From assembly GCF_036924595.1 (NCBI RefSeq), contig NZ_JAZHRV010000001.1, forward strand, positions 5,828,001 to 5,892,000: 64,000 nt of DNA. Reading direction: 5' to 3'. Below are positions 1 to 64,000 of this stretch, in pieces. This DNA is from Bradyrhizobium algeriense. GTDB lineage: Bacteria > Pseudomonadota > Alphaproteobacteria > Rhizobiales > Xanthobacteraceae. The position numbers were made by a program, and so were the translations under genes. The notes under the pieces were generated by a model that ran no database searches, had not been told where the DNA came from, and saw nothing but the letters and a program-made list of their open reading frames with translations. Position 1 is the stretch's first letter, and every line of letters starts with the position of its first letter.

Positions 1-130
1 CGAGCACCACCAGCAATTTGAGGAGGTTTGCCAATCGGCCGTCGGTAGCAAACTTGTCGATGGCCCAAAAACAGATTGCGCCCACGACCACAATGATCAG
101 AACGCCAATTAGAACTGAAATGATCGCCAT
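1..130 (-). CDS. small hydrophobic membrane protein, C-terminus cut by window edge
   Basis: The reverse strand reads from ATG at 130 into the window edge, giving 43 residues that start MAIISVLIGVLIIVVVGAI. One strong membrane segment is followed by a short polar loop (DKFATDGR) and a second hydrophobic run. This pattern resembles the short two-helix proteins called Thivi_2564-type membrane proteins, but the match is by eye. Function is unknown and the 3' end lies outside the window. The frame is open throughout and the amino-acid make-up is that of a real membrane peptide. Confidence 0.5.
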   Translation of the reverse strand, partial: MAIISVLIGVLIIVVVGAICFWAIDKFATDGRLANLLKLLVVL

Positions 131-624
131 GAGTTATCCTTGGACTTGCTGCTGCCGGGTGCAGCATCCCGAGGCACCGGCCGGGCGTCAAGGGCAAGTC
201 GTGCTAGTTTCGTTGAATTGAGGCTACAAATTCGGGAGCTCCCGCTGGCTGGCTCGTGCCATCAGTTATCCATCAGCGTGCCGATAAGCCTTAGTAGCGC
301 CTGGTGCTCTGGGCCGTTTGCACCGTCTCGGAGGAATTTGCCGATATCCGTGTGGAGATTTGTCCGCCAGAGCTCACGTTTGGCTCGTGTTTCACGACCG
401 GCAACTTCGACGCCGGATCGCGCGTCCACAGCCAAGCGTCGCCATTGCTGCTTTGGTACAAAAGTCGCATACCACTTAATCGAGAGATCGCGCCGCGCGG
501 TTCCTGATTTCACATAGCACCGTCGTGTTGACCTGCCGCAAGCGGCGGAATGGCGCCTTTCCACTCGCGCACGGCCTGCGGAACTTGAGATAACACTGAA
601 AGCGGATGGGGGTCGCACGGTCAG
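131..624. other. 494-bp gap, no convincing gene
   Basis: No recognisable gene lies here. A reverse-strand frame from 618 to 262 (about 118 codons, GTG start) is open and its last 65 residues look protein-like (ending LLRLIGTLMDN). It has no clear ribosome binding site and I know no family for it. It could be a small orphan gene or the remnant of one downstream of the receptor-like gene. Confidence 0.3.
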
Positions 625-1842
625 TTAGGGAGATCGTGCATTTCCAAGGGTTTGGAACAGCGTTTGTCGCCACCAATCGCTTTCGATCTGATCGAGCACG
701 GCGAGATCGAGCATTGGCCGCAAGGTACTGCCCTTCGGCAGCACGATTGCATAGCTCTCGCTGCTGAAGCTGGTGTCGACAATACGAACCGAGGCCGAGA
801 AATCCTTCCGGACGGTCCAGGTCAGAAGCGGTTTGTCATGGACGAAGGCATCGATCGCGCCGCGGCTCAATGCAGATAGGCCGCTTTGAGGGTCCGGAAA
901 TGCTCGAAAGGAAAGTTGCTGACGAGTTAGGTAGTCGGTTGTCGCAGAGTTCGCGACGGCGCCGACGCGCACGGATCGTAAGTCGTTGAAGCCGTGAACG
1001 GCGCCTTCGAGCCCTCGGCGCGTGAGGGTGGAGGTGATACCTGCGGTGAACACGGCTATGGCGATGACGGAAGCGATCATCCACCCGGTTGCGACGATTC
1101 GCCCTGGAAGAGTTGCCGGCGCATTCTGAGCAGCTCCCGCCTGTGTCATGGCGATAGTCGACCACCAGAAGCTGGAGCCGAGCCCCTTGGCTCCTCCGCC
1201 GAAATGTTCCGTTTTCCGGCGTTCCAGTAGCCAAATGAGGAAGCCGACCGCCATCGCAAAACAAAGCAGTACCGCGACAGCCTGGAAGAAGCCGAAGGAA
1301 AGAAGTGCCCGCCCGATCGATACCCAGGCGCTTTCATTGATGGGCACCGCAATCCCAAGTCCGGTGTTGTAGAAGGGTTGCGTAAAATCGACGCTGCGTG
1401 CGCGCCCAGCGGTCACAGTTACTGCCGCGACACCGGCGTCAAGGGTGCCCTTCGCGACGTCATCCAGCAGATCCTGCACGTTCTGGGTCTCGACCAAGCG
1501 AAAGCGCAGATGCGCTCCAGCAGCGATTTTTCTCCAAAGTTCGATGCTGATACCGCCCCAGCTCCCATCCGGCTGCTTCATCGCGAAGGGCGGGGCCTCC
1601 TTGGTCGCCACTACCAATTCTCTGTCAGGGACTGTGCCTTGGGCTCGAACGGCGTTGCAGTCGAGCGCAAGCACCGCCAGCGACAGAACGCATAGCAGGA
1701 GCGGTCGAACTGACGAAATCGCTGGTTTGCCTTGAGAGGCCCGATCTCGCCGCGCTAAACGGCTAAGGGCTTCCGGAGCGAAATCCAGCCCGTCAGAAGC
1801 GCCACGGTGCGGGACTGCCGGAGATTCCTCGAACGAACTCAT
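625..1842 (-). CDS. ionotropic-glutamate-receptor-like protein: periplasmic amino-acid-binding domain split by a channel pore
   Basis: About 405 residues. An N-terminal segment with a signal-like helix (residues 45-65) is followed by half of a type II solute-binding domain (S1, about 76-170, with TAGRARSVDF, where the Arg aligns with the one that holds the ligand carboxylate). Then come a membrane helix (183-206), a re-entrant pore loop (224-245), a second helix (248-274, ending FTAGITSTLT) and the second lobe (S2, with AIDAFVHDKP). This is the order of GluR0-type prokaryotic receptors. The pore reads MTQAGAAQNAP where potassium-selective members have MTTVGYGDxxP, so the filter is not a potassium filter. 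I chose ATG 1842 because AAGG lies 8 bases upstream; ATG 1905 lacks a site. It may be a channel of other selectivity or a non-conducting receptor. Confidence 0.75.
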   Translation of the reverse strand: MSSFEESPAVPHRGASDGLDFAPEALSRLARRDRASQGKPAISSVRPLLLCVLSLAVLALDCNAVRAQGTVPDRELVVATKEAPPFAMKQPDGSWGGISIELWRKIAAGAHLRFRLVETQNVQDLLDDVAKGTLDAGVAAVTVTAGRARSVDFTQPFYNTGLGIAVPINESAWVSIGRALLSFGFFQAVAVLLCFAMAVGFLIWLLERRKTEHFGGGAKGLGSSFWWSTIAMTQAGAAQNAPATLPGRIVATGWMIASVIAIAVFTAGITSTLTRRGLEGAVHGFNDLRSVRVGAVANSATTDYLTRQQLSFRAFPDPQSGLSALSRGAIDAFVHDKPLLTWTVRKDFSASVRIVDTSFSSESYAIVLPKGSTLRPMLDLAVLDQIESDWWRQTLFQTLGNARSP

Positions 1843-2251
1843 AGCGGACCTTAACTTAATACGTATTGGAGATCGGCCGACGGAAGCATTGCTATTTGGC
1901 GGCATTTCGTCATCAGGCGGAGCGCCGACCAGTTCGGCCCGATGCGGAACCGACGCGCCGGAACGAGGTCAAGCTTTCGAGAAGCGGTGACGCGGTGAAT
2001 ATCGGCTTCAACGTACGCTCAACCCGCCCCTCCGCCGACCCATAGCAGACCAATTCAACTGTTCCTTGGGAACTCGTCGCACCTATGGCCGGCGTATCCC
2101 CGTAACCCTTGAAGAATGGATGGCGCACCTTGCTCTCGGCTGACCTGACCGGTACTCGATCTCGGCGAGCAGCTCGGGCTCTACCCAGTGCCCTTATGGG
2201 CGATGCTGACCTGTATCGACGCGAGCGCCTTAACAGCAACTACGGATTAAC
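1843..2251. other. intergenic, about 400 bp, nothing assigned
   Basis: This region should contain the promoter of the reverse-strand receptor-like gene; I could not pick a convincing -35/-10 pair. A reverse frame (2239 to 1913, 108 codons) is open but arginine/serine-rich, and resembles no family I know. Confidence 0.3.
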
Positions 2252-2392
2252 ATGCCACGTATCCTTCTCGCTTCTCTTACATTCCTCGCGATCACCTTGG
2301 TGCTTTTGCTTCACGCGACACACCACGGCGCGCACGCAAATTCGCATTGCGGCTTTTGGACCGAGATTGAGGCAGGACTGTCGTGTCGCTAG
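2252..2392 (+). CDS. possible 46-residue exported peptide
   Basis: ATG at 2252 opens a short frame beginning MPRILLASLTFLAITLVLLL, a textbook signal or anchor helix, then HATHHGAHANSHCGFW and a stop at 2390. Two cysteines lie in the short mature part. There is no strong ribosome binding site and no neighbour that suggests a role. It could equally be a chance frame; the hydrophobic N-terminus directly after ATG is the only support. Confidence 0.35.
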   Translation: MPRILLASLTFLAITLVLLLHATHHGAHANSHCGFWTEIEAGLSCR

Positions 2393-2423
2393 TTAGGCAA
2401 GTGTCCAATCGATCGGTGGCCAG

Positions 2424-2665
2424 TCAGATCTCGGCTTTCAAATTCTTGAAAGCATCCTGAATGTATTTGGCCAGCGGCGCTTGCCGTCCTGCTCGATCCA
2501 CGCGTCGACGGCGAGCCGCAGCCCCTCGAGCCGCCTACGCCTCTTTCGCGAGAACACTACTACCGATTGCGTTGCTTGCCGGGCAAATCACACATGGCTT
2601 GGTCCAGTCCTCGTCGCGAAAATAATTCGCTTCGCGGTTACCCCAAATCACCTCTACAACTCCCG
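2424..2665 (-). pseudogene. possible frameshifted gene remnant
   Basis: The reverse strand carries three protein-like pieces in successive different frames: EVIWGNREANYFRDEDWTK, then RRRLEGLRLAVDAWIEQDGK, then LAKYIQDAFKNLKAEI ending at a TGA (2424-2426). Each is followed by a stop or loses its character when the frame is kept, as expected of a decayed coding region. I cannot name the family. It borders the repeat-rich island, which fits a degraded insertion region. Confidence 0.3.
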
Positions 2666-2869
2666 CCATCCCGCACCCGCTAGAGGGGCGTATCGCGATC
2701 GTCACGGACGTTGGGTGCGGGATGCGATGGACGCGGCAGCGTTGGGCGCGCGAGGGGTCGCAGGGCGGATTTTCCGTGAGCGATTATCCGGCGCGCAGAC
2801 GACCGGCGCTTAAACGCCTTCGCCAGGATTTTGGTCGGCAGCACATGAGCCGGTCGAAGCGTTTTGGTG

Positions 2870-3210
2870 GAGGAAGCCGCGGACGGCAAAGGCGTGTGGT
2901 TCTGGCACCCGTGGCTGGTGTCAAGCTGATGGAGATTTGTCGGCCCCAACCGGGCTAATCGCCAATCCGTCAGCGACGGTGGCAAGAGGAATTCGTCGCC
3001 GGGAAGAGCGCGCTATAAGCCGTAAAACCATTGCGCAGGGAAGGCCGGGTGTTCCGGCGCACCTTGCAGTCACCCGTGTGCATTTTGTGCGCACGACTGC
3101 GGGTGCTGAGGGCACCCGGCTTTCCCTGCGCCCTCTTCGTTTTTCGAGGGCATCGCCGATCGCATGACTTCGGGCGCGTCGCGCCGCGAGAATGCGAAGG
3201 CGTGTCTCCT
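2870..3210. repeat. dispersed bradyrhizobial repeat with nested inverted arms
   Basis: The stretch contains the arm at 3035-3051 (gcagggaaggccgggtg) and its near-perfect complement at 3113-3129, enclosing a second hairpin (cacccg at 3071 pairing with cgggtg near 3100). The text around it, such as aagagcgcgctataagccgt, is what I remember as a multi-copy intergenic element in Bradyrhizobium genomes. The outer limits are approximate. No credible gene lies inside. Confidence 0.6.
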
Positions 3211-3211
3211 T

Positions 3212-3295
3212 GTAGGATAGGTGGAGCGAAGCGAAACCCATCGCGCGCTGCGTCCATCACGATTGATGGGTATCGCTTCGCTCCACCCATCCTGC
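3212..3295. repeat. inverted repeat (gtaggataggtggagcgaag family)
   Basis: Arms at 3212-3242 and 3265-3295 are nearly perfect complements around a 22-base loop. It is related in style to the tagggtgggcaaagcg elements at 22540 and 29354. Confidence 0.7.
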
Positions 3296-3336
3296 GGTTC
3301 TAGCTGTTTGACATTCGAATCCGAAATCGCAGCCGC

Positions 3337-3443
3337 GTCATTGCCTGCGACAAACGCGAAGCGTTTGCGCAAGGGAGCGAAGCGACGAAGCAATCCATTC
3401 TTTCTTTACAGCCTGTGGATTGCTTCGCTTCGCTCGCAATGAC
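3337..3443. repeat. inverted repeat, gcaatgac family, copy 1
   Basis: It begins gtcattgcctgcgacaaacg and ends gattgcttcgcttcgctcg-caatgac; the ends are complements of each other. Two further copies occur at 9390-9498 (reversed) and 23475-23580. Confidence 0.75.
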
Positions 3444-3455
3444 GGCGCCGCCGCC

Positions 3456-3635
3456 TCACCCCGACCGGCGGTTGCTCGTGTTCTGCGTCATGTTGCCGTG
3501 CTCGGCCTGTTCGCGGATGTTGTTCTTCTCGTCGTCGCGATGGCCCTTGGTGGTATCGAGCGGAACGCTGGGCGCGCTGCCGGGGCCCTTGTGGCTCTGG
3601 TTATCTTGCGGGACGGGCGGAACGGGTTTCGTCAT
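3456..3635 (-). CDS. small hydrophilic conserved hypothetical protein (59 aa)
   Basis: The reverse frame begins MTKPVPPVPQDNQSHKGPGS and is Pro/Gln/Asn-rich and polar throughout (KGHRDDEKNNIREQAEHGN), with no membrane segment or cysteine. Sequences of this type are common as single small genes in Bradyrhizobium. Two adjacent ATGs exist (3638 and 3635); I chose 3635 because GGAG sits about six bases upstream of it. Role unknown; the composition suggests an intrinsically disordered protein. The overlapping forward frame (3420-3974) is the shadow. Confidence 0.7.
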   Translation of the reverse strand: MTKPVPPVPQDNQSHKGPGSAPSVPLDTTKGHRDDEKNNIREQAEHGNMTQNTSNRRSG

Positions 3636-3974
3636 CATGGTCTCCGTTATCAATCGAAAGCAACGCCGGCCGTGGAGGGATCGTTCCCCGGAACGGTTGC
3701 ATGCAACGGCGCATGCATTGTCGCCGGCCGCAAAAACCCATGCCACCGATTTCGGCGCGGCTCGGTGATCTTCGAACAGAAGGACGCCCCCGGAAGCGGC
3801 GCTCGGAAAGCAATAAGATACCGCCCCGCGCCCCTTCCCGCCGCACGGCCCGTAGCAGTGAACCATTTCGAAACCATCGCGACAGATACTTTAGTTCCTT
3901 TGGCTGATACTTCTGCCGTTCCGTTCACAATGGGGCCGGCCGCAAGAGCCGATCGAGCACAGGTAGGTGGGCGA

Positions 3975-4424
3975 ATGACCGAGGGATCAAATCGTCAGCA
4001 CGTGCTGGATTTCCTCAACGTCCTGTATTCCGGCGATGTCGAGGCCGCGCTGGAGCGCTGCACCGACGACATCGAATTTCTCGCCAACGCCCCGATCGAC
4101 ATCCTGCCGCACATGGGCCATCGCCGCGGCAAGGCCGAAATGCGCGAGATGTGGAATGCGGTGCGCGCCCGCTATTCCGAGCTGCGCTGCGAGGTGCCGA
4201 TGCTGGTCACCGAGAACGACAAGGCGTCCGCGTTCATCCGCGTGTTCTTCCGCAAGAGCATCAATCAGCGCATGGTGCAGTTCGACATCGCCGGCTTCTA
4301 CACGCTGCGCAACGGCAAGATCAGCCATATCAGGGAAGTCATCGACACCTTCGATCTGGTCCAGCAACTGCTCGAACGCGATATCGCCGCGATCCTGACC
4401 GGCAGGCGGCCGGACCCGATCTAG
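3975..4424 (+). CDS. NTF2/SnoaL-fold protein, first of two related copies
   Basis: 149 residues. The sequence has the cone-barrel SnoaL layout: an N-terminal helix (HVLDFLNVLYSGDVEAAL), a strand with the hydrophobic pocket (APIDILPHMGHRRGKAEM) and a C-terminal sheet ending HIREVIDTFDLVQQLLERD. Proteins of this fold are enzymes or ligand-binding modules, and sequence alone does not give the substrate. I placed the start at ATG 3975; the same frame is open upstream to 3420, but that part overlaps the small gene on the other strand and looks random. A related gene lies at 5115, sharing PID-x(4)-G-x-RRGKA and DTFDLV-x-Q. Confidence 0.8.
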   Translation: MTEGSNRQHVLDFLNVLYSGDVEAALERCTDDIEFLANAPIDILPHMGHRRGKAEMREMWNAVRARYSELRCEVPMLVTENDKASAFIRVFFRKSINQRMVQFDIAGFYTLRNGKISHIREVIDTFDLVQQLLERDIAAILTGRRPDPI

Positions 4425-4438
4425 CGTCTACGCACTCC

Positions 4439-4561
4439 GTCATTCCGGGGCGCGTCGAAGACGCGAACCTCAGATGTGCAATTGCACATCGGGGAATCTC
4501 GAGATTCCACAATGTGCAATTGCACATTGGGGTTCGATGCTACGCATCGCCCCGGAATGAC
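4439..4561. repeat. gtcattccggg inverted repeat containing two 18-bp palindromes
   Basis: The ends gtcattccgg and ccggaatgac are complementary. Inside are gatgtgcaattgcacatc (4473-4490) and aatgtgcaattgcacatt (4511-4528), both perfect palindromes. It follows directly on a stop codon. A second member without these palindromes is at 29873-29953. Confidence 0.75.
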
Positions 4562-4662
4562 AGATGAAATGCGGAACGCTTCGCCGGATATTCCAAACGC
4601 CATTGAACCTGATCGCCTCCTCCGTGACACACCACAAGGCTGTTTCCGGACACGAAGAACAC

Positions 4663-4929
4663 ATGAAGATCGCATTGCTGACCTTGCTTGGTTTGGCGTT
4701 GGGGACCTTGGGAGGCGCGGCACTGGGCGTCGGGGCCGGCCTCGCCTGGGTGCAAATCTTCAAAACCACGAGTTTTGAAGGCTATAGCGGGATGCTGGTG
4801 TTCTTCACCTTCATGCCGCTGGGGGCCGCGATCGGCGGCATTGGCGGCGCCCTGCTGTTCGGCATCATCGCCGTTCGCGACGCCGAAATCGCTATCGAGC
4901 GGCAGCCGCTGCGCGGTCATGACCGTTAA
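4663..4929 (+). CDS. small Gly-rich two-helix membrane protein (88 aa)
   Basis: The frame from ATG 4663 begins MKIALLTLLGLALGTLGGAA and has two long hydrophobic Gly/Ala-rich helices (about residues 3-32 and 45-70), then a polar tail (RDAEIAIERQPLRGHDR). The upstream extension to 4564 runs into the repeat and is unlikely. The helices resemble those of small inner-membrane proteins of unknown function. It lies between the two NTF2-fold genes on the same strand but separated from both, so an operon is not evident. Confidence 0.6.
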   Translation: MKIALLTLLGLALGTLGGAALGVGAGLAWVQIFKTTSFEGYSGMLVFFTFMPLGAAIGGIGGALLFGIIAVRDAEIAIERQPLRGHDR

Positions 4930-5114
4930 GTGATCGGCAAACGGCCGGAAACCGCCGCATTTGTGCAATGCAAAAACGGCAATTGCGTTTTGGCCATGGT
5001 CCTCTATTTGTAGCTGCAACAGTGAAGTTCAGCATTTCGGCCCGGCGTCGATGAAGACGCCCCATTTGGGCGCGACTGCTGTTTTGAAAATCCAGTTTCA
5101 AGGACCAGACCAAA

Positions 5115-5549
5115 ATGACAGAGCATAGTCTCTGGCGTTTTTCGCGCGCGTTGCATCGCGCGATCAACGAACGCCAGCCCGCCGATCTTGAAGCCCTGCT
5201 CGACGAGGACATTGACTGGGCGATCTTTGGCCCGATCGACATGTACCCGTTCTTCGGCTCGCGCCGCGGCAAGGCGGCCGTGATCGATGTGATCAGGCAG
5301 ATCGCCGACAACTTCCGCGTCCACCGCTTCGACCGCGAATCGATCATGCTGGGCGTGGATTCGGCCGCCTCGATGATGCGCTATTCGCTGACCGCGCTGG
5401 ATTCGAACAAGCCGATCAGCCTGCGCATCGCCCATTTCGCCCAGTTCAGGGCCGGCCGCCTGACCAATTTCCGCGTGCTGGTCGATACCTTCGATCTGGT
5501 CGAGCAGACCGTGGGCTATCCGATCCACCTGCCGCGCATGGCGGTCTAG
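5115..5549 (+). CDS. NTF2/SnoaL-fold protein, second of two related copies
   Basis: 144 residues beginning MTEHSLWRFSRALHRAINER. It has the same fold signature as the gene at 3975: a helical start, FGPIDMYPFFGSRRGKAAV for the pocket strand and helix, and a C-terminal sheet ending RVLVDTFDLVEQTVG. The shared GPID/PID...RRGKA and V-DTFDLV-Q segments mark the two as paralogs that have diverged. Typical members bind small hydrophobic ligands or act as isomerases or cyclases; no catalytic pair can be assigned here. Upstream AAGGACCAGACCAAAATG offers only a modest ribosome binding site. Confidence 0.8.
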   Translation: MTEHSLWRFSRALHRAINERQPADLEALLDEDIDWAIFGPIDMYPFFGSRRGKAAVIDVIRQIADNFRVHRFDRESIMLGVDSAASMMRYSLTALDSNKPISLRIAHFAQFRAGRLTNFRVLVDTFDLVEQTVGYPIHLPRMAV

Positions 5550-5581
5550 TTCACATCTAGCTCACGTCAATCGATTCCAAT

Positions 5582-5706
5582 CGTCATGCCCGGGCGCGCA
5601 AATCGCATCTTCCCGCCTGGGCATCCACGTCTTCCTTCGCCAGCCCCAAGGGGGCGTGGATGGCCGGGTCATCGGGCGCTGTGACGCGCTGTGCCCGGCC
5701 ATGACG
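5582..5706. repeat. cgtcatgcccggg inverted repeat, copy 1
   Basis: Starts cgtcatgcccgggc and ends gcccggccatgacg. Relatives are at 10629-10742 and 30194-30277. It lies between two genes on the same strand and could act as a transcript end or an RNA-stability hairpin. Confidence 0.7.
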
Positions 5707-5796
5707 TTCGCGTGAAGCGAGCAAGATCGTTGCACCCGCCATAATTTCGCGACAGAGCGAACGCATTCTGGGCGAGACTTGGAATGCGGGCGGGCA

Positions 5797-6711
5797 ATGA
5801 TTCCCAAAATGCGATTTGGCTGGGCACGGCTGCCATTGCTGGTGGCCGGCATCACTTTGGCTTCGATACTGGCGGCAGCGGCACAAACGCCGCTGGCGGA
5901 CGACGATGCGGACATGCCTGAGGCGGAAGAGACCGAGGCGGCTCCCAGCGTCAACGACGTCGACATCATGAAGGACATCGACGTCAGCAAGCTCGACTGG
6001 AGCCTGCTCAATGTCGATGCGTCGACCATGACCGGTCCGGCGCCGAAGGGAAGCGGCGCGTCGAAAGCCGCCGGCAGCGCGGAAGCCGCGTGGTCCGCCA
6101 ATGAAAGGGCGAACGGCACGTCCGCGGTGTCGGTCAAGCAATCCATCACGCCGTTCTGGGACACGCGCATCGGCGCCGACATGACGGTCGCACGGCAAGG
6201 CACGGCGACGACATCCGAACTGCTCTCGGAAAAACTCGCCAATGGCGGCAGCCTGCCGCAATCGTCCGGCACCGCATGGGCGGCGATCACGGCCCCCGGC
6301 GTTGCCTCGATCTGGGACAAGACCTCGGTCGAAGCCCGCGTCGATCCCGGATCCGAGCAGAGCAGGCTCGGCACCTCCTTGAGCAAATCGCTGCCGCTCA
6401 GCGAGCAATATTCGGTGACCCTGAAGAACGACTACAACCTGATCCAGCAGGGCATCGTGCCGGTGCCCGGCATCGTCAGCCATCCGGCCCGCAGCTATGA
6501 GACCGATCAATCCGCGAGGCTCAGCATCAGCGACACCGGCACCAGCCTGATCGCCGGGCAGACCCTTTCGACCTCGGATGACAAATGGCTGCGCAAGGTC
6601 GGCGCCGAGCAGAAACTGTTCGACGGCGTCACCATCTCGGGCTCGATCGGCGAAACGCCGTCCGGCGCCGCCAACAAGAGCCTCAGCGCAGGGTTCAAAC
6701 GCAGCTGGTAA
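5797..6711 (+). CDS. exported protein of unknown function, possible outer-membrane barrel
   Basis: 304 residues from ATG 5797. The N-terminus has a signal peptide (RFGWARLPLLVAGITLAS, cleavage likely near AAAAQT), then an acidic segment (DDDADMPEAEETE), a Ser/Ala-rich linker and a C-terminal half of alternating polar and apolar strands with many Ser/Thr. It ends LSAGFKRSW, and the aromatic last residue is typical of outer-membrane beta proteins. I recognise it as the sort of conserved hypothetical protein found in Bradyrhizobium but know no function. ATG 5809 is an alternative start that would still keep the signal peptide. Confidence 0.6.
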   Translation: MIPKMRFGWARLPLLVAGITLASILAAAAQTPLADDDADMPEAEETEAAPSVNDVDIMKDIDVSKLDWSLLNVDASTMTGPAPKGSGASKAAGSAEAAWSANERANGTSAVSVKQSITPFWDTRIGADMTVARQGTATTSELLSEKLANGGSLPQSSGTAWAAITAPGVASIWDKTSVEARVDPGSEQSRLGTSLSKSLPLSEQYSVTLKNDYNLIQQGIVPVPGIVSHPARSYETDQSARLSISDTGTSLIAGQTLSTSDDKWLRKVGAEQKLFDGVTISGSIGETPSGAANKSLSAGFKRSW

Positions 6712-6893
6712 GGCCCGGAATTGTCCCGATTTGACGCGTTTTCCGGGCTGGACACGCCGCCCCTCGAGAATGATCCAGCATTGCCGCAGATTGGCCAAGA
6801 TGCGGCCAAAATCGGCAGCGCAGATGGGAACGCTCCACTTCGTCGTGCGGGGGACGTCCGCGCTCGCCTGAAAGCGAAACAGAGGAATTGCCG

Positions 6894-7310
6894 ATGAACG
6901 CCACCATTCGCCCCGAACAGATTGATGAAACCCCGGAGGTCGACAACGATCTCGCCGCCGTATCAGAAGTCGAGGCCGGCATCCGCGAATTCGTTCGCAA
7001 CGACATCGCCTATCTGCGCCGCCCCGCGGTCGCCCCGGACACCGCGCCGCTCGATCCGAACGCGGAAGCCACCGTCAACAACGTCAATTCGCTGATCCAG
7101 CGGGTCGCCGGTACCTCGCTTGCGGAAATCGAGAAGCTGATTTCCGAACTCGAAAGCCTCCGCGACCTGCTGCATGCCGAAGGCCAGCGCGTCCAGCGCG
7201 AAATCTCGGGCTATGCCCAGCTCAGCCAGGCCGCGATGAAGTCGACGCGCATGATCTCCGACAACGTCACGCAGTGGAAGCGCGCCGCCGACGGTCTGCG
7301 CAACAGCTAA
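6894..7310 (+). CDS. hypothetical coiled-coil protein (138 aa)
   Basis: ATG 6894 follows GAGGAA with correct spacing, which decides the start. The protein is acidic at the N-terminus (MNATIRPEQIDETPEVDNDL) and ends in a long amphipathic helix (IEKLISELESLRDLLHAEGQRV...) likely to form a coiled coil. No membrane segment or signal peptide. It is a single gene followed by a clear intrinsic terminator. Function unknown; this type of protein is restricted to Bradyrhizobiaceae as far as I recall. Confidence 0.65.
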   Translation: MNATIRPEQIDETPEVDNDLAAVSEVEAGIREFVRNDIAYLRRPAVAPDTAPLDPNAEATVNNVNSLIQRVAGTSLAEIEKLISELESLRDLLHAEGQRVQREISGYAQLSQAAMKSTRMISDNVTQWKRAADGLRNS

Positions 7311-7337
7311 GCGTGATCGTTGCAAAAATCTGACACT

Positions 7338-7371
7338 CCGCCGCGTTCCGTAACTGAGCGCGGCGGTTTTG
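7338..7371 (+). terminator. intrinsic terminator
   Basis: ccgccgcg (7338-7345) pairs with cgcggcgg (7359-7366) across a 13-base loop and is followed by tttt. It ends the coiled-coil gene. Confidence 0.75.
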
Positions 7372-7467
7372 TTTGGCTGTGCTCGATCTGAACTTTATAA
7401 ACACGCTCGCGTCCAAAGACGGATGTCGTCACGTGACGGCAGGCACCTTTTGGGGACACTACCTGCG

Positions 7468-7605
7468 ATGCAAAACGTTCAGCCAGACAACATGAATTCA
7501 ATGCCGCTGCGCCAGTCGTCGCACAGCATGGGCACGATCGTGATCCGCTTCATCGGACTGCTGACGCTTGCGGTCGTGGTAATGACGCTGATCTGGAGCC
7601 GCTGA
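7468..7605 (+). CDS. small single-helix membrane protein (45 aa)
   Basis: From ATG 7468 the frame reads a polar N-terminus (MQNVQPDNMNSMPLRQSSHS) then one membrane helix (IVIRFIGLLTLAVVVMTLIW) and stops at SR. ATG 7492 or 7501 are alternative starts. Small proteins of this build are frequent in this genus; role unknown. A similar-sized gene lies convergently at 7654-7797. Confidence 0.5.
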   Translation: MQNVQPDNMNSMPLRQSSHSMGTIVIRFIGLLTLAVVVMTLIWSR

Positions 7606-7653
7606 ACTTCTTCAGCGCTCTTGGCTATCAGATCACTGCGATCCGATCCGCAA

Positions 7654-7797
7654 CTACTGGCGGACGAACGCGGTGTCCTCGATCGTGTAGACACCGTCGG
7701 CGTAGCTTTTCACCACCATCGTGGCGGTCAGCATCACCGCCATCGTGACGGTTGCGAAAATAAAGCCGACGAATTTCAGGCTGCCGCGATCTGCCAT
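7654..7797 (-). CDS. small single-helix membrane protein (47 aa)
   Basis: The reverse frame begins MADRGSLKFVGFIFATVTMA, continues through one membrane helix and ends with a periplasmic-type tail (KSYADGVYTIEDTAFVRQ). GAGGGG lies 7-12 bases upstream of ATG 7797 and fixes the start; the longer frame to 7863 is not needed. I recognise the pattern as a conserved small bradyrhizobial protein of unknown role. Confidence 0.6.
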   Translation of the reverse strand: MADRGSLKFVGFIFATVTMAVMLTATMVVKSYADGVYTIEDTAFVRQ

Positions 7798-7936
7798 CGT
7801 CATCCCCTCGGTACTTCCCCTGAGACGCATTTGGCAGCCAGAAAGTTCAAAATGCGTTAGCAAATAATCCGTTCCGTGGAGTCATGGATTACAATGACCT
7901 AACGGGACAATTCGCTAACCATGTGCCGGGCTACGA

Positions 7937-8416
7937 TTAACCATCACCCCGCCGCGGCACGAAGGCGGTGGCGAGGAACGAGAACACCACCTCGCCGCGC
8001 TGGTTGGTGCCGGTATTGCGGGCCTGCACGATGCCCCATTCGGGACGCTTCTCCGAGGTCCGCTTGGTTTCAACTACACTGGAAAAGTGGATAGTGTCGC
8101 CGGCCAGCACCGGCTTGATCCAGCGCAATTCACGAAAGCCCGGCGAGGGCCCCCACACCGCGACCTTCTCGCCGCGCGCGACAGCCTCGGCCGTCAAGCG
8201 CTTGCCGTCGGCGACCAGGAGCTTCATGCACACCGCCGCAACGTGCCAGCCCGATGCGGCCAGCCCCCCGAACAGGGATTTGCGCCCCTCTTCCTCATCG
8301 AGGTGAAAGCGCTGCGGATCGAACTGCGCGGCAAACCTCTTGATGTCGTCGGCGGTGAAGGTGAACGAGCCAAACTCGCGCTGCGCGCCGATCTCGATGT
8401 CCTCGAAGAAACGCAT
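7937..8416 (-). CDS. MaoC-like hot-dog hydratase, downstream member of a pair
   Basis: 159 residues with the MaoC pattern: MRFFEDIEIGAQREFGSFTF, then FAAQFDPQRFHLDEE and a C-terminal WGIVQARNTGTNQRGEVVFSF. In R-specific enoyl-CoA hydratases an Asp and a His five residues apart form the active site (DxNPxH); here D-P-Q-R-F-H keeps both, but the Asn is Gln. It probably hydrates an enoyl-CoA type substrate that cannot be named. It begins two bases after the stop of the upstream paralog at 8419-8880, so the two are co-transcribed and may form a heterodimer. Confidence 0.85.
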   Translation of the reverse strand: MRFFEDIEIGAQREFGSFTFTADDIKRFAAQFDPQRFHLDEEEGRKSLFGGLAASGWHVAAVCMKLLVADGKRLTAEAVARGEKVAVWGPSPGFRELRWIKPVLAGDTIHFSSVVETKRTSEKRPEWGIVQARNTGTNQRGEVVFSFLATAFVPRRGDG

Positions 8417-8418
8417 CG

Positions 8419-8880
8419 CTACTCCGCTCCTGCTTCAAGGCGCCGGCGCACGATCATCGGGGACTCCATCTCGCAGAGTACGACCACGGCCGCGTTGCGG
8501 ATCGTACTCATGAGGGTCACGATGCCGGTTTCGGGACGACTGTTCGAAATCCTGGCCTCCGCGACATCGACATCCAGCGTCAGGTCATCGCCCGGTCGGA
8601 GCGGCGCCAGCCAGCGCATCTCGTTGACGCCGGGCGAGCCGAGCGAGGCGGTACGGCCGATAAAGCCGTCGAACAGCATCCGCATCATGATCGAGCCGAG
8701 ATGCCAGCCCGAACCGGACAGGCCCTTCAGCATCGACGCCTTGGCCGCCTCCTCGTCCAGATGCATCGGCTGCGGATCGAATTCGGCGGCAAAGGCCAGA
8801 ATCTCCTCGCGCGTGACGTGGCGCGGTCCGAATGTGCCGAAATGGCCGGGCGCGAAGTCTTCGAAGGTCAGCGTTGTCAT
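8419..8880 (-). CDS. MaoC-like hot-dog hydratase, upstream member of a pair
   Basis: 153 residues, MTTLTFEDFAPGHFGTFGPR at the start and FAAEFDPQPMHLDEEAAK at the putative active site; the Asp and His are again five apart. The middle (GSPGVNEMRWLAPLRPGDDL) is the usual hot-dog strand region. It is clearly a paralog of the next gene and both carry the same DPQ variant, so the pair arose by duplication. Possible roles are side-chain or branched-chain acyl-CoA breakdown; no neighbouring acyl-CoA genes support a specific pathway. Confidence 0.85.
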   Translation of the reverse strand: MTTLTFEDFAPGHFGTFGPRHVTREEILAFAAEFDPQPMHLDEEAAKASMLKGLSGSGWHLGSIMMRMLFDGFIGRTASLGSPGVNEMRWLAPLRPGDDLTLDVDVAEARISNSRPETGIVTLMSTIRNAAVVVLCEMESPMIVRRRLEAGAE

Positions 8881-9085
8881 CTATCATCGATTTGGATTGA
8901 GGATTACGGCGGGGAAGCCTGAATGTGGCCGTTATTTGCAGCAATCTCAACCCGTCCACCCGCATGGCTCGTTCGCCAGAGGCGAGTACCGTTCCCGGCG
9001 CTCGGCCCTGACTTGCCCGAAGCAGTTTTCGGGGCTAGCCCTGTGCCATCTGGGACCAGGTTTTTGACTCGCCGGAGAACCATCG

Positions 9086-9379
9086 ATGCTCGATTTTCAG
9101 GATCTGTTTCAGTGGGACCGCTTCATCACGCCCACGATCATCAAGACCTTCTACTGGCTGGTCATCAGCTTGATCGTGTTGTTCGGCCTGTCCGGGATCT
9201 TCTCGGCACTTGCCGCGATGGCGATCAGCCCGTTCGGCGGATTCATCCTGCTGTTGTCCTCGATCGCCGGTGTCGTGGTCGGCGTGGTGTTTTCGCGCAT
9301 CGCCGCGGAATTCATCCTGATCGTCTTCCGCATCAATGAGCATCTTGGCGCGATCCGCGATCAGGGGCAGATGCGGTAA
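9086..9379 (+). CDS. DUF4282-type membrane protein (97 aa)
   Basis: The sequence MLDFQDLFQWDRFITPTIIK followed by two membrane helices (YWLVISLIVLFGLSGIFSAL and GGFILLLSSIAGVVVGVVF) and the amphipathic end RIAAEFILIVFRINEHLG is the typical DUF4282 layout, in which FxWDRxITP opens the domain. Function of the family is unknown. It is a lone gene; a gcaatgac-type repeat starts 10 bases after the stop and might end the transcript. Confidence 0.8.
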   Translation: MLDFQDLFQWDRFITPTIIKTFYWLVISLIVLFGLSGIFSALAAMAISPFGGFILLLSSIAGVVVGVVFSRIAAEFILIVFRINEHLGAIRDQGQMR

Positions 9380-9389
9380 CCCCCTCACC

Positions 9390-9498
9390 GTCATTGCGAG
9401 CGAAGCGAAGCAATCCACCTCTCCACCCGGGGATAGATGGATTGCTTCGTCGCTTCGCTCCCTTGCGCAAACGCTTCGCGTTTGTCGCAGGCAATGAC
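9390..9498. repeat. inverted repeat, gcaatgac family, copy 2 (reversed)
   Basis: Begins gtcattgcgagcgaagcgaa and ends gtttgtcgcaggcaatgac-like sequence, i.e. copy 1 in the opposite orientation. It lies between two convergent genes. Confidence 0.75.
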
Positions 9499-9509
9499 GT
9501 GGAGAGTTC

Positions 9510-10607
9510 TCAGTTATTAAACCTGAAATGCATCACGTCGCCGTCGGCGACGACATATTCCTTGCCTTCCAGCCTGAGCTTGCCGGCGTCGCGGGCGCCG
9601 GCTTCGCCATTCAGCGCGACGTAATCGGCATAGGCGATGGTCTCGGCCCGGATAAAGCCCTTTTCGAAATCGGTATGGATCACGCCGGCCGACGCGGGCG
9701 CCTTGGTGCCGCGGTGGATGGTCCAGGCGCGGGCCTCCTTCGGGCCCACGGTAAAATAGGTGATGAGGTCGAGCAGCTGGTAGCCGGCGCGAATCAGGCG
9801 GTCGAGGCCGGCCTCTTCAAGACCAAGCGTCTCGAGAAAATCGGCGCGCTCCTCGCGTGACAGGGTCGCGATTTCGGATTCGATCTTGGCCGAGATCACC
9901 ACCGCGACCGCGCCTTCCTTCTGTGCGTGCTCGAACACCTGTTTTGAGAAGCTGTTGCCGTCCTTGGCCGAACCTTCCTCGACATTGCAGACATAGAGCA
10001 CCGGCTTCGACGTCAGGAGGCCCAGCATGCCGAAGGCGCGCTCTTCCTCCGGCTTGCGCTCCAGAAACCGCGCCGGCCTGCCGTCGCGCAGCAGCACCAA
10101 TGCGCGGTTGACGAGGTCGAGCGCTTCCTTGGCGTCCTTGTCGTTGCCCTTGGCCTTCTTGGCGAGATTGTCGACGCGCTTTTCAAGGCTGTCGAGGTCG
10201 GCGAGCATCAGTTCGGTTTCGATGGTCTCGATGTCGGCCAATGGCGCGATCTTGCCTTCGACATGGGTAATGTCGGAATCCTCGAAACAGCGCACCACAT
10301 GCGCGACCGCGTCGACCTCGCGAATGGTGGCGAGGAACTGGTTGCCGAGGCCTTCGCCCTTCGAGGCGCCGCGAACGAGGCCCGCGATATCGACGAAGGT
10401 CAATCGCGTCGGGATGATCTGCGCGGAGCCTGCGATCGCCGACAGCTTGTCCAACCGAGGATCAGGCACGGCGACCTCGCCGACATTCGGCTCGATGGTG
10501 CAGAACGGATAATTCGCCGCCTGCGCCGCTGCCGTCTCGGTCAGCGCGTTGAACAGCGTCGACTTGCCGACATTGGGCAGGCCAACGATACCGCATTTGA
10601 ATCCCAT
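9510..10607 (-). CDS. ychF: YchF/Ola1-family ATPase
   Basis: 365 residues, normal for the family (363 in E. coli). Residues 8-16 give the P-loop GLPNVGKST; the G3 region [20 protein letters not shown] is the YchF signature, where TGS-family members have a hydrophobic residue in place of the catalytic Gln. The C-terminal TGS domain runs from [20 protein letters not shown] to the end (DVMHFRFNN). YchF binds ribosomes and affects translation start and stress responses. Start at ATG 10607 follows AGAGGA; the upstream in-frame extension is repeat sequence. It lies downstream of pth and rplY on the same strand, split from them by a repeat. Confidence 0.97.
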
Positions 10608-10628
10608 TTCGTCCTCTGTATCCGTATT

Positions 10629-10742
10629 CGTCATGCCCAGGCTTGTCCCGGGCATCCACGTTCTCGACTTCCGCCAGCAAGGACGTGGATGGCCGGGACA
10701 TCTGCGCGAAGACGCGCTTCGCGCTTTGGCCCGGCCATGACG
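10629..10742. repeat. cgtcatgcccggg inverted repeat, copy 2
   Basis: Begins cgtcatgcccaggcttgtcc and ends ggcccggccatgacg. It sits between pth and ychF on the same strand, in the right place to form a hairpin in the shared transcript. Confidence 0.75.
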
Positions 10743-10751
10743 GTGAATAGA

Positions 10752-11366
10752 TCAGGCCGGCTTGTCGCCGCCGTCTTCCTCTTTGTCGAAAAATCCCTTG
10801 GCCTGCAGCGCCAGGTGAACCTTGTTCTGGAACGTCGAATCCTTGCCCGTTGCCAGCAAGCCGGCATTCTCGGCCACCGCTTCGCACAGCGCTTCCACCC
10901 AGGGGCGGTCGCTCTTGGCGAAATCCGATAGCACGTGGCTGTGCACCAGCTCCTTGACGCCGGGATGACCGATCCCGAGCCGCACCCGGCGGTAGTCGTT
11001 GCCGATATGCGAGGAGATCGAGCGTAGCCCGTTATGACCGGCGATGCCGCCGCCGATCTTGATGCGCACTTTCGCCGCCGGCAGTTCGAGCTCGTCCTGA
11101 AACACGGTGATGTCGCCGGCGGACAGTTTGAAGAAGTTCGCGGCTTCCTGAACCGCGCGCCCGGACTCGTTCATGTAGGTGGTCGGCCGCAGCAGAACTA
11201 CCTTCTCGCGATCGAGCGTGCCTTCGGAAGTCTCGCCCTGAAAACGGCGGCGCCACGGTGCGAAACCGTGACGCCGCGCAATTTCGTCGACGGCCATGAA
11301 CCCGATGTTGTGCCGGTTGTTCGCGTATTTCGAACCGGGGTTACCGAGACCGACAAACAGGCGCAT
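10752..11366 (-). CDS. pth: peptidyl-tRNA hydrolase
   Basis: 204 residues. [20 protein letters not shown] contains the conserved GLGNPG and the catalytic His of the Pth family (His20). [11 protein letters not shown] and [17 protein letters not shown] are the other signature segments, and RVRLGIGHP follows. The enzyme frees tRNA from peptidyl-tRNA that falls off the ribosome. The last 15 residues are an ordinary polar tail. It lies 21 bases after rplY, an arrangement common in alphaproteobacteria. Confidence 0.97.
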
Positions 11367-11387
11367 GACGCGGCATCCTGCCGCTGC

Positions 11388-12110
11388 TTACTTCTTCTTG
11401 TCGCCACCAGCCGGCGCTTTCGCGCCAGCCGCCGGAGCCGCAGCACCTGCCGCAGGTGCAGCAGCCGGCGCCGCAGCGGCACCCGCCGCCGGAGCGGCCG
11501 TGCCTGAAGCCGCAGCCGCCGCAGCAGCCTTCTGTTCTTCGGCGTAGCCGGACGGCGGCACGATGGTCACCAGCGTCGCGTCCTCACGCGACAACGCCTT
11601 CACGCCGGTCGGCAGCTTGATGTCCGAGAGATGCAGCGAGTAGCTGATTTCGAGCGCGCCGGCATCGGCTTCGAGGTACTGCGGGATGTTATCGACCGAG
11701 CATTCGAGGTCGACGGTGTGCGTGACGATGTTGATGGTACCGCCGCGCTTGACGCCGGGCGAGGTTTCGCCGTTCACGACGTGCAGGGGGACGCTCACGC
11801 GGATGGTCGCGCCTTCGCCGAGGCGCATGAAATCGACATGCAACGGGAAGTCACGGACCGGATCGAGGTGGAAGTCGCGCGGAATCACGCGGTGCTTCTT
11901 GCCCTCGAGATCGATGTCGTAAATCGTGGTCAGGAAGCGGCCGGCCAGGATGCGCTGGCGCAGTTCCTTGTCGTCGACCGAAATGGTCACGGGGGGCTGG
12001 TTGTTGCCATAGATCACTCCGGGCACTCTCCCGGCGCGACGCTCTGCCCGGGCGGCCCCCTTGCCGCTCTGCGGACGCGCGGTCGCCTTCAATTCCTTGA
12101 CGGTCGCCAT
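11388..12110 (-). CDS. rplY: ribosomal protein L25, long Ctc form
   Basis: 240 residues. The N-terminal half is the 5S-rRNA-binding L25 domain (LKATARPQSGKGAARAERRA, GRVPGVIYGN), followed by the beta-domain of the general stress protein Ctc (IRVSVPLHVVNGETSPGVKR). The last 45 residues are an Ala/Pro-rich, low-complexity tail ending KAPAGGDKKK, as in other Rhizobiales, and the DNA there is repetitive (11400-11520). It is the upstream partner of pth. Confidence 0.96.
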   Translation of the reverse strand: MATVKELKATARPQSGKGAARAERRAGRVPGVIYGNNQPPVTISVDDKELRQRILAGRFLTTIYDIDLEGKKHRVIPRDFHLDPVRDFPLHVDFMRLGEGATIRVSVPLHVVNGETSPGVKRGGTINIVTHTVDLECSVDNIPQYLEADAGALEISYSLHLSDIKLPTGVKALSREDATLVTIVPPSGYAEEQKAAAAAAASGTAAPAAGAAAAPAAAPAAGAAAPAAGAKAPAGGDKKK

Positions 12111-12467
12111 CGTGTTAAGTCCTTGTTTTCTAAAAAGTTAAAGGCCGCATCGCGGCCCGCTGGCGTCCCACAGCAAGCCTCCAGGGGTGCGGGGGCTGCG
12201 GACGTGGCGGGCTTTTAGCCCCAAAGGGACGAAATGACAAGGAAATGAAGGGATTTTTTGGCGGGTTGGCCACCCTCCCCTGGAGGGGTCCGAGACGAGC
12301 GGAGCTCGCTCGTGGGTCGGCTCGCATCGCAAGATGCGAGACGGGGTGGGGTGATCTCTCAACTCGGGCACTGTCGGGTGTGGAGAGACCGTCACCCCAC
12401 CCCGCCGCGCGCTTCGCGCCCGTCGACCCTCCCCCTCCAGGGGAGGGTGCCCCCTACCCGTCCGTCT
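12111..12467. other. 357-bp gap between rplY and ubiK
   Basis: About half of it is the inverted repeat at 12271-12449. The rest should hold the reverse-strand promoter of rplY just upstream of 12110; the run tgaaggattttttggcggg near 12246 is AT-rich but I cannot assign a promoter. No gene is visible. Confidence 0.4.
12271..12449. repeat. caccctcccctggaggg inverted repeat
   Basis: The 17-base arm at 12271-12287 is exactly complementary to ccctccaggggagggtg at 12433-12449. The inside holds further hairpins (cgcatcgcaagatgcg; ggggtgg...ccacccc-like). Elements of this sequence are widespread in Bradyrhizobium intergenic regions. Confidence 0.75.
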
Positions 12468-12749
12468 TCAGACTGCGCCGGCATCCGGCGCTGCCGGCGA
12501 AATGCCGAGCTTGGCTTCCAGCGCCGCGATCCGGCCCTTCAGCGCCTCATTCTCCTCGCGCGCCAGGCGCGCCATGTCCTTGACCGCGTCGAACTCCTCG
12601 CGCTTGACGAGGTCGAGGTCGCGCAGGATGCGTTCGGCCTGGTTGCGCATGACCGTATCGACCTCGCGCTTGACGCCCTGGGCGGCGCCGGCGGCGTCGT
12701 TCATCAAACGGCCGATCTCATCGAAAAACCGATTGCTGGTCTGGGTCAT
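12468..12749 (-). CDS. ubiK: UbiK/BMFP-type accessory protein
   Basis: 93 residues starting MTQTSNRFFDEIGRLMNDAA. The whole protein is helical, with an amphipathic N-terminal helix and a C-terminal coiled coil (REENEALKGRIAALEAKLG), the layout of the YqiC/BMFP family. In E. coli UbiK helps ubiquinone synthesis under aerobic conditions; BMFP of Brucella has the same build and membrane-fusogenic behaviour. GGAG lies upstream of ATG 12749, so I reject the longer frame starting at 12827. Its assignment rests on size and coiled-coil pattern as much as on individual residues. Confidence 0.85.
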   Translation of the reverse strand: MTQTSNRFFDEIGRLMNDAAGAAQGVKREVDTVMRNQAERILRDLDLVKREEFDAVKDMARLAREENEALKGRIAALEAKLGISPAAPDAGAV

Positions 12750-12943
12750 CTGAAAACGCTCCGGTCGCTGCAAATTGATCGTCACCGACATGACAATGGC
12801 GATCCCCAGAGCGGGGTTCAAGGGCAAGGTTCAAGTGCGCGGTTCAAGACTGACGGCCGTTCGCCTTGTCATGCCCGCCTTTCCTTGCAATCGTATCGAA
12901 CGTCCAGCCAGCCCCCAGAGTCACAAAGCAAGAAGAAGCGCCC

Positions 12944-13678
12944 ATGATCGACCAGCAGATCGATATTGCGACCAAGGACGGCAAGACCACGACCTTCATC
13001 ACCCATCCCGAACGCGGCGGGCCGTTTCCGATCATCATCTTCTACATGGATGCGCCGGCGATCCGCGAGGAACTGCGCGACATGGCGCGGCGGCTCGGCA
13101 CCTCGGGCTATTACGTGATGCTGCCCAATATGTATTACCGCTCCGGCGTCATGGAGCTCGGACCGATCCCGCCGGATCCGGAAGCGCCCGAGCGCAAGCG
13201 GATGTTCGGCTTCATGAACTCCATCAACATTCCCATGGTGATGGAAGACACCAAGGCGCTGCTCGCCTATGCCGAGACGCAGGAAGCGGCGAATACAAAG
13301 ATCGTCGGCAGCCTCGGCTACTGCATGAGCGGCCGCTACGCGGTCAACGCGGCGACGCATTTTCCGGATCGCGTGAAGGCGGCGGCTTCGATCTACGGCA
13401 CGCATCTCGCAACCGACCTGCCCGACAGCCCGCATCTCGCTGCAAGCAAGACCAAGGCCGAACTCTATTTCGCCTGCGCCGAGACCGACATCTATGCGCC
13501 GCAGGAGATTATCGACAAGGTAGCAGCCGGCATGAAGGGATCGAACAACGAGGTCGAGATCTACCCTGGCACCCATCACGGTTTCGCCTTCCCGAAGCGT
13601 CCGGTCTATCACCGCGATGCCGCCGAGCGGCATTGGGAGCGGCTGCTGGCGCTCTATCGCCGCAACCTCGTGCCGTAG
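12944..13678 (+). CDS. dienelactone hydrolase family protein
   Basis: 244 residues of alpha/beta-hydrolase fold. The nucleophile motif is GYCMSG with Cys127, as in carboxymethylenebutenolidase (Cys instead of Ser); Asp182 (ETD) and His211/212 (THHGFAFP) complete the triad. Family members open lactone rings such as dienelactone in chloroaromatic breakdown, but most chromosomal copies have unknown substrates. Nothing next to it belongs to an aromatic pathway. AAGAAG before ATG 12944 marks the start; it is 12 bases upstream of lgt, so both may share a transcript. Confidence 0.92.
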   Translation: MIDQQIDIATKDGKTTTFITHPERGGPFPIIIFYMDAPAIREELRDMARRLGTSGYYVMLPNMYYRSGVMELGPIPPDPEAPERKRMFGFMNSINIPMVMEDTKALLAYAETQEAANTKIVGSLGYCMSGRYAVNAATHFPDRVKAAASIYGTHLATDLPDSPHLAASKTKAELYFACAETDIYAPQEIIDKVAAGMKGSNNEVEIYPGTHHGFAFPKRPVYHRDAAERHWERLLALYRRNLVP

Positions 13679-13690
13679 GCATCGCACCGG

Positions 13691-14536
13691 ATGCCCTTCC
13701 TCACCATCACCTTTCCGGCAATCGATCCCGTCGCCATCTCGATCGGACCGCTCGCGATCCGATGGTATGCGCTGGCCTATATCAGCGGCATCGTGATCGG
13801 ATGGATATATGCGCGCGCGCTGATCAGAAGCGAGAAATTGTGGGGCGGGCCGGCGCCGATCGCGCCCCTGCAACTCGACGACTTCATTCTCTGGGTCACC
13901 CTCGGCATCATCCTCGGCGGCCGTACCGGCTATGTGCTGTTCTACAACCCCGCCTTCTTCATCGAGCATCCCGCCGCCATTCTCAAATTATGGGAGGGCG
14001 GCATGTCCTTTCACGGCGGCTTTCTCGGCTGCGTCGCCGCGGTGATGCTGTTTGCGCTCAAGAACAATATCCCCATCCTGTCGCTTGGCGACATCACGAC
14101 CGCGGTCGCTCCGATCGGAATATTCCTCGGGCGCCTCGCCAACTTCATCAAAGGCGAGTTGTGGGGGCGGGAGGCGGATGCCAGCGTACCCTGGAGAATG
14201 GTCTTTCCCGATGACGCGAAACAACTTTTCCGCCATCCAAGCCAGCTCTACGAAGCGGCGCTTGAGGGTATCCTGCTGTTTGCGATCCTGGCGATCATGG
14301 TCCGGATGGGCGCGTTGAAGCGGCCGGGCCTGATCCTCGGCAGCTTCATCACGATTTACGCGCTGGCGCGCATTACCAGCGAGTTCTTCCGTGAACCGGA
14401 CCCGCAGCTCGGATTTTTGTGGGGTGGGCTGACCATGGGTATGCTTTTGTCGGTACCCATGATCATTGTCGGGGCCATCCTGATCATGAAGGCATGGCGC
14501 CGCAAGGCGCCGGAGCATATAGAGAAGTCGACTTAA
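13691..14536 (+). CDS. lgt: prolipoprotein diacylglyceryl transferase
   Basis: 281 residues, seven membrane helices. Signature segments are [25 protein letters not shown] (the conserved Lgt motif with the essential Arg), RHPSQLYEA and [11 protein letters not shown]. It moves diacylglyceryl from phosphatidylglycerol to the lipobox Cys of prolipoproteins in the inner membrane, the step before LspA, which is also in this window at 61858. Next gene starts nine bases after its stop. Confidence 0.97.
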
Positions 14537-14544
14537 GGCAGGCC

Positions 14545-15672
14545 GTGACCGAATTCTCGCCGTTGCAGTCGGAGATCCACAAGCTGATCAGATCGTCAGG
14601 ACCGATGCCGGTCTGGCGGTACATGGAATTGTGCCTGATGCATCCCGAGCACGGCTATTACGTGTCGCGCGATCCATTGGGCCGCGAGGGCGATTTCACC
14701 ACCGCGCCCGAGGTCAGCCAGATGTTCGGCGAACTGCTCGGCCTGTGGACGGCCTCGGTATGGAAGGCAATCGGGTCGCCGCCGATGCTGCGGCTGGTCG
14801 AACTCGGCCCCGGCCGCGGCACCATGATGGCGGATGCGCTCCGCGCGGTCCGGGTGCTGCCGCCGCTCTATCAATCGCTCCATATCGATCTCGTCGAGAT
14901 CAACCCCGTGCTGCGCGAAAAACAGCGTGCGATGCTGTCAGGCGCCCGCAACATCAGCTGGCATGACAGCATCGACGACGTGCCCGAGGGCCCCGCGGTC
15001 ATTCTGGCCAACGAATATTTCGACGTGCTGCCGATCCATCAGGTGGTCAAACGCGAGACCGGCTGGCACGAGCGCGTCGTCAACCTCGACGCCAATGGCA
15101 AGTTGGTATTCGCAGCTTCCGACGAGCCGATGCCGCGCTTCGAGGTGTTGCTGCCGCCGCTGGTGCGCGCCGCCCCTGTCGGCGCCGTGTTCGAATGGCG
15201 GCCGGACACCGAAATGATGAAGATCGCGACGCGGGTGCGCGACCAGGACGGCGCGGCGCTGATCATCGATTACGGCCATCTGCGCAGCGACGCCGGCGAC
15301 ACCTTCCAGGCGATCGCCCGCCACAGCTTTGCCGATCCCCTGAGGAATCCCGGCCAGGCCGACGTCACCGCCCATGTCGATTTCCAGGCGCTGGCGCGCG
15401 CGGCGGAAGATGTCGGCGCGCGCGTTCACGGCCCGGTGACGCAGGGCGAATTCCTCAAACGGCTCGGCATCGAGACGCGGGCCGTCACGCTAATGGGAAA
15501 AACCACGCCGGAAGTTTCCGCCGATATTTCCGCCGCGCTGAAGCGCCTGACCGACAGCGGTCGCGGCGGTATGGGATCGATGTTCAAGGTGCTTGCGGTC
15601 ACCGAACCCAACCTCACCTCGGTCGCGGGCCTCAGCGACGAACCGCCGGCGCCTGGAGATGAAACAGCATGA
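14545..15672 (+). CDS. MidA/NDUFAF7-family SAM-dependent methyltransferase
   Basis: 375 residues from GTG 14545, preceded by AAGGCAGG. MTEFSPLQSEIHKLIRSSGP..GREGDFTTAPEVSQMFGELLG and the SAM-binding ELGPGRGTMM are typical; ANEYFDVLPIHQVV and IDYGH are further family motifs. The eukaryotic relative NDUFAF7/MidA methylates an Arg of a complex I subunit, so a role in respiratory complex I assembly is plausible. It starts nine bases after lgt and its stop overlaps the pgeF start by four bases, so the three form one operon. Confidence 0.9.
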   Translation: MTEFSPLQSEIHKLIRSSGPMPVWRYMELCLMHPEHGYYVSRDPLGREGDFTTAPEVSQMFGELLGLWTASVWKAIGSPPMLRLVELGPGRGTMMADALRAVRVLPPLYQSLHIDLVEINPVLREKQRAMLSGARNISWHDSIDDVPEGPAVILANEYFDVLPIHQVVKRETGWHERVVNLDANGKLVFAASDEPMPRFEVLLPPLVRAAPVGAVFEWRPDTEMMKIATRVRDQDGAALIIDYGHLRSDAGDTFQAIARHSFADPLRNPGQADVTAHVDFQALARAAEDVGARVHGPVTQGEFLKRLGIETRAVTLMGKTTPEVSADISAALKRLTDSGRGGMGSMFKVLAVTEPNLTSVAGLSDEPPAPGDETA

Positions 15673-16436
15673 CGTTCGGATCGTCGCTGCTCGCAGCCAT
15701 TCCCGGGCTGCGCCACGCGTTCTTCACCCGCGAGGGCGGGATATCCAGCGGAATTTACCAAAGCCTCAATGGCGGACTCGGCTCCAATGACGACCCGGCC
15801 AGTGTCGCGGAAAATCGCCGCCGGATGGCCGAGCAAATGGGCGTTGCGCCCGAGCGCCTGCTCAGCGCGCACCAGATCCATTCGCCCGACGTCGTGGTGG
15901 CGACCGGACCATGGCAGGGCGACAAACCGCGCGCTGACGCACTCGTCACAAGCACCGAAGGCATCGCCATCGGCGTCACCGCCGCGGATTGCGGACCCGT
16001 TCTGTTTGCCGACGCAAGCGCGCGCGTGATCGGCGCGGCGCATGCCGGCTGGAAGGGCGCGCTGACGGGCGTGCTGGAATCGACCATCGAGGCGATGGAA
16101 AAACTCGGCGCTGACCGCTCCGGCATCGTCGCCGCCATCGGCCCGCTGATCCGCCAGCACTCCTATGAGGTCGGCAGCGAATTCGTCGAGCGTTTTCTGG
16201 ACGCTGACGCGGAGAATGCCGTGTTCTTCATCCCCTCGGTTCGATCAGGCCATGCCATGTTCGATCTCGCCGGCTTCATCCGCATGCGGCTGGAGAATGC
16301 CGGCGTGCTTGTCATCGACGATATCGGCGTCGATACCTATTCCGACGAGCGCTTCTACAGCTACCGCCGCTCGGTGCACCGGAAAGAACCGGACTACGGC
16401 CGCCACGTCCACGCGATTGCGCTGGCGCGCGAGTAG
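15669..16436 (+). CDS. pgeF: peptidoglycan editing factor / purine nucleoside phosphorylase-like (YfiH, laccase domain)
   Basis: 255 residues of the DUF152 family. HAFFTREGGISSGIYQSLNG opens the domain; His, Cys and His of the metal site are in QIHSPDVV, TAADCGPVLF and GAAHAGWKGAL. RYSFYSYRRS-like sequence near the end (DERFYSYRRSVHR) is also typical. Members remove wrongly built muropeptides in E. coli and several act as purine nucleoside phosphorylases. Translational coupling to the methyltransferase is shown by the ATGA overlap. Confidence 0.93.
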   Translation: MTFGSSLLAAIPGLRHAFFTREGGISSGIYQSLNGGLGSNDDPASVAENRRRMAEQMGVAPERLLSAHQIHSPDVVVATGPWQGDKPRADALVTSTEGIAIGVTAADCGPVLFADASARVIGAAHAGWKGALTGVLESTIEAMEKLGADRSGIVAAIGPLIRQHSYEVGSEFVERFLDADAENAVFFIPSVRSGHAMFDLAGFIRMRLENAGVLVIDDIGVDTYSDERFYSYRRSVHRKEPDYGRHVHAIALARE

Positions 16437-16438
16437 CG

Positions 16439-17392
16439 TCAGAGGTCCAGAACCAGGCGCACGCCCGCCGATCCGGCGACGCAGACCATCAGGCTGCGGG
16501 CGCGCTCGGCCGGCGATAGCACGCGGTCGCGATGCACGGGGCTGCCCTCGAGCCAGTCGACCTTGCACGCGCCGCAAATGCCGCCGCAGCACGATGCCGG
16601 AATGTCGATGCCGAGATCGAGAAGTGCGGCGAGCATGGTTTGTCCGGGCTCGACGCGAGTTTCGATCTGCGAGCGCGCCAGCGCAAGCGTGTACGGCCGT
16701 GAATTGGGATCAGCCGGCAATGCCGGCGGCACGAAGCGCTCGACATGGACGCGCTCACCCGGCCAGTCACGCGAAGCCCGCTCGAAGTCGTCGATCATGC
16801 CGGCGGGGCCGCAACATCCGATCGCCGTTTTGGGCGCCGGCAGGCCGATCAGTGCGGCAAGATCCGGCCGTCCGGCTGTAGCCGTATCGTGCAGGATCAC
16901 ATGCCCGCTTTGCACGAATGGCGCCACCTGGCGCGCCAGCGGCGGCTCGCCGCGCGTCAGCAGGTGCAGCGTGAAGTCCGGCCGCCCGATCCGCAGCAGC
17001 AACGCTGCCGCTGACAAGAACGGCGTGATGCCGATGCCGCCCGCGACGAAGATGAAGCGGGAGATCGCCGCGTCCAAAACCAATCCGCCGCGCGGCAGCG
17101 AAACGCCGATCACGTCGCCGACCCTGACCTGATCGTGCAGCTTCGCCGAGCCGCCGCGCCCGGCCGGCTCGCGCTTGACGGCCACGCGATAGCATTTGTT
17201 GTCGGCGGGGTCGTTGCACAGCGAATAGGTTCGAACCATTCCGCCGGGCAGACGCAAATCGATATGCGCACCGGCGCGAAAGGGCGGCAGCTCCCAGCAG
17301 TCGGGGTCGACCAGTGAGAACAATTTGACGTCCGGCCCGGCGTCCTCGATGGACTCGACAATCGTCGTGACCGTCGTGATCGGAGCAGCCAT
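16439..17392 (-). CDS. PDR/VanB-type oxidoreductase (flavin, NAD(P)H, 2Fe-2S)
   Basis: 317 residues in phthalate-dioxygenase-reductase order. Residues 40-65 bind the flavin (RTYSLCND), GGIGITPFLSAA binds NAD(P)H, and the C-terminus is a plant-type ferredoxin with CCGGICGACKVDW, so Cys-x4-Cys-x2-Cys, and a fourth Cys in SLMVCVAG. Members feed electrons to Rieske oxygenases such as vanillate demethylase. No oxygenase is nearby; instead the start codon overlaps the stop of a MOSC protein by one base (TAATG), so the two are translationally coupled. Fused MOSC-flavoreductase proteins exist and suggest they work as one enzyme system. Confidence 0.92.
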   Translation of the reverse strand: MAAPITTVTTIVESIEDAGPDVKLFSLVDPDCWELPPFRAGAHIDLRLPGGMVRTYSLCNDPADNKCYRVAVKREPAGRGGSAKLHDQVRVGDVIGVSLPRGGLVLDAAISRFIFVAGGIGITPFLSAAALLLRIGRPDFTLHLLTRGEPPLARQVAPFVQSGHVILHDTATAGRPDLAALIGLPAPKTAIGCCGPAGMIDDFERASRDWPGERVHVERFVPPALPADPNSRPYTLALARSQIETRVEPGQTMLAALLDLGIDIPASCCGGICGACKVDWLEGSPVHRDRVLSPAERARSLMVCVAGSAGVRLVLDL

Positions 17393-17910
17393 TACTGGAA
17401 ATTCCGCACGGCGTCGCCGATGCGCACGATCCCGCCCTTGAGGATCTTGCAGTTAAGCCCGGATCGGTTGATCAGCGGATCGAAAATCGCCTTGCCGGTG
17501 ATCTCTTCGATGTGCCGGCAAGGGATCGACAGCCGCGTCGCTTCCAGCAGGGTTTCCCCGAGCCAGAAGCGACGTCCGACCAGATGAGTGAGCGGCACGC
17601 CTTCGACGGTGACGTTGCGCCGGTGCTCCTCGGGCCCGAGCTCGATACTGGCGTCGCGCTTCAGCGCCACCAGCGTTTCGAACTCGAACAGCGTCACCTG
17701 CCGTCCCTCTTCGGGCTTGTGCGAATAAAAGCCCGCTTCCCGACCGATCATGTAGCGATCGCCCTCGATGCCCTTGCCTTCGACCAGCTTGATCTCGTGC
17801 ATCTCGCGCATCGGCAGGAAGGCACGCGGCGTAACATGGAGGTGGCGGACGACGCCGGTCCAGCCCGGCACGACCGCGCCGCGGTCGGATGTCTGGATGG
17901 TATCGAGCAT
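17392..17910 (-). CDS. MOSC-domain protein
   Basis: 172 residues. MOSC domains end molybdenum-cofactor-using or sulfurtransfer enzymes; the conserved Cys is in LSIPCRHIEEI, with GIEGDRYMIG and RRNVTVEGVPL as other family segments, as in YiiM-type proteins that reduce N-hydroxylated compounds. It lacks any beta-barrel or PLP domain, so it is a stand-alone MOSC protein. Both ends overlap neighbours by one base: the MFS stop overlaps its start and its stop overlaps the reductase start. Molybdopterin synthase genes occur elsewhere in the window (47506), unlinked. Confidence 0.88.
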   Translation of the reverse strand: MLDTIQTSDRGAVVPGWTGVVRHLHVTPRAFLPMREMHEIKLVEGKGIEGDRYMIGREAGFYSHKPEEGRQVTLFEFETLVALKRDASIELGPEEHRRNVTVEGVPLTHLVGRRFWLGETLLEATRLSIPCRHIEEITGKAIFDPLINRSGLNCKILKGGIVRIGDAVRNFQ

Positions 17911-19223
17911 CACGTCAGCTCCTTGTTGGCCGTTTCCGGTGCAACGAATGTCGCGATCGCGGTGATCAGCGCGCAGGCGATCAGAAACAGCGAGACCGGC
18001 CAGGTGGCGCCGCCGGCCCAGGTCATCAGTGACGCTGCGATCAGCGGGCTCAGTCCGCCGCTCAAGGCCGCACCGACCTGGAAGCCGAGCGAGGCGCCGG
18101 TATAGCGCAGCCGTGCGGTGAACAGTTCGGAATACCAGGGCGCCCCGATGCCGAACATCACCATCTGGCCAAAGCTGATCGCAACCACGATGGTCAGGAT
18201 CACGATCGTCGGATCGCGGGTGTCGAGCAGCCAGAACAGCGGGAATGCGAATAGTGCCGAGAACAGACAGCTGGCATAGAACATCGTCTTGCGGCCGAGC
18301 TTGTCCGACATCCACCCAAACAGGGGAATCGAGAACAGCGCGACGAACGACGCAATGAATGCGCCGTTGAGGATCAGCCCGCGCGATAGTCCGAGACGCG
18401 AGGTTGCATACGACATCACGAAGACGCCGGCGATACTGGCATAGGCGATCTCCGAGATCTTCAGGCACACCGCGGTGAAGAACGGGCGGCGATGATATTT
18501 GAAGACGTCGAGGACCGGCATCCTTGCGACCTCGTTCCTCGCCTTGAGCTGACGGAAGGCCGGCGTCTCCTCCATGCGCAGCCGTATCCACAGGCCGACG
18601 CCGACCAGGAGCACGGAGATCAGGAACGGAATGCGCCATCCCCACGCCATGAATTCGCTCTCCGGCAGCTGCGACACCAGCGCAAACATGCCGATCGCCG
18701 CCAGGTTCCCGATGGGATTGCCGACCTGAACCATGCTGCCGAACAATCCGCGCCGGTTCTTCGGCGCGTTCTCGACGACCATCAGCACGGCGCCGCCCCA
18801 CTCGCCGCCGAGGCCGATGCCTTGCAGGAAGCGCAACACGACCAGCAACACCGGAGCCGCGACGCCGATCTGCTGATAGGTCGGCAACAAACCGATCAGG
18901 AAAGTGCCGAGCCCCATTAAGATGATCGTAACGGCGAGCATCGCCTTGCGGCCGACCTTGTCGCCGAAATGGCCGAAGATCGCGGCACCCAGCGGCCGGG
19001 CCAGGAAGCCGACGGCATAGGTGCCGAAGGCGGCAATGGTCGCCAGCGCCGGATCGCCAGCGGCGAAAAACACCTTGTTGAACACCAGCGCGGTCGCGGC
19101 ACCGTAGATCAGGAAGTCGTACCACTCGACGGCGGTGCCGATCACGCTCGACCACACGATACGCCGCAGATTTGCGGCGTCGTCCGAGACGCTAGCGGTG
19201 GAGAATCCTTCTGCAACGGTCAT
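17910..19223 (-). CDS. MFS transporter, metabolite:H+ symporter (MHS) type
   Basis: 437 residues, twelve predicted membrane helices. SSVIGTAVEWYDFLIYGAAT and GHFGDKVGRKAMLAVTIILM are the MHS family signature (loop 2-3 GxxxDxxGRK); LRFLQGIGLGGEWGGAVLMV is the helix 4-5 motif. Relatives import dicarboxylates, betaine, shikimate or aromatic acids. ATG 19223 has an AGGAG-like region upstream (gcgaccgatgacc). It is the first gene of the operon and probably brings in or expels the substrate handled by the MOSC/reductase pair. Confidence 0.93.
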   Translation of the reverse strand: MTVAEGFSTASVSDDAANLRRIVWSSVIGTAVEWYDFLIYGAATALVFNKVFFAAGDPALATIAAFGTYAVGFLARPLGAAIFGHFGDKVGRKAMLAVTIILMGLGTFLIGLLPTYQQIGVAAPVLLVVLRFLQGIGLGGEWGGAVLMVVENAPKNRRGLFGSMVQVGNPIGNLAAIGMFALVSQLPESEFMAWGWRIPFLISVLLVGVGLWIRLRMEETPAFRQLKARNEVARMPVLDVFKYHRRPFFTAVCLKISEIAYASIAGVFVMSYATSRLGLSRGLILNGAFIASFVALFSIPLFGWMSDKLGRKTMFYASCLFSALFAFPLFWLLDTRDPTIVILTIVVAISFGQMVMFGIGAPWYSELFTARLRYTGASLGFQVGAALSGGLSPLIAASLMTWAGGATWPVSLFLIACALITAIATFVAPETANKELT

Positions 19224-19714
19224 CGGTCGCTCCTTGAAAAGACATGTTCAGTTTCAGGCGCAGTTTTCCGTTCCGCATCGCGGCTCCCCGCGGCGCAGTT
19301 CGGTCGTCTCAGCAATTTTCGCTGGTTGGTTCAGCCGCCCCAGCGTGGACGTCGGCGCTCGGGGTACGGCCGCAACCGCCGCGATCTCCGCGCTGGAAAA
19401 AGCTGCAGCATAAGATCGGCCCTTCGAACCTCCGTGCGTGCTCGAAAGCGACCATGTTTACTTATAGAAATCAACGTCGCGAAAAGCGGCATTTGGCGAG
19501 GAAGTCGGCAAAAGGCAGGGAATGCTAAATAAATAGCCTAAAACAGCGGATTTTCGCACATCTTTGCCTATATTTTCCCAGCCGTTGCTGTAAATTCCTG
19601 CAATGCAAATGTTTACTAGTAGGACGATATCGGCCATCCCGCTTTCGTTGTATGCGTATTGGTGCCTGATGCCCGGAGCCGCACCAGCTGGACGATCCTG
19701 GAAGGAGATCCGCT
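19224..19714. promoter_or_regulatory. divergent control region between the MFS operon and the XRE-cupin regulator
   Basis: 490 bp without a gene. Two near-identical 14-mers, ATGTTTACTTATAG (19454-19467) and ATGTTTACTAGTAG (19609-19622), lie 155 bases apart in the same orientation; the second overlaps the palindrome TACTAGTA. They are good candidates for operator half-sites of the regulator at 19715. The AT-rich segment 19510-19600 is a plausible promoter for one or both sides. Confidence 0.45.
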
Positions 19715-20317
19715 TTGCTTGACGTCAGCAGGACTGCCGGAGTGGGCCTCAATCTGCGCAGATTGCGCGCGGCCAAGGGACTGACGCTGGACCGGCTCGC
19801 CAGCATGAGCGAACTCACGCGCGGCTATATCTCGTTGGTCGAGCGCGGTCTGAAGGCGCCGTCGATTGCGGCGCTGCTTCGCATGGCCGCCGCACTGGAC
19901 GTCAACGTCGCTTATTTCTTCGATTCGAAATCGAGCGCCGCGCCGCGGTACACCGTCCACCGGCATCAGGAAGAAGGTGCCGATCCCATGAAGAATGGAT
20001 CGTTCGGACTGATGGCTTTGGCAGCCGCGCGTCCGCACAAGAGCATGGAGCCGTTTCTGTTCATGCCACCGTTCAAGTCGTCACGGAATTCGACCGCCGC
20101 AAACGAGACGATTCAACGGGCGTTCCATTCCGGCGAGGAGATGCTGTTCGTCGTCAGCGGGCGGGTCGCGATCGAGCTCGATGGTGAAGAGCTCAAGCTC
20201 GAAAAGGGCGATTGCCTGTATTTCTCCGGGGAGATGCCGCACCAGGTGCACAGCCTGGGCCGGCAAAAGGCGGAAGTCCTTGTGGTTATTGCGGCTGGCC
20301 GGACCGAGCCAGGTTAA
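19715..20317 (+). CDS. XRE-family regulator with C-terminal cupin domain
   Basis: 200 residues. Residues 8-62 are a helix-turn-helix of the Cro/CI type (GLNLRRLRAAKGLTLDRLAS, RGYISLVERGLKAPS); residues 130-190 are a cupin with HSGEEMLFVVSG and GDCLYFSGEMPHQVHSLG. Such proteins sense a small ligand of the pathway they control. The start is TTG 19715 because AAGGAG is eight bases upstream and no ATG gives the full HTH. It lies divergent from the MFS-MOSC-reductase operon, so it most likely regulates it. Confidence 0.9.
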   Translation: MLDVSRTAGVGLNLRRLRAAKGLTLDRLASMSELTRGYISLVERGLKAPSIAALLRMAAALDVNVAYFFDSKSSAAPRYTVHRHQEEGADPMKNGSFGLMALAAARPHKSMEPFLFMPPFKSSRNSTAANETIQRAFHSGEEMLFVVSGRVAIELDGEELKLEKGDCLYFSGEMPHQVHSLGRQKAEVLVVIAAGRTEPG

Positions 20318-20336
20318 AGACAGACCGTGATATCCC

Positions 20337-20653
20337 CTACCTGACCCGCAACACCACCTTGCCGCGCGCCCGGCCTGCTTCGAGATAGGTCAGCGCATCG
20401 GGCAACTGCTCGAAGGCGAATTCGCGATCGACCACCGGCCTGATCGCGCCGCGATCGACGAGCCCGGCGATCTCTTGATCGCCGTTCGGCTCTGTGAAGA
20501 AACCAGCAACAGGACGCGCCGGCCTTGGCGCTCGCGGCATAGACCTTGCGGCTCATCAGCCGGACCGCCACACCGACCAGCCTGCCCGCGCCCTCACGGC
20601 GGGCGGACGTGGTCGGCGATCGCGCCATAGCCGTCGAGGACAAAGGCTCGCAT
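20337..20653 (-). pseudogene. zinc-type alcohol dehydrogenase with large internal deletion
   Basis: The first 12 residues (MRAFVLDGYGAI) from ATG 20653 and the last 60 residues (FFTEPNGDQEIAGLVDRGAI...LEAGRARGKVV) match the two ends of NADP-dependent MDR alcohol dehydrogenases, normally about 330 residues apart. Here they lie within 320 bases in different frames with a stop between. The catalytic domain and Rossmann glycines are missing. It is a remnant, not a gene. Confidence 0.7.
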
Positions 20654-20787
20654 GGACCATCCCTGCGGAGTTGAAGAATTCTGGCAACAACAAGGTGAAC
20701 GGGCGCGAGCTCGACGCAATCTTTTTGGGGGGCCGGTGCAGCCGCTGCCCTAGACCTTAACACATTTTAACGATATCGCAGGGAACA

Positions 20788-21405
20788 ATGAGCAACACCG
20801 TTCCAGCTTCGTGCCTGCAAGCGCCGCGCGCCATGATCGCGGCAGTGCTGCTTGTCGTCGCCTCGGCGCTCGGCGGCTGTGCCGGCGGAGGCGCAGCCAG
20901 CGGCTCGTATGCGATGGTTTCGACGGGCAGCGGTCCGACCGTGGCGTTCGAATCGATCGACGGCCCGCCGCCGCAGGTGTTCGACCGGATGGTCAGCGTG
21001 CTCGACAGCGAATCGAAGCTGCGCAACCTGTCGATCGTCTCCCGCGAGGGCGGGGCTTCCTACCGCGTGCGCGGCTATCTCTCGGCGCAGGTGGTGCGCG
21101 GCAAGACCGTGATCGCCTGGGTCTGGGACGTCTACGACAACAACCAGCAGCGCGCGCTGCGGCTTTCCGGCGAAGAAGCGGCCGGCAAGGCCGGACGCGA
21201 CGCCTGGGCGGCGGCCGACGACCTCGTATTGCGCAAGATCGCGCAGGCCGGCCTCAGTGGTCTGTCAGGTATGATTAACGGAATTCCGGATGCCGCGCCG
21301 GCCCCGGCCCCCGAGCGCCGCGGTCCCGCAGTCGCGAGTGTGGAAAGCGCCGTACCCGCGCAGGATGCGCTCGCCGTCACCTCGCTCAGCTACAGCGCCC
21401 AATAG
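20788..21405 (+). CDS. conserved lipoprotein of unknown function
   Basis: 205 residues. The signal peptide ends in a lipobox (ASALGGC, Cys31), followed by a Gly/Ala/Ser linker. The folded part has alternating hydrophobic stretches (VFDRMVSVLDSESKLRNLSI, YRVRGYLSAQVVRGKTVIAW, VWDVYDNNQQRALRL) and ends in a disordered Pro/Ala tail. Start ATG 20788 follows AGGGAA. The class is conserved in bradyrhizobia; role unknown. Confidence 0.75.
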   Translation: MSNTVPASCLQAPRAMIAAVLLVVASALGGCAGGGAASGSYAMVSTGSGPTVAFESIDGPPPQVFDRMVSVLDSESKLRNLSIVSREGGASYRVRGYLSAQVVRGKTVIAWVWDVYDNNQQRALRLSGEEAAGKAGRDAWAAADDLVLRKIAQAGLSGLSGMINGIPDAAPAPAPERRGPAVASVESAVPAQDALAVTSLSYSAQ

Positions 21406-21575
21406 GCGCCCCCGTAAAAGTCACGTATTTGCCGTTTTTTGACCGGGAAAACCGGGCCGACGGGTTGCCAGCCAAGCCACCCGCCTGATATCTCCTCGCC
21501 CATCAAAAGCGCCGGTTCCGAGGATTTCTCGATATGCTGAACGTCGTATCCAGCAAGGCGCGAGGAGAAGCGTTG

Positions 21576-22529
<954 letters not shown>

Positions 22530-22539
22530 ATCGGACTTC

Positions 22540-22612
22540 GTAGGGTGGGCAAAGCGAAGCGTGCCCACCATCCATCCACGAGTCGTTTCCCGATTGGTGG
22601 GCACGCTACGCA
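22540..22612. repeat. tagggtgggcaaagcg inverted repeat, copy 1
   Basis: gtagggtgggcaaagcgaagcgtgcccacc pairs imperfectly with ggtgggcacgctacgc near 22598. A close copy is at 29354-29443. It lies between the convergent prs and SDR genes. Confidence 0.7.
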
Positions 22613-22631
22613 GCTTTAGTCTAGAGCGGCC

Positions 22632-23447
22632 TCACTCAAATCCCGGCCGCGGCACCAGGTTCATCAGCATATTGGCGTAGCCGCCGTCGACCATGATCTC
22701 GTCGCCGTTCACATAGGACGCGCGGTCGCTGGCCAGGAACAGGATCGCATCGGCGATGTCCTGCGGCATGCCGACCCGCCGCATCGGCACCACCGCGGCG
22801 CGCCGCTCGGTTACCCCAGGCGTATCGTAAAAGGCCTGGCTCATCGGCGTGATCACCATGCCGGGGCTGACGACGTTGCTGCGGATTCCATGCGGCCCCC
22901 ATTCGTTGGCGAGCTGCCGCGACAGCATGATCACGCCGGCCTTGCTGACGCTGTAGGCGCCGCTCTGCCCCTGCGCATTGCTGCCGGCGATCGAGGCCAC
23001 GTGAACCAGGCTGCCACGGCCAAGCTTGCGCATCTGCCGGCCGAAAACCTGTGCGCAGACGAAATAGCCGGTCAAGTTGACCGACAGAACCGCGTTCCAT
23101 TCGGCAAGCGACAACGAGTCGAGCGCGCCGGGCCGCAACACCGCCGCGGTATTGACCAGCACATCGCACGGCCCCAGCGATTTCTCGATCGTCGCTGACG
23201 CTGATGTCACGCCCTCGACATCAGACGTGTCGCAACGTGCGATGACATGCTCGGCGCCAAGCTTGCCGAGTTCTTCGCGCGTCACTTCAAGACCGCGCTC
23301 ATCGAGATCGATCGCGGCGACGCGGGCGCCCGCCTGGGCGAAACTGACGGCGACGGCGCGGCCGATCCCGCCACCGCCACCCGTCACCACGCAGACTCGG
23401 CCTGACAGGCCGAGCCAATCGGAAGGGTCTTGTTCGGTTCTGACCAT
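22632..23447 (-). CDS. SDR-family oxidoreductase
   Basis: 271 residues, classical short-chain dehydrogenase. VVTGGGGGIGRAVAVSFAQA binds NAD(P); catalytic Ser-Tyr-Lys are in HVASIAGSN and SGAYSVSKAGV (YxxxK); CDTSD and the C-terminal NGDEIMVDGGY are further family marks. Start ATG 23447 follows GGAG; the longer frame runs into a repeat. The substrate cannot be named; homologs include 3-oxoacyl-ACP and various sugar or alcohol dehydrogenases. Confidence 0.93.
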   Translation of the reverse strand: MVRTEQDPSDWLGLSGRVCVVTGGGGGIGRAVAVSFAQAGARVAAIDLDERGLEVTREELGKLGAEHVIARCDTSDVEGVTSASATIEKSLGPCDVLVNTAAVLRPGALDSLSLAEWNAVLSVNLTGYFVCAQVFGRQMRKLGRGSLVHVASIAGSNAQGQSGAYSVSKAGVIMLSRQLANEWGPHGIRSNVVSPGMVITPMSQAFYDTPGVTERRAAVVPMRRVGMPQDIADAILFLASDRASYVNGDEIMVDGGYANMLMNLVPRPGFE

Positions 23448-23474
23448 CGATGACTCCAATCCAACGCCATGCTC

Positions 23475-23580
23475 GTCATTGCCTGCGACAAACGCGAAGC
23501 GTTTGTGCAAGGGAGCGCAGCGACGAAGCAATCCATCTTTCTTGCGGCGCTATGGATTGCTTCGCTTCGCTCGCAATGAC
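23475..23580. repeat. inverted repeat, gcaatgac family, copy 3
   Basis: Starts gtcattgcctgcgacaaacg as copy 1 does and ends ttcgcttcgctcgcaatgac. It separates ribH from the SDR gene on the same strand. Confidence 0.75.
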
Positions 23581-23587
23581 GGAGATC

Positions 23588-24172
23588 TTACCCGACGATC
23601 CCCGCGGCCACCTGTCCGCGCAGCCGCTCCAAACTGTGCAGCGTGTTGGCGCAAGCTTCCGCGACCTCGATACCCTTGATGACGAAATGCTTGCGGAAGA
23701 AGTCGTGATGCACGGCGCTGTCGTGGAACTGCTGCGGTGTCAGCACCGCGGAGAATACCGGCACCTCGGTTCTGAGCTGCACATCCATCAGCGCCTTGAT
23801 CACTGTGTCGGCGACGAATTCGTGGCGGTAGATGCCGCCGTCGACCACGAGGCCGGCGGCCACGATCGCGGTGTAGCGCCGCGTCTTGGCGAGCAGTTGC
23901 GCATGCAGGGGTATCTCGAACGAACCCGGCACCTCGAACAGATCGACCTGCGCGCGCGTGATATGGCGCGCCTCGATCTCTTCGAGGAATGCGATGCGGC
24001 ACTCCTCGACGACGTCGCGGTGCCAGGACGACTGCACGAAGGCGATCCGCTGCGGCTTGACGAAACGCGGATGCGCCGGTGCCGGTGGACGCTCGGGCAC
24101 GTCAGGGACGTGGCTCGTTTCAACAGTTTGGGGTGGGGATTGGACTTCAGGCTCTTGCAACATCTGATTCAT
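23588..24172 (-). CDS. ribH: 6,7-dimethyl-8-ribityllumazine synthase, type II (RibH2-like)
   Basis: 194 residues. The core (from about residue 40) has the lumazine synthase blocks RIAFVQSSWHRDVVEECRIA, FEVPGSFEIPLHAQLLAKT, AAGLVVDGGIYRHEFVADTV and TPQQFHDSAVHHDFFRKHFV. Trp at position 49 (SSWH) and His in HDF fit the RibH2 type of Brucella and rhizobia rather than RibH1. Residues 1-38 are a Pro-rich extension not needed for the fold. The FMN riboswitch upstream shows it is under riboflavin feedback, as reported for Brucella ribH2. AGAGGAAAG lies upstream of ATG 24172. Confidence 0.93.
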   Translation of the reverse strand: MNQMLQEPEVQSPPQTVETSHVPDVPERPPAPAHPRFVKPQRIAFVQSSWHRDVVEECRIAFLEEIEARHITRAQVDLFEVPGSFEIPLHAQLLAKTRRYTAIVAAGLVVDGGIYRHEFVADTVIKALMDVQLRTEVPVFSAVLTPQQFHDSAVHHDFFRKHFVIKGIEVAEACANTLHSLERLRGQVAAGIVG

Positions 24173-24254
24173 GGCTTTCCTCTTTCAGGACCAGAATCAG
24201 GGCATACGGAACGACGTCAGCCCACGCGCAAACGCGCGAAGGCCGCCGCAAACC

Positions 24255-24403
24255 GTTCTCTTTCATCCGGACTGTAACCGTCGGCTTCGGATTCACACCG
24301 AATCTGCTGACCCTTCTTCTCGGGAGAGAAGAAGGCGCTCGCGGGCTTGGGCTACGTCACCCTTACCGCCGGTGGGGATTTTCACCCCGCCCTGAGAACA
24401 TCG
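24255..24403 (-). promoter_or_regulatory. FMN riboswitch (RFN element)
   Basis: Read on the reverse strand, all conserved blocks of the RFN aptamer are present in order: TTCTCAGGGCGGGGTGAAAA, TCCCCACCGGCGGT, GCCCGCGAGCGCC, GGTCAGCAGATTCGGTGTGA, ATCCGAAGCCGACGGT and ACAGTCCGGATGAAAGAGAA. It ends about 80 bases before ribH. No U-run follows the hairpins after it, so control is more likely translational. Confidence 0.97.
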
Positions 24404-24591
24404 GCCGCCCGGAATGGACGACCTGCCTTGAGACTATGACCAACGCCGGGGCGTCAGCAAGCACCTTTGGCATGGGGAAAAGGCATGTCCCCATGCCGCC
24501 AGAACAGGGCGCGCAAGCGTAAATCCGCGAACGGCTTTACTCAGGCCGCGGCAATTGGGATAGGCTTGCTGCCAACAGGGGGGCGCACAGC
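24404..24591. other. divergent promoter region for the riboswitch transcript and the binding-protein gene
   Basis: About 190 bases between the riboswitch and the start at 24592. It must carry the ribH promoter on the reverse strand, but I cannot point to a good -10. No coding frame of note. Confidence 0.3.
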
Positions 24592-25572
24592 ATGAAATTT
24601 CTTCTTCGGCGGAATTTCCTCAAACTCGCCGGCGCACTCATCGCTACGCCCGCCTTGCCGCGACTTTCGTCCGCGCTCGATTATCCGACGCGGCCGACGA
24701 AAATCGTCGCCGGTTTTGCCGCCGGTGGCGGCGTCGACATCACCGCGCGCCTGATCGGTCAGTGGCTGGCCGACCATCTCGGGCAGCCCTTCGTGGTCGA
24801 GAACCGGACCGGCGCCGGCGGCAATATCGGCACCGAGGCGGTCGTGAATGCCGCGCCCGACGGATATACGCTGCTGCTGGCAACCGTCCCGAATGCGGTG
24901 AATGCTTCGCTCTACGAAAAGCTCAGCTTCAATTTCGTCCGCGACATCGCGCCGGTCGCCGGCGTCATCCGGGTGCCGATGGTGGTGCTGGTCCACCCCT
25001 CGGTATCAGCGCAAACGCTGGCCGAATTCATCGCTTACGCCAAAGCCAATCCCGGAAAGGTCAACATGGCCTCGGCCGGCAGCGGCAGCGCGCCGCACAT
25101 GGCCGGCGAGCTGTTCAAGATGATGACCGGCGTCGACATGGTCCACGTCCCCTATCGCGGCCAGGGCCCGGCGCTGACGGATCTGCTCGGCGGCCAGGTG
25201 CAGATCCTGTTTGCGGCTGCGCCCGGCACCGCCGATCACATCAAGACCGGCAAGCTGCGCGCGCTCGCGGTGACCACGGCCGCGCGCATGGCGGAGCTGC
25301 CGGAGATTCCGACCGTGGGCGATTTCGTGGGCGGCTATGAAGCCAGCCAGTGGTACGGCTTCGCCGCGCCGAAAAACACGCCGGCCGAGGTCGTCGAGAA
25401 GCTCAACAAGGAAATCAATGCGGCAATCGCCGATCCCGGCATGAAGGCCAAGCTTGCCGCCATCGGCGGCGCGCCGATGCCGGGCTCACCGGCCGATTTC
25501 GGCAGGCTGATCGCCGACGAAACCGAGAAGTGGGGCAAGGTGGTCCGCACCGGCGGCCTCAAGCCGGAATAA
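24592..25572 (+). CDS. TTT-family periplasmic solute-binding protein (Bug type)
   Basis: 326 residues. The N-terminus RRNFLKLAGALIATPAL carries a twin-arginine-like signal, cleaved near ALD. DYPTRPTKIVAGFAAGGGVD opens the Bug domain; FVVENRTGAGGNIGTEAVVN and YGFAAPKNTPAEVVEKLNKE are family blocks. Bug proteins bind carboxylates for tripartite tricarboxylate transporters. No TctA or TctB genes are next to it, so it is an orphan binding protein, as is common in this group of bacteria. Confidence 0.93.
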   Translation: MKFLLRRNFLKLAGALIATPALPRLSSALDYPTRPTKIVAGFAAGGGVDITARLIGQWLADHLGQPFVVENRTGAGGNIGTEAVVNAAPDGYTLLLATVPNAVNASLYEKLSFNFVRDIAPVAGVIRVPMVVLVHPSVSAQTLAEFIAYAKANPGKVNMASAGSGSAPHMAGELFKMMTGVDMVHVPYRGQGPALTDLLGGQVQILFAAAPGTADHIKTGKLRALAVTTAARMAELPEIPTVGDFVGGYEASQWYGFAAPKNTPAEVVEKLNKEINAAIADPGMKAKLAAIGGAPMPGSPADFGRLIADETEKWGKVVRTGGLKPE

Positions 25573-25822
25573 AAGCCGCGGCGCTCCCGGCTACGTCCCG
25601 CGCGCACGTGCCAGCGCCACGCCCGCCAGATAGGCAAAGGCCGCCATCGGCGGATTGATCTCGACGATGTTGCGATGGAGATGCGGACCGGCGTTAACGC
25701 ACAATTTGCGAACAGGTCTGCGAGATCGGATGCGAGGCGATACATTCACGAATCCTTAAAAAGGCGCGTCCTAGATGTGTCTTTCAACTCCGGGTCATCC
25801 CAGCGATACAAACGAGGCAAGC

Positions 25823-27445
25823 GTGACACTCGCCACCGACGTTTCCCGCACGGATGCCGGAAGGCCCGCTGATCGGCCCTGGCAATGGCCCGTTTTTCAA
25901 ACCAGGACCTTGGTACCGATCGCCATTGCGCTCGGCTCGCTCCTGGCCGGCGCGATCTACACCTGGTTTGTCGGCGAAGACGTCAACTGGGATTGGCTGA
26001 ACTACCACGAGTACAATGTCTGGGCGGTCATCAACGACCGCTACGGCATTGACGCGTTGCCGGCCGGCTTTCAGACCTACTTCAATCCGGCCGTCTATTT
26101 TCCGGTTTATTATCTGCGCCATCTGCTGCCGCTGCCCTACGGCCTGATGATCATCGGCGCAGTGCACGGCCTCAATTTGCTGCTGATCTATTTTCTCGTC
26201 CGCGCCCTGTTGCGGGAAGCGGCGACGGCGAGCGCGATCGGCGCATCGATCCTGATTGCCGCGGTCGGGCCGATGACGCTTTCGGAGGTCGGCACGAGCT
26301 TCTCCGACATTCTTACCGCGCTTCCGATTCTGGCCGGCTGCGTCCTGATCCTGTCGGCGGATGGATCGCATCACGGACGCTACGTTCTCGCAGGGCTGCT
26401 GATCGGCGCCGCCGTCGGGCTGAAATTGACCAATGCCGTCTATGCGCTCGGTGCGGCCGCCGCCGTGCTTGTCGCTAGCCGGCCGCTGCTGGCAACGCTC
26501 TGCCTCGGAGTCGGCGGCGCGGTCGGTGCGCTGGCGTCGGGTGGCGCGTGGGGGCTGATGCTGTGGCGCGAGCTGGGCAATCCGATTTTCCCGCTCTTCA
26601 ACGCCGTATTCCAGTCCCGGGAATTGATGCCGATGAACATCATGGACTGGCAATTCCTGCCCCGCAGCATGCTGGACGCGCTGGCGTATCCCTTCTATTG
26701 GCTGGTCGGCGACAACAGGAGCTCGGAATATCCGTTCCGCGACGCGCGGTTTGCGATTGCGACGGTGTTGATCGTGCTCGGCATCGGCCGAGGCCTTGTC
26801 ACACGCACCGATATCTTCACGCGCCGCGATACTCAGTTCCTGCTGTTCTTCACCGTCTCCTATGCGGCATGGCTCGCCGTTTTTTCGATCCAGCGCTACG
26901 CGATCGTGCTGGAGCTGTTGTGCGCACCCTTGATCGTCCTGCTGATCCATCGCTGCATCGCCGCCACGCCCGGCTCTGACTCGCTCCGCGTATCTTCGGT
27001 GCGCATGAATGCGGTGATGCTTGCCGTAGCCCTGGCCATCGCGCTGTGGTCGCAACCGGGAGACTGGTTCCGCCGCCCCTGGTCCAATCCCTATAATCCG
27101 AGCATCTCAAAATCCCTTGAGCAGCCCGCTGTCTATCTTCTTCTCGACAAGCCGCTGGCCTATGTCGCCCCGCTTCTGCCATCACAGTCGCGGTTCTATC
27201 AGATCGCCGACATTGCCTTGCCCATGATGCCCGACGGCAAGTTCGACCGCCGCATTCGCGCAGCGTTGGAAAAACCGCTGCCGGGCGGCGCATGGGAATT
27301 GCACAGGCGCGGCAAGCCGATCCGCGAGCCATTGCTGGAGCAATATGGCATGCGCGTCGATGCTTCCCGGCCGTGCGTCGAAATCGAAGGCGCGGTGCTG
27401 GGGACAGCCATCGAGGCGTGTCCGCTGGTCGCGCGCGAGAAGTAG
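25823..27445 (+). CDS. integral membrane protein, probable GT-C-type glycosyltransferase
   Basis: 540 residues with a dozen membrane helices and a periplasmic C-terminal domain of about 120 residues. The first large loop begins FVGEDVNWDWLNYHEYNVWA; an acidic motif there (E/D near the first loop) is a mark of GT-C enzymes such as GT87 and GT39 members. It probably moves a sugar from a lipid carrier. I chose GTG 25823 (ACGAGG seven bases upstream); ATG 25775 in the same frame is possible and adds 16 residues. Family assignment is by topology, so an O-antigen-type function is not proven. Confidence 0.65.
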   Translation: MTLATDVSRTDAGRPADRPWQWPVFQTRTLVPIAIALGSLLAGAIYTWFVGEDVNWDWLNYHEYNVWAVINDRYGIDALPAGFQTYFNPAVYFPVYYLRHLLPLPYGLMIIGAVHGLNLLLIYFLVRALLREAATASAIGASILIAAVGPMTLSEVGTSFSDILTALPILAGCVLILSADGSHHGRYVLAGLLIGAAVGLKLTNAVYALGAAAAVLVASRPLLATLCLGVGGAVGALASGGAWGLMLWRELGNPIFPLFNAVFQSRELMPMNIMDWQFLPRSMLDALAYPFYWLVGDNRSSEYPFRDARFAIATVLIVLGIGRGLVTRTDIFTRRDTQFLLFFTVSYAAWLAVFSIQRYAIVLELLCAPLIVLLIHRCIAATPGSDSLRVSSVRMNAVMLAVALAIALWSQPGDWFRRPWSNPYNPSISKSLEQPAVYLLLDKPLAYVAPLLPSQSRFYQIADIALPMMPDGKFDRRIRAALEKPLPGGAWELHRRGKPIREPLLEQYGMRVDASRPCVEIEGAVLGTAIEACPLVAREK

Positions 27446-27818
27446 CCGCAGCGTCTCCGCCGGCCGTCCCCGTCGCGATACGAAATCAGGCCACTCCGGG
27501 AAAATTAGGAAAAAATTAACCATTGTGGCATTCCGGCCCGATTTCTCCGGCCGCCGGACTCCGCGGCGCTCGAATCCGATTCCGGTTTGTTCTCAAATTA
27601 ATAATCATGGCCGCGATCTGCTGTGAACAACGCCGCTTTGGCCTGTGGACGGACTCAGGGGTCAGTTGCGCGGATTCCGCAAATCACATCACTTGAGCCT
27701 CGGCAACCCCGGGAGGATCAGCGATCGGGGCGATTGCAGACGGCGCCGGCGCATCAGTTCAACGCGCGCCGTGCTCCGCGTGCGTATCAGAAGAATTCAA
27801 AAACAAGGTCGAGACGGC
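27446..27818. other. 373-bp intergenic, one CtrA-like sequence
   Basis: TTAG-N7-TTAA at 27505-27519 differs by one base from the CtrA consensus TTAA-N7-TTAA. The region precedes the YbjN-type gene on the same strand. Forward frames here (27645 onward) are open but not protein-like before ATG 27819. Confidence 0.3.
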
Positions 27819-28319
27819 ATGTCCCTCCTCGAAGGCATTATCGATTCCCGGAACAACCCGCTCGCGGCGGTCGAGGACATTGCCGCCGAGAACAACTGGG
27901 CGTTCGAGCGCTCCGGCGAAGACGAAGTCACCATCGTCTCCAAGGGCAGCTGGACCGACTATCAGCTCTCCTTCACCTGGATGGCCGAGATCGAGGCGCT
28001 GCACCTGGCTTCCGCCTTCGACATGAAGATTCCGCCTGCGCGCCGTGCCGAAGTGCAGCGGCTGATCGCGGCGATCAACGAGCAATTATGGGTCGGCCAT
28101 TTCGACATCTGGACCCATACCGGCATGATCATGTACCGGCAGGCGCTGGTGCTGCCGGGCGGGCTGACCGCCTCGACCGCGCAATGCGAGGCCATGCTGG
28201 CCGGCGCCATCCACGCCTGCGAGCGCTACTACCCCGCGTTTCAGTTCGTGGTCTGGGCCGGAAAGACCGCCGCGGAGGCGATGAGCGCGGCGATGTTCGA
28301 TACCGAGGGCGAGGCGTAG
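27819..28319 (+). CDS. YbjN-domain protein
   Basis: 166 residues. MSLLEGIIDSRNNPLAAVED is followed by an alpha/beta domain with the YbjN family's WTDYQLSFTWMAEIEALHLA and LPGGLTASTAQCEAMLAGAI. YbjN proteins are chaperone-like or sensory modules related to type III secretion chaperones in fold; in E. coli YbjN affects motility and stress. No cysteine motif or membrane segment. It starts at ATG 27819 behind AAGGTCGAGACGGC. proC lies downstream across a repeat. Confidence 0.85.
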   Translation: MSLLEGIIDSRNNPLAAVEDIAAENNWAFERSGEDEVTIVSKGSWTDYQLSFTWMAEIEALHLASAFDMKIPPARRAEVQRLIAAINEQLWVGHFDIWTHTGMIMYRQALVLPGGLTASTAQCEAMLAGAIHACERYYPAFQFVVWAGKTAAEAMSAAMFDTEGEA

Positions 28320-28345
28320 GGGTTTCCGCCGTTCCGGCCGTCGAT

Positions 28346-28509
28346 GTCGTCCCTGCCTAGTGCGCAATTGCGCACGGGGCGCAGGAACCCATGCGCCGTG
28401 GCGCCTGCGTTCAGGCAAAATGCTTGTCGCACGGTCTTCGCTTCACTAGAACCGACTGTGGTTATGGGTCCCTGCGCCCGTGCGCAATTGCGCACCAGGC
28501 AGGGACGAC
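28346..28509. repeat. gtcgtccctgcc inverted repeat with two gtgcgcaattgcgcac palindromes
   Basis: gtcgtccctgcc (28346-28357) pairs with ggcagggacgac (28498-28509). Each end carries the same perfect 16-bp palindrome, at 28360-28375 and 28480-28495. It ends 21 bases before proC. Confidence 0.8.
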
Positions 28510-28530
28510 GGCAGCATTTGTGGTGACACC

Positions 28531-29349
28531 TTGAACACCAACGCACTTGAAAACCTCAACGGCACCATCGCGCTCGCCGGCGCGGGCAAGATGGGCGGCG
28601 CGATGCTGACCGGCTGGCTGGCCGGCGGCCTCGACGCAAGCCGCGTCATCGTCGTCGAGCCCTTCCCGTCCGACGACATCAAGGCGCTCGCCGCCAAGGG
28701 CGTCCGTCTCAATCCGAACGACGCCGGCACCGCCGATACGCTGGTGGTCGCGGTGAAGCCGCAGATGTTCCGCGAAGCGGGGCCGGCGCTGAAGAAGCTC
28801 GTCGGATCGGACACGCTGGTCGTCTCGATCATGGCGGGCACGCCCATCGCCGCGCTGGAACAGGTCTGCGGCGGCATGGTGGTTCGCGCCATGCCGAACA
28901 CGCCAGCCGCGATCGGCCGCGGCATCACGGTTGCGGTCGCGGCGAAGAATGTCAGCGCCGCGCAGCGCGCCACCGCCGATGCGCTGCTGCGCGCCACCGG
29001 CTCGGTCGAATGGGTCGACGATGAAGGCCTGATGGACGCGGTGACCGCTGTCTCCGGCTCCGGCCCGGCCTATGTGTTCCTGCTCGCCGAAGAACTGGCG
29101 CGCGCCGGTGTCGAGGCCGGCCTGCCGGCGGATCTCGCCACAAAACTCGCGCGCGAAACCGTCGCCGGCTCCGGCGAATTGCTGCATCGCTCGGAACAGG
29201 ATTCCGCGACGCTGCGCCAGAACGTCACCTCGCCCGGCGGCACCACGGCGGCCGCGCTGGAAGTGCTGATGGGCCAGGACGGAATGCAGCCGCTGATGAT
29301 CCGCGCCATCGCCGCGGCGACGAAGCGATCGAAGGAACTGGCGAAGTAG
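28531..29349 (+). CDS. proC: pyrroline-5-carboxylate reductase
   Basis: 272 residues. The start is a TTG (28531) giving MNTNALENLNGTIALAGAGK, since the frame upstream lies in the repeat. GAGKMGGAMLTGWLAGG is the NAD(P)H-binding motif; SIMAGTPIAALEQ, VRAMPNTPAAIGRGI and the C-terminal TVAGSGELLHRSEQDSATLR, NVTSPGGTTAAALEV are ProC blocks. It makes proline from P5C. The unusual start codon may lower expression. Confidence 0.95.
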   Translation: MNTNALENLNGTIALAGAGKMGGAMLTGWLAGGLDASRVIVVEPFPSDDIKALAAKGVRLNPNDAGTADTLVVAVKPQMFREAGPALKKLVGSDTLVVSIMAGTPIAALEQVCGGMVVRAMPNTPAAIGRGITVAVAAKNVSAAQRATADALLRATGSVEWVDDEGLMDAVTAVSGSGPAYVFLLAEELARAGVEAGLPADLATKLARETVAGSGELLHRSEQDSATLRQNVTSPGGTTAAALEVLMGQDGMQPLMIRAIAAATKRSKELAK

Positions 29350-29353
29350 AAGG

Positions 29354-29443
29354 TGCGTAGGGGGCGGGCAAAGCGCAAGCGTGCCCACCATCGCGAGCAC
29401 CGTGCTAAATGGTGGGCACGCTTCGCTTTGCCCACCCTACGGC
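29354..29443. repeat. tagggtgggcaaagcg inverted repeat, copy 2
   Basis: gcgtagggggcgggcaaagc pairs with gctttgcccaccctacgg around a 40-base centre. It lies between the convergent proC and thioesterase genes and could end both transcripts. Confidence 0.75.
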
Positions 29444-29456
29444 TCCGAGCAAGCAG

Positions 29457-29852
29457 CTACTTCGCACCCAGCCGCTTGGTAAACATCTCGACATTGACGA
29501 GGCCGCGGGCGTGGCGGCCGTCGCCGATCTTGCGCTCGCCCTCGAAGGCTTCGACCTCGAAGCGGATCACGCGGCGCTCCACTGCAGTGACTTTTCCCGT
29601 GACGCGCACCACAGCCCCGACCAGCGACGCGCCGAGATGGCGGATATCGACCTCGGTCCCGACCGTGATCCAGCCCGGCTGAAGATGGGCCCTGATGGCG
29701 TCGCTCGATGCCATCTCCATTTCCAAAATCATCATCGGCGTCGCATAGACCATCGGCATATCAGGCACGAAATGCCCGACCGTCCGCTCGGTCGGCACGA
29801 CCAGCGTCCGCTCGGCGCTCATACCGATCTTGATGAAGTCGCGTGCGTCCAT
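29457..29852 (-). CDS. FlK-type hot-dog thioesterase
   Basis: 131 residues from ATG 29852 (a TTG at 29864 is the alternative). VPTERTVGHFVPDMPMVYAT, MEMASSDAIRAHLQPGWITV and GTEVDIRHLGASLVGAVVRV follow the pattern of the fluoroacetyl-CoA thioesterase FlK, where Thr, Glu and His in TVG, ME and H of RHL form the active site; Glu and His are present here. Substrate is probably a small acyl-CoA. A tautomerase lies upstream on the same strand. Confidence 0.85.
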   Translation of the reverse strand: MDARDFIKIGMSAERTLVVPTERTVGHFVPDMPMVYATPMMILEMEMASSDAIRAHLQPGWITVGTEVDIRHLGASLVGAVVRVTGKVTAVERRVIRFEVEAFEGERKIGDGRHARGLVNVEMFTKRLGAK

Positions 29853-29872
29853 GCTCGCTTTCAATGATCGCT

Positions 29873-29953
29873 GTCATTCCGGGATGGTGCGTTAGCACCA
29901 GACCCGGAATCTCGAGATTCCGGGCTCGATGCTTCGCATCGCCCCGGAATGAC
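29873..29953. repeat. gtcattccggg inverted repeat, copy 2
   Basis: Ends gtcattccggg and ccccggaatgac are complementary and the centre holds cggaatctcgagattccg, a near-perfect palindrome. Compare 4439-4561. Confidence 0.75.
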
Positions 29954-29961
29954 GGTGGAAA

Positions 29962-30168
29962 TTACTTCTTCGCAGCAGCAGCCGCCCGTTCCACAAACGT
30001 CTTGCCGCCCTTCATCTTGTGGGCCAGCGGCGCTTCGTTGATCTGGATCACCACCGCATCGGCATCGACGCCGAGATTCTTGACCAGCGCCTGGGTGATG
30101 TCGCGCATCATGCCGGCCTTCTGTTCGTCGGTGCGGCCGGCGGCCATGCTCACGGTAATCTCAGGCAT
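29962..30168 (-). CDS. 4-oxalocrotonate-tautomerase-family enzyme
   Basis: 68 residues, MPEITVSMAAGRTDEQKAGM. Pro2 directly after Met is the catalytic base of the family; KNLGVDADAVVIQINEAPLA is the following strand region. The Arg12 area (GRTDEQK) fits the usual R11. Hexameric 4-OT-type enzymes tautomerise enol/keto acids. The chromosomal role is unknown. A stop-to-start distance of about 110 bases, including a repeat, separates it from the thioesterase. Confidence 0.88.
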   Translation of the reverse strand: MPEITVSMAAGRTDEQKAGMMRDITQALVKNLGVDADAVVIQINEAPLAHKMKGGKTFVERAAAAAKK

Positions 30169-30193
30169 TCTCGTCTCCTCGTTGCTTTTCTTT

Positions 30194-30277
30194 CGTCATG
30201 GCCGGGCTTGTCCCGGCCATCCACGATCTCTTCTATCAAACAAGACGTGGAAGCCCGGCACAAGGCCGGGCATGACG
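30194..30277. repeat. cgtcatgcccggg inverted repeat, copy 3
   Basis: Starts cgtcatggccgggcttgtcc and ends caaggccgggcatgacg. It stands between hisS and the tautomerase gene on the same strand. Confidence 0.75.
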
Positions 30278-30291
30278 TCTGGAATGAATGG

Positions 30292-31764
30292 CTATCCCCA
30301 CTTCACGTCATGGCGCGCCAGCACTTCGCGCACCTTTGCGACGATCTCGTCCTCACCGCAGGAAAACTGCGCGGGACGGGTCTCGCGCCATTCCTGGTTG
30401 GAGGCGATGGCCGCAGCGGCTTTCGCACCCTCGATCAGGTCCTTGATCTGAATTTCGCCGCGCGCCTTTTCATCCGAGCCCTGGATGATCACGCACGGCG
30501 AGTTGCGGCGGTCGGCATATTTGAGCTGGTTGCCCATGTTCTTGGGATTGCCGAGATAGAGCTCGGCGCGGATGTTCGCGTTGCGAAGCTGCGCCACCAT
30601 TTTCTGATAGTCGGCGACACGATCACGATCGAACACGGTGACGACGACCGGCCCGAAGTCGGGCCGGGTGTCGAGCTTGCCGAGCATCGTCAGCGCGGCC
30701 TGCAGCCGCGACACGCCGATGGAAAATCCCGTCGCCGGCACCGGCTCGCCGCGGAAGCGCGAGACGAGGCCATCATAACGGCCACCGCCGCCAACTGAGC
30801 CAAAGCGAACAGGGCGGCCTTTTTCGTCTTTGGTTTCGAGCGTGAGTTCGGCCTCGTAAACAGGTCCGGTGTAATATTCGAGGCCGCGGACGACGGAAGG
30901 ATCGATAACGATCTGATCCGGCCCATAGCCCGATGCCGAAACGAGATTGCTGATCGCGTCGAGTTCGTCGCGACCTTCCTGTCCGATCTTGCTGTCGCGC
31001 AGCCGCGCGTCAATCTGAGCGCCCTGTTCGATCGCACTGACGACCAGGGCAATGTCTTCCGCCTTGAGGCCCGCGCCCTTGGTGAAATCACCTGACTCGT
31101 CTTTGCGGCCATCACCCAGCAATTGCTGTACGCCGAAAATGCCGAGCCGATCGAGCTTGTCGATCGCGCGCATCACGGTCAGCCATTGTCCGTCATCGGC
31201 GATGCCGAGCGCATCGCGCACCCCATCGAGCACCTTGCGGTTATTCACCTTCACCAGATAACTGCCACGCGGAATGCCGAGCGCTTCCATCGTATCCGCC
31301 GCCATCATGCACATCTCGGCGTCCGCCGCGGGCGAGGCTGAGCCCACCGTATCCGCGTCGAACTGCATGAACTGACGAAAACGGCCCGGGCCCGGCTTCT
31401 CGTTGCGATAGACATAGCCCGCACGATAGGAGCGATACGGCTTCGGCAGCGCGTCGAAATTTTCCGCCACGTAACGCGCCAGCGGCGCGGTCAGGTCGTA
31501 GCGCAGCGAGATCCACTGCTCGTCGTCGTCCTGGAACGAGAACACACCCTCGTTCGGCCGGTCCTGGTCGGGCAGGAACTTTCCGAGCGCGTCGGTGAAC
31601 TCCATCGCCGGCGTTTCCACCGGCTCAAAGCCGTAGCGCTCGTAGACTTCGCGGATTTTCTCGACCATCTGGCGCGTGGCGGCAATCGCCGCCGGACCAC
31701 GATCTTCCAGCCCGCGCGGCAAGCGGGCGCGGAGCTTCTGGGGTTTTTTGGGTTTTTCAGCCAT
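30292..31764 (-). CDS. hisS: histidyl-tRNA synthetase
   Basis: 490 residues. Start ATG 31764 ([20 protein letters not shown]); the frame open to 31848 lacks support. Class II motif 2 is [20 protein letters not shown], the HisA motif is [14 protein letters not shown] and motif 3 includes GFSIGVSRL. The C-terminal anticodon-binding domain runs from about residue 390. Charges tRNA-His. The neighbouring region shows no T-box or other RNA control element. Confidence 0.97.
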
Positions 31765-31898
31765 GGGCGGCGTTGGTACCAGCATGTGCCTGACGGGGAA
31801 AGCCGCTTTTGGCACCGCCACCGGCAAAACTAGGGTGATCCCACGCACCTACCCCACCGGGCGGGTTTTGACCAGAATGTCTTGTTTGGCCTTGGGCC

Positions 31899-32426
31899 TT
31901 AAGGGGTTTCCATCCGCGCGCGAAGCGCGTCGGCGTCGGCCTTCGGCATTGCTTTCAGCAGCGGCTTGATGGTCTCGCCACCGACGATCTTGCCGTTCCG
32001 CGTGAACATCCAGTCCGAGATGTCGGCCTCCTTGAACTCGGTCGCGTCACCTGCCTTCTTGCCGGGCAGATCGCGCGGCGCGTTGGCGAACCTTCCCGAA
32101 TAGCGGCCGTCCGCGATCTTCTTCACCTCGGCGATCCAGATGTGCTCGCCATTATTCCTCGGATTCGGAAAACGCACCTTGAGGGAATGACCGGTCTCCG
32201 ACGATTTTGGCGCGTCGTAGGAGGCCCAGAACGTCGGCAGCGTGGCCCGCCCCTTTGCGATCGCGGCATTCATCTCCGCGTTGCCGGAGCTAAGGTCGAT
32301 CACCGGGGAACGGTCCTGGGCCATGACGGCCCCTGTCGGGGAGCCGAAAGCCGCGAGGGCCGCCGCAACGGCAGCCGCCACGACGCATTTGGAGCATATT
32401 GAGAGGGCTGAGGTCATTGTCACCAT
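31899..32426 (-). CDS. exported DUF2314 protein
   Basis: 176 residues. A signal peptide (SICSKCVVAAAVAAALAAFG, cleaved after VMAQ) precedes a DUF2314 domain, with AKGRATLPTFWASYDAPKSS, FPNPRNNGEHIWIAEV and KEADISDWMFTRNGKIVGGE as family blocks. Members are periplasmic or cytosolic proteins of unknown role. Several in-frame starts exist (32435 GTG, 32426, 32417); none has a strong ribosome binding site, so the start is uncertain by a few residues. Confidence 0.85.
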   Translation of the reverse strand: MVTMTSALSICSKCVVAAAVAAALAAFGSPTGAVMAQDRSPVIDLSSGNAEMNAAIAKGRATLPTFWASYDAPKSSETGHSLKVRFPNPRNNGEHIWIAEVKKIADGRYSGRFANAPRDLPGKKAGDATEFKEADISDWMFTRNGKIVGGETIKPLLKAMPKADADALRARMETP

Positions 32427-32547
32427 TTCACGCACCGAATTCTATCCGCAATCCGGGGAGTTGGTCGCACAAAGCCGCAGAAGAGTTCACGATCCAGGAA
32501 CCACACTTTGCGCGCCGAATTATTGTAGGTCTCCAAAGGAGAGATCT

Positions 32548-32766
32548 ATGAGGAAGCTTATCACCGTAACCGCTCTTGCGCTCCTGTGCGGCTCGGCCTT
32601 TGCCCAGAACACCGGCCCCGCTCCGCAGACCGGCATGGAGAAGCCCGGAACGACGAGCGGCGCCAAGCCAGATGGTTCGATGGACACCACCGGCATGAGC
32701 GCAACCAAGGGCAATATCAAAAGGGACAAGGACGGTGCACCGGCCCCGAAGGACGAGAAGAAGTAA
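32548..32766 (+). CDS. small exported hydrophilic protein (72 aa)
   Basis: ATG 32548 follows AAAGGAGAGATCT, a near-ideal ribosome binding site. MRKLITVTALALLCGSAFAQ is a clear signal peptide with cleavage after AFA or AFAQ. The mature part is low-complexity, Gly/Thr/Lys-rich and disordered, ending DGAPAPKDEKK. Function unknown; similar periplasmic peptides are common in Bradyrhizobium. It converges with the gene at 32792. Confidence 0.75.
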   Translation: MRKLITVTALALLCGSAFAQNTGPAPQTGMEKPGTTSGAKPDGSMDTTGMSATKGNIKRDKDGAPAPKDEKK

Positions 32767-32791
32767 GCCGTTCGCTAACGCGGCGAGCGCA

Positions 32792-32980
32792 TTAAGCTAT
32801 ACGTCGATGAGAATTTAGATGCATCAAGGCGTCAAGCTTCACAGGTTCGCCGGTATCTTGCCAGAACAGTTTTTGACTGAGGCTGCCCGCCACTATGAGG
32901 CGGTGGTGACCACCGACCAGCGTACCGTCTTTCGTTGCCTTGGCGATGATCTCGCCGTCCTCGTTCACGATGTTTCTCAT
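32792..32980 (-). CDS. hypothetical protein (62 aa)
   Basis: A strong GGAGGG ends six bases before ATG 32980 (MRNIVNEDGEIIAKATKDGT). The protein reads as a compact beta-rich domain (GEIIAKATKDGTLVGGHHRL, WQDTGEPVKLDALMH) with no membrane segment. The in-frame extension to 33148 is probably not coding. I recognise no family. Confidence 0.5.
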   Translation of the reverse strand: MRNIVNEDGEIIAKATKDGTLVGGHHRLIVAGSLSQKLFWQDTGEPVKLDALMHLNSHRRIA

Positions 32981-33255
32981 GTGCCCTCCGTGTTGCTCTT
33001 GTCCGCCCGTTTCCTGAGCGCTCCAAGATCGTGGCCATGATGGCTTCGCATTTCGCCTGAAAACCTGCTCGCTCCGATCAGCTTGTGCAGCGGCGTCGCG
33101 GATGCTGCTGTCGGCCGGGAATGCTTCGTCAATCTTCGGCATCACCAACGCGGCCCGACCAGCCGAGTTCCTCTATCCAGTTCGACGACCATCATCCCAA
33201 GGCAATGCCGGTGGGGAGAGGGGAAGAGAGATCCGCCGGGGGAAGAAGCCGGGCC

Positions 33256-34146
33256 TTAGGCGGCCGTGGCCTTGCCCTTGGGCTGCACGTCGGCGGTGTA
33301 GTCGGCCATCAACTGCTCGGAGATATTGCCGGGCGTGAACTTCCAATTCGCTATCTCGGAGACCGGCGTCACTTCGGCCGCGGTGCCGGTGATGAAGCAC
33401 TCGGTGAAGCCGTCGAGTTCCTCCGGCATGATGCGGCGTTCGATCACCTCGATGCCGCGGCGCCTGGCGAGGTCGATCGCGGTGGCGCGGGTGATGCCGG
33501 CGAGGAAGCAGTCGGCAATCGGCGTGTGGATCTTGCCGTCCTTGATGAAGAAGATGTTGGCGCCGGTGCATTCGGCGACCCGCCCCTGCCAGTCCAGCAT
33601 CATGGCATCGGCATAACCCTGGCGCTCCGCCTTGTGCTTACTGATGGTGCAGATCATGTAGAGACCGGACGCCTTGGCCATCGCCGGAATCGTCGCCGGA
33701 TCGGGCCGCCGGTATTCGGCCATGCCGATCCGGATGCCCTTCAGCTTCTCGGCCGGATCGAAATAGCTCGGCCAGTTCCAGGCGGCGACGGCGAGATGGA
33801 TGGTGTTGGTCGGCGCCAAGACACCCATCATCTCCGAGCCGCGCCAGGCGATCGGGCGGAGATAGGCGTCGGGCAGATTGTTCTTGTCGATCACGAGTTG
33901 CTTGGCGGCGTCGATCTCGGCGACCGACCAGGGAATCTCGAAATCGAGGATGCTGGCCGAGTTCTTCAGCCGCTCGGAATGCTCCGTGCTTTTGAAGACC
34001 CTGCCGCCATAGGCGCGCTCGCCTTCAAACACGCAGCTCGCATAATGCAGGCCATGGGTGAGAATGTGCACGTTGGCGTCGGCCCACGGCACCAGCCTGC
34101 CGTCGTACCAGATGACGCCATCGATCTTGTCGAACGAAACTCCCAT
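33256..34146 (-). CDS. branched-chain amino acid aminotransferase (class IV PLP), first of two
   Basis: 296 residues from ATG 34146 with GGAGAGAGCCC upstream. GVIWYDGRLVPWADANVHIL, HGLHYASCVFEGERAY, AVAAWNWPSYF and CTISKHKAERQGYADAMMLD (PLP Lys in this region), EVTPV near the end, are IlvE-type. It transaminates Val, Leu and Ile or close relatives; D-amino-acid aminotransferase is a less likely alternative. It is 127 bases downstream of a second class IV enzyme of a different subfamily. Confidence 0.9.
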   Translation of the reverse strand: MGVSFDKIDGVIWYDGRLVPWADANVHILTHGLHYASCVFEGERAYGGRVFKSTEHSERLKNSASILDFEIPWSVAEIDAAKQLVIDKNNLPDAYLRPIAWRGSEMMGVLAPTNTIHLAVAAWNWPSYFDPAEKLKGIRIGMAEYRRPDPATIPAMAKASGLYMICTISKHKAERQGYADAMMLDWQGRVAECTGANIFFIKDGKIHTPIADCFLAGITRATAIDLARRRGIEVIERRIMPEELDGFTECFITGTAAEVTPVSEIANWKFTPGNISEQLMADYTADVQPKGKATAA

Positions 34147-34273
34147 GGGCTCTCTCCCGGATTGGCGCTGCTTCAATTGGCCGCACATCCGACCTCGCGC
34201 GGCTCAACGAGACGCGCGCACCCCGGCGCTCAAGTGATCTGTCGCGGAAGCGGCGGAATAATTCCGCCGCCGG

Positions 34274-35350
34274 TCACAGGACCTTTCTGATCCAGTCGTG
34301 CGGGTCTTCAGCGCGACCGTACTGGATGTCGACCAGTTTCTTGCGCAGCCCCATGGCGACGGGGCCAGCCGCGCCGCCAGAGATCAGAAACTCGCCGCTC
34401 GCCGAACACACCTTGCCGATCGGCGAGATGACGGCCGCCGTGCCGCAGGCAAAGGCCTCTTTCAGCTTTCCGCTGGCGGCATCCGCGCGCCACTGCTCGA
34501 TCGTGTAGAGCTCCTCGCGGACGGGCGTGCCGGCATCCTTCGCCAGCGCGATGATCGAATCGCGGGTAATGCCCGGCAGGATGGTGCCGAGCGGCGGCGT
34601 CAGCAGCGAGCCGTCGTCGAACACGAAGAAGACGTTCATGCCGCCGAGTTCCTCGATGTAGCGGCGCTCGACCGCATCGAGGAAAACCACCTGATCGCAG
34701 CCGTGCTCGATGGCCTCGGCCTGTGCGCGCAAGCTCGCGGCGTAATTGCCGCCGCATTTGACGGCGCCGGTGCCGCCGATCGCGGCGCGCGTGTAGTTCT
34801 CCGACACCCAGATCGACACCGGCGCGGGTCCGCCCTTGAAATAGGAACCGACCGGCGAGGCGATAACGGCGAAGATGTATTCCGCGGACGGCTTCACGCC
34901 GAGGAAGACCTCGCTCGCGATCATGAAGGGCCGCAAATAGAGACTGCCCTCACCGCCCGGGATCCAGGCACTGTCGATGCGCACGACCTGCTCGACCGCT
35001 TCGATGAACAGAGCCTCTGGCACCGGCGCCATGGCCATGCGCTCAGCCGAGTTCCGGAAGCGCCTGGCATTGGCTTCGGGGCGGAACAGGTTCACGCCGT
35101 TGTCGCGCTTGTAGGCCTTGAGGCCTTCGAAAATCTCCTGCGCGTAGTGCAGGATGGCTGTGGCCGGATCGAGCGAGAAATTCGCGCGGGCTTCGACGCG
35201 CGCGTCATGCCAGCCCTTGGCCTGGTTGTAGCGGACGATCGCCATGTGATCGGTGAAAATCCGGCCGAAGCCCGGGTCCGCGAGCTTTGCCGTGCGCTCG
35301 TTCTCCGGCGTCGGATTCGCCGTCGGCTGGATTTCGAATTTCAAACTCAT
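34274..35350 (-). CDS. branched-chain amino acid aminotransferase, eukaryotic-like type II
   Basis: 358 residues, from ATG 35350 (MSLKFEIQPTANPTPENERT). HYAQEIFEGLKAYKR, RPFMIASEVFLGVKPS, KCGGNYAASLRAQAEA (PLP Lys follows the gene family pattern) and GTILPGITRDSIIALA are typical of BCAT II proteins, a group more related to mitochondrial BCATs than to E. coli IlvE. The longer frame to 35458 is not needed. It lies divergent from the MarR-type regulator at 35708, which may control it. Confidence 0.92.
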   Translation of the reverse strand: MSLKFEIQPTANPTPENERTAKLADPGFGRIFTDHMAIVRYNQAKGWHDARVEARANFSLDPATAILHYAQEIFEGLKAYKRDNGVNLFRPEANARRFRNSAERMAMAPVPEALFIEAVEQVVRIDSAWIPGGEGSLYLRPFMIASEVFLGVKPSAEYIFAVIASPVGSYFKGGPAPVSIWVSENYTRAAIGGTGAVKCGGNYAASLRAQAEAIEHGCDQVVFLDAVERRYIEELGGMNVFFVFDDGSLLTPPLGTILPGITRDSIIALAKDAGTPVREELYTIEQWRADAASGKLKEAFACGTAAVISPIGKVCSASGEFLISGGAAGPVAMGLRKKLVDIQYGRAEDPHDWIRKVL

Positions 35351-35707
35351 TCCCTTGCCCTTGCTTTCCGCTGCCGGAATCGGCGCGATTCTGGCGCCGG
35401 CCGGCCTCTCCGGGCCCGCTGGCTCAATAGGTCTGGACGTCACAGGCCTGGGCTTCACCCATCACCAGCCTTGCGGCCGGCTTCCGTCGCCGTCATGTCG
35501 GTTGAGGACATGCTTTTGCGGGATGACGAAGTCCAGTATGTTTGCCGAAATGCCGCTCGACAATCGCACGGTAGTTCTAGTTCAATTTGCGGCCGTTGCC
35601 GCCATTGCTGGCTTTTTCCGGCTGCCTGACACGTCGCCAAGTTCGAAGCGACTTAAAGTTTCGTCGTGGCTGGTAGTTTTGTAACATTGAACCCAAGATA
35701 TGTCAAC
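35351..35707. promoter_or_regulatory. divergent promoter region BCAT / MarR operon
   Basis: 357 bases without a gene. The forward strand ends in ATGTCAacatgacTGACAT (35700-35718), an inverted repeat that covers the ATG of the MarR gene and is a candidate operator. AT-rich sequence from 35650 on (agttttgtaacattgaaccc) is the likely promoter of the forward operon. Confidence 0.4.
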
Positions 35708-35718
35708 ATGACTGACAT
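35700..35718 (+). promoter_or_regulatory. ATGTCA-N7-TGACAT inverted repeat over a start codon
   Basis: Arms at 35700-35705 and 35713-35718. Binding of a MarR dimer here would block both transcription and initiation of its own gene. Not experimentally supported. Confidence 0.4.
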
Positions 35719-36259
35719 AAATTTCTCAAAGGGCCCGGCCACCCCCGATTCGCAAGGCGCCGCCGGCACGTCCCCTGCCCAGCGGGCGGGCGAAATGCGC
35801 TGGGACATCATCGAATTGTTGTTCTTTGCCTACCGCGACTTCGTCGGCGATGCCGACCATGAGCTCGAGGCTTTCGGGTTCGGCCGCGCCCATCACCGGG
35901 TGATGCATTTCGTCTACCGCTATCCCGGCCTCAAGGTCGCCGACCTGCTGGACGTGTTGCGGATCACCAAGCAATCGCTTGGCCGGGTGCTCAAGCAGTT
36001 GCTCGACGAGGACTACATCATCCAGAAGACCGGCAATAACGACCGCCGGCAGCGCCTTCTTTACGCCACCCCCAAGGGCGAAGCCTTGGTGGCAAAGCTC
36101 GCAGGGCTGCAGACCGATCGGATCACCCGCGCGCTCCGGGACATCAATCCCGAAGGCGTCGCTGTTATCAGCCAGTTCCTGCGCGCGATGATCGATCGCG
36201 AAGACCCCGACAAGGTGCTCGAAGCGATCTTCGGGACCGGCAAGAAGCCAAGGGAGTGA
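35708..36259 (+). CDS. MarR-family regulator, first gene of a three-gene signalling operon
   Basis: 183 residues from ATG 35708 (MTDINFSKGPATPDSQGAAG). The winged helix is in FGRAHHRVMHFVYRYPGLKV, LLDVLRITKQSLGRVLKQLL and NDRRQRLLYATPKGEALVAK. It overlaps the response regulator start zone (stop TGA at 36257-36259). The pairing MarR plus OmpR-type regulator resembles petP-petR of Rhodobacter capsulatus. Probably it controls its own operon; a palindrome covers its start codon. Confidence 0.92.
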   Translation: MTDINFSKGPATPDSQGAAGTSPAQRAGEMRWDIIELLFFAYRDFVGDADHELEAFGFGRAHHRVMHFVYRYPGLKVADLLDVLRITKQSLGRVLKQLLDEDYIIQKTGNNDRRQRLLYATPKGEALVAKLAGLQTDRITRALRDINPEGVAVISQFLRAMIDREDPDKVLEAIFGTGKKPRE

Positions 36260-36261
36260 TC

Positions 36262-36996
36262 GTGGCGCAAGGAGCAACCATCGCTACAGCCACCGCGCGC
36301 GCAACGCAGCAAATGGCCGACGACGCCCCGCATCTGCTGCTGGTCGACGACGACCGTCGTATCCGCGATCTTTTGTCGCGGTTTCTGTCCGGCGAGGGTT
36401 ATCGCGTCACGACAGCGTCGAGCGCGAACGACGCCCGCGCCAAGCTGCTCGGCCTGCATTTCGATCTGTTGATCCTCGACGTCATGATGCCCGGCGAAAC
36501 CGGCTTCGAGCTGGCGCGGTTCATTCGCACCTCCTCCTCGGTGCCGATCATCATGCTGACGGCGCGCCATGAAGCGGAGGCGCGGATCGAGGGCTTGCAG
36601 ATCGGCGCCGACGACTATGTCGCCAAACCGTTCGAGCCGCGAGAGCTGGTCTTAAGGATCGGCAACATCCTCAAGCGCAGCGCGCCTCCGCCGGTGGAGG
36701 CGCTGGAGCAGATCGCGTTCGGCCCTTACGTCTATCATCTCGACCGCGGCGAACTGCGACAGGGCGAGGAGATCATTCACCTGACCGATCGCGAGCGCGA
36801 AATGCTGCGAATTCTGGCTGCGAGCCCCGGCGAAACCGTGCCGCGTGCGGCGCTGACGGGGGGCGATACGGTGAACGAGCGCGCGGTCGACGTGCAGATC
36901 AACCGCCTTCGGCGCAAGATCGAGCGCGATCCCGCTAATCCGCTGTTCCTGCAGGCGGTGCGCGGCATCGGCTATCGCCTGGTTGCGTCGCCCTGA
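36262..36996 (+). CDS. OmpR-type response regulator
   Basis: 244 residues from GTG 36262, six bases after AAGGGAG; another GTG at 36256 is possible. Receiver domain (residues about 20-130): acidic pocket LLVDDDRRIRD, phospho-Asp in LILDVMMPGE, Lys in YVAKPFEP. The C-terminal winged helix (ERAVDVQINRLRRKIERDPA) has the OmpR/PhoB recognition-helix layout. It sits between a MarR gene and the kinase, and the MarR stop and this start lie two bases apart. Confidence 0.95.
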   Translation: MAQGATIATATARATQQMADDAPHLLLVDDDRRIRDLLSRFLSGEGYRVTTASSANDARAKLLGLHFDLLILDVMMPGETGFELARFIRTSSSVPIIMLTARHEAEARIEGLQIGADDYVAKPFEPRELVLRIGNILKRSAPPPVEALEQIAFGPYVYHLDRGELRQGEEIIHLTDREREMLRILAASPGETVPRAALTGGDTVNERAVDVQINRLRRKIERDPANPLFLQAVRGIGYRLVASP

Positions 36997-37006
36997 GCCG
37001 ATTTTC

Positions 37007-38395
37007 ATGAGTACGCTCGACACCGGCCTGACCCTGATTCGCAACGCATCGCAACGCGTCTCCGCGGTCAATGGCTGGATGGGCAACGCGTTCAAGGGCT
37101 GGATGCCGACCGGCCTCTATGCGCGCGCGCTTCTGATCATGATCGTGCCGATGGTGATGCTGCAGACGGTGGTCGCCTTCGTGTTCATGGAGCGGCACTG
37201 GAACACGGTGACAAGGCATTTATCGGCCGCCGTGGTGCAGGATATCGCGGGCCTGATCGACATCTATAAGACTTATCCGCAGGACAAGGATCGCACGCAA
37301 CTCAAGCGCATCGCGCAGGAGCGGCTCGGGCTCGTGGTCGATTTCCTCCCGCCAGGCGACATGCCCACGCCGGGGCCAAAGCCGTTCTTCTCGCTGCTCG
37401 ACCAGTCGCTCTCGGGGCAGATCAGCCGCCAGATCAGCCGTCCGTTCTGGATCGACACCGTCGGCAAGTCCAACCTGGTCGAGATCCGCATCCAGCTCGA
37501 CGACGCGGTGATGCGGGTGTTCGCGCAGCGAAGCAGGGCCTACGCCTCCAATTCGGAGATCTTCATCTTCTGGATGCTGGGCACCTCCTCGATCCTGCTG
37601 ATCGTCGCGGTGCTGTTCCTGCGCAACCAGATCCGGCCGATCCTGCGGTTGGCAGAGGCCGCCGAAAGCTTCGGCAAGGGGCGCGAGGCGCCGAATTTCC
37701 GTCCGCGCGGCGCGCGCGAGGTGCGGCAGGCGGCGCAGGCCTTCCTGGAGATGAAGGCGCGCGTCGAGCGTTCGATCGATCAGCGCACCGCCATGCTGGC
37801 CGGCGTCAGCCACGACCTGCGCACCATCCTGACCCGCTTCAAGCTCGAACTGGCATTGATCGGCGACAGCCCCGAAGTCGACGGCATGCGCAAGGATGTC
37901 GACGAAATGGCCGGCATGCTGGAGGCCTATCTCTCCTTTGCGCGCGGCGACAGCGGCGAGATCGCGCAGCCGACCGACATGGCGAAGGCGCTGGAAGAGT
38001 TGCGCAGCGACGCCGAGCGCCACGGCCATACTGCGACGGTGACGTTCCACGGCCTGCCCGTGGTGACGGTGAAGCCGGCATCGTTCAAGCGCTGCATCGC
38101 CAACCTCGTCTCCAACGCCGCGCGCCACGCCAACACGGTTTCGATCACCGGCCACCGCGATCACCGCTATCTGACGGTGACGGTCGACGATGACGGCCCC
38201 GGTATTCCCGCCAATATGCGCGAGGAAGTGTTCAAGCCGTTCCTGCGGCTCGACGATGCCCGCAACCAGGACGAGGGCGGCACCGGCCTGGGGCTGGCCA
38301 TCGCCCGCGACATCGCCCGCTCGCATGGCGGCGACATCACGCTCAGCGACAGCCCGATGGGCGGATTGAGAGCGGCGGTAAGGGTGCCGGTGTAG
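37007..38395 (+). CDS. sensor histidine kinase
   Basis: 462 residues. Two membrane helices (about 33-58 and 183-206) frame a periplasmic sensor region. HAMP follows (RPILRLAEAAESFGKGREAP), then the H box GVSHDLRTILTRFKLELALI with the phosphorylated His, and an ATPase with N box NLVSNAARHANT, G1 DDDGPGIP and G2 GGTGLGLAI. It belongs to the EnvZ-like class that pairs with OmpR regulators. Cognate regulator is the preceding gene. Confidence 0.95.
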   Translation: MSTLDTGLTLIRNASQRVSAVNGWMGNAFKGWMPTGLYARALLIMIVPMVMLQTVVAFVFMERHWNTVTRHLSAAVVQDIAGLIDIYKTYPQDKDRTQLKRIAQERLGLVVDFLPPGDMPTPGPKPFFSLLDQSLSGQISRQISRPFWIDTVGKSNLVEIRIQLDDAVMRVFAQRSRAYASNSEIFIFWMLGTSSILLIVAVLFLRNQIRPILRLAEAAESFGKGREAPNFRPRGAREVRQAAQAFLEMKARVERSIDQRTAMLAGVSHDLRTILTRFKLELALIGDSPEVDGMRKDVDEMAGMLEAYLSFARGDSGEIAQPTDMAKALEELRSDAERHGHTATVTFHGLPVVTVKPASFKRCIANLVSNAARHANTVSITGHRDHRYLTVTVDDDGPGIPANMREEVFKPFLRLDDARNQDEGGTGLGLAIARDIARSHGGDITLSDSPMGGLRAAVRVPV

Positions 38396-38423
38396 ACGCG
38401 TTGATCAGTAGCTCGTTGGCTCG

Positions 38424-38966
38424 TTACTTCGCCGGCTGTTTCGGGATCAGCGCCTTCAGCTTTTGCATGTCGTTGATATTCATCTTCATGCCGCCCGGCA
38501 TCATGATGTCGCCGGGCTTCTGATCGCTTTTGCAGGCGCCGATCCACTTCGCCTCGATCGTCGAGGAGCTGTCGCGCGGGGCGCCGCCCATCCCCCCCTC
38601 GGTGTGCGAGCTCGTTTTCACGGTGTAGGCAGAATTGAAATCGCCGTTGATCTCGGCCTTTGATTTGATCGTCATGCCGGCGACGCCGCAGACCGAATCG
38701 GTGACATAGCCGGTCGCCGTCTTCTGGATGTCCTGCTTCGAGCAGATCTCCTTGGCCACCGGCGACATGGCGGTGCTCATGTCCTTGTCCGTTGTCTCGT
38801 CGGTGCATTGCTGCATGGTCATCTCGGGCACCGAGCCGCCACTCAGCACCTTCATCTCCCACAGACCGGCCTTGCGCACCGGCAGCTCGACGGCGAGCGC
38901 GCCGTTCACCGGCAACAGGGCCAGCAGGCCAAGCGCCGAACAAGTTACAAGAAGCAGTCGTCTCAT
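38424..38966 (-). CDS. exported DUF3617 protein
   Basis: 180 residues with signal peptide MRRLLLVTCSALGLLALLPV. The mature part has the DUF3617 opening (RKAGLWEMKVLSG, CTDETTDKDMS) and paired Cys residues (MQQCTDE, ICSKQDI, CGVAG, ACKSD). The domain is small and secreted with unknown role, frequent in alphaproteobacteria. GGTGGGAG precedes ATG 38966. It is convergent with the kinase gene. Confidence 0.85.
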   Translation of the reverse strand: MRRLLLVTCSALGLLALLPVNGALAVELPVRKAGLWEMKVLSGGSVPEMTMQQCTDETTDKDMSTAMSPVAKEICSKQDIQKTATGYVTDSVCGVAGMTIKSKAEINGDFNSAYTVKTSSHTEGGMGGAPRDSSSTIEAKWIGACKSDQKPGDIMMPGGMKMNINDMQKLKALIPKQPAK

Positions 38967-39071
38967 GCCTGTGCTCCCACCTGAATTCTTCCACGATATC
39001 GTGCGCGCGAGTGAACACACGCTTCGCGTGGCAAAAACATGTCCAGCCGGGGAAAGCTAGCGGGATCGCGC

Positions 39072-39392
39072 TCAGTAAAGCGTGCGCAGCGGCCGCTCGG
39101 CCGCGCCGTAGGGCACCCAGCGGCAGGCAAAGGAAACATAGCCGCCGTAATTGGGTTGCACGCCGAGGAATTTCACCACCTTGCCGTAGCGGGCGCAGTG
39201 GTCAACGGCGAGCTGACGGGCGTCGGCCTGCATCGCGAGCGGATAGGCGATGATGCCGCCGGTGTCATTGCCCTTGAACGGCGGCACCGTGTCGATGTCG
39301 AACCACTGCGCCTGCGCCGGCGCCCCCGCCAGCATTCCGCCCATGACGACCAGGCACATGGCAATCAGGCTCGCGGCCAGAATTCTTCGCAT
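39072..39392 (-). CDS. small exported protein (106 aa)
   Basis: Signal peptide MRRILAASLIAMCLVVMGGM, cleaved after APAQA. The mature domain, WFDIDTVPPFKGNDTGGIIA through ACRWVPYGA, has two Cys (DHCARYG, FACRW) that could pair. ATG 39392 has GGAG upstream. It looks like a small secreted domain of the kind seen in many Bradyrhizobium genomes; function unknown. Confidence 0.7.
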   Translation of the reverse strand: MRRILAASLIAMCLVVMGGMLAGAPAQAQWFDIDTVPPFKGNDTGGIIAYPLAMQADARQLAVDHCARYGKVVKFLGVQPNYGGYVSFACRWVPYGAAERPLRTLY

Positions 39393-39558
39393 CGCAGACT
39401 CCATTTCGCTCGAAGCCCACCATAGTGTGCGCCGGTGGCCGTGAAAAGAATGGTTGCAGCACGAGGCGGAGTTCGCCGCCAGGTGTTGCCGCGCTGCACT
39501 TGACCTCGTCAGGGCTTCGCGGCACCGTCTCTCACGTTGATTTACCGGCGGATTCCCC

Positions 39559-40020
39559 ATGCGCAACCTGTTCACATCCTTGAGAGCACTCGGCCCCATC
39601 ACGGCGGCGGTCGCCCTGCTGGTCTCCAGCCCTGCCGCCCAGGCCGCCAACCCGCTGGAGCTGAATTTCGGGCTGTTCGGCCCCAGCTATGACGGCCGCG
39701 TCGCCGAATGCGAGCGGGCGCTGTCGACGATCGCGGCGCGATTCCAGGAGAAAGAGGGCAAGTTCTGGAATTCGGCGCTGACGATCACCGGTTTCGGCCG
39801 AATCCACGAAACCGCGTTCCGGCCTTGGCAGTCCGATAACATTCCGCGCCGCTATTGCAGCGGTGACGTGATGCTGAGCGACGGCAAGATGCGCACCGTG
39901 CACTACTCGATCATTGAGGATGGCGGCTTTGCCGGCTTCGGCCAGGGCGTCGAATGGTGCGTGACCGGACTTGATCGCAACTGGGCCTATAGCCCCGGCT
40001 GCCGGGCCGCACGGCCCTGA
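39559..40020 (+). CDS. exported hypothetical protein (153 aa)
   Basis: Signal peptide MRNLFTSLRALGPITAAVAL, cleavage after AQAA. The mature part is rich in aromatic residues and carries Cys in AECERAL, RRYCSGDV, EWCVTGL and PGCRAARP, so two disulphides are likely. It has no recognised domain. It precedes the RNase T2 gene by 122 bases on the same strand; both are exported, Cys-rich proteins. Confidence 0.65.
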   Translation: MRNLFTSLRALGPITAAVALLVSSPAAQAANPLELNFGLFGPSYDGRVAECERALSTIAARFQEKEGKFWNSALTITGFGRIHETAFRPWQSDNIPRRYCSGDVMLSDGKMRTVHYSIIEDGGFAGFGQGVEWCVTGLDRNWAYSPGCRAARP

Positions 40021-40142
40021 TTCCCTGGTCCGCGCCGATTGAACAGAGCCTTCGGCGGCTGACGTTCGCGATCATTTAATTTTGTTCTTGAAATGTTCCG
40101 CCTCCCTGCTAGGCTCCCGGTAGTCGAGTAGAGGGGCGTTCG

Positions 40143-40823
40143 ATGCACCGATTTGTCGTTATTTCGCGGTTTCTGATTTCGCTGGCGCTTGTTGTCGTCT
40201 TTGCCGGAATGGCGTCCGCGCAGGACCGCCGGCAGAACGCCCCGGGCGAGTTCGATTTTTATGTCCTTGCCCTTTCGTGGTCGCCCTCGTTCTGCGAGGC
40301 GGCCGCCGAGCGTGGCAATAGCGGGCGCTCACAGGTCCAGTGCGAACGGCCCTATTCCTTCGTGGTTCACGGCCTGTGGCCGCAATATGAGCGCGGCTTT
40401 CCCGAATATTGCCAGCGGCCTTCGCCGCGGCTCGATCGCAACATCATGACCTCGATGCTGGACCTGATGCCGGCGCCCGGCCTGATCTTCAACGAGTGGG
40501 ACAAGCACGGCACCTGTTCGGGCCTTGGCGCGCGGGCCTATTTCGAGAGCATCCGCAAGGCGCGCGCGGCGGTGAAGATCCCCGAGGAATTCCTGCAATT
40601 GTCGGAGCAGAAAACCATCGCTCCGGGCGATCTCGAGGCGGCCTTCATCAAGATCAACCCGGGCTTGAGCAGTTCGGCGATTTCGGTGACGTGTTCCGGG
40701 AAGCGCCTCAGCGAAGTACGGGTCTGCCTGAGCAAGGACATGCAATTCCGCGCCTGCGAGGAAACCGACCGCCGCGCCTGCCGCCGCGACGAAGTAGTAA
40801 TGCCGCCGGTGCGGGGCGGCTGA
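40143..40823 (+). CDS. ribonuclease T2 family protein, exported
   Basis: 226 residues. Signal peptide (RFLISLALVVVFAGMASAQD), then FYVLALSWSPSFCE, the first catalytic segment FVVHGLWPQYERG and the second EWDKHGTCSG, each with the His used in catalysis. Several Cys fit the T2 disulphide pattern. T2 enzymes cut RNA in periplasm or outside the cell without base preference. The C-terminus after about residue 150 is less conserved. Periplasmic RNase I of E. coli is the closest functional counterpart. Confidence 0.93.
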   Translation: MHRFVVISRFLISLALVVVFAGMASAQDRRQNAPGEFDFYVLALSWSPSFCEAAAERGNSGRSQVQCERPYSFVVHGLWPQYERGFPEYCQRPSPRLDRNIMTSMLDLMPAPGLIFNEWDKHGTCSGLGARAYFESIRKARAAVKIPEEFLQLSEQKTIAPGDLEAAFIKINPGLSSSAISVTCSGKRLSEVRVCLSKDMQFRACEETDRRACRRDEVVMPPVRGG

Positions 40824-40970
40824 AGATCCTCTTCCGCGATGCCAAGGCCAAGGCATGGCGGCCCGTCCTGCGCAGACTACCCAGAGTTGTCTGCGTTCCC
40901 GGTCATCCACGGCTTTATTGTCGTCTGCAAGGCACGTGGATGGCCGGGATTCCTCTACACCAGAGCGGCG

Positions 40971-42131
40971 TCAAGCACGAATATCCACGCTGGTGTGATC
41001 GGCGAAGCTCAGTCGTACCGATCCATTGCTGCCGTGATCGAAAGCAAGGGAATCGTTCGAGCCCTTGAAGTTTACAGTGGTCCTGCCGTACGACTGGGTG
41101 ACGATAACATCATCCTGCGAATAACCACTGATCGAGAAATCGACGCTGCCGTTGCCGATCCGAACGACATCGTTGCCGTCACCCTTGGCAAAATTGATCG
41201 TGGAATTATCACCCGTTACATTGATGTAATCGTCACCGGCGCCGCCCGTCACGGTCGAAGATCCACCGACCCAGATCATATCGTTACCAGCGCCCGCATC
41301 GATGACGGAATAATCATGGGTCCACACATGGTCATCGCCGTCGCCGGCCGACACAGTCGCATGTGAGTATGTGCGGACGGTGTCGTCACCGGTACCGGCA
41401 TCGACAACCGCATTGTCGTAGGCGTTGATATGATCATTGCCGGCGCCGCCGCTCAGGTTGGCGTGATCGTAGGCGCTGAGGCTATCGTCGCCGGCACCGC
41501 CATCAAGGGTGGAATTGCCGTAGGCTCTGAGTATGTCGTTTCCGTTACCACCCGAAACGCTCGAATACGCATAGGTGCTGATAGAATCATCGCCGTCACC
41601 GCCGGTGACCGTTGAATGACCGTATGTGCTGATATGATCATTGCCGGCGCCGCCATCCACGGTCGAATGACTATAGGTGAAGACGACATCGTCACCCTCG
41701 CCGGCGACGACGCTGGCCTGGCCATCGACACCGATCACATCGTTGCCCGCGCCGGCATCGATCGTGGCGTTGCTGGCCTGAACGTGGATGCTGTCGTCAC
41801 CGGCTCCGCTGATAATCTCGAACAGATCCATGCCGACCGACAACCCGTCGTTGGTGCCGCGAAGCCCCGCCGCCGACCCACCAGTGCGAAAGGCATCGAC
41901 CTGTGCCTGAAGCTGATCAACGGCGGATTGTTCTGCCGACGCCCGCGCCAGCAACATCTTGGCGCGGTACGAGATGCTGACCGTGGTGGCCGAAGCGCCG
42001 GGCGCCGAGGACGATGCCCGGCTGAATACACTTGCCGTGCTGACCTTGGTGCCTGCATCCGCTGCCGCGGTGCCGGCCTGCGAAATCGACCAAGTGGTGT
42101 ACGATGAATAGGCAGCGGCAATCACACTCAT
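40971..42131 (-). CDS. RTX-like repeat protein with exact 17-residue period
   Basis: 386 residues from ATG 42131 (AGAAGGAAG upstream). Residues 1-100 form an Ala/Ser-rich N-terminal region without signal peptide. Residues 108-321 hold thirteen GGxGxD motifs. The last Asp of successive motifs falls at 113, 131, 148, 165, 182, 199, 216, 233, 250, 267, 284, 301 and 321, so ten consecutive gaps are exactly 17 residues. GND and GDD mostly alternate. The segment between motifs is like SxVxGGxGDDxIxxYx. Calcium binding and type I secretion are likely from the motif, but the usual C-terminal signal cannot be confirmed and no transporter gene is adjacent. Confidence 0.85.
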   Translation of the reverse strand: MSVIAAAYSSYTTWSISQAGTAAADAGTKVSTASVFSRASSSAPGASATTVSISYRAKMLLARASAEQSAVDQLQAQVDAFRTGGSAAGLRGTNDGLSVGMDLFEIISGAGDDSIHVQASNATIDAGAGNDVIGVDGQASVVAGEGDDVVFTYSHSTVDGGAGNDHISTYGHSTVTGGDGDDSISTYAYSSVSGGNGNDILRAYGNSTLDGGAGDDSLSAYDHANLSGGAGNDHINAYDNAVVDAGTGDDTVRTYSHATVSAGDGDDHVWTHDYSVIDAGAGNDMIWVGGSSTVTGGAGDDYINVTGDNSTINFAKGDGNDVVRIGNGSVDFSISGYSQDDVIVTQSYGRTTVNFKGSNDSLAFDHGSNGSVRLSFADHTSVDIRA

Positions 42132-42369
42132 GAGGCACTTCCTTCTTTCCCAGGAGCACCAGAACACCATACACCCTTAAATAGAAAGTTAGCGGATGGG
42201 CTGCATTTGCAGCAATCTGCCATGCAATGGTTTTGGCCGGTTCTGTGGATGGCCGGTTAAATCATCGCGCGATGAGACGGACACCTCGGCAACGCGAGAC
42301 GTCAGCCGCCGCTCGCATCTTCGACGATATGGGTTACTTTCTGCGCCCCGATGTCGTAACCCCTCCCCC
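42132..42369. other. intergenic between RTX-like gene and rlmJ
   Basis: Divergent genes, 238 bases. Promoters for both sides are expected; none stands out. No small frame is supported. Confidence 0.3.
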
Positions 42370-43230
42370 ATGAACTACCGACACGCCTTTCACGCCGGCG
42401 GCTTTGCCGATGTCATCAAGCACATCGTGCTGGTGCGCATGCTGGCCTATTTGCAGGAAAAGCAGGCCGCGTTTCGCGTCATCGACACCCATGCCGGCGC
42501 CGGGCGCTACGATCTCACGGCTGAGGAAGCGCGCCGCGGCGGCGAATGGCTGACCGGGATTGCGCGGGTGCTGCAGGCGCGGTTTTCGGACAACACGCTG
42601 CCGCTGGTGACCCCCTATCTCGATATCGTCAGGGCATTCAACGCGCCGGGCAAGCTTGAGGCCTATCCCGGATCGCCCCTGATCGCCCGCGCGCTGCTGC
42701 GGCCGCAGGACCGCCTTACGGCCTGCGAAATCGAGCCCGGCGCCCGCAGGCAACTGATCGATGCGCTGCGCCGCGACAGCCAGGCGCGGGTGGTCGACCT
42801 CGACGGCTGGACGGCGTTGCCGGCCTTCGTGCCGCCCAACGAGCGGCGCGGCCTGGTGCTGATCGACCCCTCTTTCGAGCAAAAGGACGAATTCGAGACG
42901 CTGGCCGACGGATTCGCCGAAGCCTACGCGAAATGGCCCACCGGCAGCTATCTGATCTGGTATCCGGTGAAGAGCCGGCGCGCCACCGATACCCTGGCGC
43001 GCCTTGTCGCGGGCGCTGCCGCCGCCAGCAAGCCGGCCGGGAAATGCCTGCGGCTCGAATTTTCCGTTGCGCCGCAGGCGGCTGGCGGCCCCCTCGCCTC
43101 CACCGGGCTCCTGATCGTCAATCCGCCGTGGACGCTGGCGGGTGAGTTGAAGACAATTCTACCCGAACTCGAAAAACCGCTCGGCCAGGGCGGGGCCGGC
43201 CGTTTCAGGCTCGAGACACCCAAGCCCTGA
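42370..43230 (+). CDS. rlmJ: 23S rRNA A2030 N6-methyltransferase
   Basis: 286 residues from ATG 42370. MNYRHAFHAGGFADVIKHIV is the RlmJ opening with the SAM pocket continued in VIDTHAGAGRYDL; the NPPW-type catalytic segment is DPSFEQKDEF. Family lengths are about 280. The enzyme adds m6A at position 2030 of 23S rRNA. The frame upstream (42196 on) is non-coding. Confidence 0.93.
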   Translation: MNYRHAFHAGGFADVIKHIVLVRMLAYLQEKQAAFRVIDTHAGAGRYDLTAEEARRGGEWLTGIARVLQARFSDNTLPLVTPYLDIVRAFNAPGKLEAYPGSPLIARALLRPQDRLTACEIEPGARRQLIDALRRDSQARVVDLDGWTALPAFVPPNERRGLVLIDPSFEQKDEFETLADGFAEAYAKWPTGSYLIWYPVKSRRATDTLARLVAGAAAASKPAGKCLRLEFSVAPQAAGGPLASTGLLIVNPPWTLAGELKTILPELEKPLGQGGAGRFRLETPKP

Positions 43231-43491
43231 AGAGGTACTCCCTCTGAAAAGTGTGATTGGGCCGTAGGCAATTTACGCAAAACCGTATTATGCTCAGGCC
43301 ATTGGGACTGGCTTTACGTTCCGCTTCCGCGAATGGTTGCGGCGGAGTGATCAAGGCCGAATAAAAATCCAGGTCGGTCGGCGCCGTGAACCCGATCGGC
43401 TCAGGTGGCCAAGCTTCCGGCAGCGAATGTCCGGTCGGCCGATACGCGAGATGCGCGTAGCGGCAGAGCAATACGGGGGAGGAGTTTCCCG

Positions 43492-43707
43492 ATGGCCATG
43501 ACTGGAATAGTCAAGTTCTTCAATGGAGAACGCGGCTACGGCTTCATCAAGCCCGATGATGGCGGCCGCGATGTGTTCGTGCACATCACGGCCGTCGAGC
43601 GGGCCGGATTGAAGGATCTGACAGAAGGACAGCGCATTACGTTCGAGGTCGAACCGGACAAGAAGGGCAAAGGCCCCAAGGCGGTCAACCTGGTGATTTC
43701 ATCGTAA
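43492..43707 (+). CDS. cspA: cold-shock-domain protein
   Basis: 71 residues, one OB-fold. RNP1 is KFFNGERGYGFIKPDDGG (GYGFI) and RNP2 is VFVHITAVE. Ends GPKAVNLVIS. ATG 43492 has GGGGGAGGAG upstream. The 261-base gap before it allows a long 5' leader, as for cold-induced csp genes, but I could not fold it here. Binds single-stranded nucleic acid. Confidence 0.95.
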   Translation: MAMTGIVKFFNGERGYGFIKPDDGGRDVFVHITAVERAGLKDLTEGQRITFEVEPDKKGKGPKAVNLVISS

Positions 43708-43828
43708 GCTGACGCTCGCGTTGGACGCGGACTGAATTTTTGGCTGTGAAGATTTGCGCTGGGCGCGGCATCGCCGCCCAGAGCGTTGAGGCACGCGGCG
43801 CCCGCGCGCGTAAACCCGGCCTGAAGGC

Positions 43829-43860
43829 AAAAAAATCCCGGCGACTTACTGCCGCCGGGA
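43829..43860 (-). terminator. intrinsic terminator of the omp gene
   Basis: On the reverse strand tcccggcggcagtaagtcgc-cggga folds into a stem with loop, followed by tttttt. It ends 27 bases after the porin stop codon. Confidence 0.8.
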
Positions 43861-43886
43861 GATGGTAGTCGACAGTTTCTTTGTTC

Positions 43887-44507
43887 TCAGAAGCGATAGT
43901 TCACTCCGGCCCGGATCAAGCCGAACCGGTAACCATTCGACGCGCCTGTAACGACGAAGTTGCTGTTGGCCAGATCGACATAGAGGTATTCGATCTTGGC
44001 GCTCCAGTTCGGGGCGAAGCCCATCTCGGCGCCGGCGCCGAGCGTCCAGCCCGCATTGGTATGGGATTCCGACACGCCAAAGGTGGTGGCGCGCAGCTCG
44101 CCAAAGGCGAGACCGCCGGTGCCGAAGAACAAGATGTTGTTGAACGCGTAACCGGCGCGGCCGCGAACCGTGCCGAACCAGGGGTTGGAGAATTTCCACG
44201 GCGCGAAGGTTTCTTCGGCGCCGGTCGCCTGGATGTCGCCTTCGAGACCGAACACCCAACCTCCGTTCTGCCAATTGTAGCCGGCCTGGACACCACCCAC
44301 GAAACCGGACGGCTTGGTCGGATTGTTGGCGACCGAACCCCAGCCATAGCCGAGGTTGCCGCCGAGATAGGGTCCGGCCCAGCTATAGGCATTGAGCGGC
44401 TGGTTGACGGTATAGGGTGCGCGCGATCCGTAAAGGTCGGCCGCCCGCGCCGACATGGTCCAGCCTGTAGCGACCAGCGCCAGCGCGCCCCACACAAACC
44501 TGCTCAT
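43887..44507 (-). CDS. Omp25/RopB-type outer-membrane protein
   Basis: 206 residues from ATG 44507. Signal peptide ends ARAADLYG, followed by the surface-protein pattern AYSWAGPYLGGNLGYGWGSV and repeated beta-strands (VQAGYNWQNGGWVFGLEGDI, GRAGYAFNNILFFGTGGLAF), and it closes IRAGVNYRF with the terminal Phe of outer-membrane barrels. This eight-strand fold is that of Omp25/Omp31 and RopB in Brucella and Rhizobium. A CtrA-type box lies 100 bases upstream. It is a highly used surface protein in this group. Confidence 0.92.
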   Translation of the reverse strand: MSRFVWGALALVATGWTMSARAADLYGSRAPYTVNQPLNAYSWAGPYLGGNLGYGWGSVANNPTKPSGFVGGVQAGYNWQNGGWVFGLEGDIQATGAEETFAPWKFSNPWFGTVRGRAGYAFNNILFFGTGGLAFGELRATTFGVSESHTNAGWTLGAGAEMGFAPNWSAKIEYLYVDLANSNFVVTGASNGYRFGLIRAGVNYRF

Positions 44508-44606
44508 CACGCAACCCCACGCAACTGCCGCGACCAAACCGGGCGAGACACCGGTTTGGTTACGGAACTCCACTTTATTCCGGTAAGATTTATCGAGAGT
44601 TTTAAG

Positions 44607-44621
44607 TTAAAGGATTGTTAA
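44607..44621 (-). promoter_or_regulatory. CtrA box TTAA-N7-TTAA
   Basis: TTAAAGGATTGTTAA at 44607-44621 is a perfect match to the CtrA consensus. It is 100 bases upstream of the porin start and 109 bases upstream of uvrC. Confidence 0.45.
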
Positions 44622-44729
44622 GCTGGGTTACCGCCCACTCATCAGTCTTAAGAATGCGTTACCGGCGCCTCCCCCAAAGGAGCACCGCGAGCGCTGGCGA
44701 TGCCGCCTTGCAGCGCTTAATTTAGCCCC

Positions 44730-46793
44730 ATGGATCACGATTCTACCGACCATCCGAAATCCCCGAGCAAGGCGCGGCGGGGTTCCCAATCGGATTTGCC
44801 GCCACAGGACTTGACCGCCGACGTCGATCCCGCGACATCCGCCGCCGAGGAGGACGACGAGGGGCGCCTGCCGGAGGCCCCCGAAGAGTCCGCCGAGGTG
44901 ATTGCAGAAGGCCCGCTGGCGGTCGGCCACGCGGCCATTGAAAACGCGGTGCGGCTGGCGCCGACCTCACCTGGCGTCTACCGCATGCTTAATGCCGGAA
45001 GCGACGTGCTGTACGTCGGCAAGGCGAAAAACGTCCGCAAGCGGCTTGCTTCCTACGCCCGCGTCAACGCGCCGCTGCCGGCACGCATCCTGCGCATGAT
45101 CGCGGCGACCGTGACGGTCGAGATCGTCTCCACCACGACCGAGACCGAAGCGTTGCTGCTGGAAGCCAATCTGATCAAGCAGTTGCGGCCGCGCTTCAAC
45201 GTGCAACTGCGCGACGACAAGTCGTTTCCCTACATCCTGATATCAGGCGACCATTGGGCGCCGCAGATCCTCAAGCATCGCGGCGCGCAAACCAGGCCTG
45301 GGCGATATTTCGGGCCGTTCGCATCCGCCGGCGCCGTCAACCGCACCATCACGGCGCTGCAGCGCGCCTTCCTGATCCGCTCCTGCACCGATGGCTTCTT
45401 CGAAAGCCGCACCCGGCCGTGCCTGCTGTACCAGATCCGCCGCTGCTCGGGCCCCTGCACGCGGGAGATCGACTTCCCCAGCTATAGCGAGCTGGTGCGC
45501 GAGGCGAACGATTTCCTTTCCGGCCGCAGCCACGCCGTGAAGGAGCTGCTCGCCGGCGAGATGGAGAAGGCGTCCAACGAGCTCGAATTCGAGACCGCAG
45601 CACTCTACCGCGATCGCCTCGCTGCGCTGTCGGCGATCCAGTCGCAGCAGGGCATCAATCCACGCACCGTGGAGGAAGCCGATGTGTTCGCGATCCATCA
45701 AGAAGGCGGCTATTCCTGCGTGGAGGTGTTCTTCTTCCGCACCGGCCAGAACTGGGGCAACCGCGCCTATTTCCCGCGCGCGGAGAAGTCGTTCACGCCA
45801 GAGGAGGTGCTGGCCTCGTTCCTCGCGCAATTCTACGACGACAAGCCGCCGCCGAAACTCATCTTGCTGTCGCACGAGATCGAGGAATCATCACTGCTTG
45901 CCGACGCGCTTTGCGTGAAGGCCGGCTACAAGGTCGAAGTCTCGGTGCCGAAGCGCGGCGAGAAAAAGGAATTGGTCGCGCATGCGCTGACCAACGCCCG
46001 CGAGGCGCTTGGCCGCAAGCTCGCCGATACGGCGACGCAGAGCAGGCTGCTGGAAGGGATGGCGACCACGCTCGCACTGCCGCAGGTGCCGAAGCGCATC
46101 GAGGTCTACGACAACAGCCACATCCAGGGCGCTAACGCCGTCGGCGCGATGATCGTGGCGGGGCCGGATGGGTTCATCAAGAACCAGTACCGCAAGTTCA
46201 ACATCAAGTCCGAGGGACTGACGCCGGGCGACGACTACGCGATGATGCGCGAGGTGCTGGAACGGCGCTTCAAGCGGCTGTTGAAGCCGCCGGAGGGCGA
46301 CGCCGCGAAGGCGAAGGCCGACGATGATTCGTTTCCGCAATGGCCCGACCTCGTCATCATCGACGGCGGCCGCGGCCAGCTCAACGCCGTCAGGGAGATT
46401 TTCGAGGGTCTCGGACTTACCCAGGTCTCCCTCATGGCCGTGGCCAAAGGCCCGGACCGCGACGCCGGGCGCGAAACCCTGTTCATGCCGGACCGTGAAG
46501 CCATCAAGCTCGAGCCGCGCGATCCCGTGCTGTATTTCATCCAGCGGCTGCGCGACGAGGCGCATCGCTTCGTGATCGGCTCGCACCGCAAACTGCGGAA
46601 AAAAGACATCCGGGAAGCCGGCCTGCAGGAAATCCCGGGCATCGGCCCGTCACGCAAACGTGCCTTGCTGCATCACTTCGGAACGCTGAAGGAGATCGAG
46701 CGGGCTTCGATCGCGGACCTCGGCAAGGTTCCAGGCGTTAGCGCCGAAAGCGCCCGCAAGATTTTCGAGTTTTTCCATGCGCAGCCGGGTTGA
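44730..46793 (+). CDS. uvrC: excinuclease ABC subunit C
   Basis: 687 residues. An acidic 75-residue extension ([20 protein letters not shown]) precedes the GIY-YIG nuclease ([30 protein letters not shown]). The UVR motif is about residues 260-295 ([20 protein letters not shown]). RNase H-like domain includes [19 protein letters not shown] and [15 protein letters not shown]; HhH follows ([36 protein letters not shown]). It makes both cuts during nucleotide excision repair. It is followed 101 bases later by pgsA. Confidence 0.97.
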
Positions 46794-46894
46794 GGGACCT
46801 CGAATCGAGAGGCATGTCATTTGGGCGTCGCCTGCGACAGATGATCTAGGTCCGCACGGTTGACCTTCACGCTCCAGCGGTATTGGTAAGACGG

Positions 46895-47509
46895 ATGAAC
46901 ATCGCAACAACCAGGGGACAGGGCAAAACCCTGTCCGTGCCGAATATTCTGACCTACGCCCGCATTGCCGCCATTCCGGTGGTGGTCGGCTGCGTTTTCG
47001 CCCAGTCCATCCTCGACGGCCCGCTGTGGCTGCGCTGGGTGGCCCTGGCCGTCTTTATCGCCGCCGCGGTGACAGACTACCTCGATGGCTACTATGCGCG
47101 AATGTGGGATCAGCAGTCCGCTTTTGGCCGGATGCTGGACCCGATCGCCGACAAGCTCTTGGTGGCGTCCTGCCTCTTGATGCTGGCAGCCGATAGCAGC
47201 ATCCATGGCTGGACGCTGTGGGCTGCCATTGTGATCCTGTGCCGCGAAATCCTGGTCTCGGGCTTGAGGGAATATCTGGCGGCGCTGCGCGTCAGCGTGC
47301 CCGTGACCAAGCTCGCAAAATGGAAGACCACGATCCAGCTGGTCGCGATCGGCTTCCTGATCGCAGGCGAGGCCGGCGAGCAGATTCTGCCCCAGACCAC
47401 CCTGATCGGCATCGCCCTGCTGTGGGTGTCGGCGATCTTCACCATCTACACCGGCTGGGACTATTTCCGCGCCGGCATCCATCACCTCATCAAGGAGGAT
47501 GAAGGATGA
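46895..47509 (+). CDS. pgsA: CDP-diacylglycerol--glycerol-3-phosphate 3-phosphatidyltransferase
   Basis: 204 residues with four or more membrane helices. SVPNILTYARIAAIPVVVGC is the PgsA opening; DYLDGYYARMWDQQSAFGRM and LDPIADKLLVASCLLML are the CDP-alcohol phosphotransferase motif. It makes the phosphatidylglycerol precursor. Its stop overlaps the moaD start by four bases (ATGA), linking lipid and molybdopterin genes in one operon. Confidence 0.95.
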   Translation: MNIATTRGQGKTLSVPNILTYARIAAIPVVVGCVFAQSILDGPLWLRWVALAVFIAAAVTDYLDGYYARMWDQQSAFGRMLDPIADKLLVASCLLMLAADSSIHGWTLWAAIVILCREILVSGLREYLAALRVSVPVTKLAKWKTTIQLVAIGFLIAGEAGEQILPQTTLIGIALLWVSAIFTIYTGWDYFRAGIHHLIKEDEG

Positions 47510-47757
47510 AGGTGAAATATTTCGCCTGGGTACGCGAGCGGATCGGCATCGCGGAGGAAACCGTCGAGCCGCCGGCCGATGTGCGCACGGTGAACGATTT
47601 GATCGGCTGGCTGTCCAGCCGCGGTGAGGCTTATGCCTACGCATTCGAAAAACCGAAGGTAATCCGCGCCGCGATCGACCATGCCCATGTCAAGCAGGAC
47701 GCCGTGATATCAGGCGCGCGCGAGGTTGCGTTCTTCCCGCCGATGACCGGCGGCTAA
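47506..47757 (+). CDS. moaD: molybdopterin synthase small subunit
   Basis: 83 residues, ubiquitin-like fold. MKVKYFAWVRERIGIAEETV begins the domain and the chain ends FFPPMTGG, with the Gly-Gly tail that becomes thiocarboxylated. It gives sulfur to precursor Z together with MoaE. Starts inside the pgsA stop. Confidence 0.95.
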   Translation: MKVKYFAWVRERIGIAEETVEPPADVRTVNDLIGWLSSRGEAYAYAFEKPKVIRAAIDHAHVKQDAVISGAREVAFFPPMTGG

Positions 47758-47765
47758 CCCTGTCC

Positions 47766-48233
47766 ATGTCCGTCACCGCGACCATCCGTATCCAGGAAGC
47801 CGACTTCGACGTCGCGCAGGAAATCGCGGCGCTGACCAAGGGCCGCACCGATATCGGCGCCGTCGTCTCGTTCAGCGGCATCTGCCGCGGCAGCGAGGAC
47901 GGCGAACCGATCGCCGCTTTGACGCTCGAGCATTATCCCGGCATGGCGGAGGCCGAGATCGCCCGCCACGCCGACGAGGCGCTGACGCGCTGGCCGTTGC
48001 AGGGGCTCACCATCATTCACCGGTTCGGCCGCATCGCGCCGGGCGAGAACATCGTGCTTGTCGTGACGGCATCGCCGCATCGGCAGGCCGCCTTCGAAGC
48101 GGCGGAATTCCTGATGGACTATCTGAAGACCAACGCGCCGTTCTGGAAGCGCGAGGAAAGCGAAAAAGGCACGAGCTGGATCGAGGCGCGCGATCACGAC
48201 GACGCCGCAGCCGCGCGCTGGACCAAACCCTGA
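47766..48233 (+). CDS. moaE: molybdopterin synthase large subunit
   Basis: 155 residues. VVSFSGICRGSEDGEPIAAL, LEHYPGMAEAEIARHADEAL, HRFGRIAPGENIVLVVTASP and ECCCxFxxK-like FLMDYLKTNAPFWKREESEK match MoaE, including the conserved Lys near the active site. It converts precursor Z to molybdopterin with MoaD. Stop overlaps the prmB start by one base (TGATG). Confidence 0.96.
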   Translation: MSVTATIRIQEADFDVAQEIAALTKGRTDIGAVVSFSGICRGSEDGEPIAALTLEHYPGMAEAEIARHADEALTRWPLQGLTIIHRFGRIAPGENIVLVVTASPHRQAAFEAAEFLMDYLKTNAPFWKREESEKGTSWIEARDHDDAAAARWTKP

Positions 48234-49198
48234 TGGCTAAACGCGCAAAACCGGCGGCGAAGCGCAGCGCCGGCTCATCGAAATTTCCCAAGGTCGGCGC
48301 GGGCGAATTGCTGACGCTGCTCGATTTCGTCCGATATGCCGTCAGCCGCTTCGTCGAAGCCAAGCTGGTATTCGCGCACGGCACCACCGATCCGGTTGCC
48401 GAGGCCGCCTTCCTGGTCTGCGAGGCGCTGCATCTGCACCCTGACCAGTTCGAGGCGTTCGCCACCGCGCGCGTCACATCAGCCGAAGGCAAGAAGATCC
48501 TTGATCTGATCGCACGCCGCGTCACGACGCGAAAACCCACAGCCTACCTCGTCAACAAGATCTACATGCGCGGCCTGCCGTTCTATGTCGACGAGCGCAC
48601 CATCGTGCCGCGCTCGTTCATCGGCGAATTGCTGGAACAGCATTTCGGCGGCGACGGTGATGACGAGGCCGGCTCGCTGATCTCTGACCCGGGCGTGGTT
48701 GAAAGCGTGCTCGACCTATGCACCGGCTCGGGCTGCCTGGCCATTCTCGCCAGCCGGAATTTTCCGAATGCCGAAATCGACGCGGTGGACATTTCAAAGG
48801 ACGCGCTCGAGGTCGCCGCGCGCAATGTCCGGGATTACGCCCTGGAGGATCGCCTCACGCTGTACCGCGGCGATCTGTTCAAGCCGCTGGACGGCAAGCG
48901 CTACGACCTGATCATTTCCAATCCGCCCTATGTGGACGCGCAGGGCATGGCCGGCCTGCCGCGCGAATGCCGCGCCGAGCCGAAGCTTGCCTTCGACGGC
49001 GGCGCGGATGGGATCGACATCGTCCGCCGCATCCTCGACGAAGCAGAAGCGCACCTGACGCCACAGGGCGGGCTGTTATGCGAGATCGGCCGCTGCCGCC
49101 CGCAACTCGAAGCCGCCTATCCGCAACTGCCGCTGCTCTGGCTCGATACCGCGGATTCCGAGGGCGAAGTGTTCTGGATCGCCGCGGCAGATCTCTGA
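48233..49198 (+). CDS. prmB: ribosomal protein L3 glutamine methyltransferase
   Basis: 321 residues. The N-terminal helical domain has ARRVTTRKPTAYLVNKIYMR; FYVDERTIVPRSFIGELLEQ is the PrmB rather than PrmC form of the substrate loop. SAM binding is VLDLCTGSGCLAILA and the catalytic motif is ISNPPYVDAQGM. The protein modifies Gln150 of L3 in E. coli. PrmC is the main alternative, but the PRSFIGEL context favours PrmB. Confidence 0.93.
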   Translation: MAKRAKPAAKRSAGSSKFPKVGAGELLTLLDFVRYAVSRFVEAKLVFAHGTTDPVAEAAFLVCEALHLHPDQFEAFATARVTSAEGKKILDLIARRVTTRKPTAYLVNKIYMRGLPFYVDERTIVPRSFIGELLEQHFGGDGDDEAGSLISDPGVVESVLDLCTGSGCLAILASRNFPNAEIDAVDISKDALEVAARNVRDYALEDRLTLYRGDLFKPLDGKRYDLIISNPPYVDAQGMAGLPRECRAEPKLAFDGGADGIDIVRRILDEAEAHLTPQGGLLCEIGRCRPQLEAAYPQLPLLWLDTADSEGEVFWIAAADL

Positions 49199-49305
49199 AT
49201 TTACGGAATTGCGCGGAAATATCACGGCGTGCTGGCGTTCCCGTTCAGGGACGAAACTGATAGTTTGGCATTAGACCATCGCCCCAAACAGAAGAGAGGC
49301 CGCCC

Positions 49306-50652
49306 ATGCTGGACAAGAGCCCCCGTCCCACCCCCGTCGCGGTTCCGAACGACCTCGCCGCGCACTGGATGCCGTTCACCGCGAACCGGGCGTTCAAGAG
49401 GAACCCGCGGCTGCTCGCCGGCGCCAAGGACATGCACTACTTCACCGTCGACGGCCGCAAGATCATCGACGGCGCCTCGGGCATGTGGTGCACGAATGCC
49501 GGCCATGGCCGCACCCAGATTTCATCGGCGATCGCCAAGCAGGCCGAGGCGCTGGACTATGCGCCGCCGTTCCAGTTCGGCATCCCGCAGGCCTTCGAGC
49601 TCGCCAGCCGCATCGCGGAACTGGCGCCCGCAGGCCTCGACCACGTGTTCTTCTGCAATTCCGGCTCGGAAGCGGCCGACACCGCGCTCAAGATCGCGCT
49701 GGCCTATCACCAGATCAACGGCCAGGGCGGCCGCATCCGCCTGATCGGCCGCGAGCGCGGCTATCACGGCGTCGGTTTTGGCGGCACCTCCGTCGGCGGC
49801 ATCGTCAGCAACCGCAAGCTGTTCGGCTCGCTGTTGACCGGCGTCGATCATCTGCCGGCGACCTATGACCGCGAGAAGCAGGCCTTCAGCAAGGGCGAGC
49901 CCGAATATGGCGCGCATTTCGCCGATGAGCTCGAGCGCATCGTCAATTTGCACGGCGCCAACACCGTCGCGGCCGTGATCGTCGAGCCGATGGCGGGATC
50001 GACCGGCGTGCTGCCGGCGCCGAAGGGCTATCTCAAGCGGCTGCGCGAGATTACCCAGAAGCACGGCATCCTCCTGATCTTCGACGAGGTCATCACCGGC
50101 TTTGGCCGGCTCGGCTTCGCCTTTGCCGCCGAACGCTATGGCGTGGTGCCTGACATGCTGACCTTCGCCAAGGGCATCACCAATGGCGCGGCGCCGATGG
50201 GCGGCGTGCTGGTGCGCGACACCATCCATGACGCCTTCATGAGCGGCCCGGAACATGCGGTCGAACTGGCCCATGGCTACACCTACTCGGCCCATCCGCT
50301 GGCCTGCGCGGCGGGTCTTGCCACGCTAGACATCTACCGCGACGAAAAGCTGTTCGAGCGCGCTCACGAGCTCGAGCCGAAATTCGCCGATGCGGTGATG
50401 TCGCTGCGGAACCAGCCTGATGTCGTGGATGTCCGCACCGTCGGCCTGACCGCCGGCATCGATCTCGCGCCGGTTGCGGATGCGCCGGGCAAGCGCGGCT
50501 TCGCCGGGCTCAACAGCGCCTTCCACGACAATGACCTGATGCTGCGGGTTGCCGGCGATACATTGGTGCTGACCCCGCCCTTGATCATCACCGAGGACCA
50601 GATCGGCGAGATCATCGAAAAGGTCGCCAAGGTGATCCGCGCGACGGCCTGA
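49306..50652 (+). CDS. class III aminotransferase (omega-amino acid:pyruvate type)
   Basis: 448 residues. HWMPFTANRAFKRNPRLLAG, GASGMWCTNAGHGRTQISSA, FFCNSGSEAADTALKIALAY, LIFDEVITGFGRLGFAFAAE and TFAKGITNGAAPMGGVLVRD (PLP Lys in AKG) are as in beta-alanine:pyruvate transaminases. It probably uses beta-alanine or a diamine derivative as donor. It stands alone, and a hairpin follows before the holin-like gene. Confidence 0.92.
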   Translation: MLDKSPRPTPVAVPNDLAAHWMPFTANRAFKRNPRLLAGAKDMHYFTVDGRKIIDGASGMWCTNAGHGRTQISSAIAKQAEALDYAPPFQFGIPQAFELASRIAELAPAGLDHVFFCNSGSEAADTALKIALAYHQINGQGGRIRLIGRERGYHGVGFGGTSVGGIVSNRKLFGSLLTGVDHLPATYDREKQAFSKGEPEYGAHFADELERIVNLHGANTVAAVIVEPMAGSTGVLPAPKGYLKRLREITQKHGILLIFDEVITGFGRLGFAFAAERYGVVPDMLTFAKGITNGAAPMGGVLVRDTIHDAFMSGPEHAVELAHGYTYSAHPLACAAGLATLDIYRDEKLFERAHELEPKFADAVMSLRNQPDVVDVRTVGLTAGIDLAPVADAPGKRGFAGLNSAFHDNDLMLRVAGDTLVLTPPLIITEDQIGEIIEKVAKVIRATA

Positions 50653-50693
50653 GCTGCCCACAGGAACATTCAAATCCAACCAGCGTTCATTCT

Positions 50694-50721
50694 CCGGCGG
50701 CGACGATCATGTCGCCGCCGG
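50694..50721 (+). other. perfect 11-bp hairpin before a ribosome binding site
   Basis: ccggcggcgac (50694-50704) pairs with gtcgccgccgg (50711-50721) around gatcat. No U-run follows, so it is probably not a terminator. GGAGG for the next gene lies two bases after it, so it may affect initiation. Confidence 0.5.
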
Positions 50722-50737
50722 CGGAGGTATTGCAGAG

Positions 50738-51310
50738 ATGCTCGCGCCTACGAGCGACCTGCTGCGCGCCGGGATCGGACTGAAGCTCAACCAGATCAAG
50801 CTGGCGACGCGCTCGTATCTGCGCGACCGGACGAATCAGGCGAGCGGAACCATTACGTCCTATGCCGTCGCGGCAGGCCTGCTCGCCGTAGCCGGCATTT
50901 TCCTTATCGCCGCCTGCCTCGTCGGCGCCACGGCGCTATTTCGCTGGATCGAAATCCATTACGGGCAGTTCTGGGCATTTGGCGCGATCGGCGCGCTGTT
51001 GCTCGCGATCGCCGCGGTCTGCGCCGGGCTGGCCGCGGCCAAACTGAAACAACCATCTCCACATTTTCCTTCGTTCACCAGTCGCCTTCGCGTGGCGATC
51101 AAGGCCAATCCGCTCCAGCCGGACCAACTCGAAGCCGCACGGGACACCGCCGCGTCGGTTCTGTTGGCGCCTCCGGCGGGCGCCCGTCGCAGGCGGTCCC
51201 GGACGGGACGCGACAACAGAAAGATGCAGGCCGGCCTGATCCTGATGGCGACCTTGCTGGGCTGGGCGGCAACGCGACGGCGGTGGCGAGCGCGACAAAT
51301 GGACGTCTGA
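50738..51310 (+). CDS. phage-holin-like membrane protein (PF07332-type)
   Basis: 190 residues. Two membrane helices (about 46-70 and 80-104) in the pattern SYAVAAGLLAVAGIFLIAAC, FWAFGAIGALLLAIAAVCAG, with an amphipathic N-terminus and an Arg-rich C-terminus ending in another hydrophobic patch. Phage_holin_3_6 members in bacteria are often next to YihY or DUF883/DUF3618 genes, as here. No phage genes are around, so the role is cellular. Its stop overlaps the next start (TGATG). Confidence 0.8.
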   Translation: MLAPTSDLLRAGIGLKLNQIKLATRSYLRDRTNQASGTITSYAVAAGLLAVAGIFLIAACLVGATALFRWIEIHYGQFWAFGAIGALLLAIAAVCAGLAAAKLKQPSPHFPSFTSRLRVAIKANPLQPDQLEAARDTAASVLLAPPAGARRRRSRTGRDNRKMQAGLILMATLLGWAATRRRWRARQMDV

Positions 51311-52377
51311 TGCCCCGCGCGCGATCCGGCCCCGACGACAATCTGCGCTTGATGGCGGCGACCGCCATTCTCGTCCTGACCGCGCAGCATTTTTTTCAGC
51401 CCGGAGCAAAAGGAGCAAAAGCAGGTTCCTCCGGAAAATCGATCGCGCAACCCGTCTCGCCCCCGCGCGAACAGGCTCAGGAACCCGCCGCCCGAGCGGG
51501 TATGATCAATTGGGTCGCAATTCCCTGGGCGGCCTGGAAACACATCCTGTGGCGCATCTATGAGCGCACCAATGATGACCGTTTGCTCGCCACCGCCGCC
51601 GGCGTGGTGTTCTTCGGACTGCTCGCGATATTTCCGGCCGTGACGGCGCTGGTCTCGTCCTACGGCCTGTTCGCCGACCCCTCGACCATTGGCGACAATC
51701 TGCAAAAGCTGGCGCTGATGCTGCCCGAAGGTTCGTTCCAGATCGTAGAGGACCAGATTGCCCGCGTGCTCGAAAAGGGCAACGCCGCGCTCGGCGGGAC
51801 GTTTCTGTTTGGCCTCGCCCTTGCTCTGTGGAGCGCCAACGCCGGTGTCAAGGCGATCATCGACGCGCTCAATGTCGTTTACGAGGTGAGGGAAACGCGC
51901 AACTTCCTGAAACTAAACCTGCTTTCGCTCGCCTTCACGGCCGGCGGGATCGTGGCCCTGCTGCTGATGGTCAGCGCGGTCGTGGCGTTTCCGCTCATGT
52001 TCAATCATCTCGGCCTGCCGCCCGAGAGCGGGATTATCGTCGGCCTGGCGCGCTGGCCGTTGCTGTTGGTGGTGCTGCTGGCGGCGCTCGGCCTGCTCTA
52101 CCGGTTTGGACCCAACCGGCGTGCGGCGCGATGGGAATGGCTGGGCGCCGGGACGCTGGCCGCGGCGTTACTCTGGATCACCGGCTCGGCCGTGCTGTCC
52201 TGGTACCTCTCGAATTTCGGCAACTACAACGCAACCTACGGCTCGCTTGGCGCCGCGATCGGCCTGATGATGTGGATGTGGATATCGGCAACGATCGTGC
52301 TGTTCGGGGCGGAGCTGAACTCGGAGATCGAGCGCCATGCAACCACTGACGCCCCGGGGCGCCAAGCCATCGGATAG
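51310..52377 (+). CDS. YihY/BrkB-family inner-membrane protein
   Basis: 355 residues from ATG 51310. A Gln/Ala/Pro-rich N-terminus (1-70) precedes the domain that begins AWKHILWRIYERTNDDRLLA. Six membrane helices follow (AAGVVFFGLLAIFPAVTALV, LLSLAFTAGGIVALLLMVSA, NATYGSLGAAIGLMMWMWIS). Gly-Ala-Glu-Leu-Asn-Ser-Glu near the end is the family signature (FGAELNSEIERH). Earlier called RNase BN, now regarded as a membrane protein of unclear function. Coupled to the holin-like gene. Confidence 0.92.
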   Translation: MPRARSGPDDNLRLMAATAILVLTAQHFFQPGAKGAKAGSSGKSIAQPVSPPREQAQEPAARAGMINWVAIPWAAWKHILWRIYERTNDDRLLATAAGVVFFGLLAIFPAVTALVSSYGLFADPSTIGDNLQKLALMLPEGSFQIVEDQIARVLEKGNAALGGTFLFGLALALWSANAGVKAIIDALNVVYEVRETRNFLKLNLLSLAFTAGGIVALLLMVSAVVAFPLMFNHLGLPPESGIIVGLARWPLLLVVLLAALGLLYRFGPNRRAARWEWLGAGTLAAALLWITGSAVLSWYLSNFGNYNATYGSLGAAIGLMMWMWISATIVLFGAELNSEIERHATTDAPGRQAIG

Positions 52378-52548
52378 CAGCTGCGCCGGCACGCCAGCCA
52401 GTTCCGGCCGTGCCCAAAGAACACTAGCTCTGCGAATCAACATTGATGCTAAGGTTTCTGCGCTCGGGGAGCGCAAGGCGGGCCGTGCCTGCAACTTCCG
52501 TGTTTTCCCGGGTGAATACAGTTCCGACCTGAGGGCGTAGCGCGCGAC

Positions 52549-54018
52549 ATGATTCGCATTTCGACGATTTTCATCGCCATCTGCATGGTGCTGGTTGCAG
52601 CCTCCCTCGGCCTCGTCCTGCATGCGGTGGCCGGCTTCAGCGGCACCGAATCCGCGATCGTGGCGCTCACCGCGCTGACCTTCCTGATCCTCTACAACGC
52701 CGTGTCGATGCGGCTGCGCGACCGCTCCGACGTCGGCGGCCAGATCGCCGATCTTTCCCGCGGCACCGCCGACCTCGCCCGCCAGGTCGCCGAATTCGGC
52801 CGCCGGCTCGCCGCGATCGAGGGCCGGGTTGTATCGGCAAACTCCGCAAGCTCCGACCGCATCCAGGCCGTCCTGGGCGAGATCAACGAGCTCGGCGGGC
52901 TGGTCAAGCAACTGGCCATCTCGGTGGCGGGCCATGAGGATCTGCTGGCCTCGGGCGCCGCGGCTGCGCCCCCCGCCCCGTCGGGCCGGCCGCATTCCGA
53001 ACCGCCGGAACAACCGGCGATCGCCCCGGAGCAAGCGGCCCCCGCCGTCAGACCCGCACCGGTTGCGGCTGCAAGGCCGGCACCTTCAGCGGCGGCCGCG
53101 GACGCCGCTTCGCACTCGCGCAGCCAGCCGCAGCTGCTTGCCGCGGTGAAGAATGCCGTCGAGGAAAGCCGGCTCGACATCTACCTGCAGCCGATGGTGA
53201 CACTGCCGCAGCGCAAGGTGCGCTTCTACGAGGCGGTGACGCGACTGCGCGACGACAAGGACCAGATCCTCGCCGCCGACGATTTCATCCCCACCGCCGA
53301 AGCCGGCGGGCTGATCGGCAAGATCGATCATATGGTGATGCTGCGCTGTATCCAGGTGTTGCGCCGTCTGATGGTGCGCAACAAGGACGTCGGCGTGTTC
53401 TGCAACGTCTCGGCGGCGACGCTCGGCAATTCCGCCAATTTCGCGCAATGCCTCGACTTCCTCGAGGCCAATCGGGCGCTGGCGCCGTCCTTCGTGCTCG
53501 AGTTCAAGCAGGCGACGTTCCGCCATCTCGGCCCGACCGAAATCGAGAATCTCGCTGCATTGTCGCAGCGCGGTTACCGCTTCTCGATCGATCACGTCAC
53601 CGACTTGCGGATCGAGCCGCGCGACCTCGCCGACCGCGGCGTCCGTTTCATCAAGGTGCCGGCGGCATTGTTGCTCGATCCCAAGCAGAGCTCGACTTCG
53701 GACATCCACCCTTCCGACCTTTCCGACCTGCTCGGCCGCTTCGGCATCGACCTGATCGCCGAAAAGATCGAGGGCGAGCGCGCGGTGGTGGATCTGCTCG
53801 ACTATGACGTGCGGTTTGGACAGGGCTTCCTGTTTGCGCCGCCGCGGCCGTTGCGGCCCGAGGGGGCATCTGCTACCGGCGGGGCGACAGCGAACAAGGA
53901 ATCCGGCGCTCCCAATGGCTCCAGCAACACCGTTCCCATCGCCAGCCCGGCCGCAGAGCCCCCGATGCGGGCGACCGGCAATGCCGCATTGGCGCGCCGT
54001 GCCGCGGGACCGGGCTAA
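52549..54018 (+). CDS. TipF-like membrane protein with degenerate EAL domain
   Basis: 489 residues: two membrane helices (4-26 and 33-52), a coiled coil (65-130), a Pro/Ala-rich linker (137-190) and an EAL-type domain (200-440). The domain has EAV at 228-230 for EAL, FSIDHVTD (the second Asp of the metal pair, 349, is His), KVP at 369-371 for KxD, EKIEGE at 405-410 and QGFLF. Loss of two metal ligands makes phosphodiesterase activity unlikely; c-di-GMP binding is possible because the first Glu stays. Order and state match Caulobacter TipF, a c-di-GMP receptor that places the flagellum. A HAD gene follows. Confidence 0.8.
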   Translation: MIRISTIFIAICMVLVAASLGLVLHAVAGFSGTESAIVALTALTFLILYNAVSMRLRDRSDVGGQIADLSRGTADLARQVAEFGRRLAAIEGRVVSANSASSDRIQAVLGEINELGGLVKQLAISVAGHEDLLASGAAAAPPAPSGRPHSEPPEQPAIAPEQAAPAVRPAPVAAARPAPSAAAADAASHSRSQPQLLAAVKNAVEESRLDIYLQPMVTLPQRKVRFYEAVTRLRDDKDQILAADDFIPTAEAGGLIGKIDHMVMLRCIQVLRRLMVRNKDVGVFCNVSAATLGNSANFAQCLDFLEANRALAPSFVLEFKQATFRHLGPTEIENLAALSQRGYRFSIDHVTDLRIEPRDLADRGVRFIKVPAALLLDPKQSSTSDIHPSDLSDLLGRFGIDLIAEKIEGERAVVDLLDYDVRFGQGFLFAPPRPLRPEGASATGGATANKESGAPNGSSNTVPIASPAAEPPMRATGNAALARRAAGPG

Positions 54019-54033
54019 CAGGCTTCCGCAATC

Positions 54034-54888
54034 ATGACCTCATTGCGGTTCATCGAGCAGCTGCGTGGGCTGGTGGACGGTGTGGAGGTGATCCTCTCCG
54101 ACATCTGGGGCGTGGTGCATAACGGGCTGGAATCCTTCCCCGAAGCCTGCGAGGCGCTGCACACCTACCGCCAGCGCGGCGGCACCGTCATCCTGATCAC
54201 CAACGCGCCGCGACCGGCCGATTCCGTGCAGCGCCAGTTGCGCAAGCTCGGCGTTGCCGACGAAACCTACGACGCCATCGTCAGTTCCGGCGACCTGACC
54301 CGGAATTTCGTCGCCGGCCATCCCGGCAAGAAGATGTTCTGGATCGGTCCGGACCGGGACTCGTCGATCCATCGCGGGCTCGATGCCGTGATGGCGCCGC
54401 TGGAGCAGGCGGACTACATCGTCTGCACCGGCCTGTTCGACGACGAGACCGAATCGGCGGAAGACTATCGCGCCATGATGCTGCAGGCGCGCGAGCACAA
54501 GCTGCCGCTGATTTGCGCCAACCCCGACATCGTCGTCGAACGCGGCGACCGCTTGATCTATTGCGCGGGCGCGATCGCCGAGCTCTATCGCGAATTAGGC
54601 GGCGAAGTAGTCTTCTATGGCAAGCCGCACCGGCCGATCTATGAACGCGCCATGGCGCTCGCCGCCGAACGCCGCGGCCAGCCGACCTCGCTCGACCGTG
54701 TGCTGGCGATCGGCGATTCGGTGCGGACCGACCTCACCGGCGCGCTCGGTTTCGGAATCGATTGTCTTTTCCTCACCCGCGGCATCCATTCCGAGGAATT
54801 CGAGGGCATCGATCAGCTCGATCCGGCTTCGGTCAAGGAGCTGTTCGGCCATCCACCCCGCGCGCTGATGCGCGAGCTGCGGTGGTAG
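54034..54888 (+). CDS. HAD-superfamily phosphatase, subclass IIA (TIGR01459 type)
   Basis: 284 residues. VILSDIWGVVHNGLESFPEA carries the nucleophile Asp in the DxWGVxHxG form of this group, VILITNAPRPADSVQRQL is motif II and IGDSVRTDLTGALGFGIDCL is motif III/IV; YGKPHRPIYERAM contains the conserved Lys. The cap and substrate are those of 4-nitrophenylphosphatase/NagD-like proteins, actual substrate unknown. It begins 15 bases after the EAL-type gene. Confidence 0.92.
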   Translation: MTSLRFIEQLRGLVDGVEVILSDIWGVVHNGLESFPEACEALHTYRQRGGTVILITNAPRPADSVQRQLRKLGVADETYDAIVSSGDLTRNFVAGHPGKKMFWIGPDRDSSIHRGLDAVMAPLEQADYIVCTGLFDDETESAEDYRAMMLQAREHKLPLICANPDIVVERGDRLIYCAGAIAELYRELGGEVVFYGKPHRPIYERAMALAAERRGQPTSLDRVLAIGDSVRTDLTGALGFGIDCLFLTRGIHSEEFEGIDQLDPASVKELFGHPPRALMRELRW

Positions 54889-55079
54889 GTGCATCGTTGC
54901 ACCGGACTCAAAATTGCGAAAACAACCCCATGCAAAGTAGGAATGGGCCTTACATCATCCGAAAACGCAAGACCTGGTAGGGCCAAGACCTGGTAGGACG
55001 TGGACTCATGAGAGCGCAGCAATGCCCGGGATTGGGCCGGGCATCACGAGAATTGGAGCGAGCTGGGAGACCAGGCGCC

Positions 55080-55475
55080 TTACGCCGTCGCCATGTCCGG
55101 GAAGACCGCCTCGATCTTGGTTTTCAGCGTCGCCGCGTTGAACGGCTTGACGATGTAATTGTTCACGCCGGCCTTCTTGGCGGCGATCACGTTCTCGGTC
55201 TTGGATTCCGCCGTGATCATGATGAAGGGCGTGGTGGCCAGATTGGGATCGGCGCGGACTTCCTTGAGCAGGTCGTAGCCGGTCATCGGCTCCATGTTCC
55301 AGTCGGAAATCACGAGCCCGTATTTCTTGCCGCGCATCTTGTTCAGCGCCGCCGAGCCGTCGCTGGCATCGTCGATGTTGTCGAAGCCGAGCTGCTTCAG
55401 AAGATTTCGGATGATGCGGATCATGGTGCTGTAGTCATCGACCACCAGAACCGGCATGGACAAATCAACCGCCAT
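55080..55475 (-). CDS. cheY: single-domain response regulator, CheY type
   Basis: 131 residues from ATG 55475 (GGGGGAAAG upstream). Acidic pair in PVLVVDDYSTMIRIIRNLLK, phospho-Asp in YGLVISDWNMEPMTGYDLLK, Thr in IMITAESKTE and Lys in NYIVKPFNAATLK. The DWNM segment and the whole chain are close to motor-type CheY. No other chemotaxis gene lies next to it. The flagellar link with the TipF-like gene 1 kb away is suggestive. Confidence 0.93.
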   Translation of the reverse strand: MAVDLSMPVLVVDDYSTMIRIIRNLLKQLGFDNIDDASDGSAALNKMRGKKYGLVISDWNMEPMTGYDLLKEVRADPNLATTPFIMITAESKTENVIAAKKAGVNNYIVKPFNAATLKTKIEAVFPDMATA

Positions 55476-55705
55476 CTTTCCCCCACTCAATGCTTACGCC
55501 ACAAATAATCGACAGGCCTGCGCGACCCGCAGTCCTCCCCCCACATCTAGCAGCTGCCGTTAAACAGCCCGTTAATCGGGAACAGGCGGATTGAGGCCGT
55601 TTTGATGCATCCCCGCCCGCTTGACTTCGAAGGCGGCACCGCGTCACGGTCCGGCCGCGCTCCCCGACCCAAGAATCTTTGAAGAATCCCTGAAGAATCC
55701 CAGAA
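55476..55705. other. divergent region cheY / ribF
   Basis: About 230 bases. It includes GTTAAACAGCCCGTTAATC (55559-55577), in which two TTAA words are separated by 8 bases, one more than CtrA would need. No frame. Confidence 0.3.
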
Positions 55706-56677
55706 ATGACCACTGCTTTTACCGTTATCCGAGACACCACCCCTGCCGCGGAGATCCCCCGCGGGGCCGTGGTCGCCATGGGCAATTTCGACGGCGTTCA
55801 TCTCGGCCACCGGGCCGTGATCGACGCGGCCTTACGGATGGGCCGCGCCCATGGCAGGCCGACATTTGCCGTCACCTTCGAGCCCCATCCGCGCAGCTTT
55901 TTCAGCCCGAACAGCCCGCAATTCCGCCTCTCCGACGAGGCCAACAAGCTGCGCCTGCTGGCCGGGACCGGGCTCGACGGCGCGGTCGTGATGACCTTCG
56001 ACAAGACCCGCGCCGGGACCTCGGCGCAAGATTTCATTCACCATGACCTGATCGAGCGCCTCGGCGTCAGCGGCATTGCGGTCGGCTACGACTTTCATTT
56101 CGGCAAGGGCCGTGCCGGCACGCCGAGCCTCTTGGTCAGTGAGGGGCCGCGGCTCGGCATCGAGGTCGACGTCCAGGCCCATGTCGATATCGAGGAGCGG
56201 CCGGTGTCCTCCAGCGCGATCCGCATGGCGCTGGCGGAGGGCCAGATCGACGAAGCCACCGCCATGCTGGGCGGGCCGTGGTTCGTGAGCGGCGAGGTGA
56301 TCCATGGCGAGAAGCGCGGCCGCGATCTCGGCTATCCCACCGCCAATATCCGCCTCGACAAGAATTGCAGCCTCAAGCACGGCATCTATGCGGTGCGGGT
56401 CGGCCGTGGGGCCGAGCGTTTCGATGCGGTCGCGAGCTTCGGTCGCCGCCCGACCTTCGATAACGGCGCGCCGCTGCTCGAAGTGTTCCTGTTCGACTTC
56501 AAGGGCGACCTCTATGGCGCCGTCCTCGACGTCGCCTTTATCAGCTTCATCCGTGACGAGCTGAAATTCGACACCATCGAAGCGTTGATACGCCAGATGG
56601 ATGACGACAGCGCCAGGGCGCGCGCGACACTGGCGGCGGCGCCGGACGCCTTTCCCAGGCTCGGAGCGATCGGTTGA
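55706..56677 (+). CDS. ribF: riboflavin kinase / FAD synthetase
   Basis: 323 residues. N-terminal nucleotidyltransferase has VVAMGNFDGVHLGHRAVIDA, and VTFEPHPRSFF; the C-terminal kinase has GEVIHGEKRGRDLGYPTANI and FDNGAPLLEVFLFDFKGDLY. It converts riboflavin to FMN then FAD. Its stop overlaps the TTG of the acetyltransferase. Only the ribH gene shows an FMN riboswitch; none precedes ribF. Confidence 0.96.
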   Translation: MTTAFTVIRDTTPAAEIPRGAVVAMGNFDGVHLGHRAVIDAALRMGRAHGRPTFAVTFEPHPRSFFSPNSPQFRLSDEANKLRLLAGTGLDGAVVMTFDKTRAGTSAQDFIHHDLIERLGVSGIAVGYDFHFGKGRAGTPSLLVSEGPRLGIEVDVQAHVDIEERPVSSSAIRMALAEGQIDEATAMLGGPWFVSGEVIHGEKRGRDLGYPTANIRLDKNCSLKHGIYAVRVGRGAERFDAVASFGRRPTFDNGAPLLEVFLFDFKGDLYGAVLDVAFISFIRDELKFDTIEALIRQMDDDSARARATLAAAPDAFPRLGAIG

Positions 56678-57225
56678 ACAAGACGGAAAAACAAAAAATG
56701 CTGGCGGGCGAGCTCTATCGTCCCGGCGATCCCGAACTGCAGGCGGATGCCGCCGCGAACAAGGCCTGGCTCGCGCGCTACAATGCGGCGCTCGCAGCGC
56801 CCGTGGTTGAGCGGCACGCGCTGCTATCGGCCCATTTCGGCCGTGTCGGCATCGGCGCCGTGATCCGTCCGCCGTTCTTTTGCGACTACGGCTACAACAT
56901 CCGGCTCGGCGACGAGGTGTTTCTCAATTTCAATTGCGTCATCCTCGACGTGGTCGAAGTCACGATCGGCGACCGCACCCAGATCGGCCCCGCGACGCAA
57001 ATCTATGCCGCCGATCACCCGCGCGATGCCGAGACGCGGCGGACGGGCCTTGAATTCGGACGCCCGGTGCGAATCGGGAGCGACGTCTGGATCGGCGGCG
57101 GCGCCATCATCCTCCCCGGCATCACGATCGGCGATGGCGCGATGATCGGCGCCGGCAGCGTGGTCACCCGGGATGTCGCTGCCGGCCAGACAGTTGCCGG
57201 AAACCCGGCCCGGCCCCGGAAATGA
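56674..57225 (+). CDS. sugar O-acetyltransferase, maltose/NodL type
   Basis: 183 residues from TTG 56674. The N-terminal mac domain (KMLAGELYRPGDPELQADAA) and left-handed beta-helix (NFNCVILDVVEVTIGDRTQI, IGSDVWIGGGAIILPGITIG, IGAGSVVTRDVAAGQTVAGN) are as in maltose acetyltransferase and NodL. The active His is in YAADHPRDAE. It acetylates a sugar hydroxyl; a role in Nod-factor decoration is not implied by the location, since no nod gene is here. Confidence 0.92.
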   Translation: MNKTEKQKMLAGELYRPGDPELQADAAANKAWLARYNAALAAPVVERHALLSAHFGRVGIGAVIRPPFFCDYGYNIRLGDEVFLNFNCVILDVVEVTIGDRTQIGPATQIYAADHPRDAETRRTGLEFGRPVRIGSDVWIGGGAIILPGITIGDGAMIGAGSVVTRDVAAGQTVAGNPARPRK

Positions 57226-57245
57226 CCGGCCTGACGGCTCCCTTT

Positions 57246-57678
57246 TCAGGCGAGCAATCGAGGATCGAAGGGCGCTTTGATGATTTCCGCCACGGCTATC
57301 TTTGCGGCGTCCGGGTGTTCGGGATTCAAAAGGTAATTATTTCCTTTCGCGCTGATTGCCGACGTAGTAGTGCGCTCGCTGAACGATCAAGCCATCGATC
57401 TCCGATTTCCCGGCTCGTCAACGTCTGCGATCGCCAATCTTGTGATAGCTCCGCGTCGATGGTCTCGACGGCTATGTCCGCAGGAACGACGATGCGCAGC
57501 AATTGATAAGTAGCCGGCATCAGATCGCGGTCCATGTGGACCAGCATCTCAAGCAATGCGCTGGATGAATGATCGGCGAGATAGACGATCCGCCGGCCCT
57601 GCGAATGCCACCGCCCGGCTGCCCTTAGGCCCCAATCCCGGAAAGATCGGCGTAGTTCGAAATCCGCCAGAGCTCCAT
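57246..57678 (-). pseudogene. RES-domain NAD-targeting toxin with two frameshifts
   Basis: ATG 57678 begins MELWRISNYADLSGIGA, the standard RES start, then a stop. LRAAGRWHSQGRRIVYLADH, LLEMLVHMD and GDRWLDRSASALLR continue in a second frame from about 57630, and SAISAKGNNYLLNPEHPDAA ends the domain in another frame after about 57362, up to TGA 57246. The first change equals loss of one base in a run of Gs (cccc, 57630-57633); the second fits a 7-base loss after LLR. The Arg, Tyr and Glu of the active site are still seen. It begins 8 bases after the antitoxin stop. Confidence 0.85.
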
Positions 57679-57686
57679 CTGACGGC

Positions 57687-58088
57687 TCAGGCGAAGATTC
57701 CATGGTCGATTCGCTCAAGCATTTCGCGAACGACCGCCGTGCCAAGCTCGTCATTCAAGAGATCAGCGGGCTTTTGACCTGACAGCGACGCGTTAGGCCG
57801 CTGCAGCCAGGCTTCGGCCTTTTGCTCGTCGCCAAAGATCCGGTCGGCGAGCGTCTTGATCTCGAGTGCTCTGATCAAATTTGCCGATGGATCCGTTGTG
57901 CCAACATGACTTTCTGCCTCGTCCGATTTCCGAATGAGTTCGGCGAAGCGATCCGGAACAGCCTGCCTTACGACGTCATCGTACATCGCCTTGAACTGCC
58001 GCCTGATCCTCGACTGTAGTTTGGTCAAATCGCCTTGGCGGCGAAGGTCCTTTAATCTCTCGTAAACCTCGGACGACTTGGCGCTCAT
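57687..58088 (-). CDS. Xre/MbcA/ParS-type antitoxin of the RES pair
   Basis: 133 residues. The C-terminal DUF2384 toxin-binding region is AEAWLQRPNASLSGQKPADL, LNDELGTAVVREMLERIDHG. The N-terminal half is helical (ERLKDLRRQGDLTKLQSRIR) and binds DNA in relatives. GGAGAG is upstream of ATG 58088. In intact systems it neutralises the RES toxin encoded just downstream and represses the operon. Frame is intact, while the toxin is not. Confidence 0.88.
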   Translation of the reverse strand: MSAKSSEVYERLKDLRRQGDLTKLQSRIRRQFKAMYDDVVRQAVPDRFAELIRKSDEAESHVGTTDPSANLIRALEIKTLADRIFGDEQKAEAWLQRPNASLSGQKPADLLNDELGTAVVREMLERIDHGIFA

Positions 58089-58338
58089 GAATTCTCTCCA
58101 ATAATCAATAGATTAGTATCATCGGAGAAAACCGCAACAGCGATCGGTTCGGTGGCCGTGGGGCTTTGCGATTTCCCGGTTGGCTGCTATGGAAAAGTCC
58201 CATGTTTGCGCGGCGCACCATCAGCATTAGCGGCCCGGCTTCCGCCTGAGCGATCCGCTCGGCGCAAGACCGGGATTTTCCGTGCTTCACCCGCATATCA
58301 GCGATTTCAGCGCCGTTACGAGCCAAACCAGAGCATTC
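58089..58338. other. divergent region antitoxin / ileS
   Basis: About 250 bases. The AT-rich segment 58095-58130 (caataatcaatagattagta) is the likely antitoxin promoter. No T-box is expected in this group and none is visible before ileS. Confidence 0.35.
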
Positions 58339-61857
<3,519 letters not shown>

Positions 61858-62376
61858 GTGTCTGGCCTCGAACACCCGCGAACCCCTCACCTCCGCGTCG
61901 GCGTCATTGCCGCGATCGCGACGCTGGTGATCGACCAGGCCTCGAAACTCTGGCTGCTCTACGTATTCGACCTCGCCCGTCGCGGCGCGGTCAGGGTCAC
62001 GCCGTTCTTCGATCTGGTGCTGGCCTGGAACGTCGGGATCAGTTTTGGCTGGTTCCAAAGCGATAACCAGTTTGCCCAGCTCGCGCTGATGGCGATCAAG
62101 GCGATCGCCGTGATCGTGCTAGGGATCTGGATGGCGCGCTCCAGCACCCTGCTGGCGACGCTGGCGCTCGGCCTGATCATCGGGGGCGCGGCCGGCAACG
62201 TCACCGACCGCTTCCTGTATGGCGCGGTGGTCGATTTTGCCCTGTTCCACATCGAGATCGGGGGAAAAACCTTCAATTGGTATGTGTTTAACCTGGCGGA
62301 TGTGGCCATTGTTGCCGGGGTAGCGGGCCTATTGTATGACTCGTTCCTAGGGGTACCCGCCGCAAAAGCGCCCTGA
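61858..62376 (+). CDS. lspA: lipoprotein signal peptidase
   Basis: 172 residues from GTG 61858, right after the ileS stop. Four membrane helices; the catalytic Asp pair is in GGAAGNVTDRFLYGAVVDF and FNLADVAIVAGVAGL. It cuts the signal peptide off diacylglyceryl-prolipoproteins after Lgt acts. Coupled to ileS, as in most proteobacteria. Confidence 0.96.
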   Translation: MSGLEHPRTPHLRVGVIAAIATLVIDQASKLWLLYVFDLARRGAVRVTPFFDLVLAWNVGISFGWFQSDNQFAQLALMAIKAIAVIVLGIWMARSSTLLATLALGLIIGGAAGNVTDRFLYGAVVDFALFHIEIGGKTFNWYVFNLADVAIVAGVAGLLYDSFLGVPAAKAP

Positions 62377-62468
62377 TCCCGGTCGATACGAACCCCTGCG
62401 GTATGGAGCCATCACGCCCCTTAAACCGGCCCCCGCGTGTTGCAGAAATTGTGAATGGGAACAGCGCG

Positions 62469-63182
62469 ATGCGCGAGACCGAAACCCGCTTCTGGATGCT
62501 GCAGACCAGCTCGCTGAGCCGGGCCCTGCGGTTCGCCGCCATTGCTCTCGGCATCGTCCTCGTGATGGCCACCGGACCGTTGCGCGCGGCGGACGACGAG
62601 GATGAGGACGACAAGACCTTCGAGGAAAAGATCATCGAAGGCATCATGCGCGGCATCGGCGGCACCAACATGGAGAACCGCGGCATCGAGTACCGCGAGC
62701 GCTCGCCCTTGGTGGTTCCGCCCAAGCTGGACTTGCCGCCGCCGGCCGGCTCCTCGGCCGAAGTGACGGCGCCGAACTGGCCGAAGGATCCCGACCTGCA
62801 GCGCCGCAAGGCAGCCGCCGCGGCGCGCAAGAAAGAAAACAAGGACCCGCGCGAAGCGGCCCGCATCTTGACGCCGGCCGAACTCGCGGTGGGCAAGACC
62901 GCGGCGCCCTCGCGCAAGGACAACGATCCGGTGCAGCCCGGCACCTCGAACAACAATCCGATCCTGAGCCCGTCGCAGCTCGGCTACAACGGCAGCTTCA
63001 GCGGCCTGTTCGGCGGCAACAAGGCCGAGACGGCACCGTTCAAGGCCGAGCCGACGCGGGATTCGCTGACCCAGCCACCGCCCGGCTACCAGACGCCGTC
63101 GCCGAACTACGCCTACGGCACCGGGCCGAGGGAATCGCTCAACAAGGAATACAACCCGGCCAAGGGCAAGTATGGCGATTAG
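62469..63182 (+). CDS. exported hypothetical protein (237 aa)
   Basis: A signal peptide (FAAIALGIVLVMATGPLRAA) precedes a short acidic part (DDEDEDDKTFEEKIIEGIMR), then a long, Pro/Ala/Lys-rich, disordered region (KDPREAARILTPAELAVGKT, NPILSPSQLGYNGSFSGLFG) with no known domain. Position between lspA and an M16 peptidase gene is common in Rhizobiales, so it may be part of the same envelope block. ATG 62469 with GGGAAC upstream. Confidence 0.7.
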   Translation: MRETETRFWMLQTSSLSRALRFAAIALGIVLVMATGPLRAADDEDEDDKTFEEKIIEGIMRGIGGTNMENRGIEYRERSPLVVPPKLDLPPPAGSSAEVTAPNWPKDPDLQRRKAAAAARKKENKDPREAARILTPAELAVGKTAAPSRKDNDPVQPGTSNNNPILSPSQLGYNGSFSGLFGGNKAETAPFKAEPTRDSLTQPPPGYQTPSPNYAYGTGPRESLNKEYNPAKGKYGD

Positions 63183-63205
63183 TTAAGCATGGCGATTAGT
63201 TAAGC
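63172..63205 (+). repeat. 17-bp tandem duplication at a stop codon
   Basis: atggcgattagttaagc occurs at 63172-63188 and again at 63189-63205. The first copy contains the TAG of the previous gene. Confidence 0.9.
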
Positions 63206-63359
63206 TGATCTCTCGCCTTCGTGACGATTGCTGGTGCCGGCGCGGTGTACGATGCCGCAGCTTGATCCCGAACGGTTTTGTCGGGTTACTTCTAACGTTT
63301 GCGCGAATTTCTGTCGCAGGACCGGTCACCAGCTTTGCGGCATGCGCGCCAGATAGGTC

Positions 63360-64000
63360 ATGATGTCCTCACACCGTTTTGCCGCCTCTCTCGTTGCAGT
63401 CTTCATCTCGACGTTTGCATTTTCCGCCGGCAGCGCATTCGCCCAGACCACGGTCACGTCGGAACGTCCCGCCAGCTTCACCCTCGACAATGGCCTGCAA
63501 GTGGTCGTGATCCCGGATCACCGCACGCCCGTCGTCACGCAGATGATCTGGTACAAGGTCGGCTCCGCCGACGAGACGCCGGGCAAATCGGGACTGGCGC
63601 ACTTTCTCGAGCATCTGATGTTCAAGGGGACAGCCAAACATCCCGCCGGTGAATTCTCCCAGACCGTGCTGCGGATCGGCGGCAACGAGAACGCCTTCAC
63701 CTCGCTCGACTACACCGGCTATTTCCAGCGCGTGCCGCGCGAGCAACTGGCCAAAATGATGGAGTTCGAGGCCGACCGCATGACCGGCCTCATTCTCAAG
63801 GATGAGAACGTACTGCCCGAGCGCGACGTCGTGCTGGAAGAGTTCAACATGCGCGTCGCCAACAATCCGGACGCGCGGTTGACCGAGCAGATCATGGCGG
63901 CGCTGTACCTCAACCATCCTTATGGCCGGCCCGTGATCGGCTGGCGCCAGGAGATCGAGAAGCTCGACCGCGAGGATGCGCTGGCGTTCTACAAGCGCTT
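63360..64000 (+). CDS. M16-family zinc peptidase, C-terminus outside window
   Basis: 213 residues visible. The signal peptide [20 protein letters not shown] is followed by [20 protein letters not shown] and the HxxEH zinc motif in [33 protein letters not shown] and [20 protein letters not shown] (with the downstream Glu ligand) are typical. Periplasmic M16 members of Rhizobiales come as pairs, and a second gene is expected beyond the edge. Starts at ATG 63360 or 63363. Confidence 0.93.

Follow-up and report, generated by a model that had tools for sequence, protein, structure and literature searches.

The window, i.e., the whole stretch of 64,000 nucleotides of Bradyrhizobium algeriense DNA that was analysed, carries a receptor-channel gene at 625-1842 on the minus strand; it encodes 405 aa, and the stop codon lies within these coordinates. 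An earlier note on this DNA had placed the open reading frame correctly and had given no strand: the coding strand is the minus strand, and the plus-strand frame over the same interval contains several stops. The start ATG is at 1840-1842 (minus strand), where ATGAG(T/C)TCGT is kept in 14/14 aligned rows (window included, some rows being the same species from two collections), and gaps of 1 to 9 bases just 5' of it throw several rows (e.g., L005, L007 and L010) out of the longer frame. The gene is single-copy in its own genome (8.1 Mb, one contig), with two other matches in a protein search, both distant (27-28% identity over about 80-93 residues), and one match to the Lig_chan profile. A 28-bp block upstream of the gene (1884-1911, minus strand) is identical in close orthologues and faintly visible at a similar distance in some further relatives; it is perhaps part of the promoter. 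As a regulon element it was rejected: the own genome holds one site only, with up to three mismatches allowed. A nearby open reading frame (3420-4424) has a SnoaL-like domain in its C-terminal part.

Architecture of the encoded protein

The product is a complete S1-M1-pore-M3-S2 receptor according to Pfam and an AlphaFold2 monomer, which bears out the GluR0-type layout proposed in the earlier note. The Pfam matches over the curated cut-offs are SBP_bac_3 (1.5e-17), Lig_chan (3.6e-14), Lig_chan-Glu_bd and, barely, Ion_trans (26.4 vs 25 bits), and Ion_trans_2 (Ion channel) falls under its cut-off (16.2 vs 22.5 bits); Pfam found no added signalling domain in the window protein. Among 8000 candidates scored, 1141 homologues were retrieved at E <= 1e-3, far beyond chance.

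The monomer model, built from an 86-row alignment, has a mean pLDDT of 86, with block means of 74-94 across residues 181-280. Between the two lobes it places M1 (residues 183-207; 1222-1296), a pore helix that ends at Met-Thr (residues 218-233; 1144-1191), a loop (residues 234-244) and the M3 helix with FTAGITSTLT (residues 245-279; 1006-1110), all on the minus strand like the features that follow. The S1 half of the ligand-binding domain (residues 74-171; 1330-1623) and the S2 half (residues 280-401; 640-1005) are delimited by Pfam, the model and the structure matches. They are preceded by a signal-peptide-like hydrophobic helix (residues about 46-68; 1639-1707; helix 46-65 in the model), almost at which the orthologue L010 starts. 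The N-terminal domain (ATD) and M4 are absent: 73 residues precede S1, and the protein ends 4 residues past residue 401.

Both ligand residues named in the earlier note are in place, i.e., Arg147 in TAGRARSVDF (1402-1404) and Asp336 in AFVHDKP (835-837), which the available text of PMC2950845 describes as the S1 carboxylate-binding arginine and the S2 amino-group-binding aspartate. Each is invariant in 56 representatives with less than 80% identity, taken from 218 rows picked by their Met-Thr-Gln/Arg pore (the Gln/Arg rows below). Trp227 in the pore helix, Pro242, Gly247 and Arg248 are also invariant in this set.

Structure searches point to the same family. The first 50 Foldseek rows shown are AMPA receptor chains (best E 8.1e-22), with TM-scores of about 0.45-0.57, since the lobes and the membrane part are placed differently. 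VIA-align, which ranked its hits by the binding domain, put the GluR0-type binding cores of Nostoc and Synechocystis on top and also matched some NMDA receptor chains over 324-325 residues at an rmsd of 7-8.

The changed filter among relatives

The selectivity filter reads TQAGAAQ (residues 233-239; 1126-1146, minus strand) where potassium-type relatives have TTVGYGD, and the two align with no gap over the filter, so that the replacement reported in the earlier note is real. Met-Thr-Gln occurs in 107 and Met-Thr-Arg in 13 of the 120 nearest proteins listed (of 1141). A scan of GTDB genomes by S1 and S2 patterns gave 145 relatives, and the best 80, which were opened, have Gln (77, one of them, L124, read by eye) or Arg (3) at residue 234. 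The TVGYG filter is thus missing from the window, from 120/120 listed proteins and from 80/80 GTDB loci. Close homologues that keep TVGYGD were not found: among 140 TVGYGD rows, identity to the window protein over residues 74-401 peaks at 47%. As judged from these alignments, the changed filter is a trait of the clade and no single decayed copy. When L038, the TVGYGD protein from the class survey that lies closest, was used as the query, TVGYGD was read throughout (all 121, i.e., 120 listed proteins and L038).

Named members among the GTDB relatives belong to Bradyrhizobium, Afipia, Rhizobium, Sinorhizobium, Kaistia, Microvirga, Ancylobacter, Roseomonas, Rhodopila, Pseudorhodoplanes and unnamed Hyphomicrobiales. 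Two MAGs among them are labelled Verrucomicrobiota; one locus in a MAG with this label (L107) has two adjacent receptor genes, and mis-binning is possible. Residue 234 is encoded in the window by CAG (1141-1143, minus strand), and over 81 loci, L124 being uncounted, by CAG (70) or CAA (7) for Gln and by CGG (3) for Arg, a count whose three Arg loci come from one of the two Arg groups. CAG and CGG are the codon pair exchanged in animals by RNA editing.

Conservation within the pore loop is uneven. The Met-Thr-Gln/Arg motif is invariant in the 218 rows by construction, and the claim for it rests on the 120 nearest proteins and the 80 GTDB loci. Among the 56 representatives, residue 234 is Gln (50) or Arg (6), and the most frequent residues further down are Ala (42) and Arg (8) at 235, Gly (39) and Ser (13) at 236, Ala (34) and Gly (17) at 238, and Gln (29), His (8), Glu (5) and Asp (4) at 239. 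Where TVGYGD ends in the acid Asp, the window protein has Gln, and 9/56 representatives have an acidic residue; both filter glycines (Gly-x-Gly) are kept in 5/218 rows. Between genera, mean entropy is higher at residues 234-243 (1.54 bits) than in any other of the eight regions compared; the same stretch in TVGYGD rows, a set selected by filter, has 0.36 bits. In these alignments, then, the apex of the pore loop is fixed and the lower loop variable. Charge compensation between 234/235 and 239 was considered and rejected, the pattern being inconsistent among rows.

Selection within the genus was measured from pooled pairs of 24 Bradyrhizobium sequences (Nei-Gojobori), short regions having few sites. 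The dN/dS of the whole core (residues 74-401) is 0.110, with 0.121 for S1, 0.147 for S2 and 0.106 for M1. It is lowest of the regions compared in the pore loop (0.027, residues 225-249), followed by 0.043 for residues 232-243 and 0.044 for the M3 part (residues 250-275).

In a quick tree of 97 representatives, computed with the filter columns omitted, one clade (SH-aLRT 98) contains L160 together with 33 Gln/Arg rows. The next branches are L158/L159 (96) and then the TVGYGD row L133 (98), amid more TVGYGD rows; many deeper forks are unsupported. Since the Gln/Arg clade nests among TVGYGD receptors, the change would have run from the K+ type to Gln, the root not being inferred. In a more careful tree of 41 rows, from which L160 was left out, the clade has a support of 99/95. 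Arg at 234 requires two changes on this tree, and one suffices in 0% of 200 bootstrap trees, which indicates that Gln and Arg have been exchanged at least twice in the clade. L158 and L159, the sisters of the clade, have the filter AAGHPHHKAP. L160, a clade member, has an open frame with a proline-rich stretch instead of the pore loop and seems to have genuinely lost its pore.

The gene is patchily distributed. In a genus sample, 23/117 Bradyrhizobium genomes (own included) match at E <= 1e-20: 16 hold a close copy (>=75% identity; own included, one split into two ORFs) and seven only a distant receptor (29-45% identity). This presence fits an accessory gene. The split copy is L019/L028 (G110), and one genome (G028) has pieces of an extra copy on contig C143 (L029, L031-L033) and an intact copy on another contig; broken copies thus exist. 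In the class survey 12/385 genomes match Lig_chan, and among the loci opened the Met-Thr-Gln/Arg pore is found in the own genome only; among 30 loci opened in the order survey, this type is limited to L155, L156, L157 and the fragment L162. The Gln/Arg clade is therefore rare outside a few genera.

We found no operon partner: in the neighbour layout, which covers 72/81 loci, no neighbour family apart from the receptor occurs in more than 12/81 loci. In six Rhizobium-type loci, as well as in Bradyrhizobium L062, the gene has a heavy-metal P-type ATPase family (F5) next to it, and a few other neighbour families recur in two genera. Pfam analysis of 19 first or second neighbours from 12/80 GTDB loci and one window ORF gave P450, integrase, SMP-30, phosphoglycerate dehydrogenase, P-type ATPase, alcohol dehydrogenases, MFS, exonuclease and others, with four unmatched. 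Two neighbours seen once each, an N-formylglutamate amidohydrolase (L072) and a dipeptidase (L086), might hint at amino acids.

The surveys also met other receptor classes. A second class, on its own branch, has a filter two residues shorter, TLATQADQMPR (L022-L025, L030 and L128, in the window's genus) or TLLTQAEQAPR (L026). L036, L037, L142, L143 and L167 have VVNGGFEERMP-like filters (VTNASF in L143) whose Asn aligns to the Gln234 column, and an Asn-type Q/R/N site may thus exist in other alphaproteobacteria. One small genome of the class (G250, contig C64, 4287-9400) holds four clustered receptor genes (L034, L045, L046 and L047) with LNEAGDVS and TSAN/TSEN filters. Finally, L150, L172, L176-L178 and L180-L183 form a separate long branch with SGK/SGR..KNLFGW (KNYFGW in two) past the filter position.

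The Q/R/N site and the animal receptors

The position that changed has a counterpart in animal receptors that the earlier note had not mentioned. With phmmer, the window pore aligns to GluN1 (LLNSGLGEGAP) and to Kv2.1 (TMTTVGYGD) with no gap, which sets Gln234 opposite the Asn of the former and the second Thr of the latter. In GluA2, Gln234 faces the first Gln of MQQGC, and one gap follows later in the alignment; in GluD1 (a weak match) it faces the leading Gln of VQQGG. The clade profile agrees in both cases. The first Gln of MQQGC is the residue that is edited in GluA2. The GluA2 chains 9ovv_B and 9z6u_B have Arg at the position facing Gln234, and PDB entries such as 8p3x are titled Q/R-edited. 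The alignments thus indicate that Gln234 corresponds to the Q/R/N site of animal receptors (Gln/Arg in GluA2, Asn in GluN1). According to the available text of PMC3483616, this site and the filters of KcsA and GluR0 overlap, and Gln-to-Arg editing reduces Ca2+ permeability. Plant GLR3.4, the eukaryotic PDB entry that matches best over the full length, has Phe opposite Gln234, which limits the likeness to animal receptors.

The likeness could reflect common origin of the pores, a proposal that profile comparisons leave unsupported. With the filter included, a profile of TVGYGD rows scores 42.2, 52.8, 32.3 and 63.4 bits on the pore fragments of GluN1, GluA2, GluD1 and GLR3.4, and a profile of Gln/Arg rows 38.2, 44.1, 28.1 and 57.7 bits; without the filter, the values are 32.4, 53.8, 36.4 and 71.1 bits for the former and 28.0, 36.7, 26.9 and 59.6 bits for the latter. 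The K-type profile thus scores above the Gln/Arg profile on each of the four iGluR fragments, filter masked or not, in a comparison of five short pore fragments with profiles of unequal size. The profile of a third class (LATQ type) also beats the Gln/Arg profile on GluA2 (51.3 and 52.2 bits). A comparison on PDB chains does not discriminate, the K-type profile being higher on plain binding proteins too. We see no sign, on this weak comparison, that eukaryotic receptors took their pore from the Gln/Arg clade; with no trace of common descent in the profile scores, the Q/R/N likeness looks convergent.

Conduction and its alternatives

The earlier note had left a choice between a receptor channel of new ion selectivity and a receptor that lost conduction. 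The first is favoured by the change being a clade trait and the loop being most constrained within Bradyrhizobium, and the second is less likely. We consider it probable, from the sequence comparisons above, that the protein is an amino-acid-gated cation channel that lost potassium selectivity. As a receptor channel of the inner membrane, most likely tetrameric, it would have the two lobes of its binding domain in the periplasm; as drawn from the family, the lobes would close on an amino acid (glutamate-like or other polar) and pull M3 open. The ancestral K+ filter would have been lost in this alphaproteobacterial clade, and the Gln (or Arg) at the loop apex would face the cavity as in animal AMPA receptors, where a Gln apex goes with a non-selective cation pore. 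K+ selectivity is not expected because the TVGYG backbone is gone. The pore would most likely pass Na+, K+ and perhaps Ca2+, and ligand binding would depolarise the cell instead of letting K+ equilibrate. Arg variants would be expected to pass less divalent cation. The lack of the post-filter acid, which takes part in polyamine block (available text of PMC12226733), would predict a weaker polyamine block than in AMPA receptors and perhaps, by the GluN3 comparison in excerpts of PMC11479355, weaker Ca2+ entry.

The cation-channel reading is weakened by the entropy of residues 234-243, which exceeds what would be expected of a filter holding bare ions. The mostly missing post-filter acid, the Phe of GLR3.4 and the patchiness of the gene also count against it. 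We are correspondingly more tentative, somewhat short of an even chance, about its fuller form: a clade whose members are cation channels gated by amino acids and not selective for K+, and which arrived at the animal solution on its own, starting from a K+-selective ancestor, with Gln and Arg exchanged at least twice in DNA.

The most serious alternative, which we nevertheless find unlikely, is a receptor without conduction that signals or buffers otherwise and keeps its pore domain as a scaffold. The lower filter (235-241) does drift between genera, and L160, with its open frame, indicates that pore loss occurs in the family. Against this reading, Met-Thr-(Gln/Arg) is kept in 120/120 listed nearest proteins and in the 80/80 GTDB loci opened; the dN/dS minimum at the pore loop within Bradyrhizobium also argues against lost conduction, and neither an extra signalling domain (by Pfam) nor a neighbour family common to most loci was found. 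Quite improbable, too, is a pore that is wide, that lets anions through weakly, or that is open to the ligand itself or some other small solute: the loop consists mostly of small residues, and in Arg variants its narrowest point would carry four charges, but no result here favours solute permeation. We give still less credit to a K+ channel with another kind of filter. Gly does stand at the first filter glycine in 39/56 representatives (and in the window) and at the second in 17/56, and the five Gly-x-Gly rows hold both, but most rows have only one of the two, and the Thr before Val and the Tyr are gone in 218/218 Gln/Arg rows (the Thr by row choice). Finally, the database name 'polar amino acid transport system substrate-binding protein' and the match of S1 and S2 to SBP_bac_3 would make it a plain solute-binding protein serving an ABC transporter for amino acids, which is hardly credible given the two transmembrane helices and pore helix modelled between the lobes, the absence of permease domains among 19 neighbours from 12 loci (with one ABC ATPase, 590 aa, at L100) and the NCBIfam importer models, which score far under their cut-offs (e.g., GlnH, 79 vs 303 bits).

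Several described receptors come close to the window protein. GluR0 of Synechocystis (Slr1257) is a K+-selective glutamate receptor with a K+ filter (available text of PMC12332018 and PMC13099474, the latter reporting its physiological role in 2026 and its expression in an E. coli K+-uptake mutant), whereas the window protein has TQAGAAQ and thus lacks the TVGYG that defines GluR0 and Group 1 of Ger et al. 2010. Of the 22 prokaryotic receptors that these authors listed, 12 have K+ filters and the other 10 have P regions of no recognised type (PMC2950845; Croset 2010 counted 23, PMC2924276; both from the available text). The 10 members of their Group 2, whose P regions had no recognised resemblance to a channel of known selectivity, share with the window protein the topology, a non-K+ pore region and the conserved ligand Arg and Asp, a likeness by description. 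The available text of PMC2950845 names neither a Gln/Arg site nor this clade, and we did not find the clade described in the accessible literature on rhizobial/alphaproteobacterial receptors and prokaryotic iGluRs. Animal AMPA, delta and NMDA receptors share the LBD-TMD fold and Gln/Arg/Asn at the Q/R/N position; unlike them, the window protein has no ATD, no M4 and no post-filter acid, and it has FTAGITST where they have SYTANLAA. AvGluR1 of the rotifer Adineta vaga is the mirror case, with a eukaryotic layout and a K+ filter (available text of PMC12332018).

In the literature, animal glutamate receptors are derived from a K+-selective type found in bacteria (available text of PMC6385376 and PMC11479355). 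Here, a living bacterial clade with TVGYGD relatives of up to 47% identity seems to repeat the animal change of filter in place, and its natural Gln and Arg versions, on small M4-free proteins, would make both the step from K+ filter to Q/R/N site and the effect of Gln versus Arg directly measurable. Part of the rhizobial entries named as polar amino acid substrate-binding proteins may be receptor channels. If the fuller form of the cation-channel reading is true, bacteria would have depolarising, perhaps Ca2+-admitting, amino-acid receptors.
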